From an uncultured Fodinibius sp. (GTDB lineage Bacteria > Bacteroidota > Rhodothermia > Balneolales > Balneolaceae): DNA of 64,000 nt. Positions 1-64,000 of the stretch are shown in pieces. The notes beneath the pieces were generated by a model. It did no database searches, had not been told where the DNA came from, and was given only the letters and a program-made list of their open reading frames with translations. Every line of letters starts with the position of its first letter. Positions within the stretch are counted from its first letter, which is position 1. The DNA is taken from NCBI GenBank assembly GCA_913056235.1, contig CAJXMW010000002.1:248001-312000 (forward strand), given 5' to 3'. A program made the translations under genes and the position numbers.

Positions 1-41
1 GCATAGATTTTTAAGACTGGAAAACTTTATGACTAAGCTAC

Positions 42-73
42 AAAGGAGGTCTCATTAGAGGCCTCCTTTTTTT
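42..73 (+). terminator. Rho-independent terminator of an upstream plus-strand gene
   Basis: A 12-bp stem (42-53 with 58-69, one G-T pair) with a 4-base loop is followed at once by a run of T (66-74). The T-run lies on the plus strand, so it most likely ends a gene left of the window. Bases 74-187 show nothing else. Confidence 0.75.
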
Positions 74-187
74 TATTCTGTTTGGAATGCTAATGGTTAA
101 ATAACGTCAGAAATTGGAGGGTATTTGCGATGACCCAATGATTCATCGCCAGGTTAATTATTCTGGATCAATAAGCTTGTTGGAAGC

Positions 188-1498
188 TTACCGCTTGGTT
201 ACCCGATTGACTTTCAGGATGCGATCAAAGTTTTGGTCGGGATCCTCGAAATAGATGAAGGTTAAATACTCCTGCTCAGACGATAAAAAACCCTGATCGA
301 GGGAAAGGTCGTCGATAGTGTTGTTGGTAGCCAGAACGTACTTATAGGCGTATTGGCCCTGCTTTACAAATGTTCTTCCTTTCCACATGCCCGCTTCGGC
401 ACTATAATTCATCTTGTTGAGATTGTTGACCATCCAGTTGTTAAAATGACCCACGATGTAGATGTTGGCTGAGGACGGGATCGAGTTTTCTGTTTCAAAG
501 GAAAATTCGACTTCAGCGTACTCACTGCCGCGATCATCAAGCGGAATACCTAGGTTGACAGCTCCAAAAAGGCGGGGATTGGTATCCAGTTTTTGAACGT
601 CGCGGCGCAGGATTATCCGTGGAGGCGTAATCCCGGACTGATATTCCAGGATTTGTTTTCCGTCTACATCAAAACTGCGCACATCCAAAAGTTTAAACTC
701 GTAATTGCCAACAAAGGCATTGGCACGCTGTAAGTGACCATTCAGTTTGCCAGGCGATATCGTATCGAGGAATCCTGCTTCCCGCATACGTCCCCAGAAC
801 TGATTCTGTACAAACGATATTGAAAGATCGAACTGCGGATATTCTACAAACTGTGGATAACGGTAGGTTGTAAATGGTTGTGCAAGCGGCCGGCCGTCAT
901 CGCGCTTGGCATACAGCATTTCGATGCGCGTTTCGATATTGCCTTCATCTTCGGTAATAAAAAAAGGCGTTGAAAAGAGGAGTTTACCGCCGTCGTAAGA
1001 ATAGATTTCGAGCAGATAGTTTCCACTTACGACCGGCCGAAGCTGATCGTTGGGGAATTCATACTCTATGTGTTGGTAAGAGGGTCGGTTCGTAAAACTG
1101 GATTTCGAATTTTGGATATAGGTTTGAAAAAAACTGTCGAGGTAGGTCGATGGCCCAATGCTACTTTTCTGCCATTGTTGATTGCGGTGTGAGACCTCAA
1201 CTCGAAATTGTTTGCTCTGTTCCCCCAGATAATCGAAAGAGAGTACAAGATGTTCTCCAGACTTTAAACTAAGGACAGGAGCACGTCCGGGTTGTCCCTT
1301 GGGATGCAACTGAATGCTTTGAATACTGCTGGGAGGGGCTTTCTGCTGGGGCAGGGCAAAGGTACCGCTAAAATTCCCAGCTGAATTGTTTGGCATCTGC
1401 TGGTTGCCATTTTGGCTGGAAGAGGCACAACCCCATCCCCATAATATGAACAGCATTGCTGCAAATATGTTAAAGCTCGTACGTGCCTTTGAATACAA
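188..1498 (-). CDS. DUF5103 lipoprotein, type IX secretion system plug protein
   Basis: Protein of about 436 residues matching the DUF5103 family, whose members bind the periplasmic or open side of the SprA/Sov translocon as the 'plug' of T9SS. Visible: a hydrophobic N-terminus ending in a lipobox-like LWGWGC, then beta-rich sequence with family motifs such as VVSGNYLLEIY, YPQFVEYPQFDLSI and YIVGHFNNW. It is last in the operon ccmB-holB-dapF-plug. The start is uncertain. An ATG at 1558 would overlap dapF by 89 bases. I prefer the TTG at 1498, which has AAGGA about 10 bases upstream and gives a compact lipoprotein signal (MYSKAR followed by a hydrophobic stretch), with a 29-base overlap. The sprA gene at 16648 supports the T9SS role. 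The family call rests on motif memory, not a search. Confidence 0.85.
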   Translation of the reverse strand: MYSKARTSFNIFAAMLFILWGWGCASSSQNGNQQMPNNSAGNFSGTFALPQQKAPPSSIQSIQLHPKGQPGRAPVLSLKSGEHLVLSFDYLGEQSKQFRVEVSHRNQQWQKSSIGPSTYLDSFFQTYIQNSKSSFTNRPSYQHIEYEFPNDQLRPVVSGNYLLEIYSYDGGKLLFSTPFFITEDEGNIETRIEMLYAKRDDGRPLAQPFTTYRYPQFVEYPQFDLSISFVQNQFWGRMREAGFLDTISPGKLNGHLQRANAFVGNYEFKLLDVRSFDVDGKQILEYQSGITPPRIILRRDVQKLDTNPRLFGAVNLGIPLDDRGSEYAEVEFSFETENSIPSSANIYIVGHFNNWMVNNLNKMNYSAEAGMWKGRTFVKQGQYAYKYVLATNNTIDDLSLDQGFLSSEQEYLTFIYFEDPDQNFDRILKVNRVTKR

Positions 1499-2306
1499 AA
1501 TGGGCAGGTCCTTCAAGTTTAATATTTGTGAAATATTGATCTGAGGCATCATAATCAAAATAAACAGTAAGTTTGCCGCCCTTGGTTTTCACCGTAAACT
1601 TGTTTTGCTCAGGTTTGTTTTCCTGTATGTGATGCCAGATCAACGCCGAGGCGATAGCTCCGGTACCGCAAGCGAGCGTAAGGTCTTCAACACCACGCTC
1701 GTAAGTTTGTAGCTTTAATGTCGATTCATCTATCCCACAGATGAAGTTAACGTTTGTGCCTTTTGGCTGAAATTTGGAATGGTGTCGCAGTAACCGGCCT
1801 TCTTCCCTCAGATGTTTTTCATCGTCGAGCAATTCTTCACAAACAGTGGTTACAATGTGTTCGGTACCGGTGTGGATAGCATATAATTTTTGCTTGTCAA
1901 CAGTCAGTTCATGAGCAACAGTCTCCATCGGAAACGAAATGCACACATGCTTGGAGTCTCGTACTTCGGCCTCATAAAGCTGGTTATGAACATTGAAGTA
2001 GTGATGGGAATCAAACCCAAGGGAATCAGCAAATAGAGCGATGCAACGTGCTCCATTGCCGCACATCCCAGCATCACTGCCGTCCGCATTGCGGTAAAAC
2101 ATAGTGTAATTGGCTTTTTCTTTCTCAGGCGGTAGAAGTGCCATGATACCATCCGAACCTACGCCGAATTTGCGGTCACAAATTTCAGGGGCTAGTTCAA
2201 TAATTTCTTTTTTGCTAAGCATTTGAGACCGGTTATCAAGCACGACGAAGTCGTTGCCGGCGCCCTGCATTTTGGTGAAAGATATGGAGTGGGAGTGTTT
2301 AGTCAT
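1470..2306 (-). CDS. dapF: Diaminopimelate epimerase
   Basis: 278 residues, normal for DapF, which interconverts LL- and meso-diaminopimelate in the lysine and peptidoglycan pathways using two catalytic cysteines. Both are visible: Cys82 in MCGNGARC and Cys213 in ACGTGAIAS. The N-terminal signature GAGNDFVVLD is at residues 15-24. The start codon overlaps the stop of the upstream delta-prime gene by one base (TAATG), which suggests translational coupling. The 3' end overlaps the start of the plug gene. Cytosolic. Confidence 0.96.
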   Translation of the reverse strand: MTKHSHSISFTKMQGAGNDFVVLDNRSQMLSKKEIIELAPEICDRKFGVGSDGIMALLPPEKEKANYTMFYRNADGSDAGMCGNGARCIALFADSLGFDSHHYFNVHNQLYEAEVRDSKHVCISFPMETVAHELTVDKQKLYAIHTGTEHIVTTVCEELLDDEKHLREEGRLLRHHSKFQPKGTNVNFICGIDESTLKLQTYERGVEDLTLACGTGAIASALIWHHIQENKPEQNKFTVKTKGGKLTVYFDYDASDQYFTNIKLEGPAHFVFKGTYEL

Positions 2307-3508
2307 TATTCAGAAAAAGCGGGTAAATGTTTCCATGAATCTTCCTGTGAAATAACGGGATCTTGGTCGCGCATCAGGCTGGAAAAACGAAGTGCTAAGG
2401 CTGTAAAAATAAGCTTTGGCTGTACATTGCGATAGATCATCGGCTTGCACTCATTAACCTGTTCAATCATCTCTTCCAGGCGGGCATCGCTCAGCGTTTC
2501 ACAAAACTTTTGAATCACTTCCAGTTGGTCAGCATTGGTTATTAATTCTTTTTTTTGCGTTGATCGATACACGAGCAGATCGCGCAAAAACACTTCCATC
2601 ACGTTGAGTACGGCAATTTGTCCTTCCAAGTTCTGTTCGCTCTGCCAGTCTTGGGCCGTCTCGGTTATGTTGACGGCATCCTGCACGTAGGCATAGCGCA
2701 GGTATTCAATGATTTTTTGCCGCGTTTTCTTGAGCGTGCCCACATCAAAAAAGCGGGTCATGGCATAATTTCCGCCGGATACTCTTGCCAGGTACGAGGC
2801 ATCGTCCTCGGGTAGTCCATCCTGCTGAATGAGTGCCTGCTCGATCTGCTTGGTCTTGAGAGGAGAGAGCTGAATATGCTGACATCGCGATATAATTGTC
2901 GGCAGCAGGGCCTCGGTGTGATCCGTCGTCAATAAGAACATCAGGTCTTCGGAGGGTTCTTCCAGCAGTTTGAGAAATGCATTGGCTGCTTCTTTTTTCA
3001 TGCTTTCGATGCCGGTCATGATGACCACCGTTTTTCGTCCCTCGTTGGGTTTCAAGTAGGCCGTGGGACGAATTTCCTCCCGAAAATAGTCAATGGGGTA
3101 AAAAGCCCGTTTGTTCTTGGTACTTTCTTCATTAGTCAGGGAGGGACGAAGACTGAAATCCACAATTTCATAGGGATCATCGCGCAACAGCTCAAGACGA
3201 TTGCGCAGCTCTTCGACGGATACGCTGGTTGGTACAGGCAAAAATACGTGAATGTCGGGATGTGTGAACCAAGATGATTTTTTGGAAAAGGCTTGGTTCC
3301 CGAGATCTGTCAGATGGTCAACACCATTAATAAGTTCAGCAAAGGCCAGCGCAAAAGCAGTTTTGCCGATACCCGGTGGGCCCGAAAAAAGGTAGGAGTG
3401 ACTGATACGTCCGGAGTGGACGATACGTTCAATTTGTTCCTTGGCAAACTGTTGACCTACCAGGCGACGGTCACCGAAGTTGAATGTCAGGTTTTCGTAG
3501 TCAGTCAT
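2306..3508 (-). CDS. holB: DNA polymerase III delta-prime subunit (clamp loader AAA+)
   Basis: 400 residues. AAA+ ATPase-fold protein of the replicative clamp loader. Visible: Walker A GPPGIGKT (residues 43-50), a region containing KKEAANAFLKLLEEPSE, and the SRC motif of sensor/arginine-finger subunits (ISRCQHIQ). The zinc-binding cysteines of the E. coli-type module are absent: the stretch after the Walker A helix has none, a variation seen in Bacteroidota-type proteins. The C-terminal helical collar domain follows. The gene lies 6 bases after ccmB and overlaps dapF by one base. It could also be annotated as a DnaX-like ATPase, but its length and position in the family favour delta-prime. 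Confidence 0.85.
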   Translation of the reverse strand: MTDYENLTFNFGDRRLVGQQFAKEQIERIVHSGRISHSYLFSGPPGIGKTAFALAFAELINGVDHLTDLGNQAFSKKSSWFTHPDIHVFLPVPTSVSVEELRNRLELLRDDPYEIVDFSLRPSLTNEESTKNKRAFYPIDYFREEIRPTAYLKPNEGRKTVVIMTGIESMKKEAANAFLKLLEEPSEDLMFLLTTDHTEALLPTIISRCQHIQLSPLKTKQIEQALIQQDGLPEDDASYLARVSGGNYAMTRFFDVGTLKKTRQKIIEYLRYAYVQDAVNITETAQDWQSEQNLEGQIAVLNVMEVFLRDLLVYRSTQKKELITNADQLEVIQKFCETLSDARLEEMIEQVNECKPMIYRNVQPKLIFTALALRFSSLMRDQDPVISQEDSWKHLPAFSE

Positions 3509-3514
3509 GAGTTG

Positions 3515-4183
3515 TTAGTCTTCCCAAATATAGTCAAAAAGTAAAATGCCCGCGGTTATGGTGACCCCCGCGTATCCGAATAAAGCCCAAAAGTCGTTCA
3601 GGTAGTTTTCGGTAAATCCTTCGATCAGCGCCGCTTTGGTTGTTCGCACAAGAATCAGGATCAGCGGAAACAGCAGAGGAATGCTAAGCACCGAGAAGAT
3701 AGCTCCTTTGCGATCTGCCTGCGAAACAATGGCGCCAAGCATTGTTGATACCCCTGAAAGCCCGGCGGTACCGAGGATTAACACGAGCACGAATGCCAGT
3801 CCATCAGCAATGGGCATGCCCAGCAGAAAAATATAGATCAAGAAGGTGGCCACATTGACCGACAATGTAAACAGGTAGTTGTAGCACAGCTTTCCAATAA
3901 AAATTTCACTGGCATTGCCGTGTAAGCGCATCAGATCAAACGTTTTGCGGTCGGTCTCGGCCACAAAGGAGCGCGACAGACTGCTGAGGGCGGCAAACAG
4001 AATCACAATCCACACAAGTGCGCTCTTGGGCGTAGGTGGCAGGCGCTCAGCTTCAAGGGCAAATAAAATCAATAGCAAAGAGGCACCTACGAACGCCAGC
4101 ACGGTGTTGATGGCGTATCGTGAGCGAAGCTCCGATTGCAGGTCCTTCGTAAGTACAGCTGATATGCCATGTAAAAAATTCAT
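3515..4183 (-). CDS. ccmB: Heme exporter protein CcmB
   Basis: 222 residues with about six hydrophobic segments. CcmB is the membrane part of the CcmAB ABC complex, which works with CcmC and CcmE in moving heme for cytochrome c maturation. The family pattern is visible: an N-terminal cytosolic helix with KDLQSELRSRYA, then RSFVAETDRKTFDLMRL after the second segment, a feature of CcmB. It is the first gene of the minus-strand operon. No ccmA, ccmC or ccmE is within view, so the maturation genes are probably split. Inner membrane. Confidence 0.9.
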   Translation of the reverse strand: MNFLHGISAVLTKDLQSELRSRYAINTVLAFVGASLLLILFALEAERLPPTPKSALVWIVILFAALSSLSRSFVAETDRKTFDLMRLHGNASEIFIGKLCYNYLFTLSVNVATFLIYIFLLGMPIADGLAFVLVLILGTAGLSGVSTMLGAIVSQADRKGAIFSVLSIPLLFPLILILVRTTKAALIEGFTENYLNDFWALFGYAGVTITAGILLFDYIWED

Positions 4184-4273
4184 CAGCCAAGTTTACAAAA
4201 AATGTCGCGATTTTTTAAGCCTAAGGTTTATTTAAGTGCCAAAATTAGCACGAATATTGATGTTGTAAATAAG

Positions 4274-4305
4274 TTGTAACAGACGTGTTACGATGAGTAT
4301 ATTTG
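4274..4305 (+). promoter_or_regulatory. Candidate ptsN-like promoter with an internal palindrome
   Basis: TATATTTG (4298-4305) matches the Bacteroidota -7 element TAnnTTTG and lies 36 bases before the chosen ATG. A TTG at 4274-4276 could be the -33 element. Between them lies a perfect palindrome, GTAACA-GACG-TGTTAC (4276-4291), the classical position for a repressor site. Sequence-only inference. Confidence 0.45.
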
Positions 4306-4341
4306 ACCTGCAATGAAAAAAGTAATTTTAGTTTTATCCGC

Positions 4342-4812
4342 ATGAATATTTTCAGCTTGTTGAATCCGCAAACTGTTCTGCCCAACCTGGAAGCCAGCGA
4401 TAAAGCGGAGGTGCTGGATAAATTAGTTTCATCGCTTGAAGGAAAAGTATCCAATGGGGAGCTGGAAAAAATTCGTAATGCCGTTTTTGAGCGTGAGAAA
4501 ATAATGTCAACGGGTGTTGGCAAAGGGTTGGCTATTCCGCATGGCAAGGCGGCCGGCATTGAACAAACCTATGCGGCTTTTGCCATGCTCAAGAACCCGG
4601 TGGATTACGAGGCTATTGATGATGAGCCGGTGAATATGGTTTTCTTGCTGGTAGGTCCCCAGGCAAGTAATAGTCTTCATATCAAAATGTTAAGTCGCAT
4701 TTCGCGGTTGATGAATAACAGTGAATTCCGGAGTCGGTTGCAAAAATGTGATACTGCCGAAGAAATTATTGAACAATTTAAGGATCAGGAGCATGTTTCG
4801 TTTAGTGGCTGA
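4342..4812 (+). CDS. PTS IIA-like (PtsN/EIIA-fructose family) protein
   Basis: 156 residues from ATG 4342, which fits the family. EIIA domains of this type carry a phosphorylatable histidine; it is visible as His67 in GLAIPHGK, preceded by the typical REKIMSTGVGKG. No other PTS component is nearby, so a regulatory role like nitrogen-PTS EIIA is more likely than sugar uptake; this is inference. A longer reading from ATG 4303 adds 13 residues that do not look like the family, so I chose the internal ATG. It overlaps the next gene by 20 bases and is two genes upstream of a sigma-54 activator. Confidence 0.85.
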   Translation: MNIFSLLNPQTVLPNLEASDKAEVLDKLVSSLEGKVSNGELEKIRNAVFEREKIMSTGVGKGLAIPHGKAAGIEQTYAAFAMLKNPVDYEAIDDEPVNMVFLLVGPQASNSLHIKMLSRISRLMNNSEFRSRLQKCDTAEEIIEQFKDQEHVSFSG

Positions 4813-6316
4813 GCAGGCCTCGCGATTGCCCAAGTCGGTCGGTATAGCTATTTTTAGGATTAGGCAACGGGCCGTTTTTTTCTTTGTCCTCTCGTTCTTT
4901 TTTCTGTCTTTTCCATTGTGGCTGCTAGCCCAATCACCTTCCTCGTCCAAAATTCATCAAATTATTACACAAAGCCGTGCCGATAACGCTTTTTGGTCGG
5001 TAACTGCACGTGATACTACGGGCACGGTTCTTAGTGCATATCAATCTAAAAAGCAGGTACGTCCCGCCTCAAACTTAAAACTGCTAACCTCCGCGGCGAT
5101 CCTCGATGAACTTGGTTCCGACTACAAATACTCCACAAAGTTATATGGCTGGGGACAGCAGCGTGGTAATACCTGGCATGGTGATATCCTGATTCGTGGT
5201 AGCGGCGACCCGTCGATAAGCGGAGAATTTTACCATGAAGATCGCTTTCATGTTTTCAATAAGTTTTTTGATGCTTTGTACTCGCGCGGCATTCGCAAAA
5301 TTGATGGAAACCTAATTGGTAATGATGCCTTTTTTGATCAGCAACCGTATCCGGAAGGATGGAGCTGGCAAGATCTGTCGTTTTATTATGGAGTTGAAAT
5401 TAACGCGCTCTCCTTCAACAATAATGCCGTAGATCTTACCGTCTATGCCAATGGTGATGTGGGAGATACTCCTGAAATTCAGTGGTTCCCTTTTGATACC
5501 GACTACGTGAACTTTGTCAATGAACAGGTCATCACGCCACGCGGGACAGAGTATGACGAATTTTATCGCCGACTACTGGGTACAAATACTATTCTGTTGC
5601 GCAGCAAACTTCCCAAGGGATATGTTGAAAAGGAGTCACTGTCGATAAAAAATGCTTCTATGTATTTCCTGGATACGTTTAAGAAGTACTTAGAAGATGG
5701 CGGTATTTCGGTAACCGGACGTATTATCGAAGACAGTCAGTCGATGGACTGGTCGCAGGAGCAATACAGTGTGATGGCTGAGCATGAATCAGTGTCCCTT
5801 GCTGAACTACTCAAGCAGGTGAACAAGGACAGCAATAACTTTTACACCGAGATGCTGTTGAAGACCATGGCGGCTGAGCATTTTGATGCTGCCGGCAGTA
5901 CGGAGCTCGGCATAAGTCTGGTTAAAGATTTTGCCGCTTCGATGAAGATGGATACGACGAAGGTGGAGCTGGTGGATGGATCAGGGATGGCGCCATCTAC
6001 GTTATTAACGACCAGTGATTTGAGCCAAATGCTGGTAGAGATGAGGCATCATCCGCAATTCAAAACGTATAAAAACAGTTTGTCTGTGGCCGGTGTGGAT
6101 GGGTCACTGGAACATCGATTTGACAGTAGATTGCGAAAGAAAATGTATGGCAAAACGGGTTACGTTTCGAGTGTTCGCTCGCTGAGTGGGTATCTTGAAA
6201 CCGCTTCGGGACAGACGTTGGCTGTTTCGGTTGCAGCCAACAATTATACCGGCAAAACTTCCTATATTGATTACGTTCAGGAAAAAATCATCAAAACATT
6301 GTACGAAAATTACTAG
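4793..6316 (+). CDS. dacB: D-alanyl-D-alanine carboxypeptidase/endopeptidase, PBP4 type
   Basis: 507 residues from ATG 4793, chosen because CAGGAG lies just before it and the product starts with a plausible signal peptide (basic residues, a long Phe/Leu core ending in LLAQS). Peptidase family S13: cuts D-Ala-D-Ala and DD-cross-links in the periplasm. Catalytic motifs visible: SNLK (Ser93, Lys96), the SxN motif SNN in KDSNNFYTEM, and KTG in YGKTGYVSS near the C-terminus. A large insert sits between SxxK and SxN, as in PBP4. An upstream ATG at 4721 lies inside the previous gene and adds residues unlike a signal peptide. Confidence 0.93.
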   Translation: MFRLVAEQASRLPKSVGIAIFRIRQRAVFFFVLSFFFLSFPLWLLAQSPSSSKIHQIITQSRADNAFWSVTARDTTGTVLSAYQSKKQVRPASNLKLLTSAAILDELGSDYKYSTKLYGWGQQRGNTWHGDILIRGSGDPSISGEFYHEDRFHVFNKFFDALYSRGIRKIDGNLIGNDAFFDQQPYPEGWSWQDLSFYYGVEINALSFNNNAVDLTVYANGDVGDTPEIQWFPFDTDYVNFVNEQVITPRGTEYDEFYRRLLGTNTILLRSKLPKGYVEKESLSIKNASMYFLDTFKKYLEDGGISVTGRIIEDSQSMDWSQEQYSVMAEHESVSLAELLKQVNKDSNNFYTEMLLKTMAAEHFDAAGSTELGISLVKDFAASMKMDTTKVELVDGSGMAPSTLLTTSDLSQMLVEMRHHPQFKTYKNSLSVAGVDGSLEHRFDSRLRKKMYGKTGYVSSVRSLSGYLETASGQTLAVSVAANNYTGKTSYIDYVQEKIIKTLYENY

Positions 6317-6322
6317 CAACTG

Positions 6323-7696
6323 ATGTCGAACAGCAAACCCACAATCATGGTAACGGATGATGAACAAAGCATCCGTAATTCACTTCGGGATATTTTAGAG
6401 TTCGAAGATTACGAAGTGATCGAAGCCGATAGTGGCAGCGAGGTTTTTGATCAGCTGGACGACAATTCCGTGGACTTAATGCTGCTCGATATCAAGATGA
6501 AGGGCATGGACGGGATGGAAATCCTTACAAAACTTAAGGATGATGATTACCGGTTTCCCGTAATTATGATTTCTGGGCATGGCAATATTGAAATTGCCGT
6601 TGAAGCGACCAAGAAAGGGGCCTTTGACTTTATTGAAAAACCACCAGACTTGAATCGCCTGCTGGTGAGCGTGCGTAATGCCCTAGATCAGCATCGACTG
6701 ACCGAGGAAAACAAAAATATTAAGTCGCGGTTGCCCAAGGTTCCTGAGATTATTGGAAACAGTGAGGGAATCAAGAAAATTAAGAAGACGATAGATAAGG
6801 TGGCCCAGACGCAATCGCGGGTAATGGTGACTGGCGAAAACGGCACAGGTAAAGAGCTTGTCGCTCGCTGGATCCATGAGAAGAGCAATCGCAGCAGTGG
6901 TCCTTTTGTGGATGTAAATTGTGCAGCTATCCCCGCTGATTTGCTTGAGAGTGAGCTTTTTGGCCATGAAAAAGGATCTTTTACAGGGGCTAGCAGTCAA
7001 CGCATTGGTAAGTTTGAGCAGGCCAATGATGGTACGCTCTTCCTTGATGAGGTCGGTGATATGAGTCCCGATGCCCAGGCCAAAGTACTGCGCGCCTTGC
7101 AGGAAAATTCGATCGTCCGTGTGGGCGGAACCAAGAAAATTTCGGTGGATGTGCGCGTGGTTTCGGCAACGAATAAAGATCTGCTGGATGAGATTGAAAC
7201 CGGTGGTTTTCGAGAGGATTTGTATCATCGTCTCAATGTGATCCCTATACATGTGCCGCCTCTGCGAAAACGACGCGAGGATATCCCACTGTTGGCCAAA
7301 GATTGGCTGGAGCAGTTGGCCCAGAAAGACATCATGTTTTCGGGAATTTCATTTACCGACGATGCACTGGAAGAGCTTAAGAAACAGCAGTGGTCTGGTA
7401 ACGTGCGAGAGCTGCAAAATGCCATTGAACGGCTCGGATTATTGGCCGAGGACTCGGAAATTAGCCGTAAAGACGTCGAAAACCTTACTCTTACCGGTAG
7501 CCGAAATGACGATAAGGTCGGTGGACTGATGGACGAAGCCGACACGTTTCAGCATTTCAAAGAATCAGCAGAACGGTTATTTTTACTCCGCAAGCTCGAA
7601 GAGCACGACTGGAACATCTCCCAGACGGCCGAAGCCATTGATATCCAGCGGAGTCACATGTATAACAAAATGAAGAAGTACAATATCGAGCGCTAA
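6323..7696 (+). CDS. Sigma-54-dependent response regulator (NtrC/AtoC family)
   Basis: 457 residues in three parts. A receiver domain (about 1-120) has acidic residues DDE at 12-14, phospho-acceptor Asp56 in LLDIKM and a late Lys in FIEKPP. An AAA+ domain has Walker A GENGTGKE, the sigma-54 contact loop written GSFTGA instead of GAFTGA, and Walker B TLFLDEVGD. A Fis-type helix-turn-helix ends the protein (NISQTAEAIDIQRSHMYNK). It should activate sigma-54 promoters when phosphorylated. No histidine kinase adjoins it, so it is an orphan here. It begins 6 bases after the PBP4 gene. Possible targets in this window include the site at 55455 (inference). Confidence 0.93.
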   Translation: MSNSKPTIMVTDDEQSIRNSLRDILEFEDYEVIEADSGSEVFDQLDDNSVDLMLLDIKMKGMDGMEILTKLKDDDYRFPVIMISGHGNIEIAVEATKKGAFDFIEKPPDLNRLLVSVRNALDQHRLTEENKNIKSRLPKVPEIIGNSEGIKKIKKTIDKVAQTQSRVMVTGENGTGKELVARWIHEKSNRSSGPFVDVNCAAIPADLLESELFGHEKGSFTGASSQRIGKFEQANDGTLFLDEVGDMSPDAQAKVLRALQENSIVRVGGTKKISVDVRVVSATNKDLLDEIETGGFREDLYHRLNVIPIHVPPLRKRREDIPLLAKDWLEQLAQKDIMFSGISFTDDALEELKKQQWSGNVRELQNAIERLGLLAEDSEISRKDVENLTLTGSRNDDKVGGLMDEADTFQHFKESAERLFLLRKLEEHDWNISQTAEAIDIQRSHMYNKMKKYNIER

Positions 7697-7745
7697 AGGA
7701 ACTTACTACTCATTTCTCAATACTCATTACTCACTATTATAAATC

Positions 7746-8636
7746 ATGTCAGCAAAAATTATTGACGGCAAAAAAGTAGCAAAGCTAACCCGCGAGGAAG
7801 TCCGGCAGGATGTCGAGGACTGGGTCAAAGACGGCAACCGCGCACCCTTTCTGCAGGTAGTGCTGGTAGGTACAAATCCCGCTTCTGATGTGTACGTGGG
7901 CGCCAAAACGAGGGCTTGCAAAGAGGTCGGCATCCAAACGGATACCAAGCGTCTGCCCGATACCATCTCCGCCAAAGAACTCAAATCTACGATTCATAAA
8001 CTAAATAATGATGATTCGGTGGATGGCATTTTGGTGCAGCTTCCCTTGCCAAACCATTTATCTGCCCATGATGTTATCGAGGCGATTGATTACCGTAAGG
8101 ATGTGGATGGTTTTCATCCTATGAACGTCGGTCGTTTGACGGTTGGGGAACCTAGTTTTCGATCGTGCACGCCGGCCGGGATTATGGAGTTATTCAAACA
8201 CTACAGCATCCCTAGCAAAAGCAAACACGCGGTAATTGTTGGTGCCAGCAATATTGTAGGGCGACCTATTTCGATACTCCTCAACAAAGAAGAAGGTGAA
8301 GGCAAGGCCACAACTACCGTCTGCCACAAATATACCAAGGATTTAACCCGGCATACCATTTCTGCTGATATTTTGGTCGTAGCCGCCGGACAGCCAAACC
8401 TTATTAAAGGGGAGATGGTCAAAGAAGGGTGCGTAGTGGTTGACGTGGGCATTAACCGCGTGGCCGACGAGACCAAAGAGAAAGGGTACACCCTGGTGGG
8501 CGACTGTCACTTCGAAAGCGTTAAAGAAAAGGCTAGCTGGATTACGCCAGTGCCCGGAGGCGTCGGCCCCATGACGGTAGCCATGCTTATGAAAAACACC
8601 CTGCTGGCAGCCAAGAAGTCGATCTATCCCGAGTAA
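7746..8636 (+). CDS. folD: Methylenetetrahydrofolate dehydrogenase/cyclohydrolase
   Basis: 296 residues, normal for FolD, the cytosolic bifunctional enzyme that converts 5,10-methylene-THF through methenyl-THF to 10-formyl-THF. Visible: catalytic Tyr50 and Lys54 in YVGAK, the substrate motif VQLPLP, the NADP-binding GASNIVGRP, and the C-terminal signature TPVPGGVGPMTV. A 49-base AT-rich gap separates it from the preceding regulator gene. No strong ribosome site is seen. Confidence 0.97.
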   Translation: MSAKIIDGKKVAKLTREEVRQDVEDWVKDGNRAPFLQVVLVGTNPASDVYVGAKTRACKEVGIQTDTKRLPDTISAKELKSTIHKLNNDDSVDGILVQLPLPNHLSAHDVIEAIDYRKDVDGFHPMNVGRLTVGEPSFRSCTPAGIMELFKHYSIPSKSKHAVIVGASNIVGRPISILLNKEEGEGKATTTVCHKYTKDLTRHTISADILVVAAGQPNLIKGEMVKEGCVVVDVGINRVADETKEKGYTLVGDCHFESVKEKASWITPVPGGVGPMTVAMLMKNTLLAAKKSIYPE

Positions 8637-8693
8637 TTCTCATTCATCTGGCTTCTGAGTTTGAAGCTTGATGAATTATTTCGTTTATAGCTA

Positions 8694-8726
8694 CTCATCA
8701 GACGACAACTCCAGTCGTCAGATGAG
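8694..8726. repeat. 13-bp hairpin between convergent genes
   Basis: Arms 8694-8706 and 8714-8726 pair over 13 positions with one central A-A mismatch and a 7-base loop. There is no T-run, so it is not a standard terminator. It sits between folD and a convergent small gene and could be a dispersed palindromic repeat or a weak bidirectional terminator. Confidence 0.5.
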
Positions 8727-8744
8727 AATTAGCAACCTGATATA

Positions 8745-9035
8745 TTATAAACACTCCTCAGGTTTATCCGGATCCAGGTGACAGGTATCCGACTGCATGC
8801 GTTGGCTTAGCAACAGGTCCTGATGGAGCTCTTCCAGAAATTCCTTGATTTCTTCTTGCGATGTCCAGCGCTCATGGCCATCACTAAGCACTGGTAGCTC
8901 TTTCATCTGTGTACCCTCCGGCAGCATACTACTTTTGTCAACATCGATGAGTTTGTGGGCTACGACCATCTCCTCCAGCTTATTCGCAACCCACCTGCTG
9001 AATTTATTCTCACTATGCCGGTAAAATTTCAGCAT
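8745..9035 (-). CDS. Small thioredoxin-fold (glutaredoxin-like) protein without CxxC
   Basis: 96 residues. The start LKFYRHSENKFSRWVANKL, a central KELPVL (candidate cis-proline loop) and TSQEEIKEFLEEL near the end follow the order of a glutaredoxin or GST N-terminal fold. The usual CxxC or CxxS pair is missing at the first helix, where HSEN stands. The only cysteines are at the tail (DTCHLDPDKPEEC). A redox role is therefore uncertain; a binding or regulatory role is possible. It stands alone, convergent with folD and just downstream of the GH97 gene on the same strand (24-base gap), so it may be co-transcribed with it. Confidence 0.6.
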   Translation of the reverse strand: MLKFYRHSENKFSRWVANKLEEMVVAHKLIDVDKSSMLPEGTQMKELPVLSDGHERWTSQEEIKEFLEELHQDLLLSQRMQSDTCHLDPDKPEECL

Positions 9036-9059
9036 CTATTTTCGCAATGTTTATCAACT

Positions 9060-11168
9060 TTATTTCACTTCAAAACTGATAGCGGTTCCACCACCGGGCG
9101 CCATCCAGAGATCAAGAGAATCCTGGCTGGTCACTTCGTGCTGTTCGATTTCGTAGGCCGTGGGATTATCCTCCCAGTGGGCATCTTTGCCATCGCGGTA
9201 GATCGTAGCCTGATAAGTTTGACCATCATCTAAAAAGTCCAGCGACACCTTTTTTGTACGTTCATTTTCGTCGGTGACTGCGCCCAGAAACCAATTGTCA
9301 GCTCCTTTTTCTTTGCGAGCGGTAATCACATAGTCACCAATTTCTGAATTTAACACTTTCGATTCATCCCAATCCACAGCTACATCCTGGATGAACTGAA
9401 ATGCTGGGTGAAATTCATCATCTTCCGCCAGGTAATTTTCGGGTAAGTCAGCGGCCATCTGCATGGGGCTGTAAAGCACCACATACAACGCCAGCTGGTT
9501 TGCCAGTGTAGAGTGCACCTGCTCCTTCTCTCGGTACTTATCAAAAGTGATGTCAAAAATACCCGGTGTATAGTCAATGGGTCCACCAAGGACGCGGGTA
9601 AAGGGCAGAATGGTCGTGTGTTGGGGCGGCATGCCTTCGCTCCAGGCGTTGTATTCCATGCCGCGCACTCCTTCCCGTGTCATCATATTTGGATACGTTC
9701 GCCGGATACCCGTTGCCTTGATCGGTTCGTGAGCATTAACTCCGATCTGATATTTGGCCGCGGTCTTAACTACCTGACGGTAATGACGCACCATAAACTG
9801 TCCGTGATGATATTCTCCTTTCGGGATGACGCCGCCGGCATAGCCCGTTTTAACGTGGTGAACGCCCACATCCTGATAGAGTTTGAATGCTGCATCCAGC
9901 CGTGTCTGATAATGAGCAGCCTGCCCGGATGTCTCGTGGTGTCCAATGAGCGCTACATCATTTTCTTGGGCATAACTGGCTACTTCCCTGAGATCAAAGT
10001 CGGTATAGGGAGTGGTGAAATCGAAGAAACCAACCGAGTCGGTTCCCCAGAATTCCCAGCCGGTATTCCATCCTTCAATCAGCAGACCTTTAATATTTGC
10101 GCGATTGTTAAAGTCGATATACTCTTTGGCATTCTTGGTGTTGGCTCCATGTTGGGTTCCGCCTTGTTGACCGTAAGAGTCTTCTGCTCGTTCACTGTAG
10201 TTCCATGCCGTTTTGCCAATGTGCATTTCCCACCAGATACCGGTGTATTTGAGGGGTTCAATCCAGGAAGTATCATTCAGCTTGCTGGGATCATTCAGGT
10301 TTTGAAGCAGGAATGACTCCGCCAGATCGCCGGGTGTTTGTCCAACCTGTATCGTACGCCAGGGCGTAGTAAAAGGCGCTTTTGTTTTAACTTTTGTGCC
10401 ATCGGCCCAGGGGACCAATTCACTAACCAGCTTCAGGTCATCCGTAATGCCGAGCGTCATCCCGGCGTAATCTGTTAGATCGGCCTCGTGAAAGCTTAGG
10501 TAAAGCCCTTCACCCGTCTTCATGGTAACTGGTGTATTGACAGCCTGAAAATTATCGATCTGGCGATCTACACGTTCATTTTCGCTTTTAAATTCTGACG
10601 CATCCACCTCACTGACTTTGGATTGGGTGTAATTGTACTCATAGCTGTCATAGTCAGCGGGAATCCACCAAGTCTGATGATCACCGGTAAGGGCAAACTC
10701 TGTCTGCTCATTCATAATAAACACACTGTCGGCCATATTTTCCTGGGCCGGAAACTCATATCGGAATCCTATTCCGTCATCATACACGCGAAAGCGCACA
10801 TTCACCAACCGATTGGGAGCTTCGGTTTCTTGAAGGGTTATCAGTAGTTCGTTGTAGTGATTGCGGACCTCTTTTTGCTCTCCCCACACAGGTTGCCAAG
10901 TTTCATCTGCTGAGTTACTCTCAGTATTCTGGATGCGAAGACCATCCCTGAAGGCAGGTCGATCTTTGAATTCAAAGCCCAGGGCAGAGGGGTTGATAAT
11001 TTTCTCTCCTTCATAGGAAACCTTGTAGTTTGGTTGGCCATCTCCAGAGAGCGAAAAATCAACGGCAAGCTGTCCATTGGGCGATGTGACATTTGTTTGG
11101 GGATTCATATTACAGGACAATAAAAAGGATGACAAAAGGATCAACGAAAGCGCTTTCATATAGGTCAT
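9060..11168 (-). CDS. Glycoside hydrolase family 97 lipoprotein (alpha-glucosidase-like)
   Basis: 702 residues. A lipoprotein signal (LLSSFLLSCN) exports it, probably to the outer membrane or periplasm. GH97 features: an N-terminal beta-sandwich (about 25-290), then a barrel containing WWEMHIGKTAW, IKGLLIEGWNTGWE and a C-terminal beta domain. At the position where retaining GH97 enzymes have a nucleophilic Asp, this protein reads VHHVKTGYAG. Glutamates in NAHEP and GMEYNAW match the SusB-type inverting enzymes, so an inverting alpha-glucosidase is likely (family knowledge plus inference). No SusC/SusD pair is in view. The start may be ATG 11168 or ATG 11159; either keeps the signal peptide. 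Confidence 0.9.
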   Translation of the reverse strand: MTYMKALSLILLSSFLLSCNMNPQTNVTSPNGQLAVDFSLSGDGQPNYKVSYEGEKIINPSALGFEFKDRPAFRDGLRIQNTESNSADETWQPVWGEQKEVRNHYNELLITLQETEAPNRLVNVRFRVYDDGIGFRYEFPAQENMADSVFIMNEQTEFALTGDHQTWWIPADYDSYEYNYTQSKVSEVDASEFKSENERVDRQIDNFQAVNTPVTMKTGEGLYLSFHEADLTDYAGMTLGITDDLKLVSELVPWADGTKVKTKAPFTTPWRTIQVGQTPGDLAESFLLQNLNDPSKLNDTSWIEPLKYTGIWWEMHIGKTAWNYSERAEDSYGQQGGTQHGANTKNAKEYIDFNNRANIKGLLIEGWNTGWEFWGTDSVGFFDFTTPYTDFDLREVASYAQENDVALIGHHETSGQAAHYQTRLDAAFKLYQDVGVHHVKTGYAGGVIPKGEYHHGQFMVRHYRQVVKTAAKYQIGVNAHEPIKATGIRRTYPNMMTREGVRGMEYNAWSEGMPPQHTTILPFTRVLGGPIDYTPGIFDITFDKYREKEQVHSTLANQLALYVVLYSPMQMAADLPENYLAEDDEFHPAFQFIQDVAVDWDESKVLNSEIGDYVITARKEKGADNWFLGAVTDENERTKKVSLDFLDDGQTYQATIYRDGKDAHWEDNPTAYEIEQHEVTSQDSLDLWMAPGGGTAISFEVK

Positions 11169-11286
11169 AAGAAAATAGACACAGTTGATTCGGTTTTTGA
11201 GCAGGCCTTAAGATTGATCGTTTAAGAATAAAAAACAAGACTATTCACATCCCTTGAAAATCAGCCGTGGAATTCGTGAAAGTGGG

Positions 11287-11304
11287 GTGACATTAGGGTG
11301 TCAC
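11287..11304. promoter_or_regulatory. Palindrome in the GH97/small-gene divergent region
   Basis: GTGACA-TTAGGG-TGTCAC is a perfect 6+6 inverted repeat resembling CRP/FNR-family sites. It lies 52 bases before the plus-strand gene and 119 bases before the GH97 start. The gap 11169-11355 otherwise shows nothing I recognise. Regulatory role is inference. Confidence 0.3.
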
Positions 11305-11355
11305 TGATGTCAGTTATTATTGAAGTGAAGATTAATTCAACCAAGAAAACCAGCT

Positions 11356-11685
11356 ATGAATACCGCGATTAAAACTTCACAAAAGCGTCTCGACACAAAC
11401 CTGGAACCGGTGCTTCGCAAAGTGCTAAAAGAAGCAGAGAAAGAACATCGTGAACTGCAGCAGATGTTCGAACTTATGGGATGGGGAGATTTGCCCGACG
11501 AACTGAAAATGGAGATTAAAGAAGATGTAGCTGCCATGGTAGATGAGCTGCAGGGACAATATTCGAGCTGTGATGAGCATGTTGCTCGTCGGCGCCGCAG
11601 TGTAGTCCACTGGGTAGAAAGTTTCCGGGATGGTATTTGTTCGTTACAAACGGCCATCGATGCTCTGCATATCAAAAAATTGTAA
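11356..11685 (+). CDS. Small helical protein of unknown function
   Basis: 109 residues, not recognised. It is strongly charged and predicted helical throughout, with no signal peptide or membrane segment. A central EKEHRELQQMFELMGWG segment is followed by LPDELKMEIKEDVAAMVDEL. Two cysteines (SSCDEHV and DGICSLQ) flank an arginine cluster (ARRRRS). Codon use and base composition look like the neighbours. Single gene between divergent GH97 and guaB. A hemerythrin-like or DNA/RNA-binding role cannot be supported. Confidence 0.7.
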   Translation: MNTAIKTSQKRLDTNLEPVLRKVLKEAEKEHRELQQMFELMGWGDLPDELKMEIKEDVAAMVDELQGQYSSCDEHVARRRRSVVHWVESFRDGICSLQTAIDALHIKKL

Positions 11686-11800
11686 GCATACAACGAGGAG
11701 TTTTAAAGAGAGCGCCGGTGGGCATAATCCATTGGGTGAGTGACTGTGCTTAATAAAATGTTTAAACAAAAACTGTTAAGCAGGTCGCTCACATTTTTTT

Positions 11801-11808
11801 TATCTTTG
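11801..11808 (+). promoter_or_regulatory. Candidate guaB promoter -7 element
   Basis: TATCTTTG matches TAnnTTTG and lies 37 bases before the guaB ATG, downstream of a T-rich tract. No clear TTG is seen at -33. The same octamer occurs at 36196-36203 before the cysteine desulfurase gene at a similar distance. Confidence 0.45.
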
Positions 11809-11845
11809 CCCAAACCAGAATCCAAATGTTTGCTTTCTTTTACTC

Positions 11846-13324
11846 ATGGAAAACTCCTCACCTTTTGATCGGATCACGCGGCAGGGTTTAACTTATGATG
11901 ATGTGCTTTTGGTGCCTGCACATTCTGATGTTTTGCCACGCGACGCGGACACCAGCGTGCAGCTTGCAGAGAATTTAACGCTTAACATCCCGATTATTAG
12001 TGCTGCAATGGATACTGTGTCGGAGTACCGGCTAGCCATTGCGCTGGCACGGGAAGGGGGCATTGCCATGCTGCACAAAAATATGTCGATTGAAGATCAG
12101 GCCGACCAAGTGCGCATGGTAAAGCGCAGCGAAAGCGGCATGATTGTGGACCCGGTGACGCTGGGCAAGGATGAGACGGTTCGCAAGGCGCGTCAGCTGA
12201 TGAAGAAGCACAAAATTGGCGGTATCCCCATCGTGGAGGATGACAATACGCTCATCGGCATCGTGACCAACCGTGATCTGCGCTTTGAGCACTATGTGGA
12301 TAAAAAGCTCAGCACGATCATGACCACTGAGAATTTGATCACGGCTCGTGAAGGCACGACGCTTGACGAAGCGGAAAAGCTGCTCCAAGAGCACAAGGTA
12401 GAGAAACTTCCCATTGTGGATGAAAACATGAAGTTGGTGGGGCTGATTACGTTCAAGGATATTGAAAAGAAGATGAATTTTCCCAATGCGTCTAAGGATG
12501 ATATGGGACGATTACGCGTGGGGGCAGCAGTAGGAGTTACTTCTGACACGCTGGATCGTGTGGAAGCATTGGTCGATTCCGGTGTCGATGTCATCACCGT
12601 TGATACCGCCCACGGACACTCGTCCGGCGTGCTGGGGATGATCAAAGATATTCGCAAAGAGTATCCTGATCTAAACTTGATTGGTGGAAATATTGCTACC
12701 AAGTCTGCTGCAAAGGATCTCGTTGATGCGGGGGTTGACATCTTAAAAGTGGGCGTTGGTCCCGGTTCTATTTGTACGACCCGCGTCGTAACTGGCGTTG
12801 GCGTTCCTCAGCTCAGTGCAGTGATGGAAGTTGCTGATTATGCCCACGAAGCAGGTGTTGGAGTGATCGCTGATGGTGGTATCAAGCAGACGGGAGACAT
12901 CCCTAAAGCCATTGCTGGCGGGGCTCATGCGGTAATGATGGGATCGATGTTTGCCGGGGTAGATGAGAGTCCCGGTGAGACCATTATTTATGAATCACGT
13001 AAATATAAATCATACCGTGGTATGGGAAGCCTCGGTGCCATGGAACAGGGCTCCAAGGATCGCTACTTTCAGGATGTGGAAGACAATATCAACAAGCTGG
13101 TGCCCGAAGGTATCGAGGGACGTGTTCCCTACAAAGGTTATCTGAGTGAAGTAGCGCATCAGATGTCTGGCGGGCTGAGAGCGGCAATGGGATACTGTGG
13201 CGCGGCGGATATTGCAAGTCTGCAGAAGGCCGAATTTGTGCAGATATCTTCAGCGGCCTATAAAGAAAGTCATCCGCACTCGGTACAAATAACGAAGGAG
13301 TCGCCCAACTATTCCGTAAGTTAA
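11846..13324 (+). CDS. guaB: Inosine-5'-monophosphate dehydrogenase
   Basis: 492 residues, normal for IMPDH, which makes XMP from IMP with NAD as the committed step of guanine nucleotide synthesis. The TIM barrel is split by a tandem CBS module (about residues 95-210). The catalytic cysteine is Cys310 in [11 protein letters not shown]. Also visible are the NAD-side DTAHGHS, the phosphate-binding IADGGIK, and [13 protein letters not shown] before the mobile flap. Monocistronic: its own promoter-like octamer upstream and a strong terminator downstream. Confidence 0.98.
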
Positions 13325-13381
13325 AGTTGGAGGATTATAGTCTTCATAGCTCCTTTTGAATAAATATTTTGAGAATTATTC

Positions 13382-13419
13382 AACCCTGTCAGGATATAGA
13401 ATCCTGACAGGGTTTTTTA
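13382..13419 (+). terminator. guaB terminator
   Basis: A perfect 14-bp stem (13382-13395 with 13401-13414), 5-base loop, and T-run to 13418. It starts 58 bases after the guaB stop codon. Confidence 0.9.
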
Positions 13420-13477
13420 TTGTATTTATATTCATAAAAACAGCAACTTATTTGAAGTGTGTTTTACAAAATCGCAG

Positions 13478-13575
13478 TCTCATGCTGAACTTGTTCAGCA
13501 TCTGTAGCTAATATGTCGTTAAAGGCTCAAACAAATATTCTGTTTACAGACCCTGAAATAAATTCAGGATGACAC
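13478..13575. repeat. Two-part inverted palindromic element (REP-like)
   Basis: Two short palindromes lie head to head. The left (13482-13501) has an 8-bp stem ATGCTGAA/TTCAGCAT around CTTG. The right (13552-13568) has CCTGAA/TTCAGG around five bases. The left arm and the reverse complement of the right arm match at about 20 of 27 positions, so the whole is a large imperfect inverted repeat. I recall similar sequences dispersed between genes in Bacteroidota genomes. Between the guaB terminator and 13637 nothing else is visible. Confidence 0.6.
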
Positions 13576-13637
13576 CGGTTTTACAAAGCCTCTTGACGTG
13601 ATTGTACCAAGGGAGTAGACAATAAAAGGAGGATATT

Positions 13638-13887
13638 ATGTATAAGAGGATAAAATGGCTGTTTGCACTGCTGATCTTTTTTTAGCTCCGAAATGACAGT
13701 ACAGGCCCAGCAATACCCAGAACCGAAAACGCAGGCTGAGGTCAAGTTTTGTTTGGGATTTGCCCGTGGATCTTTTGGTGACAACATCGACCGCCCGCAA
13801 CCGGGATTTGTGCTTTCGGTTGGTGGAAAAATGCCACGATATCCACTTATTCTGATCCCCGAATTTGGCTTGCACCTGGGATTTTAG
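13638..13887 (+). pseudogene. Frameshifted, truncated secreted or outer-membrane protein gene
   Basis: ATG 13638 follows a strong ribosome site (AAAGGAGGATATT) and encodes MYKRIKWLFALLIFF, then stops at TAG 13683, just after a run of seven T (13677-13683). If one T is removed, the frame continues through SSEMTVQAQ, a normal signal-peptide end, into about 65 more residues including KFCLGFARGSFGDNIDRP and PGFVLSVGGKMPRYP, ending at 13887. The second part resembles the first strands of an outer-membrane beta-barrel. The gene is therefore probably broken by an indel in the T-run and also cut short; a sequencing error in the homopolymer is possible. Confidence 0.55.
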
Positions 13888-13910
13888 CTAATAAGCAAAA
13901 GGGCCGATAA

Positions 13911-14993
13911 TTATTTTCGAGCATTAAACAGTATTCCAATCCCGACAATGAGAAAAATAAGGTGAGGTAAAATGGCTGCCAGCCAGGGTTCGATTTCTCC
14001 TTTGCCACCAAAAGGTTCTATCACTTTCATCATCACCAGGTACAAGAAACTGACCACGAGACCAGCGGCGATATAGAATCCCTTGCCGCCTTTTCGTCGC
14101 ACCGAGGCTAGGGCGAATCCTACAATGATAACTACGACAATGGAGAAGGGATAGGTATACCGACCGTATAGCTGAACTTTGGGCAATTCTACACTACCGG
14201 CCCCACTTCGTTCAATAGAGTGGATGTAATTTTCGGCCTCAGGATAGGTTAGCTGGTAGATATCAGAGGTCTTGCGCGCCAGGTCACGCGGAAAAATATT
14301 GAGCGTTGTATCCATAGAATCGATGTGAGTCAGCTTATACCCCTGGGCGTTAAACGTGCGTTTTTTGATGTCTTTAAGCCGCCATTTCTGTGTCGTGTCC
14401 TGCCAGATCATCTTTTGAACGAAGAGCGTTTGGGATATACTGTCGCCCTGGAAGTTAATTACATCAACCCGGTGACCTGTTTGCTCGTCATTGTTAAAGT
14501 AGTTGATCTTAAAAATGGTATTCTCCGATTCCTGCCGAAAGATGCGGTTGTTATCCACATTTTCGGATTGCCCCTGCAGGTATTTCGACTCGAAGGCAAT
14601 ACGGGTTTCGTTGGTGTTGGGAATCACAAAGCCATCGAGCACGCTGATGATGGCTGTCATCATGAAAGCAAACACGAGGTATGGTACCAGTAGCCGATAC
14701 AGGCTTACCCCCGCTGCTTTTAGTGCTGTGATCTCGAGCCGCTCGGCCATCTGTCCCGTAAGGTAGAGACAGGCCACAAATACCGCTACGGGAATAATCA
14801 GCCTGATGATATCGGGAATATAGTTGGGATAGTAGACGCCAAAGATCTGGGCAAAGGTCGCGCCCTGGTCCGTAAAGTCTTCACTGTTCTCCGAAAAGTG
14901 GATCACGATAAAGATGAACACCAGGGCTACCATCACGAAGAGGGTGATGCTCAGCATCCGAAAAAATACGTATCGGTCAATTTTTTTAGTCAC
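13911..14993 (-). CDS. LptF/LptG family permease (second of pair)
   Basis: 360 residues with three N-terminal membrane helices, a periplasmic beta-jellyroll (about 120-265) and three C-terminal helices, the layout of YjgP/YjgQ permeases. These form the inner-membrane part of the LptB2FG transporter, which lifts lipopolysaccharide toward the outer membrane. The N-terminal MTKKIDRYVFFRML and AGVSLYRLLVPYLVF are typical. The start overlaps the end of the upstream paralogue by 8 bases, so the two are co-translated. Whether it is LptF or LptG cannot be settled from sequence alone; the short form suggests LptG. Confidence 0.9.
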   Translation of the reverse strand: MTKKIDRYVFFRMLSITLFVMVALVFIFIVIHFSENSEDFTDQGATFAQIFGVYYPNYIPDIIRLIIPVAVFVACLYLTGQMAERLEITALKAAGVSLYRLLVPYLVFAFMMTAIISVLDGFVIPNTNETRIAFESKYLQGQSENVDNNRIFRQESENTIFKINYFNNDEQTGHRVDVINFQGDSISQTLFVQKMIWQDTTQKWRLKDIKKRTFNAQGYKLTHIDSMDTTLNIFPRDLARKTSDIYQLTYPEAENYIHSIERSGAGSVELPKVQLYGRYTYPFSIVVVIIVGFALASVRRKGGKGFYIAAGLVVSFLYLVMMKVIEPFGGKGEIEPWLAAILPHLIFLIVGIGILFNARK

Positions 14994-16422
14994 GTTTCCA
15001 GAGCTTAGAAAACTTAAAAGGTGTTGTAATGTTGATTACCAGGATAATACCCACCGCTCCTAGCAGCAAGTCGGAAAACCACATGCCGGTGAAGGGCGAT
15101 ATAAAGAGCCGGTCGGCCATTTTTTCGCCTTGGATAATGGAAATCCAGTAGAAAGTTAAAAAGACGATTCCGATTAACGCGGCGTATCCCAGGTTCCCTT
15201 TGCGGGTGTACATGCCGATGGGAGCTCCCAGCAAAATAAAGACGATACAAGCCAGGGGAATGGAAAATTTCTTGTGGATCTCTACCAGATAGCGCGCAAT
15301 CTTGTTGATGCGCCATTCGGTGTCGGAAGCAATATTTTCGACATATGACTGGTAGCTGCGAAGCTGGCTGAGCGCCAGGTCATGCAGGCTCTTTTGCTCA
15401 GATTTGCTGCCGAGATGACGCATCGCAACAAACTTGCTGTGGTATGGCTTTTCGGCTATGGAGTCGGGTTTAGCTGTTATACGCGGTGACCGTCTCGATT
15501 TACTGGAATCGGTTTCAATGACCGGTAAAATATAGCTGTCGTTTTTCAACAAACGATCGGTCTGATCTTGAATTTGTCTTCGCAGCGAATCGACAACGCT
15601 TTGCATGGCCTGGATGTTCATGGTACGATCGTTGCGGGAGCGATTGGCCGGATTGGAACGCGAGAAAGCCAGCTCCGACAGGTCAAAGCTGATACGATAT
15701 CGGTCAAAATGGGTTTCTTCATAGATTTCCACCAACTTTCCATCTTTGCGGCGGTCGAGGTTGCGCAGGATAGACCCATCCCGAAGATGCAAGGTTAGCG
15801 TTTGTCCATTCTGCTCACTTTGCAGGCGACCTTTCTTGGCCTTGATATAGGCCTCTTTCCGCTTGCGTGTGGGATGCTGGTAAATTGTGACATCGTATAG
15901 CGAATCTGACTCATCCGTAATCTTCTTAACCAGAAAGGTGTAGTTGTCGATGCCTTCGTAAAACTCGTTTTCTTTGAGGTCAAATCCTGGTTTCTTGAGC
16001 CTAATATCGATAAACAGTGAGCGGGCTCGCTGGTTAGCATCCGGCAGTACATCATTAGAGAACCAGACCAGGAATATTGACAACAGTACACCGGCGACCA
16101 GCACTGGGTTGATCACATGAATAGGGTTGACGCCCGCGGCGCGAATGGCCGTCAGCTCGTTTAGTTCAGTGAATTTGCCATATGCCATCAGACATGCCAC
16201 CAGTACGGCCATGGGGACAGCCAGGACCACCATTGAGGCCAGATTTGTGACAATAAGTTCCAAGATAATGCCCAGGGGTAGACCCTTACCGACTAGCATG
16301 TCGATATACAGGATCAAAAACTGCATGAGCAGCAAGAACATCAGGGTAAAGAAACAGAAGATAAAAGGTCCCAGATGCCGCTTGAGTATGTCGAGTTGTA
16401 ATTTGTTTGGTATGAAGCGCAT
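14986..16422 (-). CDS. LptF/LptG family permease (first of pair)
   Basis: 478 residues with the same fold as the gene that follows it: N-terminal helices (FIFCFFTLMFLLLMQFLIL), conserved ELTAIRAAGVNPIHVINPVL, a periplasmic domain and three C-terminal helices. It is about 100 residues longer than usual because of a basic, low-complexity insertion after the jellyroll (about 270-335, rich in Arg, Ser and Lys). Likely the LptF partner. It diverges from sprA, sharing a 225-base upstream region. Confidence 0.88.
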   Translation of the reverse strand: MRFIPNKLQLDILKRHLGPFIFCFFTLMFLLLMQFLILYIDMLVGKGLPLGIILELIVTNLASMVVLAVPMAVLVACLMAYGKFTELNELTAIRAAGVNPIHVINPVLVAGVLLSIFLVWFSNDVLPDANQRARSLFIDIRLKKPGFDLKENEFYEGIDNYTFLVKKITDESDSLYDVTIYQHPTRKRKEAYIKAKKGRLQSEQNGQTLTLHLRDGSILRNLDRRKDGKLVEIYEETHFDRYRISFDLSELAFSRSNPANRSRNDRTMNIQAMQSVVDSLRRQIQDQTDRLLKNDSYILPVIETDSSKSRRSPRITAKPDSIAEKPYHSKFVAMRHLGSKSEQKSLHDLALSQLRSYQSYVENIASDTEWRINKIARYLVEIHKKFSIPLACIVFILLGAPIGMYTRKGNLGYAALIGIVFLTFYWISIIQGEKMADRLFISPFTGMWFSDLLLGAVGIILVINITTPFKFSKLWKRD

Positions 16423-16462
16423 AATGTATTTCTGATGGAGTAACCCTAAAATTAGGCCTATG

Positions 16463-16546
16463 CTCCATTTTTACAAAATGGAGAATTATTATGACAACAA
16501 AACCATACTTTGTACTTTTAAGAATTATAATTATCCATTATAATTC
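16463..16546. promoter_or_regulatory. Paired palindromes in the lptF/sprA divergent region
   Basis: Two perfect inverted repeats: 16463-16471 with 16475-16483 (9 bp, 3-base loop) and GAATTATAAT 16522-16531 with ATTATAATTC 16537-16546 (10 bp, 5-base spacer). GTACT at 16512-16516 and AGTAC at 16552-16556 also face each other around the second. Neither has a terminator T-run. Operators for divergent transcription are possible; AT-richness raises the chance of coincidence. Confidence 0.35.
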
Positions 16547-16647
16547 CGCAGAGTACGCTGCCAATACCAATTCTGAATTTTAAAAGGAGCTGTATATAAG
16601 AGTATATCGTTACTACTGATTTACTGATAGATTAATATGTAAATATA

Positions 16648-19600
16648 TTGTACAACGGTTTCGTGCAGCTCAAAGCATCTTTTTTTTCAATTTTATGTGT
16701 TCTTTTCTGCCTGGTTGCGTCGATAGCAAGCCCAGAGAAGAGCCTTGCCCAGGATAAGCCTGATTCGCTGGCGGCTTTTACGGCTACCGAGGCCGATACC
16801 CTTCCGCGGTTGTACCGCCCTCCGCAAGTTTCTTATCCATTTTTTAAACCACTGCCCAAACTTTTCTATATCCAGTTGCCGGAAGAGGAAACTTACATTC
16901 AGCGCGACTCAACCGGCATTTATCGAAGTCAGCGGCTACTTTTCGAGACCCCTGTCGGCTTTCCGCACGTGATGACTTTTGAAGAATATTCTCAACGTTC
17001 CAAAGAGCATGCAATACGGCAAAACTGGAATCAGCTCGTGCAAGAACAGCAGGCCGGTGATCAGCAGCGCCGAGGCTTGCTTGATTTCAATATGGAAATT
17101 CCGGGCGGTGAGGAATCGACTTTCACGACTATTTTTGGCAAGCCGGAGGTAAATTTGCGCATCAATGGGACGGCCAATATGAATGTGGGCGCCTCCATTC
17201 AGACAACCGAGAATCCCGAAATTCCCGAAGATCAGCGCCGGCAGGTAGATCCAACATTTGAGCAGAGTCTCAAACTGAATATTCAGGGTAATATTGGCGA
17301 TAAGCTCTCCATACAAACCGATTGGGATACCGAGCGCGATTTCGACTTTATGAACCGCCTCAACATTGTGTACCAGGGCTATGAGGATGAAATTTTGCAG
17401 CGGCTCGAGCTGGGGAACGTATCCATGCAGACAGGCAATTCGTTGATTCGCGGCGGTAATGCACTTTTTGGAGTCAAATCAGTGGCGCAGATTGGCTCGT
17501 TAAAGCTTACTTCCGTGCTGTCGCAACAGGAGGGCGAAAGCAATACCGAGACCATTTCTGGCGGTGCACAAGAGCAGAATATTTCTATTCGTCCCGGTGA
17601 TTATGAATCAGATCGCCACTTTTTCCTCGACTTCTTTACACGTCAGGAATTTGAGAATAACGTGTCAAATCCTCAGCAGCAGGGTCAGGCGTTGCAGTTG
17701 ACCGAGGTAAACGTATGGGCGCTGCGCGAGACCTCAAATTCCCAGGAGGGTGAACGACAGGCTATTGCCTTGGGAGAATTAGGGGTAGCTTTAAATGAGC
17801 AGGATAGCACTTTTTCTCCACCCAATGGCGACCAGGATCAGTTTACTGACAATTTGCTGGACCAGTACCGCGATCCGGCACAGGGCGTTTCGGCTTCGGA
17901 TTTCGGAGTAGATCCCTCAACCTTTGTAGAAGGATATTTCGTACCGCTACAAGAGGGAGCTGACTATGAGCTGAATCGCAACTTGGGGTATATTTCACTA
18001 AAACGGAATCTTGGATCCCGTCAGGCGCTGGCGGTGTCTTTTAAATATCGCAATCCTCAGACAGGGCAGACTATTAGCGTGGGCGACGTAAGCCAGGGTG
18101 GTAGCAACCGTATCTTCCTGAAGCTTATTCGCCCGCAAACCGTGACCACGAACAATATCCTTTGGGATCTGATGATGAAAAATGTGTATTCGCTTGGGGT
18201 ACAGAATCTATCACAAGAGGGGTTGGATCTTGATGTGAAATTTACCGAGCAGAACGTCCCCAGCAGTTCCCTTCCGGGCCGCGAGACCACTTTACTGCGC
18301 GATCTTGGGCTCGACCGCGTTGATCAGCAGGGCGCCGTAAATCCCGATAATAAGGTAGACTTTAGTACGACGGTTTTGAATCCTGCCTCAGGCAAACTGA
18401 TATTTCCCTACTTGCAGCCATTTGGAGACCGTATCCGGGAGATACTATCGGGAACAGGACTGCCCAGCGGGCAGATCAGTGATATCACCTTTAATGAGCT
18501 CTATAACCAGAAAAAGGTTAACGCCAACCAGAGCTCCAAAAACAGCTTCTATCTGATTGAGGGGAAGTCGAAGGGCAGTATTTCGGCCAGCTATTCACTG
18601 GGATATTCATTGGTGGAAGGTTCCGTGAAGGTGTTCGCCAACGGAAAGGAGCTGCAAGAGGGTACCGATTATGCTGTGGACTATTCCATTGGCAGTATCA
18701 CCATCCTCAATGAACAGTACCTGCAGAAAGGGCAGGAGATCAAAATTGAGTACGAAAACAACCAACTTACACAGATTGGCAAGAAAAGTTTTACCGGGGT
18801 GCGTGCGGAGTACCAATTTACCGATAACATCACGCTGGGCAGCACCTATTTCAACCTGAAAGAGCAGCCGTTGCAGGACAAAATTCGCATCGGCGATGAG
18901 CCGGTAAACAACTCCGTTATTGGCCTTGATGCCAATGCTTATTTTGAAGCTCCCTGGCTTACCCGCCTGATTGATCAGGTACCACTGCTGCAGACCAAAG
19001 AGAATTCCAGCCTGTCGTTCAGCGGTGAGTTTGCCCAGCTACGTCCCGATGTGGCGCAGACCAGCGCGGTGAGTGATGCCATCGAAAGTGGGCGCCTGTT
19101 TGAGGATGAAGAAAATGGCCTCTCCTTTATTGATGATTTTGAGGGATCAGATATCAGCCTCAGTTTTATGAATCCCTCGCGCTGGAATCTTGCGGCAGCT
19201 CCTGCGGCCGTGCCCGGCTATGTCCCAGACGAGCCGTTTTTCGAGCCTGATCCACCAGAGACCCCCTCTAATACTATTCCCGACAAGGTGGCCCGATCCG
19301 ATCTCCGTAGTCAGTTTTCCTGGTACAGCATCCCACAGAATATTGATCAGATTTTGGGTGGTGTAAACTATACACCAGAGACGCAGCAGGTAAAAGTTAC
19401 AGATGTATTCCCCAATCGGGACGTTCTGACGGAAGAGAATTTTATTAACACTCTGGATATCTATTACGATCCCACAAAACGTGGACCCTATAACTACAAT
19501 GAGAACCTCAGGAATCTACTCGAGAATGAGCCGCAGCGCACCTGGGGCGGAATGACGACCACGTTGCCCTCTGGGCAGGAAGACCTAACGCAAAATAATA

Positions 19601-22600
19601 TTGAGTTTCTCGAATTCTGGGTGCAACCAGTCTTGCCGGATGGGCGTGCTCCTAGTGCCCAAGATCTGCAAGATTATGAGGGCAAAATGTATATCGATAT
19701 CGGGACGGTGTCGGAAGATGTCATTCCCAATTTTAAAACCAATACCGAGGATGGATTGGTGCGTCGCCCCAATGATTTGCAGGAAGACCTCATTTCGGCT
19801 CCGGCGCGATCGTATATCCCAGTGCCACCACCCGCGCCCGAGGGACAGTTTTCCAATGAGACTAGAGCGCTGGCGGATGTAGGCCTTGACGGGGCGCCCA
19901 ACACCGAAGGAATTAATGGCAAGAACGAACAGAATCTTTTTTCAGATTTTATACAGGCGATGGCTTCGTCCTATGGTACCGGCAGTCGGATGTATCAGCA
20001 AATTCAAAAAGATCCGTCTAATGATGATTACGTCTATTATGGAGAAGACAAGGTTGAAGGCCAGAAACTCCAGGAGCGCTTTATGCGGATGTATGGTTAT
20101 CAGGATGGGAATACCCCGCCCAATCAAGGCGACAAGCGCGCGGTGACCAACAAGCCAGACACCGAGGGACTGATTACCCCGTCGATTGTAGAGCAGAACA
20201 ATTCCTACTTCCAGTATGAGATGGAGTGGAATCCGGCCGATTTTTCGGAGCTGGAGCCGGCTACTGAAGGCAATTATATTGTAGATAAGGTCGAAGGCGC
20301 CAATCAGTCTGATCGATGGTACCAGGTGCGCATTCCATTGGAAGACTGGATCCGTAAAGTGGGCGGTATCGATAATTTTCAAAATATCTCGTATATAAGA
20401 GTTTGGCTGTCAGGATATGAAAAGCCTTTTACACTCCGTTTTGCTACGTTCGAGATGGTGGGTAGCCAGTGGCGGCCTGCCGAAAATGTAGATCAGCAGC
20501 AAGGAGCTACGCAGGGTGACTTCAACATTTCATCTGTAAACATCGAGGAAAATAGCCAGCGCGAGCCCATTCCGTACCGTCAACCCGAAGGCGCTATTCG
20601 CGCGACTAACCGGGGTCGTCAACGTCAGACGATTGCCAACGAGCAGTCTATTGTGATGAACGTGGAGAGCCTGGCCGGCGGTGAGCTCAAGATGATGAAG
20701 CGGGTGTATCCGGGTGGCCTCAATATGATAAACTATTCAAATGTACGGATGTTTGTCCATGGTGAAGGATACGAAAAACGTAATGAGGCTGAGCTGGTCA
20801 TGCGATTTGGTACCGATCTAACCAATAATTACTACGAATACCGGCAGCCCATTTCGCCATCTGATCCTGAATATCAGTTTACCAATGAGCCCCTCAGCGA
20901 TCTGAGTGAGGCTGAGCGTAATACCGAGGCCCGGGAGGTATGGCTGTATAATGAAAACAGCATGAATATTGTGATGCGCGCCTTTAACGAGCTGAAGCAG
21001 TTGCGTGATCAGCAGAGCGTGGATCAGAGTGAAGTGTATGAGTGTACAAACTGTAGTCAACTGTTGCAGAATGCTCCGCCGGGTGCCAAGATCGCTATCA
21101 AGGGCAATCCATCGCTCGATCGGATCGGTGAAATCGGGATGGGGATACAGAATCCATTTGATCCGCAAAATCCGGATGGTGGCGGCGAGCCATCGCTTAA
21201 CGGGCAGTTTTGGTTTAACGAGCTTCGGGTCTCCGGTTTTGACAATCAATCAGGATGGGCCGCTAATGCCAAAGCGGAGGTTAAGCTTGCAGATTTCGCA
21301 TCCTTCAATGCTAACTTTAACCGCGAGACCGATGGCTTTGGCGCTTTGGATTCGCGGTTGGGGCAGCGCCGTCTTTCGGATGTGCTGGCCTACGATCTGA
21401 ACTCGACGGTAAACATGCACAAGTTGATTCCCGACCGGTACGGCTGGAATATTCCGGTGACGCTTTCGACGCGCAGATCATCTTCTACTCCGCGTTATCT
21501 ACCCAACCAGGGTGACGTGCGTATCTCGGAGTTCAAGAATGCTGTGAATGCCCGTAATGATATCAGCGAACAGCAAAAGCAGCAGATTATCGAACGGCGA
21601 ATTCAGCAAAGTCAGACGGTAACTGAAAGCTATTCGGTGAATGTGTCGAATTTGTCAAAGTCGCGATCGAAGTCGAAACTAGTGGAATATACGCTCGATA
21701 AAACAACGCTCAACTACGTTTACAATACTACTAATCGTCGAAATCCTGAGTATAGCCGCCGGGATAACTGGAACTACAGTGGGTCGCTGCGCTATGACGT
21801 GAGTTTCCGGAATACCCAGCTCTTTCGGCCGTTCGGCTTTTTGGGCGGAGTACCGATTCTGAGTCCGTTAGCTGGCCTGCAGTTGGGATATACGCCCGCC
21901 TCTATCAACGCTTCGGTGGGTATCGATCGAGAATATGATGAGCAGGTCCGACGCATCACGCAAGGAGAGACTCAAAGTCCGCTGCAGCAGACGCATAGCT
22001 TTACCTACGACACCCAGTTTGGGTTTGGATACAACCTGACGCCCTCTATAAAAACAACCTTCCGCAGTCGTTCGGTGTTTGACCTGTCGAATGCTGGTAT
22101 CGAGCAGGTAGAGCCCGGCGACCCGATGGCCGACTCTACCCGTTTTGCTGTAAAACCCTCCTTTGATGTGCTGCAAGATGTGGTGTTTGATTCTCTCTCG
22201 TCCCGCCGCAGCAATTACGAGGAGGCTTATACGGCCGGCTGGCAGCCGCGGCTAAGCAATATTGGAGCATTGAGCTGGGTCAACTATTCAGTCAACTATG
22301 GCGGCGGATATCAATGGCGCAACAGCCCGCTCGGTTCAGATTTAGGAGCTAATATTTCAAATAACTTTTCCCTGAACCAGACCCTCGATTTTGATATCCG
22401 AAGCCTGCTGAATGGCATGGGTTGGTATCGTAGTTTGCAAGATGATGATTCCGGCAATCGCCAGCCCACAGAGCAGGATACGGCGGGCGGCTCGGGTTAT
22501 TCGCAGGGACAGCTTGGCGAAGGTATAGCAGATATCGGAAAGAAGAGCCTGGCGGCGCTGCTCAGTTTTCAGTCGCTGGATATATCATTTAATATCTCCA

Positions 22601-23904
22601 AGAGCTCCCTTCAGAGTGGTTATGCCGGGAATTCCCAGTTTTTCTATATGTTTGGCGGCGATGAGTTTACGCCTCCTTTTGCTTATCGCACCGGATTCAA
22701 GGATGAAATTGGGCTGCAGAATTTGATCGATAATCCCAGTGAGACCTCGAGTCTGCAGTTGCCATTCAACAAGAATTTAACGGACGATATCACGGTAGGC
22801 TCGCGGCTGCAGCCATTTGATAACTTTACCATCGATCTGACCTGGAACTCCAAGTGGAATGTGAATACGACCCGGTCGATTACAATTGAGCCGAATCAGA
22901 ATTTAAATGTGATTCGATCGGAGAACGGATCCATCAGCTCCAGCATTTGGGCATTTGGCCAAGGATACGGTTCATTTTTTCGAAAACAACTGTCTACCGC
23001 ATTTGGGGACATCAATTCAGGTAGTACGGTTATTACCGATTCTACCGGCAACAATGACGGCCATTCGGTGCTTGAGAAGCGAACCATGCAGGAAGACTTT
23101 CGCCAAGCGTATTTGCTGTTCAGCAGTGGGGCTATCGGTGATCGCAACTTTACGCCTTTCCCATTGCCTGGCTGGCGTGTGACGTGGACAGGACTCGAGA
23201 AGTGGATCCCGTACCTGGGTGATTTTATGTCCCGCGCCTCCATTTCGCACAACTACAGCGGTACGTATCGTCTGGGATGGGTATTTAATGCCGATCAGAG
23301 TCAGCTGCCGGATATTTCTCTGGGAGCTTATTCTATCACCAACCGAAGACCCGAATATGAACCTAAGAGCATCAATATCGAAAAGAAATTCAGTCCGCTC
23401 ATCGGACTGAATGTGACCTGGCAGTCCGATCTACGGACGAATATTCAATACGAGTACAGCAAGGTGACCAGCCTGGCGCTTTCGAACTCTACGGTGATTG
23501 AGCGGATGTCGAAAGGACTGAAGCTGACGTTTGCCTATACGATTCGCGATTTTAAGCTGCCGTTTTTCCCACGTCTCGAAAATGCTGTTGATTTTACAAT
23601 CAATGGCAGCTATATCGAGGATGTGGAAACAAAATTTCAGCTCGACTCTGATCTGGATCAGGCGCTCCTGGCCGGCCCAGATGAAATCGTTAAAAATCCC
23701 GATGATGCCGAGTTTTCGGGCACTACTACCGGCGGACAGGCGCGCATTAATGGCTCGGCGGTTATCGGCTATCAGTTCTCACAAACTATTCAGGCTAATT
23801 TTGAATACAGCTACAGCAAGCTGGTTCCTAAAACTTCAGGCGTCTATGGCCGCACCGACCACGATATCCGATTTAATATTGTGGTATCGATTAGTTCTAG
23901 CTAA
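16648..23904 (+). CDS. sprA: Cell-surface translocon SprA/Sov of the type IX secretion system
   Basis: 2,418 residues, the size expected for SprA, the very large outer-membrane barrel through which T9SS cargo leaves. Visible: a signal peptide ending in KSLAQ; the family's N-terminal motif region FGKPEVNLRINGTAN; DKLSIQTDWDTERDFDF; repeated soluble and strand segments with the VFANGKELQEGTDYAVDY type; Pro-rich middle; and a C-terminal barrel end with EYSYSKLVPKTSGVYG and a terminal Phe-Asn-Ile strand. No ATG begins the frame. TTG 16648 is the first usable codon after an in-frame stop at 16633, and GTG 16663 is an alternative giving a more standard signal peptide. Monocistronic. The DUF5103 plug at 188-1498 should be its partner. 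Confidence 0.95.
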   Translation: MYNGFVQLKASFFSILCVLFCLVASIASPEKSLAQDKPDSLAAFTATEADTLPRLYRPPQVSYPFFKPLPKLFYIQLPEEETYIQRDSTGIYRSQRLLFETPVGFPHVMTFEEYSQRSKEHAIRQNWNQLVQEQQAGDQQRRGLLDFNMEIPGGEESTFTTIFGKPEVNLRINGTANMNVGASIQTTENPEIPEDQRRQVDPTFEQSLKLNIQGNIGDKLSIQTDWDTERDFDFMNRLNIVYQGYEDEILQRLELGNVSMQTGNSLIRGGNALFGVKSVAQIGSLKLTSVLSQQEGESNTETISGGAQEQNISIRPGDYESDRHFFLDFFTRQEFENNVSNPQQQGQALQLTEVNVWALRETSNSQEGERQAIALGELGVALNEQDSTFSPPNGDQDQFTDNLLDQYRDPAQGVSASDFGVDPSTFVEGYFVPLQEGADYELNRNLGYISLKRNLGSRQALAVSFKYRNPQTGQTISVGDVSQGGSNRIFLKLIRPQTVTTNNILWDLMMKNVYSLGVQNLSQEGLDLDVKFTEQNVPSSSLPGRETTLLRDLGLDRVDQQGAVNPDNKVDFSTTVLNPASGKLIFPYLQPFGDRIREILSGTGLPSGQISDITFNELYNQKKVNANQSSKNSFYLIEGKSKGSISASYSLGYSLVEGSVKVFANGKELQEGTDYAVDYSIGSITILNEQYLQKGQEIKIEYENNQLTQIGKKSFTGVRAEYQFTDNITLGSTYFNLKEQPLQDKIRIGDEPVNNSVIGLDANAYFEAPWLTRLIDQVPLLQTKENSSLSFSGEFAQLRPDVAQTSAVSDAIESGRLFEDEENGLSFIDDFEGSDISLSFMNPSRWNLAAAPAAVPGYVPDEPFFEPDPPETPSNTIPDKVARSDLRSQFSWYSIPQNIDQILGGVNYTPETQQVKVTDVFPNRDVLTEENFINTLDIYYDPTKRGPYNYNENLRNLLENEPQRTWGGMTTTLPSGQEDLTQNNIEFLEFWVQPVLPDGRAPSAQDLQDYEGKMYIDIGTVSEDVIPNFKTNTEDGLVRRPNDLQEDLISAPARSYIPVPPPAPEGQFSNETRALADVGLDGAPNTEGINGKNEQNLFSDFIQAMASSYGTGSRMYQQIQKDPSNDDYVYYGEDKVEGQKLQERFMRMYGYQDGNTPPNQGDKRAVTNKPDTEGLITPSIVEQNNSYFQYEMEWNPADFSELEPATEGNYIVDKVEGANQSDRWYQVRIPLEDWIRKVGGIDNFQNISYIRVWLSGYEKPFTLRFATFEMVGSQWRPAENVDQQQGATQGDFNISSVNIEENSQREPIPYRQPEGAIRATNRGRQRQTIANEQSIVMNVESLAGGELKMMKRVYPGGLNMINYSNVRMFVHGEGYEKRNEAELVMRFGTDLTNNYYEYRQPISPSDPEYQFTNEPLSDLSEAERNTEAREVWLYNENSMNIVMRAFNELKQLRDQQSVDQSEVYECTNCSQLLQNAPPGAKIAIKGNPSLDRIGEIGMGIQNPFDPQNPDGGGEPSLNGQFWFNELRVSGFDNQSGWAANAKAEVKLADFASFNANFNRETDGFGALDSRLGQRRLSDVLAYDLNSTVNMHKLIPDRYGWNIPVTLSTRRSSSTPRYLPNQGDVRISEFKNAVNARNDISEQQKQQIIERRIQQSQTVTESYSVNVSNLSKSRSKSKLVEYTLDKTTLNYVYNTTNRRNPEYSRRDNWNYSGSLRYDVSFRNTQLFRPFGFLGGVPILSPLAGLQLGYTPASINASVGIDREYDEQVRRITQGETQSPLQQTHSFTYDTQFGFGYNLTPSIKTTFRSRSVFDLSNAGIEQVEPGDPMADSTRFAVKPSFDVLQDVVFDSLSSRRSNYEEAYTAGWQPRLSNIGALSWVNYSVNYGGGYQWRNSPLGSDLGANISNNFSLNQTLDFDIRSLLNGMGWYRSLQDDDSGNRQPTEQDTAGGSGYSQGQLGEGIADIGKKSLAALLSFQSLDISFNISKSSLQSGYAGNSQFFYMFGGDEFTPPFAYRTGFKDEIGLQNLIDNPSETSSLQLPFNKNLTDDITVGSRLQPFDNFTIDLTWNSKWNVNTTRSITIEPNQNLNVIRSENGSISSSIWAFGQGYGSFFRKQLSTAFGDINSGSTVITDSTGNNDGHSVLEKRTMQEDFRQAYLLFSSGAIGDRNFTPFPLPGWRVTWTGLEKWIPYLGDFMSRASISHNYSGTYRLGWVFNADQSQLPDISLGAYSITNRRPEYEPKSINIEKKFSPLIGLNVTWQSDLRTNIQYEYSKVTSLALSNSTVIERMSKGLKLTFAYTIRDFKLPFFPRLENAVDFTINGSYIEDVETKFQLDSDLDQALLAGPDEIVKNPDDAEFSGTTTGGQARINGSAVIGYQFSQTIQANFEYSYSKLVPKTSGVYGRTDHDIRFNIVVSISSS

Positions 23905-23952
23905 TCTTAAGCTGATGACTGGGTTTGTCATCGGACGAGGGAACAAGGCTAA

Positions 23953-25551
23953 TCACGAAGTTGCTGGAACTTCATGTTCTTTTTGGAAGTGACTTTTGAG
24001 GACAATTCCAATGCCAATACCTGTGGTCAGGAGCATCAAGATCGGTAGCCAATCTCCAAAGCGAGCGTAGAGTGTTTGAGATGTTAATACCGGCACGTCA
24101 TAGCGAAAAGCTGTTTCCGTCCAGTATTCGGTTTCTACCTTGATGGCCCCATCAGGTGAAATAATTCCCGAAATGCCGTTGTTGGCGCTTCGTACAATCC
24201 ATCGGTCAAATTCGATAGCGCGGAGACGGGCGTAGGCAAAATGCTGCTCGTGTCCGCTGGTGTTACCCCACCAGCCGTCGTTGGTGATGATCGTCAGGTA
24301 GCCGGATCCGTCTTGCACGTATTCACGCACCCAGTTCGGGAATACCGAATCGTAGCAGATAAGTGCCGGTGTGCTGGTGGATCCCACTGTAAACTGGTCG
24401 GCTTGATGTCCTTTGCCATACTGCTGGGCGTTATTCCAGTTGACCAGTCCGAACACATCAATGGCATTTAAAAAATGCACAAACGGCACGCGCTCCACGA
24501 TAGGCACGAGGTTGTGCTTGCGGTATACGTCCATTGATTTATTGGGATAAAAACTGAGTGCCGAGTTGAAGGGCAGATAGGGGCCGCGATCAGAATAATA
24601 GGGCAGTGGCGGTGCTTCAGAAGCGTTGTAGAATTGAAAATAGGTGGCCCCGGCGATAATGGTATTGCGCCATCGCTTGGCTCGCTGGTTCCAAAGCTCC
24701 TTGGTCTTGGCGGCGGTGTTGTTAAACGAATCCAGGTTCGACATGCGAGCCTGGATGGCATTTTCGGGATAGACGACGAGCTGTGTGCTATCGGTGCGTA
24801 CCGGTTCTGTTAATTCCAGCAGGTGGTCGTGGGCTTCGTAAGGAGAAGGAAAGCCACCATCAGGTTTGTAGGAGTCGAAATTGGGCTGTACTACCACCAC
24901 TTCTTGGGTGGTTTCTGGCTCGGTGGGAGTGGAAGATAGCGAAATCAGAACTGACCACAGCGGAAACACAGCTAAAACACAGCCAAGCGTAATTTTCGTA
25001 GATTGCAATGGCTTTTTAACCAGCTGATAGGCCAGGGCGGCAGAAAATATCACCCAGAACGAAATACCCCAGTAGCCGGTAACTGAGATGTACTGCACCA
25101 GGCTCGGGACGTTGGCCCATGCATTGCCGATCGTCAGCCACGGCCAGGCCAGATCCCACTGGTGATGAAAATATTCGTAGCTGATCCAGCTGCCAGTTTG
25201 GAGCAGCGCGATGAGCCACGGTTTTAGTTTTTGCTGCTGCATCTTGTACTGTAGCATCACCGGAACGGTCATCACCGCAGCATTGGCCAGAATGGCGGCT
25301 ACACCGCCGGCTACGGTGGCCATCACCAACCAGTAGGTGGTAATGATGTTCCATAGCACAAAGCCCGGATAAGTCCAGTATGCGGCTTCTCGGGCTGAGC
25401 TGGAGAGATTAATGATGCGGAAGACCAACAGAAATGCCGGAAATACCAAGAAGGGCAGGGGAAAGGGCGGCCAGCTTAATCCCAGCAGTAGTCCTACAGA
25501 AAGCGTCAATGCCCACTTCGTGTTCCAGATGTAATCAATAAAATTCTTCAT
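23953..25551 (-). CDS. lnt: Apolipoprotein N-acyltransferase
   Basis: 532 residues. Inner-membrane enzyme that adds the third acyl chain to lipoproteins. About six N-terminal membrane helices (including GLSWPPFPLPFLVF) are followed by a periplasmic nitrilase domain. The catalytic triad is visible as Glu in VVYPEN (near 262), Lys in YRKHNLVPIVERVPF (near 344) and Cys in LICYDSVFP (near 397), and NDGWWGNTSGHEQH is conserved. The ATG overlaps the rsmI stop by four bases (ATGA). The 48 bases to the convergent sprA end hold only a 6-bp hairpin (23914-23932). Confidence 0.95.
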   Translation of the reverse strand: MKNFIDYIWNTKWALTLSVGLLLGLSWPPFPLPFLVFPAFLLVFRIINLSSSAREAAYWTYPGFVLWNIITTYWLVMATVAGGVAAILANAAVMTVPVMLQYKMQQQKLKPWLIALLQTGSWISYEYFHHQWDLAWPWLTIGNAWANVPSLVQYISVTGYWGISFWVIFSAALAYQLVKKPLQSTKITLGCVLAVFPLWSVLISLSSTPTEPETTQEVVVVQPNFDSYKPDGGFPSPYEAHDHLLELTEPVRTDSTQLVVYPENAIQARMSNLDSFNNTAAKTKELWNQRAKRWRNTIIAGATYFQFYNASEAPPLPYYSDRGPYLPFNSALSFYPNKSMDVYRKHNLVPIVERVPFVHFLNAIDVFGLVNWNNAQQYGKGHQADQFTVGSTSTPALICYDSVFPNWVREYVQDGSGYLTIITNDGWWGNTSGHEQHFAYARLRAIEFDRWIVRSANNGISGIISPDGAIKVETEYWTETAFRYDVPVLTSQTLYARFGDWLPILMLLTTGIGIGIVLKSHFQKEHEVPATS

Positions 25552-26231
25552 TCACTGTATGATTTTGGGGCGATGACCACAACAATTTCACCTTTGATTT
25601 CATCTCGTAGTTGAAACGTATCAAAAACGGTTTTAAGCGGGCCGCGCACCACTTCTTCAAATTTTTTAGTGAGCTCGCGACAGACGGCTGCCATCCTCTG
25701 ATCGCCCATGTATTTGCGCAGCTCCTCGAGCAACTTTTGCAGTCGGTAGGGACTTTCGTATATCACGATGGATCGTTCTTCATCCACAAGCTGCTTGAGT
25801 CGTTTTTGCCGACCCTTTTTCTGTGGCAGAAAGCCCTCGTACACATATTTATCGCACGGCAGTCCGCTGGCAACCAGGGCGGTAGTGGCGGCATCCGGAC
25901 CTGGAATTACCGACACCGAATGACCGGCCTGGTGAGCGGCGCGTACGGCAAGAAATCCGGGATCGGAAATACCAGGCATGCCAGCATCGGAAATAATGGC
26001 TACATTTTGACGGGCATCGAGGATGTTCATCAAGTGTTCGAGCTTTTGGTGCTCGTTATGCTGGTGAAATGCAAACGTTTGCGCGTCGATGGCCAGATGA
26101 TTTAGCAGTACGCTTGAAGTGCGCGTATCTTCACAGGCTATGTAGTCCACGGAATCCAACACATGACGGGCGCGCTCAGAGATGTCTTCCAGGTTTCCAA
26201 TGGGGGTTGCGACGATGTAGAGCGTACTCAA
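25548..26231 (-). CDS. rsmI: 16S rRNA 2'-O-ribose C1402 methyltransferase
   Basis: 227 residues, a little short for the family (about 280 in E. coli, where a C-terminal extension is present). Uses SAM to methylate C1402 in the decoding centre. Signatures visible: TPIGNLEDISERA at the N-terminus, CEDTRTSSVLLNH, SDAGMPGISDPG for SAM binding, and IYESPYRLQKLLEEL. Starts the rsmI-lnt operon. The 232 bases upstream to the divergent VOC gene show no recognisable element. Confidence 0.95.
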   Translation of the reverse strand: MSTLYIVATPIGNLEDISERARHVLDSVDYIACEDTRTSSVLLNHLAIDAQTFAFHQHNEHQKLEHLMNILDARQNVAIISDAGMPGISDPGFLAVRAAHQAGHSVSVIPGPDAATTALVASGLPCDKYVYEGFLPQKKGRQKRLKQLVDEERSIVIYESPYRLQKLLEELRKYMGDQRMAAVCRELTKKFEEVVRGPLKTVFDTFQLRDEIKGEIVVVIAPKSYSE

Positions 26232-26463
26232 ATGTTTAGCCTTGGTTATTGTTTAAATCCGTGGGAAAGTAACAAAAACTACGTAACTATTTCGAGTGAA
26301 CTTTATGTCTTTTAACGACATATCGAGATCTTTTAAAGGCTGAAAATGATATCCAAAAAGGGTATACTGTGCTGCATTCGAAAAAATGAATGTTGGCGAC
26401 ATAATTTGCTGTTTACAATCCTGTCAGAATTACTGATCTAACAATTAACAACGATACATAATT

Positions 26464-26856
26464 ATGGTAGATTTTAATCCATCAGGTATTAATCACATCA
26501 CAATTCGAGTTAACGACATTGAGCGAGCGGAAGAATTTTACGGGGATATCCTGGGTTTTGAGCTGCTGCGAAAAATGGGGCAGAGTATGGCTGTTTACCA
26601 GGTTGGTGAAGAGGATACTCTAGTGCTGGTAGAAGCTGAGACGAGCTACGATCCCTCATCCCGCGACTACCGCGTTGATCACTTTGGCTTTTATCTGGAT
26701 TCTGAAGAGAAGGTGGATGAGCTGGCCGAGTATTTTCGCGAGAAAGAGGTGACTATTATGAGTGGACCGGCCAACCGCAAGCGGGGACGATTTGTGTTTA
26801 TTTCGGATCCCGACGGTAATATGCTGGAATTCTTTTATGAGGAAGACGACGAATAA
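26464..26856 (+). CDS. VOC-family (glyoxalase/dioxygenase superfamily) protein
   Basis: 130 residues with two beta-alpha-beta-beta-beta modules. Candidate metal ligands fit the superfamily: His in INHITIRV (first strand), His in VDHFGFYL (start of the second module) and Glu in GNMLEFFYE (last strand). RAEEFYGDILGFELL is the usual helix of module one. The substrate cannot be read from the sequence; lactoylglutathione lyase, fosfomycin resistance and ring-cleavage enzymes share this fold. Single gene. Confidence 0.85.
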   Translation: MVDFNPSGINHITIRVNDIERAEEFYGDILGFELLRKMGQSMAVYQVGEEDTLVLVEAETSYDPSSRDYRVDHFGFYLDSEEKVDELAEYFREKEVTIMSGPANRKRGRFVFISDPDGNMLEFFYEEDDE

Positions 26857-26874
26857 TGGGATGTTGTGACCAAG

Positions 26875-26945
26875 TGACAAGGTTGGAATAGTGACACTCT
26901 GAATCTTTTAGTTTGTCGCGAATTCCAACTTCCGTAACTTTGTCA
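26875..26945. repeat. Nested inverted repeats before grpE
   Basis: GTTGGAAT (26882-26889) pairs with ATTCCAAC (26922-26929), and TGACAA (26875-26880) pairs with TTGTCA (26940-26945). They lie 93-163 bases before the grpE start. The motif GTGAC also recurs three times (26866, 26874, 26891). Function unknown; no CIRCE element was seen. Confidence 0.35.
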
Positions 26946-27037
26946 TTAGAAATAGAGGTAATAATCTGTGGCATATTATTTGCATACAAACACAGTCAAA
27001 GAAACAAAAAGAATTTAATAGATAGATATTGTTCCAC

Positions 27038-27625
27038 ATGAGCGAATCGAATGACAAAGTAAAAGAAGAACAATCAACCGACGAAGAGCAATCGGTTGAA
27101 AATACTGAGGAACCTTCTCAGTATCAGGATTACGAGGCTGATGAGCTTCGTGATATGTTGGTTGCACGTGATGAAGAAGTTGAACAGCTGGAGCGAGAAC
27201 TTGCCGAGGCGAAAGACTCGCATCTCAGAAAAGCGGCCGAGCTTGAGAATTATCGTAAGCGCGTGCAGCGCGAACGATCGCAGGTTTTTGAGACGGCCAA
27301 AGCGAAAGCTATTGAGGATTTTCTTGAAGTGAATGACGATCTCCAGCGAACGCTGGCAGCCGCTGAAGACCTGGATGTCAATGAAACCTTCTTGGATGGG
27401 GTTATGCTGGTTGCAAACAAATTTAAAGAAGTGCTCGACAAACACGACGTTGAGCGGATTGATGAAGAGGGAGTACCCTTTGATGTGGATCTCCATGATG
27501 CGATGATGCGTCAAAAACCCACAGATGATAGCATTGAGAGCGATATAGTGCTCAATGTAGTGGAGAGCGGCTATCGCATGGGAGATCGTACCATCCGTCA
27601 TGCAAAAGTAATTGTGAGCGAATAA
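27038..27625 (+). CDS. grpE: Nucleotide exchange factor GrpE
   Basis: 195 residues from ATG 27038. A TTG at 27029 would add three residues, but the ATG gives the usual acidic N-terminus. GrpE is the DnaK nucleotide exchange factor. Visible: a long acidic, disordered N-terminus, a coiled coil (about 45-80, LVARDEEVEQLERELAEAK), the AAELENYRKRVQRE signature, and a C-terminal beta-wing with VVESGYRMGDRTIRHAKV. Followed after 27 bases by dnaJ. dnaK is not in the window. Confidence 0.97.
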   Translation: MSESNDKVKEEQSTDEEQSVENTEEPSQYQDYEADELRDMLVARDEEVEQLERELAEAKDSHLRKAAELENYRKRVQRERSQVFETAKAKAIEDFLEVNDDLQRTLAAAEDLDVNETFLDGVMLVANKFKEVLDKHDVERIDEEGVPFDVDLHDAMMRQKPTDDSIESDIVLNVVESGYRMGDRTIRHAKVIVSE

Positions 27626-27652
27626 TTTAATTAAGGAAAGTTAAGTTTATTC

Positions 27653-28813
27653 ATGTCTAAACTAGACTACTACGAAGTTCTTGGCGTCAGTAAAGATGCC
27701 TCTGAAGATGAAATTAAAAAGGCCTACCGCGAAAAGGCGATGAAGTTTCACCCGGATCGGAATTCTGATGATCCGGAAGCCGAAAAGAAGTTCAAGCAAG
27801 CCTCTGAAGCCTATGATGTATTAGGCGATTCTGAAAAACGCCAACGTTATGATCGTTTTGGTCACCAAGGCATTAATGGCGGCAGTGGCTTTGGCGGACG
27901 AGGCGGCGCTGGATTTGAGGATGTCGGCTTTGAAGATATTTTCAGCCGCTTCAGTGATATTTTCGGAGGCGAATTTGGGGGCGGCCGAGGACGAGGTCGC
28001 AGCCGTCGCTCGTCGGGTCAGCCCGGCTCTGATATGAAGCTCCGGATTGAGCTTGACCTCGAAGATATTGCCTTTGGTACTGAGAAGAAGCTGAAGGTTA
28101 AAAAGTTTACCAAATGTGATAAATGTAACGGCACTGGTGCCGAAACGGAAGATGATTATCGCATGTGTGGCACTTGTGATGGCACGGGCGAAGTTCGCCA
28201 GGTGCATAAGACCATGCTTGGTCAAATGGTGAATGTGCAAACCTGTCCTGAGTGCCAGGGCGATGGACGCATCATTACTGACAAATGCTCAAAGTGTAAT
28301 GGCGAAGGACGCTACAAAGGTGAAGAAACGGTTCAGGTGCGTGTACCTTCCGGCGTTACCAAAGGCAATTACATCACACTTCGCAATCAAGGCAATGCTG
28401 GCAAACGAGGTGGACCAGCCGGTGATCTGGTTGTGCTTATCGAAGAAAAAGAGCACGAACATTTTGAGCGTGATGGTAATGATATTTATTATGATCTGGT
28501 GCTGAGCGTGCCCGACGCTATTTTAGGTACCGAAGTTGAGGTGCCGACGCTCAAAGGCAAGGCCAAAATTAAAATTGATGAGGGGACTCAACCGGGTCGT
28601 CTGCTGCGGATGAGTGGCAAAGGTATTCATGGGCTACAAAGCTCCGGGGTTGGAGACCAGTTTGTGCGCGTTAATGTTTATATCCCGAAAGACCTGGAAG
28701 ACGAAGAACGTGAACACATTGAAGCGCTGAGAGGGAATGAACATTTTGATGCCGAGAACAAGAAAGACGACGGCAAGGGCTTCTTCTCGAAGATTAAAGA
28801 CGTGTTTACGTAG
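27653..28813 (+). CDS. dnaJ: Chaperone protein DnaJ
   Basis: 386 residues, class I (type A) Hsp40 that delivers substrates to DnaK and stimulates its ATPase. J domain at residues 1-70 with HPD in KFHPDRN; a Gly/Phe-rich linker (about 75-125, with an unusual GRGRGRSRR basic tail); four CxxCxGxG zinc-binding repeats ([32 protein letters not shown]); and the C-terminal substrate domains. Second gene of a grpE-dnaJ operon that ends in a strong hairpin. Confidence 0.98.
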
Positions 28814-28842
28814 AATAGTATTATGTTACTAACCTCACTTAC

Positions 28843-28876
28843 AAAGGTCACACTGCTCTGCAGTGTGACCTTTTTT
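28843..28876 (+). terminator. dnaJ terminator (bidirectional form)
   Basis: A perfect 14-bp stem (28843-28856 with 28860-28873), 3-base loop, and T-run. The A-run on the left arm gives a T-run on the minus strand too, so it can also stop the convergent ATP-grasp gene ending at 28898. Confidence 0.9.
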
Positions 28877-28897
28877 ATTGTCAAACCAGGCAGAGAT

Positions 28898-29770
28898 TTA
28901 CTGGCTCATTCGATTCCCGAAAACATCCGCAAAGCGTTCCGGTGATTCTTCATCCATATTAAAATAGAGCGACGGCTCAATGAGCTCCAGCTCCATCAGT
29001 GCAAAGGTGTTTTGGGATGTCCGCACGTAGTCTATTCGGCTGTACAGTGGCGTAGATTGCAAGACTTGCAGTAGCTTTTGGGCTGATTGAAGTAGATCTT
29101 TTTCAGGATTTGCTACTAGTTCCAGCGAACCTCCATGCTCTTCCTGCACGCGAAAGTCCGATTGTTTGGGCGTCTTGAGGATGGTATGGCTATAGGTATC
29201 CCCAAAAAAGAACACCGAGAATTCCCCTTCTTTGACGATATTATCCATGAAAGGCTGCACCAGAAAAGGGCGACCGTTAAAAACGCTGTTTAACTGATTT
29301 ATATAGCTGTTTTGGTTATCCTTATTGATCCAAAACGTATCATCGGCGTTGGCGCTTACGGTTGGTTTGATGATGATCTCGTCGGTTTCAAATACACTAA
29401 AAAAACCACTCAGCTCTTGCTCCTGAAATGAAGTTTTCCACAGGCTGGGGACGATCTCGATTCCAGCTTGTTGCAAATCACGCAGGTAGGTTTTATCCAC
29501 ATTCCATTCCACAAACTCCAAGCTGTTTTCGAGCTGGGCCGTGGATTCATCGATAGTCCGGAGGGTCTGCATAAAGGCCTCTGGATCATCTTGGTAATCC
29601 CAAGGACTTCGGATAACTACCACTTCAAATTGGTCCCAGTTGATGTTATTGTTGCGCCAGGATACTTCTTGGACTGTCCACCCGCGTTGTTGGAGCGGTT
29701 CAAACAGCAAATGATCGTAGCATTCAAAGGCATCGAGGTTATCCATCGACAAAAAGGCACAGCGTTTCAT
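28898..29770 (-). CDS. ATP-grasp domain protein
   Basis: 290 residues. The order fits ATP-grasp ligases of the RimK/glutathione synthetase type: an N-terminal domain with VVVIRSPWDYQDDP, a central IIIKPTVSANADDTF (lysine plus glycine-poor loop at the ATP site), FLVQPFMDNIVKEGEFSVFFF, and the metal-binding end ELELIEPSLYF. Members with the N-terminal SPWDY sequence are often called hypothetical glutathione-synthetase-like proteins. They probably join an amino or peptide substrate to a carboxylate. The substrate is unknown. Single gene on the minus strand. Confidence 0.8.
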   Translation of the reverse strand: MKRCAFLSMDNLDAFECYDHLLFEPLQQRGWTVQEVSWRNNNINWDQFEVVVIRSPWDYQDDPEAFMQTLRTIDESTAQLENSLEFVEWNVDKTYLRDLQQAGIEIVPSLWKTSFQEQELSGFFSVFETDEIIIKPTVSANADDTFWINKDNQNSYINQLNSVFNGRPFLVQPFMDNIVKEGEFSVFFFGDTYSHTILKTPKQSDFRVQEEHGGSLELVANPEKDLLQSAQKLLQVLQSTPLYSRIDYVRTSQNTFALMELELIEPSLYFNMDEESPERFADVFGNRMSQ

Positions 29771-29852
29771 GGATTGTAGCTAATTGGTTACAATTTTCGA
29801 AAGCCAAAGATAAAAGGGTGACAGGGAAGGGGAAAATAATTATTCGAAATAA

Positions 29853-29880
29853 AGAAGCCCTGAACAAGGTCCAGGGCTTT
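29853..29880 (-). terminator. Terminator of the RRM gene
   Basis: On the minus strand, AAGCCCTG (read from 29879) pairs with CAGGGCTT (ending 29855), followed by CTTTATTT. It lies 23 bases after the RRM stop codon. Confidence 0.65.
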
Positions 29881-29902
29881 AAAATGTTTTAGCAAAAGGT
29901 AC

Positions 29903-30190
29903 TTAGCGGCGGCTGTAGTTGCCTCTTCCAACTTTATTTCCAGCTGTTTCTTTGGGACGAGCCTTGTTTACTTTCACAGCACGGCCACTGATTTCAGCAC
30001 CATCCAGCTCTTCAATAGCAGTCTGAGCGTCTTCATCATTCGCCATCTCTACAAATCCAAAGCCTTTTGAGCGGCCTGTTTCTCGGTCCTTGATCACTTT
30101 TGCGGAAATCACTTCCCCAAACTCTTCAAACACCTCTTCTAATTCCTGATCTGAAACCTTGTACGAAAGGTTTCCTACGTAAATATTCAT
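29903..30190 (-). CDS. Single-RRM RNA-binding protein
   Basis: 95 residues from ATG 30190. One RNA recognition motif fills nearly the whole protein: RNP2 as IYVGNL at residues 3-8 and RNP1 as KGFGFVEM, with a short basic Gly/Arg tail (GRGNYSRR). Such proteins in cyanobacteria and Bacteroidota bind RNA and are often cold-induced. A longer reading from 30271 adds 27 residues without homology, so the internal ATG directly before the RNP2 strand was chosen. Own terminator downstream. Confidence 0.93.
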   Translation of the reverse strand: MNIYVGNLSYKVSDQELEEVFEEFGEVISAKVIKDRETGRSKGFGFVEMANDEDAQTAIEELDGAEISGRAVKVNKARPKETAGNKVGRGNYSRR

Positions 30191-30354
30191 TCGTCTTAAA
30201 ATTGAATTAAAGTTTCGGGAACCGGTCGTTTTAGGCTGGATTATGTAGCCAATAGTCGCCATATATCCCATAAAAAGAATATTACGCTAATTCCGCTCAA
30301 AAAAGAAATAAATTATCTCTAAGATTGGTAAATCTTGTCTCGTAGTGGTAACGG

Positions 30355-30846
30355 TTAATCCAGCTCTTTATACATGTAGAGATGGTCACGGTACTCATCA
30401 CCATACCGGATAGCATTGGGAATACGGCCTCCCTCATGAAACCCAAATTTGTTGAGCAGGGCCAGGCTGGGTTCGTTCTGGCTTACCAGAATGGCGACTA
30501 TAAGCCGATAATTTTTGCGCTTGCAAAATTTGATGGCATGATTCATGAGCGCTGTTCCGATGCCTGTACCATGGTGATCATAATCAACGTAATAGCTGAC
30601 TTCGACTACTTCGTTGAGGGCTTGGCGGTCGGACCGGTACGGGGAAACAGATATCCACCCAACCACGGTACCGTTTTGCTCGGCAACAAAAATTGGATAG
30701 TTATCCCTGGAATGATCCTGAAACCATAATTTACGCTCTGCGAGCGGGATGGGGTCAGTATGAGCGGTTCGCAGGCCGTCTTGTACTGCTTGGTTATAAA
30801 TTTTGTTAATTGGTTCCAGATGGTTGGATGAGGCCAGCCTAATCAT
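30355..30846 (-). CDS. GNAT acetyltransferase, phosphinothricin-acetyltransferase-like
   Basis: 163 residues. GNAT fold with the acetyl-CoA pyrophosphate loop HHGTGIGTALM and the motif B region NEPSLALLNKFGFHEGG. The opening YNQAVQDGLRTAHTDP and the WISVSPYRSDRQALNEV segment resemble the PAT/Bar and MddA subfamily, which acetylates amino-acid analogues such as phosphinothricin or methionine sulfone. Substrate unproven. It starts 33 bases after the fur-family stop on the same strand and may be co-transcribed with it. Confidence 0.85.
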   Translation of the reverse strand: MIRLASSNHLEPINKIYNQAVQDGLRTAHTDPIPLAERKLWFQDHSRDNYPIFVAEQNGTVVGWISVSPYRSDRQALNEVVEVSYYVDYDHHGTGIGTALMNHAIKFCKRKNYRLIVAILVSQNEPSLALLNKFGFHEGGRIPNAIRYGDEYRDHLYMYKELD

Positions 30847-30879
30847 ATTATCTTAAGACGAAATATTCCGCCAAATATC

Positions 30880-31392
30880 TTAATTCACTTCAGACTTCTT
30901 CTTTTTCTTTTTACTCTTAACTTCTTGTTTACGGCTGCAATTCTCGGTGTCTTCGCATGCCCCGAAAAAGTGCAGGGAGTGACCCGTAATATTAAACTTG
31001 TGAATTTTTTCCATCATGGTCTTGATTTCCTGGATTCGGGGATCGCAGAATTCAAGTACGGCGCCACACTCTTTACAGATGATGTGGTCGTGCTGCTGGT
31101 AGGCATAGGCACGTTCGTAATAATACTGGTTTTTGCCAAACTGCTGGCGTTGTACCAATCCGCATTCTACCAATAAATCCAGTGTGTTATAGACCGTAGC
31201 GCGAGAGACACGGGTACCGCCGTCTTTCATATTGAAAAAGATGTCATCAGCATCAAAGTGACCGTCGGCGCGATAAATTTCTTCGAGCACCATAAAACGC
31301 TCCGGGGTTTGCCGCTGATTGTGTTCTTTCAGGTAGGAGCTAAAAATCTCCTTAACCAAATCAATTGTTTCTTCTTTAGCTGGATGAGCCAT
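30880..31392 (-). CDS. Fur-family transcriptional regulator
   Basis: 170 residues from ATG 31392; the frame is open back to 31434, but that adds 14 unfamily-like residues. N-terminal winged helix (RQTPERFMVLEEIYRADGHFDADDIFF, then VSRATVYNTLDLLVECGLV as recognition helix) and a C-terminal metal domain with HDHIICKECGAVLEF. The second CxxC of zinc-site Fur proteins is not obvious; a single pair of cysteines occurs near the end (GACEDTENC). The tail is a run of lysines (KSKKKKKKSEVN). Could be Fur, PerR or Zur; the metal cannot be told. Divergent from the acyl-CoA ligase gene. Confidence 0.9.
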   Translation of the reverse strand: MAHPAKEETIDLVKEIFSSYLKEHNQRQTPERFMVLEEIYRADGHFDADDIFFNMKDGGTRVSRATVYNTLDLLVECGLVQRQQFGKNQYYYERAYAYQQHDHIICKECGAVLEFCDPRIQEIKTMMEKIHKFNITGHSLHFFGACEDTENCSRKQEVKSKKKKKKSEVN

Positions 31393-31445
31393 ATCGTCAA
31401 TTTTTCTTTTAATATAATGATTTGGCGTCCCCAAAAAAACACGAT

Positions 31446-31455
31446 TGCAATTGCA
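31446..31455. promoter_or_regulatory. Short palindrome in the fur/acyl-CoA ligase divergent region
   Basis: TGCAATTGCA is a perfect 10-base palindrome, 54 bases before the Fur-family start. A self-binding site for the regulator is possible but the match to a Fur box is poor. Confidence 0.2.
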
Positions 31456-31565
31456 TCAAAACCCCTGATTGGGGGTGGTGCTGAATTTTCGATTCAGAAT
31501 GTTATATTCGATCTGTATTCAAATGAATAGGACAGGTGCATCCAACAGTAATAAATTATCGATTT

Positions 31566-33443
31566 ATGCCCACAGTAGTAGCTTTTGAGACATTGACTGA
31601 GTTATTTCAAAATTTATGCAAAAAATACCAGGGGACTGATAAAACAGCCTTTGCCCGTAAGCCGACTACGGATGCTCCCTATGAAACGATTAACTGGGAT
31701 CAGGTTTCTGAGGATGTGAATACGCTGGCGGCGTACCTGGTGAAGCACGGCGTCGAAGCTGGCGACCGGGTAGCACTGCTCAGCGAAAATCGCTACGAAT
31801 GGGCTGTTGTTGACTTGGCGCTTCAGCTTATTGGTGGGGTCAATGTATCCCTTTACACTTCTTTGCCTCCGAACCAGTGCGAATATATTTTGAATAACTC
31901 TGAGGCTAAGATCTTTTTTGTCTCCACGGGGATCCAGTTGAAAAAAGCCCGGCAGGTTTTTGACAGTTGTGAGCACCTGAACCAGGTTATTGCTTTCGAT
32001 CGGCCCAATATTGAGGAGTATTTGGATGACCCGTACGTCAGCTTGTTTGAAAAGGCGATGGCTGAGGGACTTAAACTCTATCCCAAACTCGAGGATGAAA
32101 TTCACGAACGCAGCAAGGCTATTGAACCCGAAGATCTGGCCACGCTTATTTACACTTCCGGTACCACCGGCAAGCCCAAGGGAGCTATGTTGACGCACCG
32201 TAATATCGTCAGTAATATGAAGGCTGCTCACCAGCGTATTGATATTAACGAGGATGATCGCTGCCTGTCGTTCTTGCCGCTATGCCACTCCTTTGAGCGC
32301 ACAGCTGGGTACTATGCCATGATGGCTGGCGGAGCCGAGATCTACTACACCGAGAGCGTGGACACTGTGGCAAAGAATATGACAGAGGCGTCTCCCACTA
32401 TTGTTATAAGTGTGCCCCGGCTATTTGAGAAGATTTATAACCTGGTCAGTAAAAGTGTTGAGGAAGGTACGGCAATTAAGCAGAAAATTTTTGAGTGGGC
32501 CCAGAAAGTGGGACGCAAATATGCCAACGGCAAACGTGGGCTGGTTTCGATGCAGAAGAAACTGGCCGACAAGCTTGTCTTTGACAAGCTCAAAGAGCGT
32601 ACCGGTGGGAATATCCGGTTTTTTGTTTCGGGTGGGGCAGCCCTGCCCGCTGAAATTGGAAATTTCTTTATGGGAGCAGGTCTCCACGTTATCGAAGGAT
32701 ACGGCCTGACGGAAACTTCTCCGGTGATGTGTTGCAATACTTATGGTGATGAAAAGATGGGCACTGTTGGTAAAGTGCTGCCTGGTGTAACCGTTGCCAT
32801 ACAGCGTCTCGAAGACAACGAACTTATTTCTGAGATCAGCGGTGAAGATTATCCCACGGACCATTCCTCAGAGCAGGGAGAAATCCTCTGTAAGGGTCCC
32901 AATGTTATGAAAGGATATTGGAAAAATGAGGATGCCACCCGCGAGATGATTGATGACGAGGATTACCTGCATACCGGTGATGTAGGCCGGTTTGTTGACG
33001 GTAAATTGCAAATTACTGACCGCATCAAACACATGATTGTGAATGCCGGCGGAAAAAATATTTATCCTGGTCCCATTGAGGATCTATTTAAAACCAGTAA
33101 ATGGATTGACCAACTCGTTGTTGTGGGTGAACATCAGCCGTACATGGCTGCCTTGATTGTTCCGGATTTCGAAGAGCTTGAGAACCATGCCAAAGCCGAA
33201 AGTATTGAATATGAGTCGATCGAAGAGCTGCTTGACGACGAGGAGATCCAAAATATTTATCGAAAGGAAATTCGAAAACAGTCCGCTGAATTGGCCTCTC
33301 ACGAAAAGATTCGGGACTTTCGTTTGGTGTCAAACGAGTTTACGGTTGAGTCCGGAGAACTTACCCCCACCCTTAAGATCAAACGACGTATTGTTGAGGA
33401 CAAGTACGGTCACCTTATTGATGATATCTTTGCTGATAGTTAA
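31566..33443 (+). CDS. Long-chain acyl-CoA ligase (AMP-forming)
   Basis: 625 residues from ATG 31566; a GTG at 31536 would add 10 residues. FadD/ACSL-type enzyme that activates fatty acids to acyl-CoA through an acyl-adenylate. Visible: P-loop LIYTSGTTGKPKGAMLTHRN, SFLPLCHSFERTAG, the adenylate motif EGYGLTETSPV, YLHTGDVG, and the hinge DRIKHMIVNAGGKNIYPGPIE. The length and insertions match the eukaryote-like long-chain group (FAA1/FadD15-like) common in Bacteroidota. It probably feeds fatty-acid use together with the acyl-CoA dehydrogenase at 37789. Peripheral membrane or cytosolic. Confidence 0.93.
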   Translation: MPTVVAFETLTELFQNLCKKYQGTDKTAFARKPTTDAPYETINWDQVSEDVNTLAAYLVKHGVEAGDRVALLSENRYEWAVVDLALQLIGGVNVSLYTSLPPNQCEYILNNSEAKIFFVSTGIQLKKARQVFDSCEHLNQVIAFDRPNIEEYLDDPYVSLFEKAMAEGLKLYPKLEDEIHERSKAIEPEDLATLIYTSGTTGKPKGAMLTHRNIVSNMKAAHQRIDINEDDRCLSFLPLCHSFERTAGYYAMMAGGAEIYYTESVDTVAKNMTEASPTIVISVPRLFEKIYNLVSKSVEEGTAIKQKIFEWAQKVGRKYANGKRGLVSMQKKLADKLVFDKLKERTGGNIRFFVSGGAALPAEIGNFFMGAGLHVIEGYGLTETSPVMCCNTYGDEKMGTVGKVLPGVTVAIQRLEDNELISEISGEDYPTDHSSEQGEILCKGPNVMKGYWKNEDATREMIDDEDYLHTGDVGRFVDGKLQITDRIKHMIVNAGGKNIYPGPIEDLFKTSKWIDQLVVVGEHQPYMAALIVPDFEELENHAKAESIEYESIEELLDDEEIQNIYRKEIRKQSAELASHEKIRDFRLVSNEFTVESGELTPTLKIKRRIVEDKYGHLIDDIFADS

Positions 33444-33525
33444 GGCCCGTCTAACCTTGTTTAAGGACCAGTGTGAATCAAATCTAGAAGAGACTTAGAA
33501 AGTATTGATAATTGAAAGCTAATCT

Positions 33526-34014
33526 ATGTCATACTCATTTTTCTACTGGATACATATCGTCTCGTACATAGTTTGGCTGTTGGCTTTTGCCGGCAGTCTC
33601 TTTTATGGCTATAGAGTTTGGAGCGAAAAAGATGCAGTAGAGAAACGTAAATTTATGCGCTTAGAACGACTTATTACCAGCATTGGGGGGCATTTGGGGG
33701 CGCTTGGCATTTTGGTTTCTGGCTGGGCCATGACCTCGATTTCCGGCGGACCACAATGGGGATGGTTTAGCGTACAGTTGTATCCGTGGCTGGCAATAAA
33801 ACAGCTGTTGTTTATTGTGATTCTCGTGCTGATTGTATTTTCTATCAGGCGCAGCCGCATTTTTAAAAAGCGACTCAAGCAGGAAGAGGGTAATGCCATG
33901 GGCACCGATACGTCTGATAAATGGAGGCGCGCCTACTGGATGTCGCTGTCTATTTACATCCTGGTTGTAATAAACACTCTGCTGGGATTAACTCGTCCTT
34001 TGCTGGCATTTTGA
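33526..34014 (+). CDS. Four-helix membrane protein (DUF2269/CopD-like)
   Basis: 162 residues with four predicted membrane helices: an N-terminal one with WIHIVSYIVWLLAFAGSLFYG, then about 50-70, 88-107 and 138-157. The early His in WIHIV and another in GGHLGAL could bind heme or metal as in the HemJ/CopD/DUF2269 group, but the match is weak. Follows the acyl-CoA ligase by 82 bases on the same strand and converges on the DUF1499 gene. Function unknown. Confidence 0.7.
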   Translation: MSYSFFYWIHIVSYIVWLLAFAGSLFYGYRVWSEKDAVEKRKFMRLERLITSIGGHLGALGILVSGWAMTSISGGPQWGWFSVQLYPWLAIKQLLFIVILVLIVFSIRRSRIFKKRLKQEEGNAMGTDTSDKWRRAYWMSLSIYILVVINTLLGLTRPLLAF

Positions 34015-34037
34015 TTCATGTGCCTGAGCATGTATTA

Positions 34038-34445
34038 CTATATTCGTGATCTGAATCCACGCAGAAATTTTTTGACCCGCCGGGTATTTACATATAAATC
34101 GCTTTCCCCGACGCGGCTGGCACTCCGGATATGCAAGTAGGATGAGGTACTATCTTTTTCGGTGACTTGCACAACCATATCATCCCGAAAAAAGAATACC
34201 TTAAAGACGGACTCCAACTTTTTCAGATTCTTGTTTACGGTAATGTTTTCGGGCTGCATGGCTTTTAAGGTATCATGAGAAGCCTTGAATGTTGTTTCAG
34301 CCGAACGGTCAACCTGCCTGCTAATACGGACACAATTAGGTGAATTGGGGCAGGGCGGCAGCGGATTTTGGATCGACTCCACGCTGGGGATGTCGGATGA
34401 CTGAGATCCCAACCAACCAAATAAAGAAAATCCGAAAATTGTCAC
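34038..34445 (-). CDS. DUF1499 domain protein
   Basis: 135 residues with an N-terminal hydrophobic segment (TIFGFSLFGWLG), then the DUF1499 core: PPCPNSPNCVRISRQ near the start, a central LKKLESVFKVFFF and the end SSYLHIRSASRVGESDLYVNTRRV. The family has no known reaction; members are often exported. Last of the cysteine desulfurase-LOG-DUF1499 operon, starting one base after the LOG stop codon. Confidence 0.88.
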   Translation of the reverse strand: MTIFGFSLFGWLGSQSSDIPSVESIQNPLPPCPNSPNCVRISRQVDRSAETTFKASHDTLKAMQPENITVNKNLKKLESVFKVFFFRDDMVVQVTEKDSTSSYLHIRSASRVGESDLYVNTRRVKKFLRGFRSRI

Positions 34446-34446
34446 G

Positions 34447-35004
34447 TTAGTCCGTTTTCTGGAAGGGAAGGTGGTCGATACATTCCTGTACCTGGTTCGC
34501 TATTCTCAGCGAAGCCCGGTTGTCGTCGGTGATGAATCCATTGTCCACAGCGTGGTCAATAAACTCTATAAGCTTGTCGTAGTATCCATCCACATTGAAC
34601 AGGATTACCGATTTGTCGTGGATGCCCAGCTGCAGCCAAGTGATCGCTTCCATCAGTTCTTCGAAAGTGCCAAAGCCGCCGGGTAGGGCAATGAAGGCAT
34701 CCGATAGCTCTGCCATCATCGCCTTGCGTTCGTGCATGGTGTCGGTGATGTGTAGGGCAGTGAGCTGCTCATGGGCCACTTCCATATCGTACAGATGCTG
34801 GGGAATGACGCCATGCACTTGTCCGCCGCGGCTGAGCGTGGCATTGGCTATTTCGTTCATCAAACCAACCGAGCCGCCGCCATATACCAAGCCGATATTA
34901 TGGCTAGCTAGCTCGTGCCCCAGCTCTTTGGCTCCTTTGATAAAAGCGCCGTTTTCGCCGGTTTTGGATCCACAGTATACACAAACTCGTTTTTTGTCGC
35001 TCAT
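34447..35004 (-). CDS. LOG-family (TIGR00730) nucleotide phosphoribohydrolase-like protein
   Basis: 185 residues. Family motifs PGGFGTFEELMEAITW and YGGGSVGLMNEIANATL are complete. Characterised members (plant LOG, bacterial YgdH/PpnN-like) hydrolyse nucleoside 5'-monophosphates to base and ribose phosphate; the substrate here is not known. The start overlaps the end of the cysteine desulfurase gene by four bases (ATGA), so translation is coupled. Cytosolic. Confidence 0.9.
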   Translation of the reverse strand: MSDKKRVCVYCGSKTGENGAFIKGAKELGHELASHNIGLVYGGGSVGLMNEIANATLSRGGQVHGVIPQHLYDMEVAHEQLTALHITDTMHERKAMMAELSDAFIALPGGFGTFEELMEAITWLQLGIHDKSVILFNVDGYYDKLIEFIDHAVDNGFITDDNRASLRIANQVQECIDHLPFQKTD

Positions 35005-36164
35005 GCCTTGGCTGTTGACATCATGCGATTTACGACGATTTCAAGCTTTTCCAGGAAGTAGTCAATCTCTTCGAGGGTATTCTGCTTACCAAGGCTCACG
35101 CGAATACTGGAGTTGGCCGTTTTGCTGTCGAGTCCAATGCCCTCAAGCACGTGCGAGGGTTCCATGGCGCCCGATGTACAGGCCGAACCGTTGGAGACAC
35201 AAATGCCTTCCACATCAAGATTGAGGAGTAACATTTCTCCGTCCAGCCCATCTCCGCTGGGGTCGAGGAAAGAGATATTGATGATATGCGGGACACCATT
35301 TTCGACATCGCCGTTAATTTGATAACGATCGCCAAAGCGTTCATCCAGTCCCTCGACAAGTTGCTTCCGAAGTTTCTCAAAATGAGTGCGATGATCATCC
35401 ATTTCTTCAACAGAGAGCTCCAGAGCTTTTGCAAGCCCAATGATACCGGGTACATTTAACGTACCTCCTCGACGCCGACGCTCCTGCGAGCCGCCGTGCA
35501 TCCACGGCAGCCATGGGGTAGCGTGACGCATATAGAGCACGCCAATACCTTTGGGCCCGTATATTTTGTGGCCGCTTATACTCAGGAAATTGAGCCCGAG
35601 TTCTTCTACGTCCACCGGAATTTTACCTACACTTTGAACCGTATCGGAGTGGAAGGGAATGTCATGCTTTTTGCAGATCTCGCTGATTTCTTTCAGCGGG
35701 TTGATCGATCCAATTTCATTATTGACGTGCATCAGTGACACCATCGCTGTGTCTTCATTGATAGCTTCCTCGACTTGCTCAGGATGGATAATGCCCTTTT
35801 CATCAGGTTGCACATACACCGGTTTGGCTCCACTTTGTTTCAGGGCCTCGGCCGTGTGCAATACGGCATGATGTTCGAGAGGAGAGGTAATAACTTCCGT
35901 CTTTCCGGTGGCATTGACAACGCCTTTGATAGCACAATTGTCGCTCTCAGTGCCACCACTTGTAAAGATAATTTCAGCAGGTTCTGCACCGATTATTTCT
36001 GCAATGTTTTCTCGTGCTTCTTCCACCGCCACTTTTGCGTTGTTTCCTAGTTGGTGCGGGGAATTGGCGTTCCCATAATGTTCGGTGAAATAGGGGGTCA
36101 TTGTTTCCAAAACCCGTTCGTCCACCGGGGTGGTCGCGGCATGATCGAAATAAACGGTCTTCAT
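35001..36164 (-). CDS. Cysteine desulfurase (NifS/IscS type)
   Basis: 387 residues from ATG 36164, chosen because AAAGGAGAT lies directly before it; a reading from 36194 is less likely. PLP enzyme that moves sulfur from cysteine for Fe-S cluster and tRNA thiolation. Visible: FDHAATTPVDERVLE at the start, HSDTVQSVGK (PLP-binding Asp and the nearby region), the PLP lysine Lys200 in SGHKIYGPKG, RRRGGTLNVPGI, and the sulfur-carrying Cys329 in SNGSACTSGAMEPSH. The isc scaffold genes are not adjacent. It begins the operon with the LOG and DUF1499 genes. Confidence 0.94.
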   Translation of the reverse strand: MKTVYFDHAATTPVDERVLETMTPYFTEHYGNANSPHQLGNNAKVAVEEARENIAEIIGAEPAEIIFTSGGTESDNCAIKGVVNATGKTEVITSPLEHHAVLHTAEALKQSGAKPVYVQPDEKGIIHPEQVEEAINEDTAMVSLMHVNNEIGSINPLKEISEICKKHDIPFHSDTVQSVGKIPVDVEELGLNFLSISGHKIYGPKGIGVLYMRHATPWLPWMHGGSQERRRRGGTLNVPGIIGLAKALELSVEEMDDHRTHFEKLRKQLVEGLDERFGDRYQINGDVENGVPHIINISFLDPSGDGLDGEMLLLNLDVEGICVSNGSACTSGAMEPSHVLEGIGLDSKTANSSIRVSLGKQNTLEEIDYFLEKLEIVVNRMMSTAKA

Positions 36165-36195
36165 ATCTCCTTTTTTGATTCGTATTTTGATCAAT

Positions 36196-36203
36196 CAAAG
36201 ATA
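36196..36203 (-). promoter_or_regulatory. Candidate cysteine desulfurase promoter -7 element
   Basis: TATCTTTG on the minus strand is identical to the octamer before guaB and lies 31 bases from the ATG at 36164, with the ribosome site AAAGGAGAT between. No clear -33 TTG was found. Confidence 0.45.
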
Positions 36204-36352
36204 TTTAAAATTGCACAGAAAAACAGGTTTCGGTGAAGGGCCGGTTGTTCTCAATATTATCAATGTATGATTATTCAATCCTTTGGTTTGGACGACTTTC
36301 AATAAGCTGGTAAATTCAGCCATCAGTTTACTCGGAACCAACAATATTTTTG

Positions 36353-37552
36353 ATGACTATGGATAAAATGACGCTGAAGGATGTCGACGTTGACGGTAAG
36401 AAAGTATTGATGCGCGTAGATTTTAACGTGCCGATAGAGAATGGCAAAATTGGAGATGACAACCGCATTGTGCAGGCGTTGCCTTCCATCAATCATGTAA
36501 CTGAACATGGGGGCAAGCTTATCTTGATGAGTCACCTGGGTCGTCCCGGCGGCGAAGTGGATGAATCCCTGAGCTTGCGACCGGTGGCTGAGCATCTGCA
36601 AACACTGGTTGATACCAATGTGCATTTTGCTGAAGATTGTATTGGTGAAAAAGCTGAATCGGTGATTGAGCAGGCAGAGGATGGAGAGATTGTGCTGCTT
36701 GAAAATGTACGCTTTCATGCCGGCGAAAAGGCCAACGACGATGATTTTTGCAAGCAGCTGGCCGCTCATGGTGATCTTTTCTGTAATGATGCTTTCGGCA
36801 GTAGTCACCGAGCACACTCTTCCGTTGCGGGTGTTACGCGCTACCTGCAGCCAGCTGTGTCAGGATTTCTGTTGGAGAAAGAGATTAAATATTTGAGCGG
36901 ATCGGTCAACAATCCCAAGCGTCCTTTTGTAGCAATTTTGGGCGGAGCCAAAGTATCTGATAAGATTGGCGTTATTGAAAATCTGTTAGATAAGGTTGAT
37001 ACCATCATTATTGGTGGCGGAATGACATATACGTTTTACAAAGCCAAAAGACTACCGATCGGTGACTCACTGGTAGAGGATGACAAAGTAGAGCTGGCTA
37101 CAAAACTGATGGAGAAAGCCGAGGAGAAAGGCGTCAATTTTGTATTACCTGTTGATTCAGTGGCTGCAAAAGAATTCAAAAATGATGCTGAACATAAAGT
37201 TGTAGATGAGGACGGTATTGAGGATGGCTGGATGGGCGTTGATATTGGTCCGCAGTCGGCAATCTCGTTTGGTAATATCATCAAAAATGCCAAAACCGTA
37301 GTCTGGAATGGTCCTATGGGCGTTTTTGAGATGGAAAATTTTGCGGATGGGACTAATGCCGTGGCCGAAGCTCTGGCTGAAGCAACCAAGCATGGAGCTA
37401 CGACCATCATCGGCGGCGGTGATTCGGCCTCAGCCATCAAGCAGGCTGGACTTGAAGATGCTGTTTCACACGTCTCTACCGGTGGCGGTGCCAGTCTAAT
37501 GTTCCTTGAAGGCGGCGATCTGCCAGGTGTTGTGTCACTGACGGATAAGTAA
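36353..37552 (+). CDS. pgk: Phosphoglycerate kinase
   Basis: 399 residues, standard for PGK, which transfers phosphate from 1,3-bisphosphoglycerate to ADP in glycolysis. Motifs visible: VDFNVP (residues 21-26), [57 protein letters not shown] and the C-terminal IGGGDSASA. Codons at 36350 (TTG), 36353 (ATG) and 36359 (ATG) could all start; I used the first ATG. Monocistronic with a terminator at 37692. Confidence 0.97.
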
Positions 37553-37567
37553 TTATTGGTTAATAAC

Positions 37568-37596
37568 CTGACAGTATCCGCGAGCGGATCTGTCAG
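37568..37596. repeat. Hairpin after pgk
   Basis: CTGACAG-ATCCG (37568-37580, with one bulged T) pairs with CGGAT-CTGTCAG (37585-37596); 4-base loop. No T-run follows. It echoes the CTGACAG core of the guaB terminator but is a different element. The rest of 37597-37691 shows nothing firm. Confidence 0.5.
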
Positions 37597-37691
37597 AGCT
37601 TTGATTAATTAAATAAGTACTAATTAAAATGCCGCTAGGTCCTATAGGAAGGACGCTGAGAGGTTTTATATTATCCAGAAACAAATATATG

Positions 37692-37724
37692 TCCCCGGCA
37701 CTTTCGAAGTGCCGGGGATTTTTT
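37692..37724 (+). terminator. pgk terminator
   Basis: A perfect 12-bp GC-rich stem (37692-37703 with 37707-37718), 3-base loop and T-run. It lies 140 bases after the pgk stop codon. Confidence 0.9.
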
Positions 37725-37788
37725 GTTGAAAATGACCCATCTCCTTGGCAGATTATCTATACTTATTAAGTAATGGAGAAGAGGCTAC

Positions 37789-39474
37789 ATGTCGCATCCC
37801 AAAAACAAAGTGCTTGCCGATAATTACCGCACCAGTGAGAATTTCTATGCGAGCGATCTGATTCTACAATCCCACCTGAACGAAAACTTACCAGAAGAGG
37901 AAAGTCAATTTTTGGAGCCCAGACTGGAGTCGCTGGGGAAGAAAGCAGCTACTGAGATGGATGCGCTTTCTATGCAGGCCGACGAGTATACGCCAACACT
38001 AAAAAAACGGGATAAGCTGGGTCAAACTGTAGATGAGGTTGACTTTCATCCGGCGTATTGGCAGCTGATGGATATTGCGGCTGAGTCGGAGATGTTCTAT
38101 CTGAAATATAATCCCGAAATGGAGGGACGGTTTGAGGGTAGTCGTCACCAGCTGGGATTTGCCCTTGGGCAGCTTTATGCGATGAGCGAGCTCGGCCAGT
38201 ATTGTCCCCATTGCATGACCGACGGTGCGGCCTACCTGGTAGAGCAATTTGCTGACGAGGAGGATAAAGAGCGATTGTTGGCTAAACTGGGGGCCAAAGA
38301 CGGCAGTAAGCTTTTTTCAGGAGCGATGTTTTTAACCGAGAAGTCCGGCGGCTCGGATGTAGGAGCAAATTTGACCAAGGCAGAATGGGTTGAGCAAAAA
38401 CAGTACAAGTTAAACGGCGAAAAATGGTTTTGTAGCAATGTGAACGCTGATGTAATTATGGCGCTGGCACGGACTGGTTCTGTGGATGAAGGTATAGACG
38501 GGCTTTCGATTTTTATGGTCGAAAAGCATTTGCTGAACGGCGAGCGAAATCCAATGGAAATCATTCGGCTCAAAGATAAGCTGGGCGTACGATCCATGGC
38601 CACCGGCGAAGTGCGATTTCGCGATACTATTGGCACGCGACTGGGAAAGGAGCGCAAGGGATTCAAGGTAATGGCCCAGATGATCAACATTTCGCGGAAT
38701 TATAATTCTATAGCGGCGCTTGCTGGCAACCGGCGTGCTCTGATCGAGGCCTGGCAATATTTGAATCATCGTTATACGTTTGGAAAACGGGCAGTTGAAC
38801 ATGCGCTGATCCGAGAAAAGTTTTTCGAGCTGGGATCGCAATATCTGGCTAATTTTCACTTGGTTTGGCGTGGACTCAAAGCAATGGATGGGGCTGAAGC
38901 TGGTGATGAGCGGGAGCAGCATCTGCTCCGCATGATTACACCCATGGCTAAGTGGTGGTCGGCCGAGCAGGCGGTATATTCGGTGCGCGAGTGCATGGAG
39001 CTGATGGGTGGTAACGGTTATATCGAGGATTTTGTGATGCCCAAAATTTTGCGCGATGTGAATGTGCTTCCAATTTGGGAGGGATCCGGTAACATCATTG
39101 TACTGGATATGTTGCGGGCGGCCCGGAAGTCAGAGGGGCTTTCAATTATTTTTGAGGTTATTGAGGCGGCGGCTGAGCAATCCGAAAATTATGGAGAGCT
39201 GTTGCATGAGCGGCAGTCAGACGTCCAATCAATGTGGGAATCTGTCACGCAGATGGAGAGCCGTGATCAGGTGGAAGCGACCGCCAAACCTTTGTTCAAG
39301 CAGCTTATAACGCTATTTCAGATGGCACTGCTTGTGCAGGAAAAAGAGAACCGGCAGTCGGAGCGATACGATATTGCGCTTCGATATTTGGCCAGCAATT
39401 TTAACCAATCGCTGCGCACACGCAGGCCACTGGAGCTAGAACAGCTTGAAGAATTGATCGGCTGGGATTATTAG
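37789..39474 (+). CDS. Acyl-CoA dehydrogenase, AidB-like
   Basis: 561 residues, larger than ordinary acyl-CoA dehydrogenases (about 380) and close to AidB-type flavoproteins. The order is N-terminal helical domain, then FLTEKSGGSDVGANLTKAE (FAD-binding turn), YKLNGEKWFCSN, IMALARTG, LKDKLGVRSMATGEV, and the C-terminal domain ending in ECMELMGGNGYIEDF. The catalytic glutamate position is not obvious by eye. E. coli AidB binds DNA and protects it from alkylation; whether this one does, or acts on fatty acyl-CoA, is open. A ribosome site (GGAGAAGAGG) precedes the ATG. It ends with no gap against the convergent DUF2207 gene. Confidence 0.85.
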   Translation: MSHPKNKVLADNYRTSENFYASDLILQSHLNENLPEEESQFLEPRLESLGKKAATEMDALSMQADEYTPTLKKRDKLGQTVDEVDFHPAYWQLMDIAAESEMFYLKYNPEMEGRFEGSRHQLGFALGQLYAMSELGQYCPHCMTDGAAYLVEQFADEEDKERLLAKLGAKDGSKLFSGAMFLTEKSGGSDVGANLTKAEWVEQKQYKLNGEKWFCSNVNADVIMALARTGSVDEGIDGLSIFMVEKHLLNGERNPMEIIRLKDKLGVRSMATGEVRFRDTIGTRLGKERKGFKVMAQMINISRNYNSIAALAGNRRALIEAWQYLNHRYTFGKRAVEHALIREKFFELGSQYLANFHLVWRGLKAMDGAEAGDEREQHLLRMITPMAKWWSAEQAVYSVRECMELMGGNGYIEDFVMPKILRDVNVLPIWEGSGNIIVLDMLRAARKSEGLSIIFEVIEAAAEQSENYGELLHERQSDVQSMWESVTQMESRDQVEATAKPLFKQLITLFQMALLVQEKENRQSERYDIALRYLASNFNQSLRTRRPLELEQLEELIGWDY

Positions 39475-41238
39475 TTAGCCTGCACTTGCGGCTGCACCAC
39501 CCCCTGCAGCGCTGGCCGAGGCTCCCGCGCCACCAGCCGCACCCGGAGCTGTAGCTGCACTTGTAGCACCGAGCGTTGAAAAACTACTGGCCACGGCGGC
39601 CACCGAGCTGGTGTTCGAAGAAAAAGCTATCCATGCGATGACGGGAACGGCATTACTGTTGGTGGTAATAATATCTTCAAGCTCTTCCCCTTTGAGTCCC
39701 AGTGCCAGGGCGTAGATAAAGTGTTTGTCCAGTTTATCGGAGGACAGATTATGCTCTTTGGCGTTTTCTAGTCCTCTTTTGTAATTGTTCCACCGGTGCT
39801 TGATTTCTTGGCCTTTTTCTGTGGGACGAATAATGGCCATTGAAAGAGTAGCCGCAACCACAGTCGTTATAAAGGCAAGAAACCAGCTTAACGGAGCAAA
39901 TGTTTCTTTTCCGGCATATGCAGCAACTCCAAAAATGATGAAAAACAATATAAGTTGGAGTCCGGCATTCCAGTAGGCCCCGGTATAACTCTGCAGATCA
40001 ATCCAGTCCTGATCGAAGCAATAGTTTTTTAATTTTTTTGACCATTTTGAAAACCAATCAGAAACTTTTGAGTCCTGTCCATCAAAAATCTTATGCAGCT
40101 TTTGTCGATCATCGCTGAGCCGTAGCTCTACAAAGCTGACAATGTCTTTCTCCCAGTCAAGCAGATCTTCCTGTAGGTCTTGCTCGGTCCGATGCACAGA
40201 AAATGTGGGGTCGTCATCCTCAAAGAAACCTTCTTCTGGCTCTTCTTCTTTGATTTTAAAGTATCCTTTCCGGGCAAGGTCGAGCACGGTTGATATCAGA
40301 TGCACGCTAGTAACACTTCTATTATTCAACAGCCAGCCGATCGCTGCGGGGCGATGCCGATCCGGAATCATAATAGTTTCGTGGGAGGATAACCGGGAGG
40401 TTGAATGCCGTTTCCCATACTTGCGGTAAAAGTATAAAAACAAGAAGACTGCAATGACCGAAACCGCAATATTTACTTGTTGACTTATTTCGTGCCAATA
40501 TGCGTTGCGAGCCCGACGTTCAGCCCGTTTTTGCTGGTATATTTCTTCTTCCTGTCGGACCTGGCTGAGAGTAAAATCCTGATTTGTTACTTGAGGGCTG
40601 GCTAACACAGAAGTTGGAAACAAAGCACGGACTTTGGCAACATCGTCATCATCAATGTTAGTGCCGCGGATCGTAAATGCACCAGATGTTTTCGATAGCT
40701 CAAAATGTCCTTTGGGGCCGCGGGTCCACCCATGCAGCGAATCTGTAGCAACTGATTCAGGTAGGGTAATCGCAATATTCAGCCGCTTGGTAGATTTGTC
40801 ACGGTCATCAGACAGGTAGTTCCAGAAAAACTGTGTCCACTCGGGACCTACGGTCAGGGCATCCTCAAGGGTATAGGAGATAGTGAATGTACGCTGCTCA
40901 TCCTCAGCCTCATAGTACCAAGTCAGTTTGATTGCCTCATCATTATGTGCAACGCTAAAAGTTCCCGTGGCTTCGCTGTTCTCGTTTATATAGGAGGTAC
41001 CACCTTCCGAAATTTGTATATCCCTGATAGCCGAAAATCCTTGGCGCGGCAGCTGGTATTCGGCCCATGAAAATGAACCATCAAAATCATAGGTAAGGTG
41101 TTCGGTGATTTGCACTGTGCCATCCTCATTTATCGAAACCTCTACCCGAATTTCCGGGATCTCATAATCCTTGCCAGAGCTGCTCAAAAATCCCAGACAA
41201 AATATTACAGTACTCAGTACAAGAGTTCTTAGCCACAT
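39475..41238 (-). CDS. DUF2207 membrane protein
   Basis: 587 residues. N-terminal signal peptide, then the extracytoplasmic DUF2207 domain (about 25-200, with EVSINEDGTVQITEHLTYDF), a membrane helix near 250, a cytosolic region, two more helices near 430-475, and a C-terminal tail rich in Gly, Ala and Ser (the usual Gly-rich end of this family, here with more Ala). Function unknown; found widely as a predicted membrane protein (YciQ-like). A REP-like palindrome sits 17 bases before the start codon, so expression may be affected by the neighbouring mobile unit. Confidence 0.85.
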   Translation of the reverse strand: MWLRTLVLSTVIFCLGFLSSSGKDYEIPEIRVEVSINEDGTVQITEHLTYDFDGSFSWAEYQLPRQGFSAIRDIQISEGGTSYINENSEATGTFSVAHNDEAIKLTWYYEAEDEQRTFTISYTLEDALTVGPEWTQFFWNYLSDDRDKSTKRLNIAITLPESVATDSLHGWTRGPKGHFELSKTSGAFTIRGTNIDDDDVAKVRALFPTSVLASPQVTNQDFTLSQVRQEEEIYQQKRAERRARNAYWHEISQQVNIAVSVIAVFLFLYFYRKYGKRHSTSRLSSHETIMIPDRHRPAAIGWLLNNRSVTSVHLISTVLDLARKGYFKIKEEEPEEGFFEDDDPTFSVHRTEQDLQEDLLDWEKDIVSFVELRLSDDRQKLHKIFDGQDSKVSDWFSKWSKKLKNYCFDQDWIDLQSYTGAYWNAGLQLILFFIIFGVAAYAGKETFAPLSWFLAFITTVVAATLSMAIIRPTEKGQEIKHRWNNYKRGLENAKEHNLSSDKLDKHFIYALALGLKGEELEDIITTNSNAVPVIAWIAFSSNTSSVAAVASSFSTLGATSAATAPGAAGGAGASASAAGGGAAASAG

Positions 41239-41254
41239 AATATAACAGGTCGGT

Positions 41255-41291
41255 TAATTGATGGCATCACTCTAAGTGATGCCATCAATTA
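41255..41291. repeat. REP-like palindrome, copy 1 (downstream of the transposase)
   Basis: A perfect 16-bp stem (41255-41270 with 41276-41291) around TCTAA. Its 27-base core (41260-41286) is identical to copy 2 at 41889-41915. The outer five pairs (TAATT/AATTA) differ from copy 2 but still pair. Confidence 0.9.
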
Positions 41292-41311
41292 TCAATTAGT
41301 TTCAATTACTT

Positions 41312-41914
41312 TTATTCAAATGTTACACTTTGAATAACTTCGTGATCAGTCTCGATATTTTCTTGATGAAATTTTAAAAAAGCTTCTTCTCCGTTAAACC
41401 ATTCTAAAACTTCCGTTCTATTTAAGCTGGTTTTAGATTTTGATGTTAAAGCATTATAAGAACTCCATTTATAATTCATTGTATTCTGAAATCCATGATG
41501 AATTGGATTTCTGTGGATATAGTACACAAGCCATATTAACTGATTCTGATTACGAATTTTTCTCTTTTGAAAATTCTTTTGGAACAGACTCCCAGTTCTA
41601 TTCTCTTGTTTATTTATAGCTTGAGAATAGGAGATAAACAATCTCCTGAATTTTTCACTAACTGACGAACTATTTTCCAAATCCTTTTTAATACCTATTA
41701 AAAAGTGAAAATGATTGGGAAGCAAGCAGTAGGCAAAAGTATCAATAGCTTCATTTAAATATTTTTTATATCGGTTTAAAAAGAATTGGTAGTTTTTAGA
41801 TTTATAGAACAGTTTTTCCTTGTTGTTGCCTCTATTGTAAATGTGATAATATTCGCCTTTTGAGAACATATGTTGAAAATTATTGAAAGATGGCATCACT
41901 CTAAGTGATGCCAT
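41312..41914 (-). CDS. REP-associated tyrosine transposase (Y1, RAYT)
   Basis: 200 residues at most. The Y1_Tnp (IS200-like) fold is visible: EYYHIYNRGN at the first strand, the HUH motif as LLPNHFHFLIG, and a C-terminal helix SNQLIWLVYYIHRNPIHHGF holding the candidate catalytic tyrosine (YYIHRNP, the RAYT signature). The tail WSSYNALTS is also typical. Two in-frame ATGs (41914 and 41896) lie inside the palindrome itself; a third at 41869 begins MFSKGEYYHIYN and is the most family-like start. AT-rich compared with neighbours, suggesting acquisition. RAYTs nick single-stranded REP hairpins and are thought to spread them. Confidence 0.9.
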   Translation of the reverse strand: MASLRVMPSFNNFQHMFSKGEYYHIYNRGNNKEKLFYKSKNYQFFLNRYKKYLNEAIDTFAYCLLPNHFHFLIGIKKDLENSSSVSEKFRRLFISYSQAINKQENRTGSLFQKNFQKRKIRNQNQLIWLVYYIHRNPIHHGFQNTMNYKWSSYNALTSKSKTSLNRTEVLEWFNGEEAFLKFHQENIETDHEVIQSVTFE

Positions 41915-41918
41915 CTTT
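41886..41918. repeat. REP-like palindrome, copy 2 (over the transposase start)
   Basis: A perfect 14-bp stem (41886-41899 with 41905-41918) around TCTAA. Same core as copy 1; the outer three pairs are AAA/TTT. It covers two candidate start codons of the transposase, so a hairpin in the mRNA would hide them. Confidence 0.9.
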
Positions 41919-41930
41919 ATCTTTTATTCT

Positions 41931-44648
41931 CTATTCTTTAATAACCCTGAATCCGGTATAACGATTTGGGGCTGTCTTAGTTTCACTACGTTCATCGACG
42001 AAACTTACGGCCGAATATCCATAAGTGTCCCGATCTGAACCTGAGGCCCATTCGGCAGCATTTCCGCCCAGGTCATACACGTGAGCATTACCAATTTTGA
42101 TACTCTTGTAAGCCCCGACTTCTTTTAGCAACGTATGATCAAGCTTCTCCAGCTTTTGTCGAAATTCCGGTATCTCATCGAGGGTAATGTCATAGCCTGC
42201 CCAATAGTTTAGCGTATTTTCAGAGGCGGCCACTTTGCGCGCCTGTTGATTCAATTTTTTAGCCTCCTCAGCATTCGGAAGCCGATAGGTTTCACCGGTC
42301 TGTTTATTAAGCCAGTTGATGTATTGGGTAGCTTTCTCTTTGCTAATGCCGGTTACAGGATAGTTAGCACGGACTTCCGGATAGCTGTGACTTTGATCAA
42401 AATCTGCATATTGTGCATTTGTGACTTCGAACCGTCCGATTGATGTAGAGTCTTTTTTGATGGAAACTGTTTCAGGGATAAGAATACCATTATGCATTAC
42501 GCCATACATGCCTTCAGCGGTTTGGGCCTTGTCTTTTTGCAGGAGCTCCGCAATGGGACTTTCTTCCTTAAAGGTTTCATTTTCGGCTTCATAAGTACCA
42601 AACAGGTGCTTTTCGAACCACCGTATTTCTTCCTTCATCTTACGCGTTTGATGAGTCACCTTTTGCAGCCCATGCGGTTGATCGGGGAACCAAAGGAAAC
42701 GGACCGGTGCCTTGTCAATCTGTTGTAGGGCTCGGTAGTATTCCCAACCCTGATCCCGAGGCACAGCGCGATCCTTACTGCCATGAAATATAATGGTGGG
42801 GGTTTGAACCTTTTCCATCTCAAATAGCGGCGATTTCTTTACGTACGTTTCGTTGAATATTTTGCCGTTGGTATCATCCCAGGGAGCACCGCCGAAATAG
42901 CTTTGATCAAAAGAAACCCCGAACGCGCAGGTGCCGTAGTCGGAGGTCCAGTTGACATCACCGGCACCCGGAGCAGCAACTTTAAACATATCGGGATGCT
43001 TGACGGTGAGCATCGTCGTCAGGATAGCCCCGTTCGACCAGCCTTTGACCCCCATGGAATCGGGATCTACTTTTCCTTCATCAACCAGTTTTTCTACACC
43101 GGAAATGATATCGGGCAGTTCGTATTCGTAATAGTGTCCTTTGATGGATTCTACAAATTCCTGCCCGTGATTGGATGAGCCGTGATAGTTGGGCTGGAGG
43201 ACAAAGGCTCCTTTCTGGGCCATAATGTTGTTAAAGTCTGTCCACGACTCATTCCATCGATCCAGATCTACGCCAGAGGGGCCACCGTGAATGGTGACAA
43301 CAAGGGGATAGGATTTGCCTTCCTCGTAGTCATGTGGATAATACAGGATGCCGGTAATTTCATCATCAAGGGCACCCGTCCAGGTGATCACCTCTGTTTG
43401 GGCTTTCTTTTTCTTGTCCAGGTAATTATTGAGTTCAATAACTTCCTCACCTTCGGGGATCGTAACCGATCGTCGTTCTTTTTTGAGTTCTGTCAGTCGG
43501 TATTGGGGTGGAGTAGAGGCCGTCGAATAGACATAGACCATCTTTTTATGATCTTCTCCCACTGATGTCACAGTCACATGTTCATCCTTCGAGCCGGCAT
43601 CTACCGATTTTTTTGTCCATTGGTCGCCATCTTTTTGCAGGTAGGCCAGCTTGATAGTAGCGCCGTTGGCCAGTCCAACCATCACATCGTTACCAAAGAC
43701 GTCAAATCCGGAACCGAGCCCCCAGTCCCATTCGAGAGGTACTTTTTGGGCCTCATCTTGTCCCAAAGAGTAATAGTGCAACAGGCTGATGCCTGCGCCA
43801 TTCCATTTGGGATTTGAGGACTGGACGGATACAAAATAAAAGCCGCTGTTATCTTTAGTGAATTCAAAATTGCCGGGCGTCTGGTATCCCTCAGTTAGAA
43901 TCTGCTGTTTGGTTCCTTTTTCTAGATTCCAAAGGTAGTATTTTGGTTTTGGATTGGCGTCTGCCGTGTAGTCTGGACTCATAATATGGGAGCTTACAAG
44001 CCATTTCCCATCCCCAGAAATTTCGTATTCTCCCACCGGGTATTCGTTGTCGGTAAGACGCATAATTTCTTTCTCTTCAACATCAAAAGAGTAGATGCGG
44101 CTGGGTTTGAAATGGGCCGTATCTTCTACGACCACGGTGTTATCTTTTTGTTCTTCCAGCTTTTGCTCGTAGAGTGTTTTGCCTTCAGTGGACTCAAAAG
44201 CCAGTTTCTGTTTTCCCATCCATTGTATGTCAGAAATGCCTGTTTTAAATTCATGAACTTCGTAAGGTTCCCCGCCATAGGTACTCATTGCCCAGAGTTT
44301 CTTGCCTTCTTCACGCGAGGATAGAAAATAAATAGTTTCGCCGTCACTGGAAAAAAGCGGATTGTGATCCGACTCATCTCCGCGCGTCAACTGAATAGTC
44401 TTGAACTTCCCATCTTCTTTGACGTCGAGGCGGGTCAGGTACAAGTCACTTTCATTGCTATCTTTTTCGCGACTGGGTTGGGTTTTCACCCACACAATAG
44501 ATTTTCCATCAGGTGAAAATGTGAGTTCTGATGCCCGTTTTTGATTTATGACATCCTCAACGGTCCATTTGTCGCTCTGCCCAAAGAGGCTAGAAACATT
44601 CAATAACAAACAAAAAGTCAGGATAGAGATTGAGTAAAGTGTTCTCAT
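41931..44648 (-). CDS. S9 prolyl-oligopeptidase-family peptidase fused to a SUMF1/FGE-like domain
   Basis: 905 residues. Signal peptide ending near SSLFGQS; beta-propeller (about 25-420) with TolB/PD40-like blades (LTFSPDGKSIVWVKT, FSSDGETIYFLSS); S9 catalytic domain with Ser in GWSNG (near 536), Asp in HGSKDRAVP (near 624) and His in PDQPHGLQ (near 659). After about residue 700 the sequence has the order of a SUMF1/formylglycine-generating fold: IGRFEVTNAQYADF, YPVTGISKEKATQYINWLNK, GETYRLPNAEEA, VYDLGGNAAEWASG and TGFRVIKE. The cysteines needed for formylglycine synthesis are not present in the usual place, so the tail is probably a binding domain. Likely a periplasmic or surface peptidase. 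Monocistronic. Confidence 0.9.
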   Translation of the reverse strand: MRTLYSISILTFCLLLNVSSLFGQSDKWTVEDVINQKRASELTFSPDGKSIVWVKTQPSREKDSNESDLYLTRLDVKEDGKFKTIQLTRGDESDHNPLFSSDGETIYFLSSREEGKKLWAMSTYGGEPYEVHEFKTGISDIQWMGKQKLAFESTEGKTLYEQKLEEQKDNTVVVEDTAHFKPSRIYSFDVEEKEIMRLTDNEYPVGEYEISGDGKWLVSSHIMSPDYTADANPKPKYYLWNLEKGTKQQILTEGYQTPGNFEFTKDNSGFYFVSVQSSNPKWNGAGISLLHYYSLGQDEAQKVPLEWDWGLGSGFDVFGNDVMVGLANGATIKLAYLQKDGDQWTKKSVDAGSKDEHVTVTSVGEDHKKMVYVYSTASTPPQYRLTELKKERRSVTIPEGEEVIELNNYLDKKKKAQTEVITWTGALDDEITGILYYPHDYEEGKSYPLVVTIHGGPSGVDLDRWNESWTDFNNIMAQKGAFVLQPNYHGSSNHGQEFVESIKGHYYEYELPDIISGVEKLVDEGKVDPDSMGVKGWSNGAILTTMLTVKHPDMFKVAAPGAGDVNWTSDYGTCAFGVSFDQSYFGGAPWDDTNGKIFNETYVKKSPLFEMEKVQTPTIIFHGSKDRAVPRDQGWEYYRALQQIDKAPVRFLWFPDQPHGLQKVTHQTRKMKEEIRWFEKHLFGTYEAENETFKEESPIAELLQKDKAQTAEGMYGVMHNGILIPETVSIKKDSTSIGRFEVTNAQYADFDQSHSYPEVRANYPVTGISKEKATQYINWLNKQTGETYRLPNAEEAKKLNQQARKVAASENTLNYWAGYDITLDEIPEFRQKLEKLDHTLLKEVGAYKSIKIGNAHVYDLGGNAAEWASGSDRDTYGYSAVSFVDERSETKTAPNRYTGFRVIKE

Positions 44649-44770
44649 AAGGAATGCAAATAAGAATTAGCTGGATGAATTAATAAGTCGATGACTTAAT
44701 AAAGGGATTTTCTGTAACCTTGAACAAATTAGGATTTTAGGAACCCAAAATATCGGTCTGATAATATTTT

Positions 44771-44791
44771 TTACCTATTTACAATAGGTAA
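44771..44791. promoter_or_regulatory. Palindrome in the peptidase/ssb divergent region
   Basis: TTACCTAT (44771-44778) pairs with ATAGGTAA (44784-44791) around a 5-base spacer. Possible operator between the divergent S9 peptidase and ssb genes. Bases 44649-44881 hold no gene. Confidence 0.25.
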
Positions 44792-44840
44792 GGCAGGGAA
44801 TTGCTATTTTTTCTGTAAGGATTTCCTCCAAAATATATCT

Positions 44841-44848
44841 TACCTTTA
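44841..44848 (+). promoter_or_regulatory. Candidate ssb promoter -7 element
   Basis: TACCTTTA differs from TAnnTTTG at the last base and lies 34 bases before the ssb ATG, like the elements before guaB, ptsN-like and the cysteine desulfurase gene. Confidence 0.3.
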
Positions 44849-44881
44849 GATGAAACAATAAAAAACAAACGAGGAAATATT

Positions 44882-45325
44882 ATGAGTTCACTCAATAAAG
44901 CAATGATAATTGGCCGGCTTGGACAGGATCCTGATGTGCGATATACCCAGTCTAATACGGCCGTTGCTAACTTATCAGTTGCCACGTCTGAGCGCTATAA
45001 AGATAAGCAGGGAGAATGGAAAGAGCGGACTGAATGGCACCGTGTCGTAGCCTGGGGACGCTTGGCAGAGATTTGTCAGGAATATCTGACAAAGGGATCG
45101 CAAGTGTATATCGAAGGTCCCATTCAAACGCGGAAGTGGGAAGACAAAGAGGGCCAAACACGTTATACGACAGAGATCAAAGCCCTAACGATGACAATGC
45201 TCGACAGTAAAGGTGAAAGTGGCGGCGGCGATATGCCTCAGAAGCCCGATAATTCACAGCCGGTCTCGAGCAGTGTTGATCTGAATGAAGATTTCGATGA
45301 TATCGATGATGATTTGCCATTTTAA
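44882..45325 (+). CDS. ssb: Single-stranded DNA-binding protein
   Basis: 147 residues. OB-fold SSB that coats single-stranded DNA in replication and repair. The N-terminal fold is visible ([62 protein letters not shown]), followed by a short Pro/Ser linker and the protein-binding tip DDIDDDLPF, which recruits polymerase and repair partners. The ribosome site AACGAGGAAATATT is just upstream. Followed by a terminator, so the gldE-like gene is probably separate. Confidence 0.98.
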
Positions 45326-45347
45326 GGTAAATTATTTTACATACGAG

Positions 45348-45379
45348 AGCGGTAAGGCTTTTGGGCTTTACCGCTTTTT
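45348..45379 (+). terminator. ssb terminator
   Basis: AGCGGTAA-G-GC (45348-45358) pairs with GC-T-TTACCGCT (45365-45375) with one mismatch, 6-base loop, then a T-run. It lies 22 bases after the ssb stop. Confidence 0.75.
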
Positions 45380-45442
45380 CTATTCTTGCACCACACCGTT
45401 TCAGTGCCTAGCTTTAAATAAATTCAAGTATAAATCAGGTAA

Positions 45443-46840
45443 TTGGACGACCCGAGCAGTTTACTTTTTATTCTAAATTTCATTTCGCAAGGGGAGGAAA
45501 CTATCCTCTTTGAACCTTCGCTGGATCCTGTTGGATTAGTGATACAGGTGGGTTTTATAATATTGGGATTGTTATTTTCTGCCCTTTTTTCGGGATCCGA
45601 AGTTGCTTTTTTCTCGCTTGCCAATCAGCAGGATAAGCTTACTGAGGGGACAATCGAGGGTACGGCCGACCATCTCATAATCAAGATGTTAGAACGGCCG
45701 CGCCGACTGCTGGCAACCATCTTGATTGGCAATACCTTTGCCAATATTATAGCCTCTGTGCTGGCGGCGGTTGTAACCGGAAATCTGGTCGCCTACTTTG
45801 GGCTTTCCGAGTTTCTGGTCTATTTCATTGAGGTTATTGTGCTCACCTTCATGATTTTGATCCTTAGCGAGATCACGCCCAAAATCATTGCTATCAACAA
45901 TCCATTGACGTTATCGCGTCGGCTGAGTCGATTTATTTATGTGCTCTATAAGATACTGACGCCGCTGTCAAGTATTATTGCCAACAGCACGTTGAGTCTG
46001 GAGGAACGCCTGCCAAAACCCAACAGCAAAATGACCTCCGAGGATATTATGACAATGGCTGAGGTCAGCGAGCAGGAGGGATCCATCAAAAGTGATGAGC
46101 GCGAGATTATCGAAAATGTGATTGAATTTGGGAGTACAACCGTGCGCGAAATTATGACATCGCGCGTCAATATTGTGGCCATTTCCACCGGTGACTCTCT
46201 TGATGAGGTACTAAGTCTGATTCGTGAAAAGGGGCTGTCGCGTATGCCGATTTACGAAAATGATCTGGATAACATTTTAGGTGTTATTCACTCCAAGGAT
46301 GTACTTCCCTATATTAACTCCGATATTGAGCGAACCACCATCAACTGGCGAACGATCGCACGTAAGGCGCTATTTATTCCATCCACCAAAAAGCTGGATG
46401 ATCTGCTGCGCGATTTTCAGCAGGAAAAAACGCACATTGCCATTGTGGTGGATGAATACGGTGGTACCGAAGGGCTGGTGACACTTGATGATATACTGGA
46501 AGAGATTGTGGGCAATATCTCTGATGAATACGATGATCTGGAAGAGCGGCTTTATACCAAGTTCAAAAGTGGGGTATATATTTTTGATGCTCGTATAGAT
46601 CTGGATGATATGGAAGATATTTTAAACTGTGAGCTCACCTCAGATGATGATGAGTATGAGACCCTCGGCGGGTTGATTTATCACCTGACGGAGCGTATTC
46701 CCAATGTGGGCGAACGGGTTTATTATCGAAACCTGGAGTTTACAGTCCATTCGGTGCAAAACAATCGCGTAAAAAAGCTGCGCGTGAAAGTACAGGATCT
46801 CCCCAGATCTTCTACAGAACATCATAAAACCAAGGAATAG
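45443..46840 (+). CDS. CorC/CNNM-family membrane protein, GldE-like
   Basis: 465 residues from TTG 45443 (AGGTAA just before it; no earlier ATG is in frame). An N-terminal DUF21 domain of about four membrane segments with FSGSEVAFFSL, IGNTFANIIASVLAAV and LSEITPKIIAI is followed by a CBS pair (about 215-335, with TSRVNIVAISTGDSLDEVL and IAIVVDEYGGTEGLVTLDDILEEI) and a CorC_HlyC domain. The family is linked to magnesium or cobalt handling. In Bacteroidota the gene after ssb is often gldE, which supports gliding or T9SS function, so the neighbour context favours this reading. Inner membrane. Confidence 0.85.
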   Translation: MDDPSSLLFILNFISQGEETILFEPSLDPVGLVIQVGFIILGLLFSALFSGSEVAFFSLANQQDKLTEGTIEGTADHLIIKMLERPRRLLATILIGNTFANIIASVLAAVVTGNLVAYFGLSEFLVYFIEVIVLTFMILILSEITPKIIAINNPLTLSRRLSRFIYVLYKILTPLSSIIANSTLSLEERLPKPNSKMTSEDIMTMAEVSEQEGSIKSDEREIIENVIEFGSTTVREIMTSRVNIVAISTGDSLDEVLSLIREKGLSRMPIYENDLDNILGVIHSKDVLPYINSDIERTTINWRTIARKALFIPSTKKLDDLLRDFQQEKTHIAIVVDEYGGTEGLVTLDDILEEIVGNISDEYDDLEERLYTKFKSGVYIFDARIDLDDMEDILNCELTSDDDEYETLGGLIYHLTERIPNVGERVYYRNLEFTVHSVQNNRVKKLRVKVQDLPRSSTEHHKTKE

Positions 46841-46848
46841 CGATATTG

Positions 46849-47886
46849 ATGAGTACCACTTATAATACGCTGGTTACCTCTGATGTTGATCTGCAGCCCT
46901 ATAATACCCTGCAGGTAGCAGCTAAAGCAAGTCATTTTGCCGCAATTGAGAGCATCGATCAGCTTCAGGAAATTCTCCAACATTCCCAGGCTGACGGCCA
47001 ACCGTTGCTTGTGTTGGGCGGCGGCAGTAACATCCTTTTTGCTGATGATTTTGATGGATTGGTTCTTCATGTAGAGATCATGGGCAAAGAGATTCTCAAA
47101 GAGACTGATGATCATGTTTGGCTGAAAATTGGAGCTGGTGAAAATTGGCATCAGACGGTTCGTTACTGTGTGGAACAGGGCTGGGGAGGCATCGAAAATC
47201 TGTCGCTCATTCCCGGGACCGTAGGTGCAGCGCCTATCCAGAATATTGGGGCGTATGGCGTAGAGCTGGCCCAAGTATTTGAATGGTTGGAAGCTGCACA
47301 CATCGAAAGTGGTGAGGCACACCGGTTTGATAAGGAAGATTGTCGGTTTGGATACCGCGACAGCATTTTTAAGAACGAGCTAAAAGGACAGTACTTGGTA
47401 ACCCAGGTGGTGCTGAAGCTCTCCAAAGATCCACAACTCAATACATCGTACGGTGCTATACAATCGGAGCTTGAAAAGCGTGGCATCTCCGAACCCACAA
47501 TTCGCGACATCAGCGATATTGTGATCGATATCCGCAACAGCAAGTTGCCTAATCCTGATACGCTGGGCAATGCCGGCAGCTTTTTCAAGAACCCGGTAGT
47601 AAAAAATAAAGTGTTTGAGCGGATTAAGGCAGCATATCCTGGAGCGCCGGGTTACTCGATGGGGGATGAAGAAACCAAAATTCCGGCCGGCTGGCTGATT
47701 GAAGAGGCAGGGTGGAAAGGCAAGATCGTAGGTAATGCCGGTACCTACAAGCAGCAGGCGCTGGTTATTGTGAATCACGGTGGAGCCACCGGGAAAGAGA
47801 TCTTGGCGCTGGCTAATAAAATCCGGACTTCGGTGGCAGATACCTTTGGTATTGAGTTGGTTCCTGAAGTCAATATTATTGGTTGA
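46849..47886 (+). CDS. murB: UDP-N-acetylenolpyruvoylglucosamine reductase
   Basis: 345 residues from ATG 46849; a TTG at 46846 would add one. FAD enzyme that reduces the enolpyruvyl group to form UDP-MurNAc in peptidoglycan synthesis. Visible: LVLGGGSNILF in the FAD site, LSLIPGTVGAAPIQNIGAYG, the general-acid serine in NAGSFFKNP and the C-terminal LVPEVNIIG glutamate. The size and the long middle insertion fit type I (E. coli-like) MurB. The DUF2779 gene starts one base after its stop. Confidence 0.95.
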   Translation: MSTTYNTLVTSDVDLQPYNTLQVAAKASHFAAIESIDQLQEILQHSQADGQPLLVLGGGSNILFADDFDGLVLHVEIMGKEILKETDDHVWLKIGAGENWHQTVRYCVEQGWGGIENLSLIPGTVGAAPIQNIGAYGVELAQVFEWLEAAHIESGEAHRFDKEDCRFGYRDSIFKNELKGQYLVTQVVLKLSKDPQLNTSYGAIQSELEKRGISEPTIRDISDIVIDIRNSKLPNPDTLGNAGSFFKNPVVKNKVFERIKAAYPGAPGYSMGDEETKIPAGWLIEEAGWKGKIVGNAGTYKQQALVIVNHGGATGKEILALANKIRTSVADTFGIELVPEVNIIG

Positions 47887-47887
47887 T

Positions 47888-49792
47888 ATGACCTCATCCC
47901 GGAAAAAGAAGAGTTATTTCACTAAGCACCTTTTTGGAGCCGGGATAGAATGTGCCACTAAGCTTTATTACTATGCCCAAAATTATCCTGAAAATAAGGA
48001 ATCGGTTCCCTTTATTGAGCATGCCATATTCAATAAGCGGTTACTAAAAGATCTGGCTCGTTCCAGCTTTCCAGAAGGGATCTTTATCAATGAAGATTCG
48101 GTAGCGCAAGCGGATTCTCAAACACTTAAACTCCTTGAGCAGGAGCAGGTGACCCTTTTTGATGCAATTTTTGAGCATCAGCGTATGATGGCCCGATTGC
48201 CAATCGTCAATAAAGACGGCCCAACGCTTACAGCTTACCAGGTACAGACCAAAGCCTTCAATTCGCAGAAGCACCGCCTTTCTGATAAAGATGATAATAT
48301 CTTCAGTAAGTGGCGCTCCTATTTATTGGATTTTGCTTACCAGTTGTACTTGGTCAGGCAAAAGTGCCCCCAACTGGATTTAAAGGCACTACTGGTGATG
48401 CCTGAAAAAACAGGTCTCGCTTATATTGATAATTTGCCTTTAATTTTAGATCCACTGCAAAAAGGCACAATATCGGATGAGGTTACCTCGGCCAATCAAG
48501 AACTGTTGGTTAAGCTGGATGTTACGGATTTGGTTACAAGGGTTTGGGAAGATTCAGGGTTCGCAAAACAGCATCTGCCGCGCAAGAACTTTGATGAGTC
48601 GATATACTTTCTGCGGGATCTCTATTTTGATGGGGCAAAAGTTAATCCCCAAATAGGATTGAAGTGCAAGAATTGTGAGTTTCGTATCGAAAGCGAGCGC
48701 GTTCAGCAGGGTACCAAAAGTGGCTTTAACGAATGCTGGTCTCCTCATATGGATACCGATAATCCATCTGAGTTGCACGTATTCAACTTAATTGGTCCGG
48801 GCACCAATCAGTTGGTGAAGCGCGGGGTACATGACCAGCGTGATATCTCACTCGAGAAGCTTTTTTCTCCTGAAAGTATTGTCAAAGGAGAGGGGCGCAT
48901 CAGTCATGAGATGCGCCAGGCGCTGCAGGTTTACAAAACTAATGGCAAGTCGGTACCGGAAGAGATCTTCAGGCCGGCTATTGCCCGGGAACTTAAACGG
49001 TGGTCATACCCACTCCATTTTCTGGATTTTGAGGCCGGCAATTATGCGGTTCCAGTGCGAAAAAATCGCCGTCCGTATCACTTGGTCTTGTTCCAGTTTT
49101 CCTGCCATACACTGTTTGAAGACGGAAGTTGGACGCATCACCAGTGGATCGACGATCTTGACAGCGGATATCCCAATTATGAAATAGTCCGGCAATTGAT
49201 GTCTGTACCTGATATTGAAGAGGGGACTGTTGTACAGTATTCCAACTTTGAACGCAATGCGCTGAAAACGGTTCGCCGAGAGTTGATGAAGGAGCTGGAT
49301 CAAGTATCCGATGCCGGACGACTTATCAAATGGATTGAGCAGATTATACACCGCAACGATTCGTCACACAGCCAGCCGCCCTATGTGGCTGATTTGAGCC
49401 GACTGGTGAAGAACTTTTATTACAACTGTGAGATGGGCAATTCCCTGAGTATCAAGGATGTGTTGCAATCGATGATGAGCCACAGCGATTTCCTGAAGGA
49501 AAAATACAGTCAGCTATATGCTAGCCATAACTTTGAGGCGATGCAGTGGTGGCAACCCGACGGTAAGGGTGGTGCGCGCAATCCCTATAAACTACTGATG
49601 GAAACCGGCGAAGCACCGATTCGACGGGGAACTGAGGCGATGGTGGTGTACGGCAAACTGATCTCCCGGGAATGGACTGACGAACAGGTTGAGGCCTTTC
49701 AACATGCGCTGCTGAAATATTGTGAGCTTGATACGCTGGCGATGGTGATGATCTATCAGCACTGGCAGCATAAATTGCTTTCCGATGGCTAA
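47888..49792 (+). CDS. DUF2779 nuclease-like protein (RecB-like plus RNase H-like domains)
   Basis: 634 residues from ATG 47888. The N-terminus reads FTKHLFGAGIECATKLYYY, the Cas4/RecB-like opening, followed by a region with QTKAFNSQKHRLSD and ALLVMPEKTG that could carry a PD-(D/E)xK nuclease core. A zinc or Fe-S type cluster is suggested by LKCKNCEFR plus a later Cys in GFNECWS. The C-terminal half has HFLDFEAGNYAVP and the LVLFQFSCH strand, the RNase H-like 3'-5' exonuclease fold of DUF2779. Function of the family is unproven; a nucleic-acid processing or repair enzyme is likely. Starts one base after murB; likely co-transcribed. Confidence 0.75.
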   Translation: MTSSRKKKSYFTKHLFGAGIECATKLYYYAQNYPENKESVPFIEHAIFNKRLLKDLARSSFPEGIFINEDSVAQADSQTLKLLEQEQVTLFDAIFEHQRMMARLPIVNKDGPTLTAYQVQTKAFNSQKHRLSDKDDNIFSKWRSYLLDFAYQLYLVRQKCPQLDLKALLVMPEKTGLAYIDNLPLILDPLQKGTISDEVTSANQELLVKLDVTDLVTRVWEDSGFAKQHLPRKNFDESIYFLRDLYFDGAKVNPQIGLKCKNCEFRIESERVQQGTKSGFNECWSPHMDTDNPSELHVFNLIGPGTNQLVKRGVHDQRDISLEKLFSPESIVKGEGRISHEMRQALQVYKTNGKSVPEEIFRPAIARELKRWSYPLHFLDFEAGNYAVPVRKNRRPYHLVLFQFSCHTLFEDGSWTHHQWIDDLDSGYPNYEIVRQLMSVPDIEEGTVVQYSNFERNALKTVRRELMKELDQVSDAGRLIKWIEQIIHRNDSSHSQPPYVADLSRLVKNFYYNCEMGNSLSIKDVLQSMMSHSDFLKEKYSQLYASHNFEAMQWWQPDGKGGARNPYKLLMETGEAPIRRGTEAMVVYGKLISREWTDEQVEAFQHALLKYCELDTLAMVMIYQHWQHKLLSDG

Positions 49793-49867
49793 AATATGCC
49801 GCGGAACATCTCGTAATTGGTTACCTTTATACACACCTATTCACTACCAAAAAGGAAGCTATTTTCT

Positions 49868-51358
49868 ATGAAAACATCGTATATCAAATCTACCATTTTA
49901 ATTATAATTGTTGGACTTGTTACTACTTTCTGCGTGGTCCAGCGGAGTCCGGTAAGTGGCACCAAGCGGGCGTATGGATATAGCTGGGAAAAAGAATTGC
50001 AGATTGGTCAGCAGGCCGACAAGCAGATTCAGCAGGAGTATGGTGTTTATGATGATGAAAAGTTGTTGAACTACGTAAAAAATGTGGGGCAAGAGGTGCT
50101 TTCGGTCAGCCATATGCGTCGTGAAGATACTCCTGGAAAATACAAAAATACGGAGTTTCACTTTCGAGTGTTGAATAGTCCCGTCGTAAATGCCTTTGCA
50201 CTACCCGGTGGATATGTGTATGTAACGCGCGGGCTTCTGGCCCATCTCGAGAATGAAGCACAGTTGGCCGTAGTGCTGGGGCACGAAATTGGTCACGTTG
50301 CCGCGCGACACGCTTCCCAACGTGCTTTCGAACAGCAGGTGGGACAACTGGCGCTACTCGGCGGTGCTGTTGCGGGGCAAGAGCTGTTGGGCGTACCCGG
50401 TGGCAGTATTCTGGAAGTGGGAAGCCAAGCCGCACAGTTTCTGTTTTTAAGTTACAGCCGGGATGATGAGCGTGAATCGGACCGGCTGGGTGTAGAGTAT
50501 GCAGCGATGAAAAAATACGAGGCGGCGAATGGGGCTGGCTTCTTTAGTGCGCTGGAGCGTATTTCCAAGCAGTCAGGCCAGAGCATTCCCAACTGGCAAT
50601 CGACGCACCCCGATCCCTCGGAGCGAGCCAAAACAATTCCAGAGCTGGCACAGCAGTGGAGTAAAAAGGGGTATGAGCAAAATATTGATGATACCGACGA
50701 GTATATGCAGACGATTGATGGAATGGTATATGGTAATAATCCGCGAGAGGGCTTTAGCCGTGATGGCTATTTCTATCACCCCGATCTCAAGTTCAAGTTT
50801 CGGTATCCATCTGGCTGGCAGGTAATCAACCAAGCTACAAAGGTGGCAATAGTGAACGAAGATCAGGATGCGGTTTCTGTTATGCAGATCGACAGTGAGT
50901 CGGATTCTCCTCAGGCATCAGTGATGGAGTTTGTGGACCAGGAGGGATTTACAGTCAACTCGCAGGGTGCGACAGAAAACAATCAGCTGGAGGGTTATGA
51001 AGCAATAGCATCAGCTACCACAGAGGACGGCAAAAATTATCAGTTTTATGTGTATGGAGTAACCTATGGCGACAATATTTACCGGTTTATCTCGTATAGT
51101 TTGGCCGATAAGTTTGCCAACTATCGTTCCAATTTTGAGGAGACCAGCAACTCTTTTGCCTCGTTGACCGATCAGCAGATTCTTAATATTCAGCCTGTGC
51201 GTTTACAGACGATGAAGGCCAACCAGTCGGCGCCGTTTTCTTCATTTACCGATAATCTACCAATGGATATCAAGGCCGAAGATGTGGCTATTGCCAACCA
51301 GATAAAACTAGATGAGATGGTAGATTCTGGAAGCTGGATCAAAATACCACGGCAGTAA
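49868..51358 (+). CDS. M48-family metalloprotease, membrane-anchored
   Basis: 496 residues from ATG 49868, with a ribosome-site-like AAGGAAG upstream; ATG 49817 is less likely. The N-terminal hydrophobic segment (STILIIIVGLVTTFC) is an export signal or anchor without a canonical lipobox. Zinc motif HEIGH (near 139-143, in GHEIGHVAARHASQ) and the third ligand Glu in DDERESDRLGVEY. A second region (from FYHPDLKFKFRYPSGWQV) is a non-catalytic domain common to this M48 group. Likely periplasmic protein quality control (BepA/LoiP-like). Single gene. Confidence 0.92.
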   Translation: MKTSYIKSTILIIIVGLVTTFCVVQRSPVSGTKRAYGYSWEKELQIGQQADKQIQQEYGVYDDEKLLNYVKNVGQEVLSVSHMRREDTPGKYKNTEFHFRVLNSPVVNAFALPGGYVYVTRGLLAHLENEAQLAVVLGHEIGHVAARHASQRAFEQQVGQLALLGGAVAGQELLGVPGGSILEVGSQAAQFLFLSYSRDDERESDRLGVEYAAMKKYEAANGAGFFSALERISKQSGQSIPNWQSTHPDPSERAKTIPELAQQWSKKGYEQNIDDTDEYMQTIDGMVYGNNPREGFSRDGYFYHPDLKFKFRYPSGWQVINQATKVAIVNEDQDAVSVMQIDSESDSPQASVMEFVDQEGFTVNSQGATENNQLEGYEAIASATTEDGKNYQFYVYGVTYGDNIYRFISYSLADKFANYRSNFEETSNSFASLTDQQILNIQPVRLQTMKANQSAPFSSFTDNLPMDIKAEDVAIANQIKLDEMVDSGSWIKIPRQ

Positions 51359-51425
51359 TTGGTAGAGGATTTGAAATGTTGTCGATTATTTTATTCTGAA
51401 CTCATTTGAAAATCCAGAAGTTATT

Positions 51426-52001
51426 TTACTTCCCAAAAAGAATGTCGAGCCATCGTACCTCTTGGACGCCGGGCTTCAGATGACGTACCGGCATTTCGAT
51501 GTGCTCAATGATAGCTTTTTCAGAGAGGGGATGAGGCCGCGAAAATACCAAGGTAGCCATGCTGTGCTCTTTAATTTTTGCAGGATGTAACTGAATGGCT
51601 TGATGAATTTTGTTGGTTATCTCATCGGTATTTTCGAGGTGGGGCAGGGCGTAGGCCGCTCGGAGTTGCGCATTTTGCTGATTATCTACCCTCAGTTTGA
51701 TTGATATATAATTTTCACGAATATCCTGCCCGGCAAATTTATTAGTTTCAAGGCCACGATAAATGAGCGTTGTATGCTTGCTGTTAGTAGTCTTGGCAAC
51801 CAGTCCACTCTCCAGCTTGTGCCAGTTGTCAGCGGTGCCGGGGTTTTCTTTGAGCCACACTTCAGTCTCTTGCAAGCTTAGATCACTGCCAAAAATGACA
51901 AGATCGAACCGAGCGGGCTGCTGACTTGATGATTGAGCTAATCCTGTAGAAGCAAGGAGCAATAAACAGAAGTGTACGAGTACTGTTTTTAAATTGGTCA
52001 T
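51426..52001 (-). CDS. Small exported protein, paralogue of the upstream lipoprotein's C-terminal domain
   Basis: 191 residues with a signal peptide (CLLLLASTGLAQSS). I do not recognise a family. The stretch LIYRGLETNKF...ISIKLRVDNQQNAQLRAAYALPH lines up with AFRGLSRDKF...LQIKIESSEESDHSKLAAAYAMPY in the C-terminal domain of the protein at 53465-55093. The shared features include a conserved RGL-x3-KF and AAYA(M/L)P. Both belong to one operon. The start overlaps the AGE-like gene's stop by one base. A shared ligand-binding or surface module is a reasonable guess. Confidence 0.85.
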   Translation of the reverse strand: MTNLKTVLVHFCLLLLASTGLAQSSSQQPARFDLVIFGSDLSLQETEVWLKENPGTADNWHKLESGLVAKTTNSKHTTLIYRGLETNKFAGQDIRENYISIKLRVDNQQNAQLRAAYALPHLENTDEITNKIHQAIQLHPAKIKEHSMATLVFSRPHPLSEKAIIEHIEMPVRHLKPGVQEVRWLDILFGK

Positions 52002-53449
52002 TATTCCATAGTCACTTTTATTGAACCATTAAATTCTTCGGGGACCGAAATACATTTTGACGGATTCGTCGGTACTGAGAAAGAGCCATCACTGGTGTTG
52101 ATTCCGGTGATACTAGCGTCGTTGTTATAAATCGGCAGTGGACATAGCGGACGATCGTCACTGCCCATATCCCAATTAAAATAGAGCGTAATCTGCTTCT
52201 CCTCATTCCACAAGCTCAGGTAGAGATAGTTCAGCAGGGCATGCTCCATCGCATGATAGGAGGTTTTGGTACGTACTGCTTTATCGCCCCGATCGACATC
52301 TCCATCCAGCGTTGCTGATAGCATGGTGCCTCCGTATTTCTCATCCAGAAAGGCAATATTCCAGAACGAGGATCCCTTGGTAAACTGATCCAGGCTGTCC
52401 GAATTATTACCGTAGCCGTACATCGAAAGCTGTAGCATATCGCCGTAAGCCTGAATCCACCAAGAGGTAGTTGACGGGTGTTGGTTCGGGGTGGTAAGTC
52501 CCATTTTAGACAGCCAGGCGCCGTTGGATGTAAAAGCAGATTGGTGCAGTTGCCGGTATAACTGCTCAGCTTTCTTTTTGTAGCTGGTATTGCCGGTGAT
52601 GGAATACAGACGCAGCCACATCCAGGCAACCTCAATATTATGACCAATGTTGATCTGCTCGTCACTTTTATGCTCGGCTATCGGTTGCCAACTGTGATCG
52701 AATTTCTCGCGAATCCACCCAAGCTTGTTGTCCAGCAGCTGTTTGTTGGCAAGAGCCATCAGTTTTTTGGCTTGATCCAGATATCTTTGTTGCTGCGTGG
52801 CCGCGTAAAGGTAAAGCAAGTAGCCGGAAACAGGCGCAATTTGTGGCGTAAAAACCTTGTTGTCGTTGGTAACCTTCCACTGGCGATCAAGGCGGCGGTA
52901 ATACCCACCATGGTTGGAATCCCAGGCATGTTCCTGGAAAAGCGACCGTGTATTACGGATGTACTCCAGTGCTGATTTATCGTGGGTAATGGTGTAATAC
53001 ATACTCAGTCCCGTGACCGCGTAGATATTCATGAACATATCTTTCTTGCTGTCAACAGGCTGCCCCTGGGGATTTATTGAATAATACCAACCACCGAATT
53101 GCTCATCCCATCCGTGATTAATGAGATAGTTGAATAGTTTGTCAGCCTTTTCGAGGTACTTCTCGTTTCCGCTTAACATGTAAGCCACCGAGTAGCTGAA
53201 GAGATGCCGACTGAGCATGCCAGGATATTTTTGCTTTCCGTTGTGTGGATTCCACTCCCGGTCCAGGAAAGCATGAAACTGCCCGTCGGTAGAGTCCGTG
53301 GCATGATTCATCCACGCTGATATAACCTCAAGTCCCTGTTGTTTCCAGGTATCGCCGTCCAGCAGGTTCGTTGAGTTTTGCTGGGCAAATCCCAGGACTG
53401 GGAGGATCACAAAGAGAATGCTGAAAGCAAGTATCCGAATTCGCGTCAT
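52001..53449 (-). CDS. Exported AGE-family sugar epimerase-like protein
   Basis: 482 residues. Signal peptide ending in LPVLGFAQQ, then an (alpha/alpha)6 barrel of the N-acylglucosamine 2-epimerase/cellobiose 2-epimerase superfamily. Landmarks: KKDMFMNIYAVTGLSMYY, a Trp-rich pocket (TTSWWIQAY near 330), and the general acid/base histidines in NIGHNIEVAW (His270) and KTSYHAMEH (His399). These match the epimerase catalytic pairs. The protein continues with a C-terminal beta domain after about 420 (DMGSDDRPLCPLP). Exported AGE members are less common, so the target is probably an external glycan or oligosaccharide. Middle gene of a three-gene operon. Confidence 0.85.
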   Translation of the reverse strand: MTRIRILAFSILFVILPVLGFAQQNSTNLLDGDTWKQQGLEVISAWMNHATDSTDGQFHAFLDREWNPHNGKQKYPGMLSRHLFSYSVAYMLSGNEKYLEKADKLFNYLINHGWDEQFGGWYYSINPQGQPVDSKKDMFMNIYAVTGLSMYYTITHDKSALEYIRNTRSLFQEHAWDSNHGGYYRRLDRQWKVTNDNKVFTPQIAPVSGYLLYLYAATQQQRYLDQAKKLMALANKQLLDNKLGWIREKFDHSWQPIAEHKSDEQINIGHNIEVAWMWLRLYSITGNTSYKKKAEQLYRQLHQSAFTSNGAWLSKMGLTTPNQHPSTTSWWIQAYGDMLQLSMYGYGNNSDSLDQFTKGSSFWNIAFLDEKYGGTMLSATLDGDVDRGDKAVRTKTSYHAMEHALLNYLYLSLWNEEKQITLYFNWDMGSDDRPLCPLPIYNNDASITGINTSDGSFSVPTNPSKCISVPEEFNGSIKVTME

Positions 53450-53464
53450 AAAGACTGTTGAGAT

Positions 53465-55093
53465 TTATTTATTGGTATTCAGGGAGTTGAGCCACTGGCG
53501 AAAAGATACTGCTCCTTTGGAAGGTTGTTTCTCCGTCAGACTACCTTTAAACGTCGAATCAGGCCGTAGGTCAAAAGAAACGGGCCGCACCTGCGAGGCC
53601 AGGCTGTTGACAGCTATCCAGCGAGGTTGTTGTTCAATCAGGTTGGTAATTTTTTGCTCGGTCACAAAGTGGCGCGTCTTATAATAGGGCATCGCATAAG
53701 CGGCCGCCAGCTTTGAGTGGTCACTTTCCTCGGATGATTCAATCTTAATTTGTAGATTGCGGAGCGAATCGCTGGCAATAAATTTATCTCTCGAAAGTCC
53801 CCGGAAGGCCACCGCATGCCAGCGGTTGTTGTACGAATACCTGAACTGTTTGTCGGCTTCTTGTTTGTAGGCCGGGTCATCCTGCTGCGGGTTGATATGT
53901 CCAATAAGGTGCCACTTGTCTTGTGCTTTCAGCCAGACGCTGTGTTCAACATGATCGAAGTCGTGCCCATAGATCCAGAGATCGAACGATTTCTCCGGGG
54001 TAATTTTGTCGGTCGCCTCCAGCATTCGGAGATAAGAATAGCTGAAGCGGTCCCGAGACGTGCCGTACAGCGATCCCGCCGGACCGATGGTGCCCCAGTT
54101 GTTGGGACCAAATGGATTAAAAGAGATATCCACATCGGTAGATTTAATTCCGTTGTTGTCTTTAATCATGTTGGTGCCGGCATAATTGGGCCAGTACCAG
54201 CCTATGCCATCGGGGTTGCCCCGCAGCATAGCCTCCACGTTGGTATCGATCTGGCGCTGGCTGGGCGTATATCCCAGCTTGATCGTGTGCGTTTGTCCCA
54301 GCTGATAGGCTTCGGCATCGTATTTTTCGGCCACCTCTTTAGTGTGACTAACGACATCGGTGATATACCGTTCGGTGGTCTCCTGCCCATAGCCGCGGTT
54401 AAAGTAGCCGCGATAGACATCCGAATAGATGAAGTCGGGAGTGGCTCCCAGGGAGTCAGCACGATGCATGAACGATTTTATGTAGGAGTACTGACCGGCC
54501 ATTGCAGGCGAAGCGTTGTGCGGGTGATGCAGGAAAATGCCTACTTCCGCTGTCGGAAATTCTTCTTTGAAAGCCTTGTACAGCAGCGAAAAGGCCTTGG
54601 GAGCATAGTTTTTAAACTGGGCAAAAATTTCCTCGTAGTTTTCATTTTGCGGGTCGCGGGCAAACGCTCCCAGCGGCGCTTCGTCGAAAATTGTGACCCG
54701 GGCAAAATCGGGATAGTATGATTTGTAGGTCTGTGCCAGCTCTCGAAAGCGTTTCAGCGTAGCCGTTCTCGAGGCTGGCTCTTCTATAAACTCCTTAATT
54801 GTGAGCCCTTCCTGCTTGGGACCGATCTCAATCCAGGTCCTGGGAATATCTTTTTCCTTGGTATGATTTAGAAATCGTTTGAGATCTGCTACCGTATTTG
54901 CTCCAGACTCATACGGAATGATACTGTGGCGTTTGGCAAACAGCAGCATCGACTCATACATCCGGGACTCTTTTTGGATAAGGTGATTGGATCCCATCCA
55001 CATAAAGAGATCCGTTTCCGAAGATTTCTGTTTCGGGGACGCCAGGCATCCGGTGATTACAAGTAACAGAAGGCATCGCAAAATATATTTCAC
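53465..55093 (-). CDS. Lipoprotein of unknown family, probably a sugar-active TIM barrel
   Basis: 542 residues. Lipoprotein signal MKYILRCLLLLVITGC. No family recognised. The N-terminal two-thirds alternates strand and helix as in a glycosidase-like barrel: RTWIEIGPKQEG, ARVTIFDEAPLGAFA, AEVGIFLHHPHNAS, PDFIYSDVYRG, AYQLGQTHTIKLGY and DGIGWYWPNYAGTN. Acidic candidates are Asp-Glu in FDEAP and Asp in YSDVY. The last 130 residues form a separate beta-domain shared with the small protein at 51426. First gene of the operon (starting nearest the promoter). The context with an epimerase suggests work on a shared carbohydrate. Confidence 0.75.
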   Translation of the reverse strand: MKYILRCLLLLVITGCLASPKQKSSETDLFMWMGSNHLIQKESRMYESMLLFAKRHSIIPYESGANTVADLKRFLNHTKEKDIPRTWIEIGPKQEGLTIKEFIEEPASRTATLKRFRELAQTYKSYYPDFARVTIFDEAPLGAFARDPQNENYEEIFAQFKNYAPKAFSLLYKAFKEEFPTAEVGIFLHHPHNASPAMAGQYSYIKSFMHRADSLGATPDFIYSDVYRGYFNRGYGQETTERYITDVVSHTKEVAEKYDAEAYQLGQTHTIKLGYTPSQRQIDTNVEAMLRGNPDGIGWYWPNYAGTNMIKDNNGIKSTDVDISFNPFGPNNWGTIGPAGSLYGTSRDRFSYSYLRMLEATDKITPEKSFDLWIYGHDFDHVEHSVWLKAQDKWHLIGHINPQQDDPAYKQEADKQFRYSYNNRWHAVAFRGLSRDKFIASDSLRNLQIKIESSEESDHSKLAAAYAMPYYKTRHFVTEQKITNLIEQQPRWIAVNSLASQVRPVSFDLRPDSTFKGSLTEKQPSKGAVSFRQWLNSLNTNK

Positions 55094-55454
55094 AGACAGA
55101 AAGCATTTCGAAATTAGCTTTACCCAAAAATAAAAGATCAGCGCTCGAATACCAGTTGCGGTAGCGATTAAGCTCTAAAATATAATGAGTAATTCTTACC
55201 CGCTGCCGGTGGGCTGTGTAACAAATGTTTATCCGCGTGGGTAATTAAGTACCATTGCTATCCTGCGGTGGTTTTTCTTCTGCTGTATTGATTACTCAAA
55301 TGCTAGAAAAAGAAGAAAGTATACTTCCATTTATGTATTCCACAGAAAGGTAGATAAGTCTAGCAAAAACAGGACCATGGTTGCCGTATAAGTTATCCCG
55401 TAAAAGCTTGAGAGATAGAGAGATAAGATTTTTCTAATAGATGGAAATCAGGGA

Positions 55455-55471
55455 TTGGCACAACCTTTGGA
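55455..55471 (+). promoter_or_regulatory. Candidate sigma-54 promoter before the pilin-like gene
   Basis: TTGGCAC followed after five bases by TTGG. The GG at 55457-55458 and the pair at 55469-55470 keep the exact 10-base interval of -24/-12 promoters, but the -12 element reads TTGG instead of TTGC. It is about 190 bases before the pilin-like ATG. The remainder of 55094-55661 holds only a ten-base direct repeat (55560-55569 and 55595-55604) and no gene that I can support. Confidence 0.35.
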
Positions 55472-55661
55472 TCATAGTACAGCGAGGCCAAAGGTTTCAG
55501 CCGAATCTCTTCCAACCCAAATAGGGTAAAAGAGGGCAAGCTTTTTAATAAAAAGAGAAGTTGGCAAAAAACGGTAGCCTCGTTAATACCGGACGTTGGC
55601 AAAATTAATACCTTCGAACGGGCTATTTAATCAATAAAGTAAAAACAACTAGGTAAACATT

Positions 55662-56078
55662 ATGGGACAGCAACAACTCTTACTCGTAATTCTGGTAACC
55701 ATCATCGTGGGTGTAGCTACCGTTGTGGCTATTAATATTTTCGGCCAAAGCATGGCAAATGCCAATATCGATGCTACCCGTCAGGATGTATTAACACTGG
55801 CTGCGCAAATGCAAGGATACGCAATCAAACCTACATTGCTGGGTGGAGGAAACGGAACCTTTACTGGTGTAGATGCTGATAAGCTAGGTTTTGGATATGA
55901 CAAAGCTAATAGTACTAGCAAAATTGACTTTGTAAATGGCAATGCCCGTTTCGTAATTAATGCTAGTGGTGGCACTATTACAGCTTATCCGAATCAAATA
56001 GATGATTGGACTACAAATAACATGGTAGCTACAGTTACTAAGAACAGTATCTCATTTAGTACAACACCTGTTAAATAA
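55662..56078 (+). CDS. Pilin-like filament protein (major-subunit candidate)
   Basis: 138 residues. Hydrophobic N-terminal helix MGQQQLLLVILVTIIVG, then VATVVAINIFGQ, followed by a polar globular part. The layout resembles a type IV pilin, but the leader would be only MG, with no Phe+1 and Leu rather than Glu at position 5 of the mature end. The C-terminal part (about 60-138) is small, Gly/Thr/Asn-rich and beta-like. It heads the pilus operon, alone with its own upstream gap and a hairpin downstream, as expected for an abundant subunit. Similar MGQQQLLL proteins occur, as I recall, in related phyla as hypothetical proteins. Could instead be a minor pilin. Confidence 0.7.
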   Translation: MGQQQLLLVILVTIIVGVATVVAINIFGQSMANANIDATRQDVLTLAAQMQGYAIKPTLLGGGNGTFTGVDADKLGFGYDKANSTSKIDFVNGNARFVINASGGTITAYPNQIDDWTTNNMVATVTKNSISFSTTPVK

Positions 56079-56122
56079 AGAGAGCGCTAGCTTAAGTTAT
56101 TTTAATAAAATAGCTGAGAGAG

Positions 56123-56166
56123 GATTCGTGAAGGGAGGGGCACTTTTGCCTCTCCCGGACCGAATC
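56123..56166 (+). other. Intercistronic hairpin between pilin-like and PilC-like genes
   Basis: An inner 10-bp stem (56133-56142 with 56147-56156, one G-T pair) and an outer 6-bp stem GATTCG/CGAATC (56123-56128 with 56161-56166) form one structure with an internal loop. No T-run follows. Such hairpins often protect an abundant upstream transcript or lower downstream expression. The rest of 56079-56242 shows nothing. Confidence 0.6.
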
Positions 56167-56242
56167 AAAGTATAGAGAGTAAACGGGGAACGGGTATTTA
56201 AAATTAGCGAATCGGGTAACAACAATTTAATCCTCTACTATT

Positions 56243-57586
56243 ATGCCACGCTTTAGATTTACAGGACGGACACAGGGTAACAAGATGGTTCAGGCAGAAT
56301 TTGAGACTGCCAGCAAGAAAGAAGCCAAACAAAAAATTAATCAGCTTGCAGAACTAAGGAATATTGAGATTTCCGCCCTCGAACAGAAAGCGCTCTACTC
56401 ATATAAAGTTCAGGGCAATGGCAACTCCTCAAAAATGATTCAGGGAGAGCAAGAGGCTTACAGTAAAGAAGAATTGACCAATGCCCTGAACAAACTGGGT
56501 TACCAGGTCGTAAGCATCAAGAAGAATTTTTTTAATTTCAGAGGTACCGTATCATCAGGAGAGGTTGTCACCTTTATTCGCCTTTCTGCCGATCTGCTTC
56601 GCCAAGGGCTGCCATACAATGAGATACTGACTCTGCTCTATGAAGACACGGCCAACAAGCGTCTTAAAAACGTTATTCGAGAGATTCAAAAAGATTTGCA
56701 AGATGGGAAAGAGGGATATGAAGTATATGGCAAGCATACCGATGTCTTTGGCAAGTTTGCCGCTCATATGCTGGGTATTGCATCCACAAGCGGTAACATG
56801 GCCGAAGTTTTTGAGAGTACTGCTAAATTCATGGAACGAGACGCTTTGTTTAAAAAGAACCTGCGCCGTTCACTGTTGATGCCGAGCATTGCCCTAGCTG
56901 CAATACTTGGAGTAGTCCTGTTTTACGTGGGCTACATCTTTCCGTTGATGGCGGAGATGTTCCTGGAGTATAACATCCAGCTGCCGCCGATGACGGCCGC
57001 CACACTGGAGGCCAGCTATTTTATGCAGGATCACTGGATTGCAATTACACTAACGTTTATCACGCCTATCGCTTTGTTCTGGTATTACGTGAATACGCCA
57101 AAAGGCAAATATGTGCTGGACAAATATATCATCAAGATACCAGTGATGGGGGATCTGTTGCACAAGATGAGTATAGAAATTTTTGCACGCGTGTTTTATA
57201 CGCTCTACAGCGATTCCGGACAAAATATTGAAGTGATCAAAACGGCTGCCGAAGCCTGCCGAAACGTGTATATGGAACGGCAGATTAAAGATATCGCCAT
57301 CAAGAAGATGCTGCGTGATGGTACCGGTTTGGTTGAAGCTTTGACCGCTACCGGAATCTTTACAAGAACAGCCCTGAGCCGGTTTAAACTGGGTGCTGAG
57401 TCGGGATCTGTACGCGACAACGCCAAGCAGCTGGCCGATTATTACCAGGTGCAGACCGAATACAAACTGCAGACTACTGTTGAACTGATAAATGTGGGGG
57501 TTAACATCATTATAGCCATTGTGCTGGCTGCCATCACTATCGTTTCATCCGAAGCGGCTATCATTCAACCAACGATTGAAATCTAA
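56243..57586 (+). CDS. GspF/PilC-type inner-membrane platform protein
   Basis: 447 residues. Platform of the type IV filament machine, contacting the assembly ATPase. Two GspF domains with three membrane helices (near 210-235, 270-290, 415-440). Motifs include FIRLSADLLRQGLPYNEIL and GIASTSGNMAEVFES in the first and FARVFYTLYSDSGQNIEV and RFKLGAESGSVRDNAKQL in the second. Oddity: the soluble N-terminus is duplicated. FRFTGRTQGNKMVQAEFETAS (about 4-46) and YSYKVQGNGNSSKMIQGEQEA (about 52-95) each look like the usual YxYxGxxxGKxxxG opening. Gap of 31 bases to the ATPase gene. Confidence 0.93.
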   Translation: MPRFRFTGRTQGNKMVQAEFETASKKEAKQKINQLAELRNIEISALEQKALYSYKVQGNGNSSKMIQGEQEAYSKEELTNALNKLGYQVVSIKKNFFNFRGTVSSGEVVTFIRLSADLLRQGLPYNEILTLLYEDTANKRLKNVIREIQKDLQDGKEGYEVYGKHTDVFGKFAAHMLGIASTSGNMAEVFESTAKFMERDALFKKNLRRSLLMPSIALAAILGVVLFYVGYIFPLMAEMFLEYNIQLPPMTAATLEASYFMQDHWIAITLTFITPIALFWYYVNTPKGKYVLDKYIIKIPVMGDLLHKMSIEIFARVFYTLYSDSGQNIEVIKTAAEACRNVYMERQIKDIAIKKMLRDGTGLVEALTATGIFTRTALSRFKLGAESGSVRDNAKQLADYYQVQTEYKLQTTVELINVGVNIIIAIVLAAITIVSSEAAIIQPTIEI

Positions 57587-57617
57587 CTTTATACATAACC
57601 TGTAATTAACAACCACC

Positions 57618-59402
57618 ATGGGCAAAGTAAAAACACATCGGCATATTGGTGAGATTCTCCATCGCAACGGAGTAATTACCAAAGTACAGCTTGACAGAGC
57701 GTTTGAGCTCCAGGCTACCGATCCGGATATGTCTGCACGTAAGTTTGCCCAGATCCTGCATGAGCAGCTGCACGTAGATCGTGACCTGTTGATGAAAGCC
57801 ATTGCCGATATTTTTGTCATCAAAGAGTTTAAGATGGAGGCCGGTGGGCTGGATGAACAGAAGTTAAGAGAGATTAAAGAGGTCAACAGAAGCATTCCTG
57901 AAAAAATGTTGAATGCTTTTATTGAGCTCGATGCACTGCCCATTTCGCAGCAGAATCAGAAGGTAGTGATCTTGACATCCGATCCTATGAACCCTCGCAT
58001 TACCGATCTGGCCAATGAGCTTTCAGCCAATCATGTTGAGTTGGTGTATTGTAGACACGATTCGCTGTTGTCGATAATCGAGCATGTGCTGTACAAAAAG
58101 AACAATATTCTAGAGCAGATTAATGAAATTGAATTTGAAGATCCCGATCTGCCGGGCACCAAAGAAGATGAGATTAAAGAAGAGGAGCTGGATGCTGAGA
58201 TCAACCAGAGCATGCTTAACAAGCTTATCGAAGGCATGTTGGTTGAGGCGGTACGCCGGGGCGCCAGTGATGCTCATATTATCCCGATGGGTAGAGCCAT
58301 GACGGACATCCGGTTTCGCATCGACGGCAAGCTGCAACTCTGGCATAAACAGGAAAAAGTGAAGCCCGAGGCACTCATCGCCGTTGTAAAAGACAAAACA
58401 CGAAATGTAGATCGTTTTGAGCGCGACAGTTCCCAGGATGGATTTATCCAGCGGAGTATCGACAATGTAAATATTCGATTTCGAGTTTCCATCATGCCAA
58501 TTGTGGGTACCGAGTTTAATCGAAAATTCGAGTCGGTAGTGATTCGGGTCCTTGATGACCGTAAAGTAATCACCGACCTGAATAAGCTGGGCCTGCAGAC
58601 GACGGCACTGGACCTGTTCCGCAAGGCTATCAACAAGCCCTCGGGTATTGTGATTATTACCGGCCCTACGGGGAGCGGTAAGTCCACGAGTTTGATTGCG
58701 GCGCTGCACCACGTGATGGATCCGTCGAAAAACGTGCTAACAGTCGAAGATCCGACCGAATATATCATATACGGAGCGCGACAGCTCAAGATCAACAGCC
58801 ACATGTCGTTTGATCAGTCGATGCGGGGTATCCTGCGTCACGACCCTGACATCGTACTGGTGGGAGAGATTCGGGATCTGGCGACCGCCGAAATTGCCAT
58901 TAAGCTGGCCAATACTGGTCACCTGACGTTTTCGACGCTGCATACTAATGATGCGCCCAGTGCGATTTCAAGGTTGTATAAGATGGGGGTTGAGCCTTTC
59001 CTGATTGCCAATGCGGTAAACCTGATTATGGCACAACGACTGGTGCGCAAGCTGTGCGATCACTGCAAGACAGAGGATCATGATTTACATGCACAGGTAG
59101 CGCGCGGAATTGGTTTTACAGATAAAGAAATTGCTGAAACAACATTTTATAAAGCGCACGAACTGGGCTGTGAGCACTGTAATCATGGCTACAAGGGCCG
59201 TACGGCTATCATTGAAGCACTTTACTTCACCAAGGAGATTCGGCACCTCATTTTGGATGCCGGCGCTAACGTGGATGACGAGGTGATTCGAGAGTACGCT
59301 ATCAAAAACGGCATGATGACCCTGCGGGCATCGGGCCGAGAACGAGTTAAAGAGGGGATAACTTCCATTGAAGAAGTCCTTTCAATGACAGTTGATGATT
59401 AA
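57618..59402 (+). CDS. GspE/PilB-type assembly ATPase
   Basis: 594 residues. Hexameric ATPase that drives filament extension. An N-terminal T2SSE_N-like domain (about 5-150) is followed by the N2 domain and C-terminal RecA domain with Walker A GPTGSGKST (349-357), Asp box TVEDPTEYI, Walker B IVLVGEIRD, and the His-box FSTLHTND. The zinc tetracysteine is present: LCDHC (near 479) and CEHCNHGYKGR (near 518), as in PilB and GspE. Placed directly after the platform gene with 31 bases between. Cytosolic, membrane-associated. Confidence 0.95.
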   Translation: MGKVKTHRHIGEILHRNGVITKVQLDRAFELQATDPDMSARKFAQILHEQLHVDRDLLMKAIADIFVIKEFKMEAGGLDEQKLREIKEVNRSIPEKMLNAFIELDALPISQQNQKVVILTSDPMNPRITDLANELSANHVELVYCRHDSLLSIIEHVLYKKNNILEQINEIEFEDPDLPGTKEDEIKEEELDAEINQSMLNKLIEGMLVEAVRRGASDAHIIPMGRAMTDIRFRIDGKLQLWHKQEKVKPEALIAVVKDKTRNVDRFERDSSQDGFIQRSIDNVNIRFRVSIMPIVGTEFNRKFESVVIRVLDDRKVITDLNKLGLQTTALDLFRKAINKPSGIVIITGPTGSGKSTSLIAALHHVMDPSKNVLTVEDPTEYIIYGARQLKINSHMSFDQSMRGILRHDPDIVLVGEIRDLATAEIAIKLANTGHLTFSTLHTNDAPSAISRLYKMGVEPFLIANAVNLIMAQRLVRKLCDHCKTEDHDLHAQVARGIGFTDKEIAETTFYKAHELGCEHCNHGYKGRTAIIEALYFTKEIRHLILDAGANVDDEVIREYAIKNGMMTLRASGRERVKEGITSIEEVLSMTVDD

Positions 59403-59441
59403 ACACAAGAGTTTATTAGAAAACACTGAGGACACAAAATT

Positions 59442-59918
59442 ATGGTTGATTCATCCGAATATATTCTCCTGGTAGCTTCCATGTTCATCTTTGCGATGCT
59501 ACAGTTGGGACTTACGAGTGTGCTGTTAAACAACACCAAAACGATGGTCAAATCGGAACTGGATTATACCGCAGTGGCTCTTGCACAGAACATCGCCGAT
59601 GAGTCCCGCAGCAAGGCTTTTGATGAAGCTGCTGTGGGATCACTGAAGTCTCTCAAAGACAGCGATTTTTCGAGCTTAGGTCCTGATGCCGGAGAAGTGT
59701 ACCCATACTTTGATGATTTTGATGACTACCACAACTATACGCGTACCGATACAACGCAAACCGGTATTTTTAAGACCAGCTGTAGAGTTGACTATATGCA
59801 AGAGAATGATTTGAAACAAGTATCGGTTCTGAAAACATCTTTTAAACGTCTGTTTGTGCAAGTGGTTTCGGAGACGAAAGACACCGTAGCAGTGACATAC
59901 ATAAAATCATACTATTAA
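59442..59918 (+). CDS. Small membrane-anchored pilin-like protein 1
   Basis: 158 residues. One N-terminal hydrophobic helix (YILLVASMFIFAMLQLGLTSVLL) after a short polar start MVDSSE. The remainder is polar, with one Cys (TSCRVDYM). No prepilin cleavage motif (G/A before F with E5) is visible. Probable minor pilin or pseudopilin because of its place in the operon; family not recognised. The ribosome site GAGGAC lies about 11 bases before the ATG. Confidence 0.75.
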   Translation: MVDSSEYILLVASMFIFAMLQLGLTSVLLNNTKTMVKSELDYTAVALAQNIADESRSKAFDEAAVGSLKSLKDSDFSSLGPDAGEVYPYFDDFDDYHNYTRTDTTQTGIFKTSCRVDYMQENDLKQVSVLKTSFKRLFVQVVSETKDTVAVTYIKSYY

Positions 59919-59929
59919 CGGATAATAAG

Positions 59930-60469
59930 ATGAATTTTTCACTGATCTCAAGTTTTGTTATTGGTTCTATTCTGGTGCTGTCGCTGGTACATGTAAACAT
60001 GAATCTGTTCAAAAGTTCAATGGAATCAATGAGCGACCATGTATCCAAGGTAAATATCGATGCGGTGGCCAATGTTATCACTCATGATTTCGTGAAAATA
60101 GGATACGGAGTTGCTGGCAATAGTTTACAAGAAGCTACGGCAACGAAACTTGTTTATCAGAGCGACCTGGATGATGACGGCGTCGTAGAAGAAGTTAAAT
60201 GGGAGTTTGACAAGGCGCAGATGGTAAATGAGACCACTAATCCCAATGATTATTTGTTGACCAGGACGATAAACGGTGTTAGCACACCAATCAAACTGGG
60301 CGTAGTAAACTTTAGCTTGTCATACTATGATAAGCTAAATAACCCTACCAGCATCCTCAGTGAGGTACGGAAGGTTAACATAGAAATTTTATGCGAAAGC
60401 TTGGATCCTATTGGAGATAAATACATGAAAGCTGCTTGGGAAAAGAGTTTTATGCCGTTGAGTATATAA
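59930..60469 (+). CDS. Small membrane-anchored pilin-like protein 2
   Basis: 179 residues. N-terminal helix MNFSLISSFVIGSILVLSLV, then MNLFKSSMESMSDHVSKVN and a beta-rich part with YQSDLDDDGVVEEVKWEF (a possible calcium-binding DxDxDG-like loop) and VRKVNIEILCESLDP. No classical prepilin leader. Resembles minor pilins of the GspJ/PilW sort in having a small N-terminal helix followed by a beta domain with a V-E-V-x-W strand, but this is only a resemblance. Eleven bases after the preceding gene. Confidence 0.7.
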   Translation: MNFSLISSFVIGSILVLSLVHVNMNLFKSSMESMSDHVSKVNIDAVANVITHDFVKIGYGVAGNSLQEATATKLVYQSDLDDDGVVEEVKWEFDKAQMVNETTNPNDYLLTRTINGVSTPIKLGVVNFSLSYYDKLNNPTSILSEVRKVNIEILCESLDPIGDKYMKAAWEKSFMPLSI

Positions 60470-60485
60470 TCTTTAGGAGAATAAC

Positions 60486-61562
60486 ATGGGACGCCCATTA
60501 ATTTACATTTGTGCTGTAACAATTGTTGTGCTGGGGATTATTCAAATCAAGCTCAATGACCGTCACATTTCACTGGCCAAACGAACGGCTTCATATGCAA
60601 ATGTTGCAGAGATTAGAAACCTAGCACATTCAGGAGTGGAGTTGACGCTCCACAAGCTGCGTGAGGATATAACCTGGAGAAATGGCAATCAGGCTTATAT
60701 TGTACCCCTTGATTACGGAATAGCTTCAATAGTAATCGAAGATAAAAGCGTGAATCCAGCACTTGGTGATGATCAGCTGCGCTTGATTTCAGAAGTTGTT
60801 ATGGATGGCATAACAACAGTACTCAATTACAAAGTGGAAATTGCTTATCCTCAGTTGCCGAATATACCAGGGGCTCTTGCATTCACGAATCCCGACTTTT
60901 TAACGGATCTTGGAGGTTCGTTTTATATCAATGGGTTGGATGAAAGTGGAGAAGATTCAGTTGGGCTGCCAGGAATTTCTGTTATTGATCAGGCAAGTAA
61001 GAACAAAATCATTGCTAAAGATCCTACCTTCAAGTTTTTAGACCAGATAGATGGAAATACAGGTTCTGGTAAGGAGCCCAGTATCGGGATAAACCCGACG
61101 ATGGATTTTGCGCCACTCGCAGAGATGATTGATATGTTGTCGCCCAATGCTACCAAGTTAAACGGCGGACCTTACACCGAGGATCTTGGTAGCCCAGGAA
61201 ATCCGGGAGTCTTTCTAATCGATAATTATGCTAAAATTGCGGGTAAAACAAATGGGTATGGGATAATGATAATCCGCGAAAATGCTGATTTGGATGTAGA
61301 AACGACCTTAAATGCTGCGGGAACATTTAATTTTTACGGGCTAATTATATTTGAAAATTCATGGGGTTTAGATGGGCAAGGTAATGTGACATTGCATGGA
61401 ACAGTAGTAGTGGGGTCACCTAATGAGTTTACAAAAACCACCACTATTGATCTAACAGGAAACTTGTCAATCCTGTACAATAGCATGGCTCTGGACTATG
61501 CTCGCAAGGCAGCAACCAGAGGTATGCCATCGTCTTTTAAAATCATAGACGTCTTCGAATAA
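60486..61562 (+). CDS. PilX/GspK-like minor pilin with beta-helical tail
   Basis: 358 residues. N-terminus MGRPLIYICAVTIVVLGI is one hydrophobic helix after two residues, then a helical ISLAKRTASYANVAEIRNLA and SGVELTLHKLRED, as in PilX-type minor pilins. The C-terminal half has repeated short strands ending TFNFYGLIIFENSWG and GNVTLHGTVVVGS, the pattern of the polymorphic beta-helix in PilX-like proteins. A ribosome site (TTTAGGAGAATAAC) precedes it. Start shares the MG-plus-hydrophobic pattern of the pilin-like gene at 55662. Confidence 0.75.
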   Translation: MGRPLIYICAVTIVVLGIIQIKLNDRHISLAKRTASYANVAEIRNLAHSGVELTLHKLREDITWRNGNQAYIVPLDYGIASIVIEDKSVNPALGDDQLRLISEVVMDGITTVLNYKVEIAYPQLPNIPGALAFTNPDFLTDLGGSFYINGLDESGEDSVGLPGISVIDQASKNKIIAKDPTFKFLDQIDGNTGSGKEPSIGINPTMDFAPLAEMIDMLSPNATKLNGGPYTEDLGSPGNPGVFLIDNYAKIAGKTNGYGIMIIRENADLDVETTLNAAGTFNFYGLIIFENSWGLDGQGNVTLHGTVVVGSPNEFTKTTTIDLTGNLSILYNSMALDYARKAATRGMPSSFKIIDVFE

Positions 61563-61612
61563 CAGAGAGAGAAAATCGGGTAAAATAAAACGAATAAAGG
61601 GGTACGTATATC

Positions 61613-62890
61613 ATGGAAAAACAACAAATAGATCAAATCCTACAACAAATATCGACGGTAGTTCAGCCGCTGGTAAAGCAGTTGCCGGCTAGCTTGACCG
61701 GAGTAACGATGCAGCAGGAGATGGCGGGGCTAATTGACAAGCAGTCAGAAATGTGGCGTATGAGCCTGCGCAAACAACTGGAATATTTCCTAAACCTGAT
61801 GGAAGAGGCTGAAGCCTCCGACATCGACCTGGGAGGTCCCGGATGTATGGGAAACATTTGGTATCGTATCCACGGCGATAAAAATCCAGTGGATACAGAG
61901 CACAAGTTCAACCAGTGTGAGACTGATATTCTGCTGTTGAATTTATTGATGCCTCAACAACGGGCTAAGCTGTTTGAGAATCGGAATATCGATTTCTCGT
62001 ATACCATAACCAAAGAGCAGGCGCCGGATCAGCGTTTCCGCGCCAACATTTACTATGATATGGAACACCTAGCGCTGAATATGCGGCGTATTGACAACGT
62101 CATTCGTCCCTTTAAAGAACTCGAGCTTCATCCCGAAGTAGCTAAAGCAGTAAGCCTGAAATATTTTCAATATGGGCTGACTCTGGTGACTGGTATTACG
62201 GGCTCGGGTAAGTCTAGTACGTTGGATACCATCATTGATGCTAATAACCGCAGCATGGAAGCCCATGTAGTGATTATAGCATCGCCGGTGGAACTGGTGC
62301 ACGAGCCTAATCGATGTATCATCCGACACCGTGAAGTAGGTCGCGATGTGGCTTCGTTTAAAGAGGGAGCTGTTCAGGCGCTGCGACAGGACCCGGATAT
62401 CATTATGATTGGAGAGCTCCGGGATCCCGAAACGATACAGACCGCCCTTGAAATTACTGATTCAGGGCACAAGACCTTCGGTACACTACATACCTCTTCA
62501 GCTATGGAAAGTATAGAGCGAATATTGGGCGAAGTACCGTATGAGGAGCAAGTACGCATCCGCCTTCGGCTGGCCGATGTATTGACGTGTGTAATCAGCC
62601 AAAAGCTGGTGCCAAGTCTGGATGGCAAACGGGTATTGGCCAAAGAAGTGCTGTTGGTAACACCACCAGTAAAGGCAGCTATTCGAAATAACAACATCGG
62701 CGAAATTTACCAGATGCTTATGGAGGGGGGCAAAATGGGGATGCATACCATGGAACAGGATCTTAAACGCCTGTATGAGCTAGGTAAAATCTCGGAAGAT
62801 ACCGCCATGAACTATGCTAATAACAAAAAGCGGATGCAGAAACTGCTTAATCCGTCTACAGTTGACAAACTAAATACAATGGTAGGGTAA
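61613..62890 (+). CDS. PilT-like ATPase
   Basis: 425 residues. Second GspE-superfamily ATPase in the cluster. The N-terminus (about 1-75) is helical and not obviously like PilT; then ASDIDLGGPGCMGNIWYRI resembles the ASDIH-type opening. Walker A GITGSGKSS (194-202), Walker B IIMIGELRD, His box FGTLHTSSA, and the C-terminal AIRNNNIGEIYQMLMEGG with MGMHTMEQDLKRLY match the retraction ATPase PilT. It has no zinc tetracysteine. PilT homologues power retraction; a secretion role is possible. Ribosome site AAAGGGG upstream. Four bases before the PilM-like gene. Confidence 0.88.
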   Translation: MEKQQIDQILQQISTVVQPLVKQLPASLTGVTMQQEMAGLIDKQSEMWRMSLRKQLEYFLNLMEEAEASDIDLGGPGCMGNIWYRIHGDKNPVDTEHKFNQCETDILLLNLLMPQQRAKLFENRNIDFSYTITKEQAPDQRFRANIYYDMEHLALNMRRIDNVIRPFKELELHPEVAKAVSLKYFQYGLTLVTGITGSGKSSTLDTIIDANNRSMEAHVVIIASPVELVHEPNRCIIRHREVGRDVASFKEGAVQALRQDPDIIMIGELRDPETIQTALEITDSGHKTFGTLHTSSAMESIERILGEVPYEEQVRIRLRLADVLTCVISQKLVPSLDGKRVLAKEVLLVTPPVKAAIRNNNIGEIYQMLMEGGKMGMHTMEQDLKRLYELGKISEDTAMNYANNKKRMQKLLNPSTVDKLNTMVG

Positions 62891-62894
62891 CGAT

Positions 62895-64000
62895 ATGGGT
62901 ACAAAAGAATACATAGGCTTAACACTGGACGGGGATTTGTTAAAAATTGCCCGGATCAAGAAAGAGAAGGGAGCCTGGAAATTGGCTCAGCTGGAGCGTA
63001 TTGCGATTAAGGAAGAGATGGACAAAAAGCGCAAGGAAAACCGTTCCAAAGAGATCGTCAAAGACTACAGCGAGGATTTCCATTTCGGGATTGATCAGAG
63101 CTATGACGACACTCTGCAAACTAATGGCGACCTGGATCTGCTTATGGCAGTTGAGAAAGATGGTGAAACACGCGACACCTTCAACACTAATGTTGTTACA
63201 CTGAAAGATGCCCTGGAAGAGCTAAGCAAGGGAAAAGTGCAGGTGGGAATGACCATCCAGACCGGCGACACGAATTTCCAGCTGCTTAAGGATCAGGATT
63301 TTAATCAGCTTAAAACCAAAGAACTGGAAAGCTACATAACGGAGCATCTGCAGAAGGTGTACGGGGTGGTTCCCAGTGCTGATCATTATGAGTATCAAAT
63401 CAGGCAAGAGGGGTCGTTGCTGTTGGCCTCATATCAGCAAAAGCCGTATCTGTTGCAGTTGCTGGATAACGCCCGCACGATATCAGACAATAAGATAGAG
63501 ATCAGGCAAATGCTGCCCGATGAGGGTTTGTTGGCCGGTCTCATCAAGAAGAACTACAAACTTGATGCGGATGAAATTACTTGTGTTATCCACATGGGCT
63601 TTAATCGCAGCCGTGTGTTTTTCATGAAGGGTGATCAGATTCAGCATACGATTTCTCCCATCGATGAGGGGCGCGTATCCAAGAGCATACTGGATGTAAT
63701 ATTCAGTAAGATTTTATTCCAGTTGGACACGGGCGAACTCAAAGGGCTAGACCGGCTGGTGATTACCAATAATGATCTGAACGCAACATCCATAGATTAT
63801 TTCAAAAAGCAGTTTCCGGGTATTACGGTTGATGAGTTTCGGTTTAAATCGGACTACATCAACATTCCGGATCACCTGCAGGTTGTTTCAGGGTTCTTTA
63901 CCTCGGCCATCGGCGCCGCAATGTCGGCTGCCGAGACCAAAGATGCTGACTTTGCCGCGTATTCGATGCTTCCCAATTACATCCAGGAACGCCAGAATGT
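62895..64000 (+). CDS. PilM-like actin-fold assembly protein (partial, runs off window)
   Basis: At least 368 residues, open to the window end without a stop. The opening GLTLDGDLLKIARIKKEKG is the actin-like (FtsA/PilM/GspL) phosphate-1 region. ITCVIHMGFNRSRVFFMKG resembles the phosphate-2 strand and VVSGFFTSAIGAAMSA the adenosine-site end. A charged insertion (about 35-95) is longer than in standard PilM. The last visible residues SMLPNYIQERQNV look like the start of a PilN-type segment, so it may be a PilM-PilN (GspL-like) fusion. It would complete the inner-membrane alignment complex. Confidence 0.75.
   Translation, partial: MGTKEYIGLTLDGDLLKIARIKKEKGAWKLAQLERIAIKEEMDKKRKENRSKEIVKDYSEDFHFGIDQSYDDTLQTNGDLDLLMAVEKDGETRDTFNTNVVTLKDALEELSKGKVQVGMTIQTGDTNFQLLKDQDFNQLKTKELESYITEHLQKVYGVVPSADHYEYQIRQEGSLLLASYQQKPYLLQLLDNARTISDNKIEIRQMLPDEGLLAGLIKKNYKLDADEITCVIHMGFNRSRVFFMKGDQIQHTISPIDEGRVSKSILDVIFSKILFQLDTGELKGLDRLVITNNDLNATSIDYFKKQFPGITVDEFRFKSDYINIPDHLQVVSGFFTSAIGAAMSAAETKDADFAAYSMLPNYIQERQN

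Follow-up and report, generated by a model that had tools for sequence, protein, structure and literature searches.

The locus described here lies in a window of 64,000 nucleotides, the whole stretch of DNA that was analysed, and holds a gene for a small Y1 HUH protein of the RAYT/TnpA_REP type with a hairpin at either end (Table 1). The unit stands between a DUF2207 gene and a gene encoding an S9 peptidase with an FGE-sulfatase domain, as the original prediction had placed it, and all three genes are found on the same strand. It is also AT-rich as claimed, with 29.2% GC compared with 46.5% in the window.

Table 1: Features of the RAYT locus and its two flanking genes (positions in the window).
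Feature	Position	Strand	Remarks
Left hairpin, 33 nt, perfect	41257..41289	no strand	perfect pairing reaches 41255-41291
Right hairpin, 33 nt, perfect	41886..41918	no strand	overlaps the first ATGs of the ORF
RAYT / TnpA_REP-like Y1 HUH protein, 200 aa	41312..41914	minus	HUH residues 68-70, catalytic Tyr132
DUF2207 membrane protein, flanking gene	39475..41238	minus	context
S9 peptidase with FGE-sulfatase domain, flanking gene	41931..44648	minus	context

Both hairpins are built around the same 27-nt core, GATGGCATCACTCTAAGTGATGCCATC, which is present at 41260-41286 and again at 41889-41915 with 100% identity and in direct orientation; judged by the loop, the two hairpins have the same orientation as well. 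Outside the cores one copy carries TAATT/AATTA and the other AAA/TTT, and both still pair as predicted, giving perfect hairpins of 17 bp (left, at its full extent) and 15 bp (right), each with a 3-nt loop. When aligned in register, each measures 33 nt (15 bp with a 3-nt loop), and they differ only at the stem pairs 2 and 3 (TA,TA versus AT,AT), both compensated. DNA folding of both strands of each hairpin gave -16.0 to -17.9 kcal/mol (z -9.0 to -10.5), a stability reached by 0 of 200 shuffles. The two copies are the only mispair-free 33-mers in the whole window, and zero 33-mers with 0 or 1 mispair arose when the full window was simulated ten times under a first-order Markov model. Rfam at gathering scores gave zero matches between 41000 and 42200.

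The claim that the hairpin has been preserved holds insofar as it was kept and two of its pairs are compensated. The compensating changes alone are no proof of selection keeping the hairpin, as hairpin-templated correction gives the same pattern, and their source may be either selection for recognition or template switching within the hairpin.

The RAYT protein

The first two ATGs of the ORF fall within the right hairpin and in the AlphaFold model (mean pLDDT 89.9) residues 1-14 have a pLDDT <50, so that according to the model the ATG at 41869 (residue 16) is more likely the working start. As the model shows no structure for residues 1-14 and the matches of 15 aligned relatives start at residues 7 to 20, both hairpins probably stand just outside the RAYT gene. 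In a comparison of the model with the PDB the best match was 4er8, TnpA_REP with its REP hairpin (E 3.9e-8), followed by the IS608/ISDra2 transposases. A profile search also matched 4er8 (E 1.3e-5), and a single-sequence search of the PDB sequences gave zero matches at E 0.001.

A search with RAYT models, proposed earlier as a check, identified the NCBIfam family REP-associated tyrosine transposase (NF047646) with E 3.9e-17 and 62.5 bits, which is under the curated cut-off of 80, a naming threshold and no biological feature. The score for Pfam Y1_Tnp is 21.5, just under the cut-off of 23, and both of these low scores are counted against our main reading. We aligned the protein with 15 relatives taken from stop-free matches (alignment A2), and all 16 proteins match the NCBIfam RAYT model while 6 of them match Y1_Tnp (E<=1e-3). 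The catalytic residues H68, H70 and Y132 are invariant in 16/16 proteins, as are N and P in the motifs NHFH (H68, H70) and Y132-IHR-NP and also S151 and S152, the SS motif of the proximal tail. With its HUH motif and Y---NP motif the protein falls under class 2 TnpA_Y1 as that class is defined in PMC6006769.

Between the source genome (G000) and its relative G004 the dN is 0.351 for the RAYT, 0.341 for DUF2207 and 0.162 for the peptidase, with synonymous sites saturated or nearly so. The ORF is intact, and its degree of constraint is close to that of DUF2207. The RAYT is single-copy in the source genome; further RAYT homologues are present there, some of them broken, and protein search found these other homologues at 27-51% identity per piece.

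We consider it likely that the unit is a REPtron-like pair: a Y1 HUH nuclease from the RAYT/TnpA_REP family, present once and inherited vertically, and the REP-like hairpins cognate to it. The RAYT-REP pair in minimal form suggested by the original prediction is supported by the match to 4er8 and by the association of hairpin and protein described below; it has to be amended in that the hairpins are not canonical GTAG REPs, and our verdict is a minimal RAYT-hairpin pair without GTAG guide. The two 33-nt hairpins are the probable targets of the RAYT.

Hairpins at RAYT genes of other genomes

At least one RAYT match was found in 27 of 58 genomes, source genome included, and many RAYT neighbourhoods show hairpins that agree in size but not in sequence. 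Of the palindromes with arms >=13 near 34 RAYT loci, counted by hand, 18 of 27 measure exactly 33 nt; in a 400 kb sample of the source genome this is true for one out of nine palindromes, some of the nine belonging to the same family. From 57 RAYT loci examined 35 have an intact ORF; the other 22 did not yield an ORF >=100 aa in which the two motifs are placed as expected and were dropped, and some of them are possibly intact. Hairpins with <=3 mispairs lie upstream at 16, downstream at 14 and inside at 9 of the 35 intact loci, and four control windows gave 0, 2, 1 and 1 of 35. Both ends carry a hairpin at 13/35 and neither end at 18/35 loci. About half of the clade's intact RAYT genes are bordered on at least one side by a 33-nt hairpin, and the 18 loci that are hairpin-less at both ends count against our main reading.

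The hairpins at the two ends of a locus differ from each other by a median of 4 nt (13 loci, range 0 to 24) compared with 21 between loci, and 0 of 5000 random re-pairings of the ends were as good as the observed one. Hairpin divergence tracks protein divergence (Spearman -0.507, 17 loci, 1/5000 permutations). Hairpins are present in 24 of the 27 genomes with a RAYT versus 9 of the 31 without one (Fisher p 4e-6, shared ancestry uncorrected), and these nine genomes without a detected RAYT are counted against the main reading as well.

The homologous genes of some relatives have REP-like hairpins inserted in frame; 33 nt correspond to 11 codons. The locus L066 (G037:C165, about 9389-11388) contains a tandem pair of near-identical RAYT genes with a period of about 983 nt, and the same 33-nt hairpin stands between, outside and inside them. 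A link to CGTC-tagged REPs was dropped, as the CGTC-/CATC-like hairpins of some other RAYTs (L018, L138 and L142) differ from the published families in stem/loop size.

Structure of the 33-mers

For the analysis of the stem we used 32 sequences hand-chosen from loci with <=3 mispairs (set A1), and the 98.3% pairing of the long stem in this set is thus partly by construction. Its covariation score is 0.851 versus 0.202 in shuffles (0/500 reach the observed value), and double changes were counted in 146 cells compared with 37.4 in shuffles. Double changes occur in 12 of the 15 pairs, which is not beyond shuffles since 55/500 reach that count.

Each 15-nt arm is itself near-palindromic (6-3-6). 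In the hand-chosen set (n=32) the 12 quarter pairs are 87.0% paired, while shuffles reach 69.3% and slid versions 25-61%; their covariation is 0.495 versus 0.194 in shuffles. In a collection of 61 filtered sites, chosen on four fixed letters and <=2 mispairs, at least four of the six mini-pairs are kept at 59 sites, the filter itself having fixed some of those letters. The window copies show 15/15 long pairs but 5/6 and 4/6 mini-pairs, and the long stem is better kept than the mini-stems.

GTAG or GTGG was seen within 0-3 nt of the foot at 1 of the 122 feet of the filtered sites and at none of the feet of the window copies. The search for a guide or cleavage motif within 12 nt of the 61 filtered sites found none, with no position above 0.22 bits. 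The window hairpins are non-canonical REPs without GT[AG]G.

A tentative and in our eyes rather doubtful extension of the main reading would be to regard the 33-nt unit as a miniature REPIN of fixed size, in which two 15-nt mini-REPs (6-bp stem, 3-nt loop) are fused head to head over 3 nt, and the DNA could therefore form either one 15-bp hairpin or two small ones. The RAYTs would read their own stem without a guide tetranucleotide, protein and hairpin would coevolve pairwise, and loss of the gene would leave a one-hairpin scar.

Hairpins elsewhere in the source genome

The core has two copies in the 3.97 Mb source genome at up to 3 mismatches. This hairpin type is unspread in its own genome, which is counted against the main reading. 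A covariance model of the 33-nt hairpins found at least 26 distinct places there at E<1e-3, a lower bound, as the right window copy and the hairpin at window position 13382 are included and the left copy and the hairpins at C1:1490328 are left out. At 6 of 15 fetched source-genome sites the type AAC[CT]CTGAAAGG[AG]TT is present.

Three further hairpins in the window deserve mention. At 13382-13414, directly behind an IMP-dehydrogenase-like gene, stands a solo 33-nt member of the hairpin family (AACCCTGTCAGG type), and a T run comes after it; this REP-like hairpin may act as a terminator. The hairpin at 28843-28873 lies between convergent genes, one of them DnaJ-like, fits the 33-nt model weakly (15.7 bits) and is probably a two-way terminator. 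The third one, at 8694-8726, is an imperfect 33-mer (CTCATCAGACGAC..GTCGTCAGATGAG) resembling the hairpins beside another RAYT of the source genome (L009). Elsewhere in this genome (L010, G000:C1, about 1490328) the match to a RAYT is interrupted by four stop codons, and perfect palindromes of 37 and 43 nt, whose differences are compensated, still frame this relic.

Comparison with known systems

Subclass 2.6 of TnpA_REP as described by Quentin et al. 2018 (PMC6006769), who equate it with RAYT group 5 of Bertels 2017, is mostly found in Bacteroidetes, and its flanking hairpins are atypical, lacking GT[AG]G. The window RAYT shares with it the class 2 Y---NP signature, the SS in the tail, the framing of the gene by hairpins without GT[AG]G and the low copy number. 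It differs in its motifs (NHFH, FQ and YIHRNP compared with the printed NH[LIV]H, WQ and YIH[QN]NP), in the HUH-Y distance (65 compared with a median of 82) and in its hairpin, which lacks copies elsewhere in its own genome, although G004 has such copies. As not all motifs printed in PMC6006769 fit, we see subclass 2.6 as the nearest one and file the protein as RAYT/TnpA_REP. Subclass 2.4 (PMC6006769) resembles our case in the in-frame REP-like hairpins within the genes of some relatives and in having NHFH among its HUH variants, but the window gene has no internal hairpin, carries YIHRNP and not YIxNNP, and no GT[AG]G double foot is present on its hairpins.

With the RAYTs of E. coli and Pseudomonas and their GTAG REPs/REPINs (PMC8049555, PMC8266576) the unit has in common the TnpA_REP HUH fold, cognate hairpins, the apparent vertical inheritance and hairpins that are commoner where the gene is present. 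Unlike these it has no GTAG guide, its hairpins are perfect and 33 nt long, and only two copies of the type exist in the genome, whereas many dispersed copies are seen for canonical REPs. In TIRtrons/TIRYT (PMC3733652) the repeats on both sides of the Y1 gene are likewise different from GTAG REPs. Those repeats are terminal inverted repeats, many with GGGGWSAS, in contrast to the window, where either copy forms a hairpin of its own and the pair is in direct orientation by its loops. IS200/IS605 elements occur in multiple near-identical copies or at varied sites, unlike the window RAYT with its single copy and the same junction in G004. The unit belongs to RAYT/TnpA_REP, an already-known system; the fixed 33-nt length, the nested symmetry and the solo remnant are details that we did not find described in the accessible parts of the literature, PMC6006769 included.

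History of the junction

A DNA search recovered the peptidase side of the junction in four genomes of the genus, and the comparison with relatives recommended by the original prediction revealed a RAYT with hairpins, a solo hairpin and neither of them. In G004 the junction holds a RAYT with 63.9% identity to the window RAYT and three hairpins of 33 nt, of which one contains a single mispair. The junction of G010 has one hairpin with two mispairs and the RAYT gene is absent; this hairpin is identical at 31/33 positions to the outer hairpin of G004 and has the same loop. In G002 the 73 nt between the anchors contain neither RAYT nor hairpin. The hairpin type was detected in 4 of 58 genomes, all from the same genus (G000, G004, G007 and G010). 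G004 has seven matches to the hairpin-type pattern, five of them away from the RAYT gene, and G007 has one copy, with the RAYT undetected; the five dispersed copies and the G007 copy are intergenic or at the edge of a gene (ORF reading). No target site or duplication can be claimed, the intergenic DNA of G000, G002, G004 and G010 being too diverged, and among 18 local flank alignments the fewest shuffles reaching the observed score were 21 of 300. A scan of contigs for relatives, a method that detects close relatives only, confirmed 2 of 131 candidate stretches.

The trees of both flanking proteins have the topology ((G000,G002),(G004,G010)) with supports of 95 to 100. Because of these trees we favour as the simplest account one gain, with the RAYT present in the common ancestor of G000 and G004, and two losses, one of which would have left a single hairpin; the solo hairpin of G010 is most simply taken as the remnant of this RAYT loss. 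The RAYT-hairpin pair looks like an old, inherited one and no fresh jumping gene. Its low GC content is odd for an old resident and is counted against the main reading.

The original prediction had named two observations that would speak against it. The first one, a palindrome found only here, applies to the core with its two copies in its own genome, and related copies are dispersed in the sister species G004. The second, a palindrome at the same locus in a relative without transposase history, formally describes G010, where the flanking-gene trees favour a remnant of loss. In our judgement the two do not overturn the reading as a RAYT-hairpin pair.

One could also assume separate arrivals, with a resident junction hairpin as landing site at which G000 and G004 gained their RAYT units independently. 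The close similarity of the solo G010 hairpin to the outer one of G004, the GC content of the unit far below that of its surroundings and the lack of any trace in G002, the sister of G000, would agree with this. On the other hand, the RAYT identity between G000 and G004 falls between the values of the flanking genes (57.1% and, for the peptidase, 76.2%), and among 92 family genomes the G004 RAYT is the nearest homologue with 64% versus 51% for the next, which makes independent gains unlikely.

Proposed function of the pair

Returning to the inherited REPtron-like pair, we take TnpA_REP as analogue for binding a folded single strand and cutting beside it (PMC8266576). The RAYT would bind the extruded single-stranded hairpin, e.g. 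on the lagging-strand template, cleave beside it through Tyr132 and rejoin the strands, and occasionally this may copy hairpins elsewhere. In the source genome such copying of the window type would never have happened or would have been erased. The gene might be kept for a host use of single-strand DNA processing and not for its own transposition. In PMC8049555 RAYTs are seen as domesticated, vertically inherited and duplicating REPINs, and the dispersal of hairpins without dispersal of the gene in G004 as well as the constrained ORF fit this view.

Another explanation would be that the hairpins serve only to end transcription or to stabilise mRNA, beside an unrelated, decaying transposase gene. 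Three terminator-like sites were found in 41000-42200 compared with a shuffle mean of 0.6, the right hairpin being terminator-like on both strands, and the family hairpin at 13382-13414 has the matching position behind a gene and ahead of a T run. However, the left hairpin was not scored as a terminator, and the fixed 33-nt size near RAYTs, the matching ends per locus, the co-variation with the protein and the intact ORF with its DUF2207-like constraint speak against it as well; we give this explanation only a small chance. The right hairpin may in addition work as a terminator, which would not exclude the main reading. Very improbable is an active IS200-like insertion sequence, whose left and right ends would be the hairpins and which would excise and insert as a whole single-stranded unit: the Y1 HUH fold related to IS608, the equally oriented hairpins at both ends and the filled, solo and empty junctions within one genus agree with it, but there is one copy in the genome, with the other homologues found by protein search at 27-51% identity per piece, the site is common to G004 with its 76% identical peptidase, and homologues are few in plasmid (11/72,556) and phage records (1/50,697), none with >=60% identity.

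Conclusion

The locus bears on the question why bacteria keep RAYTs. The clade offers many gene-hairpin pairs with one geometry and different sequences, and the stem positions read by the protein should therefore be findable by matching changes in protein and DNA. As the junction is found filled, solo and empty within one genus, the loss of the RAYT should be datable, and the two-copy state separates a possible host service from the spread of repeats.
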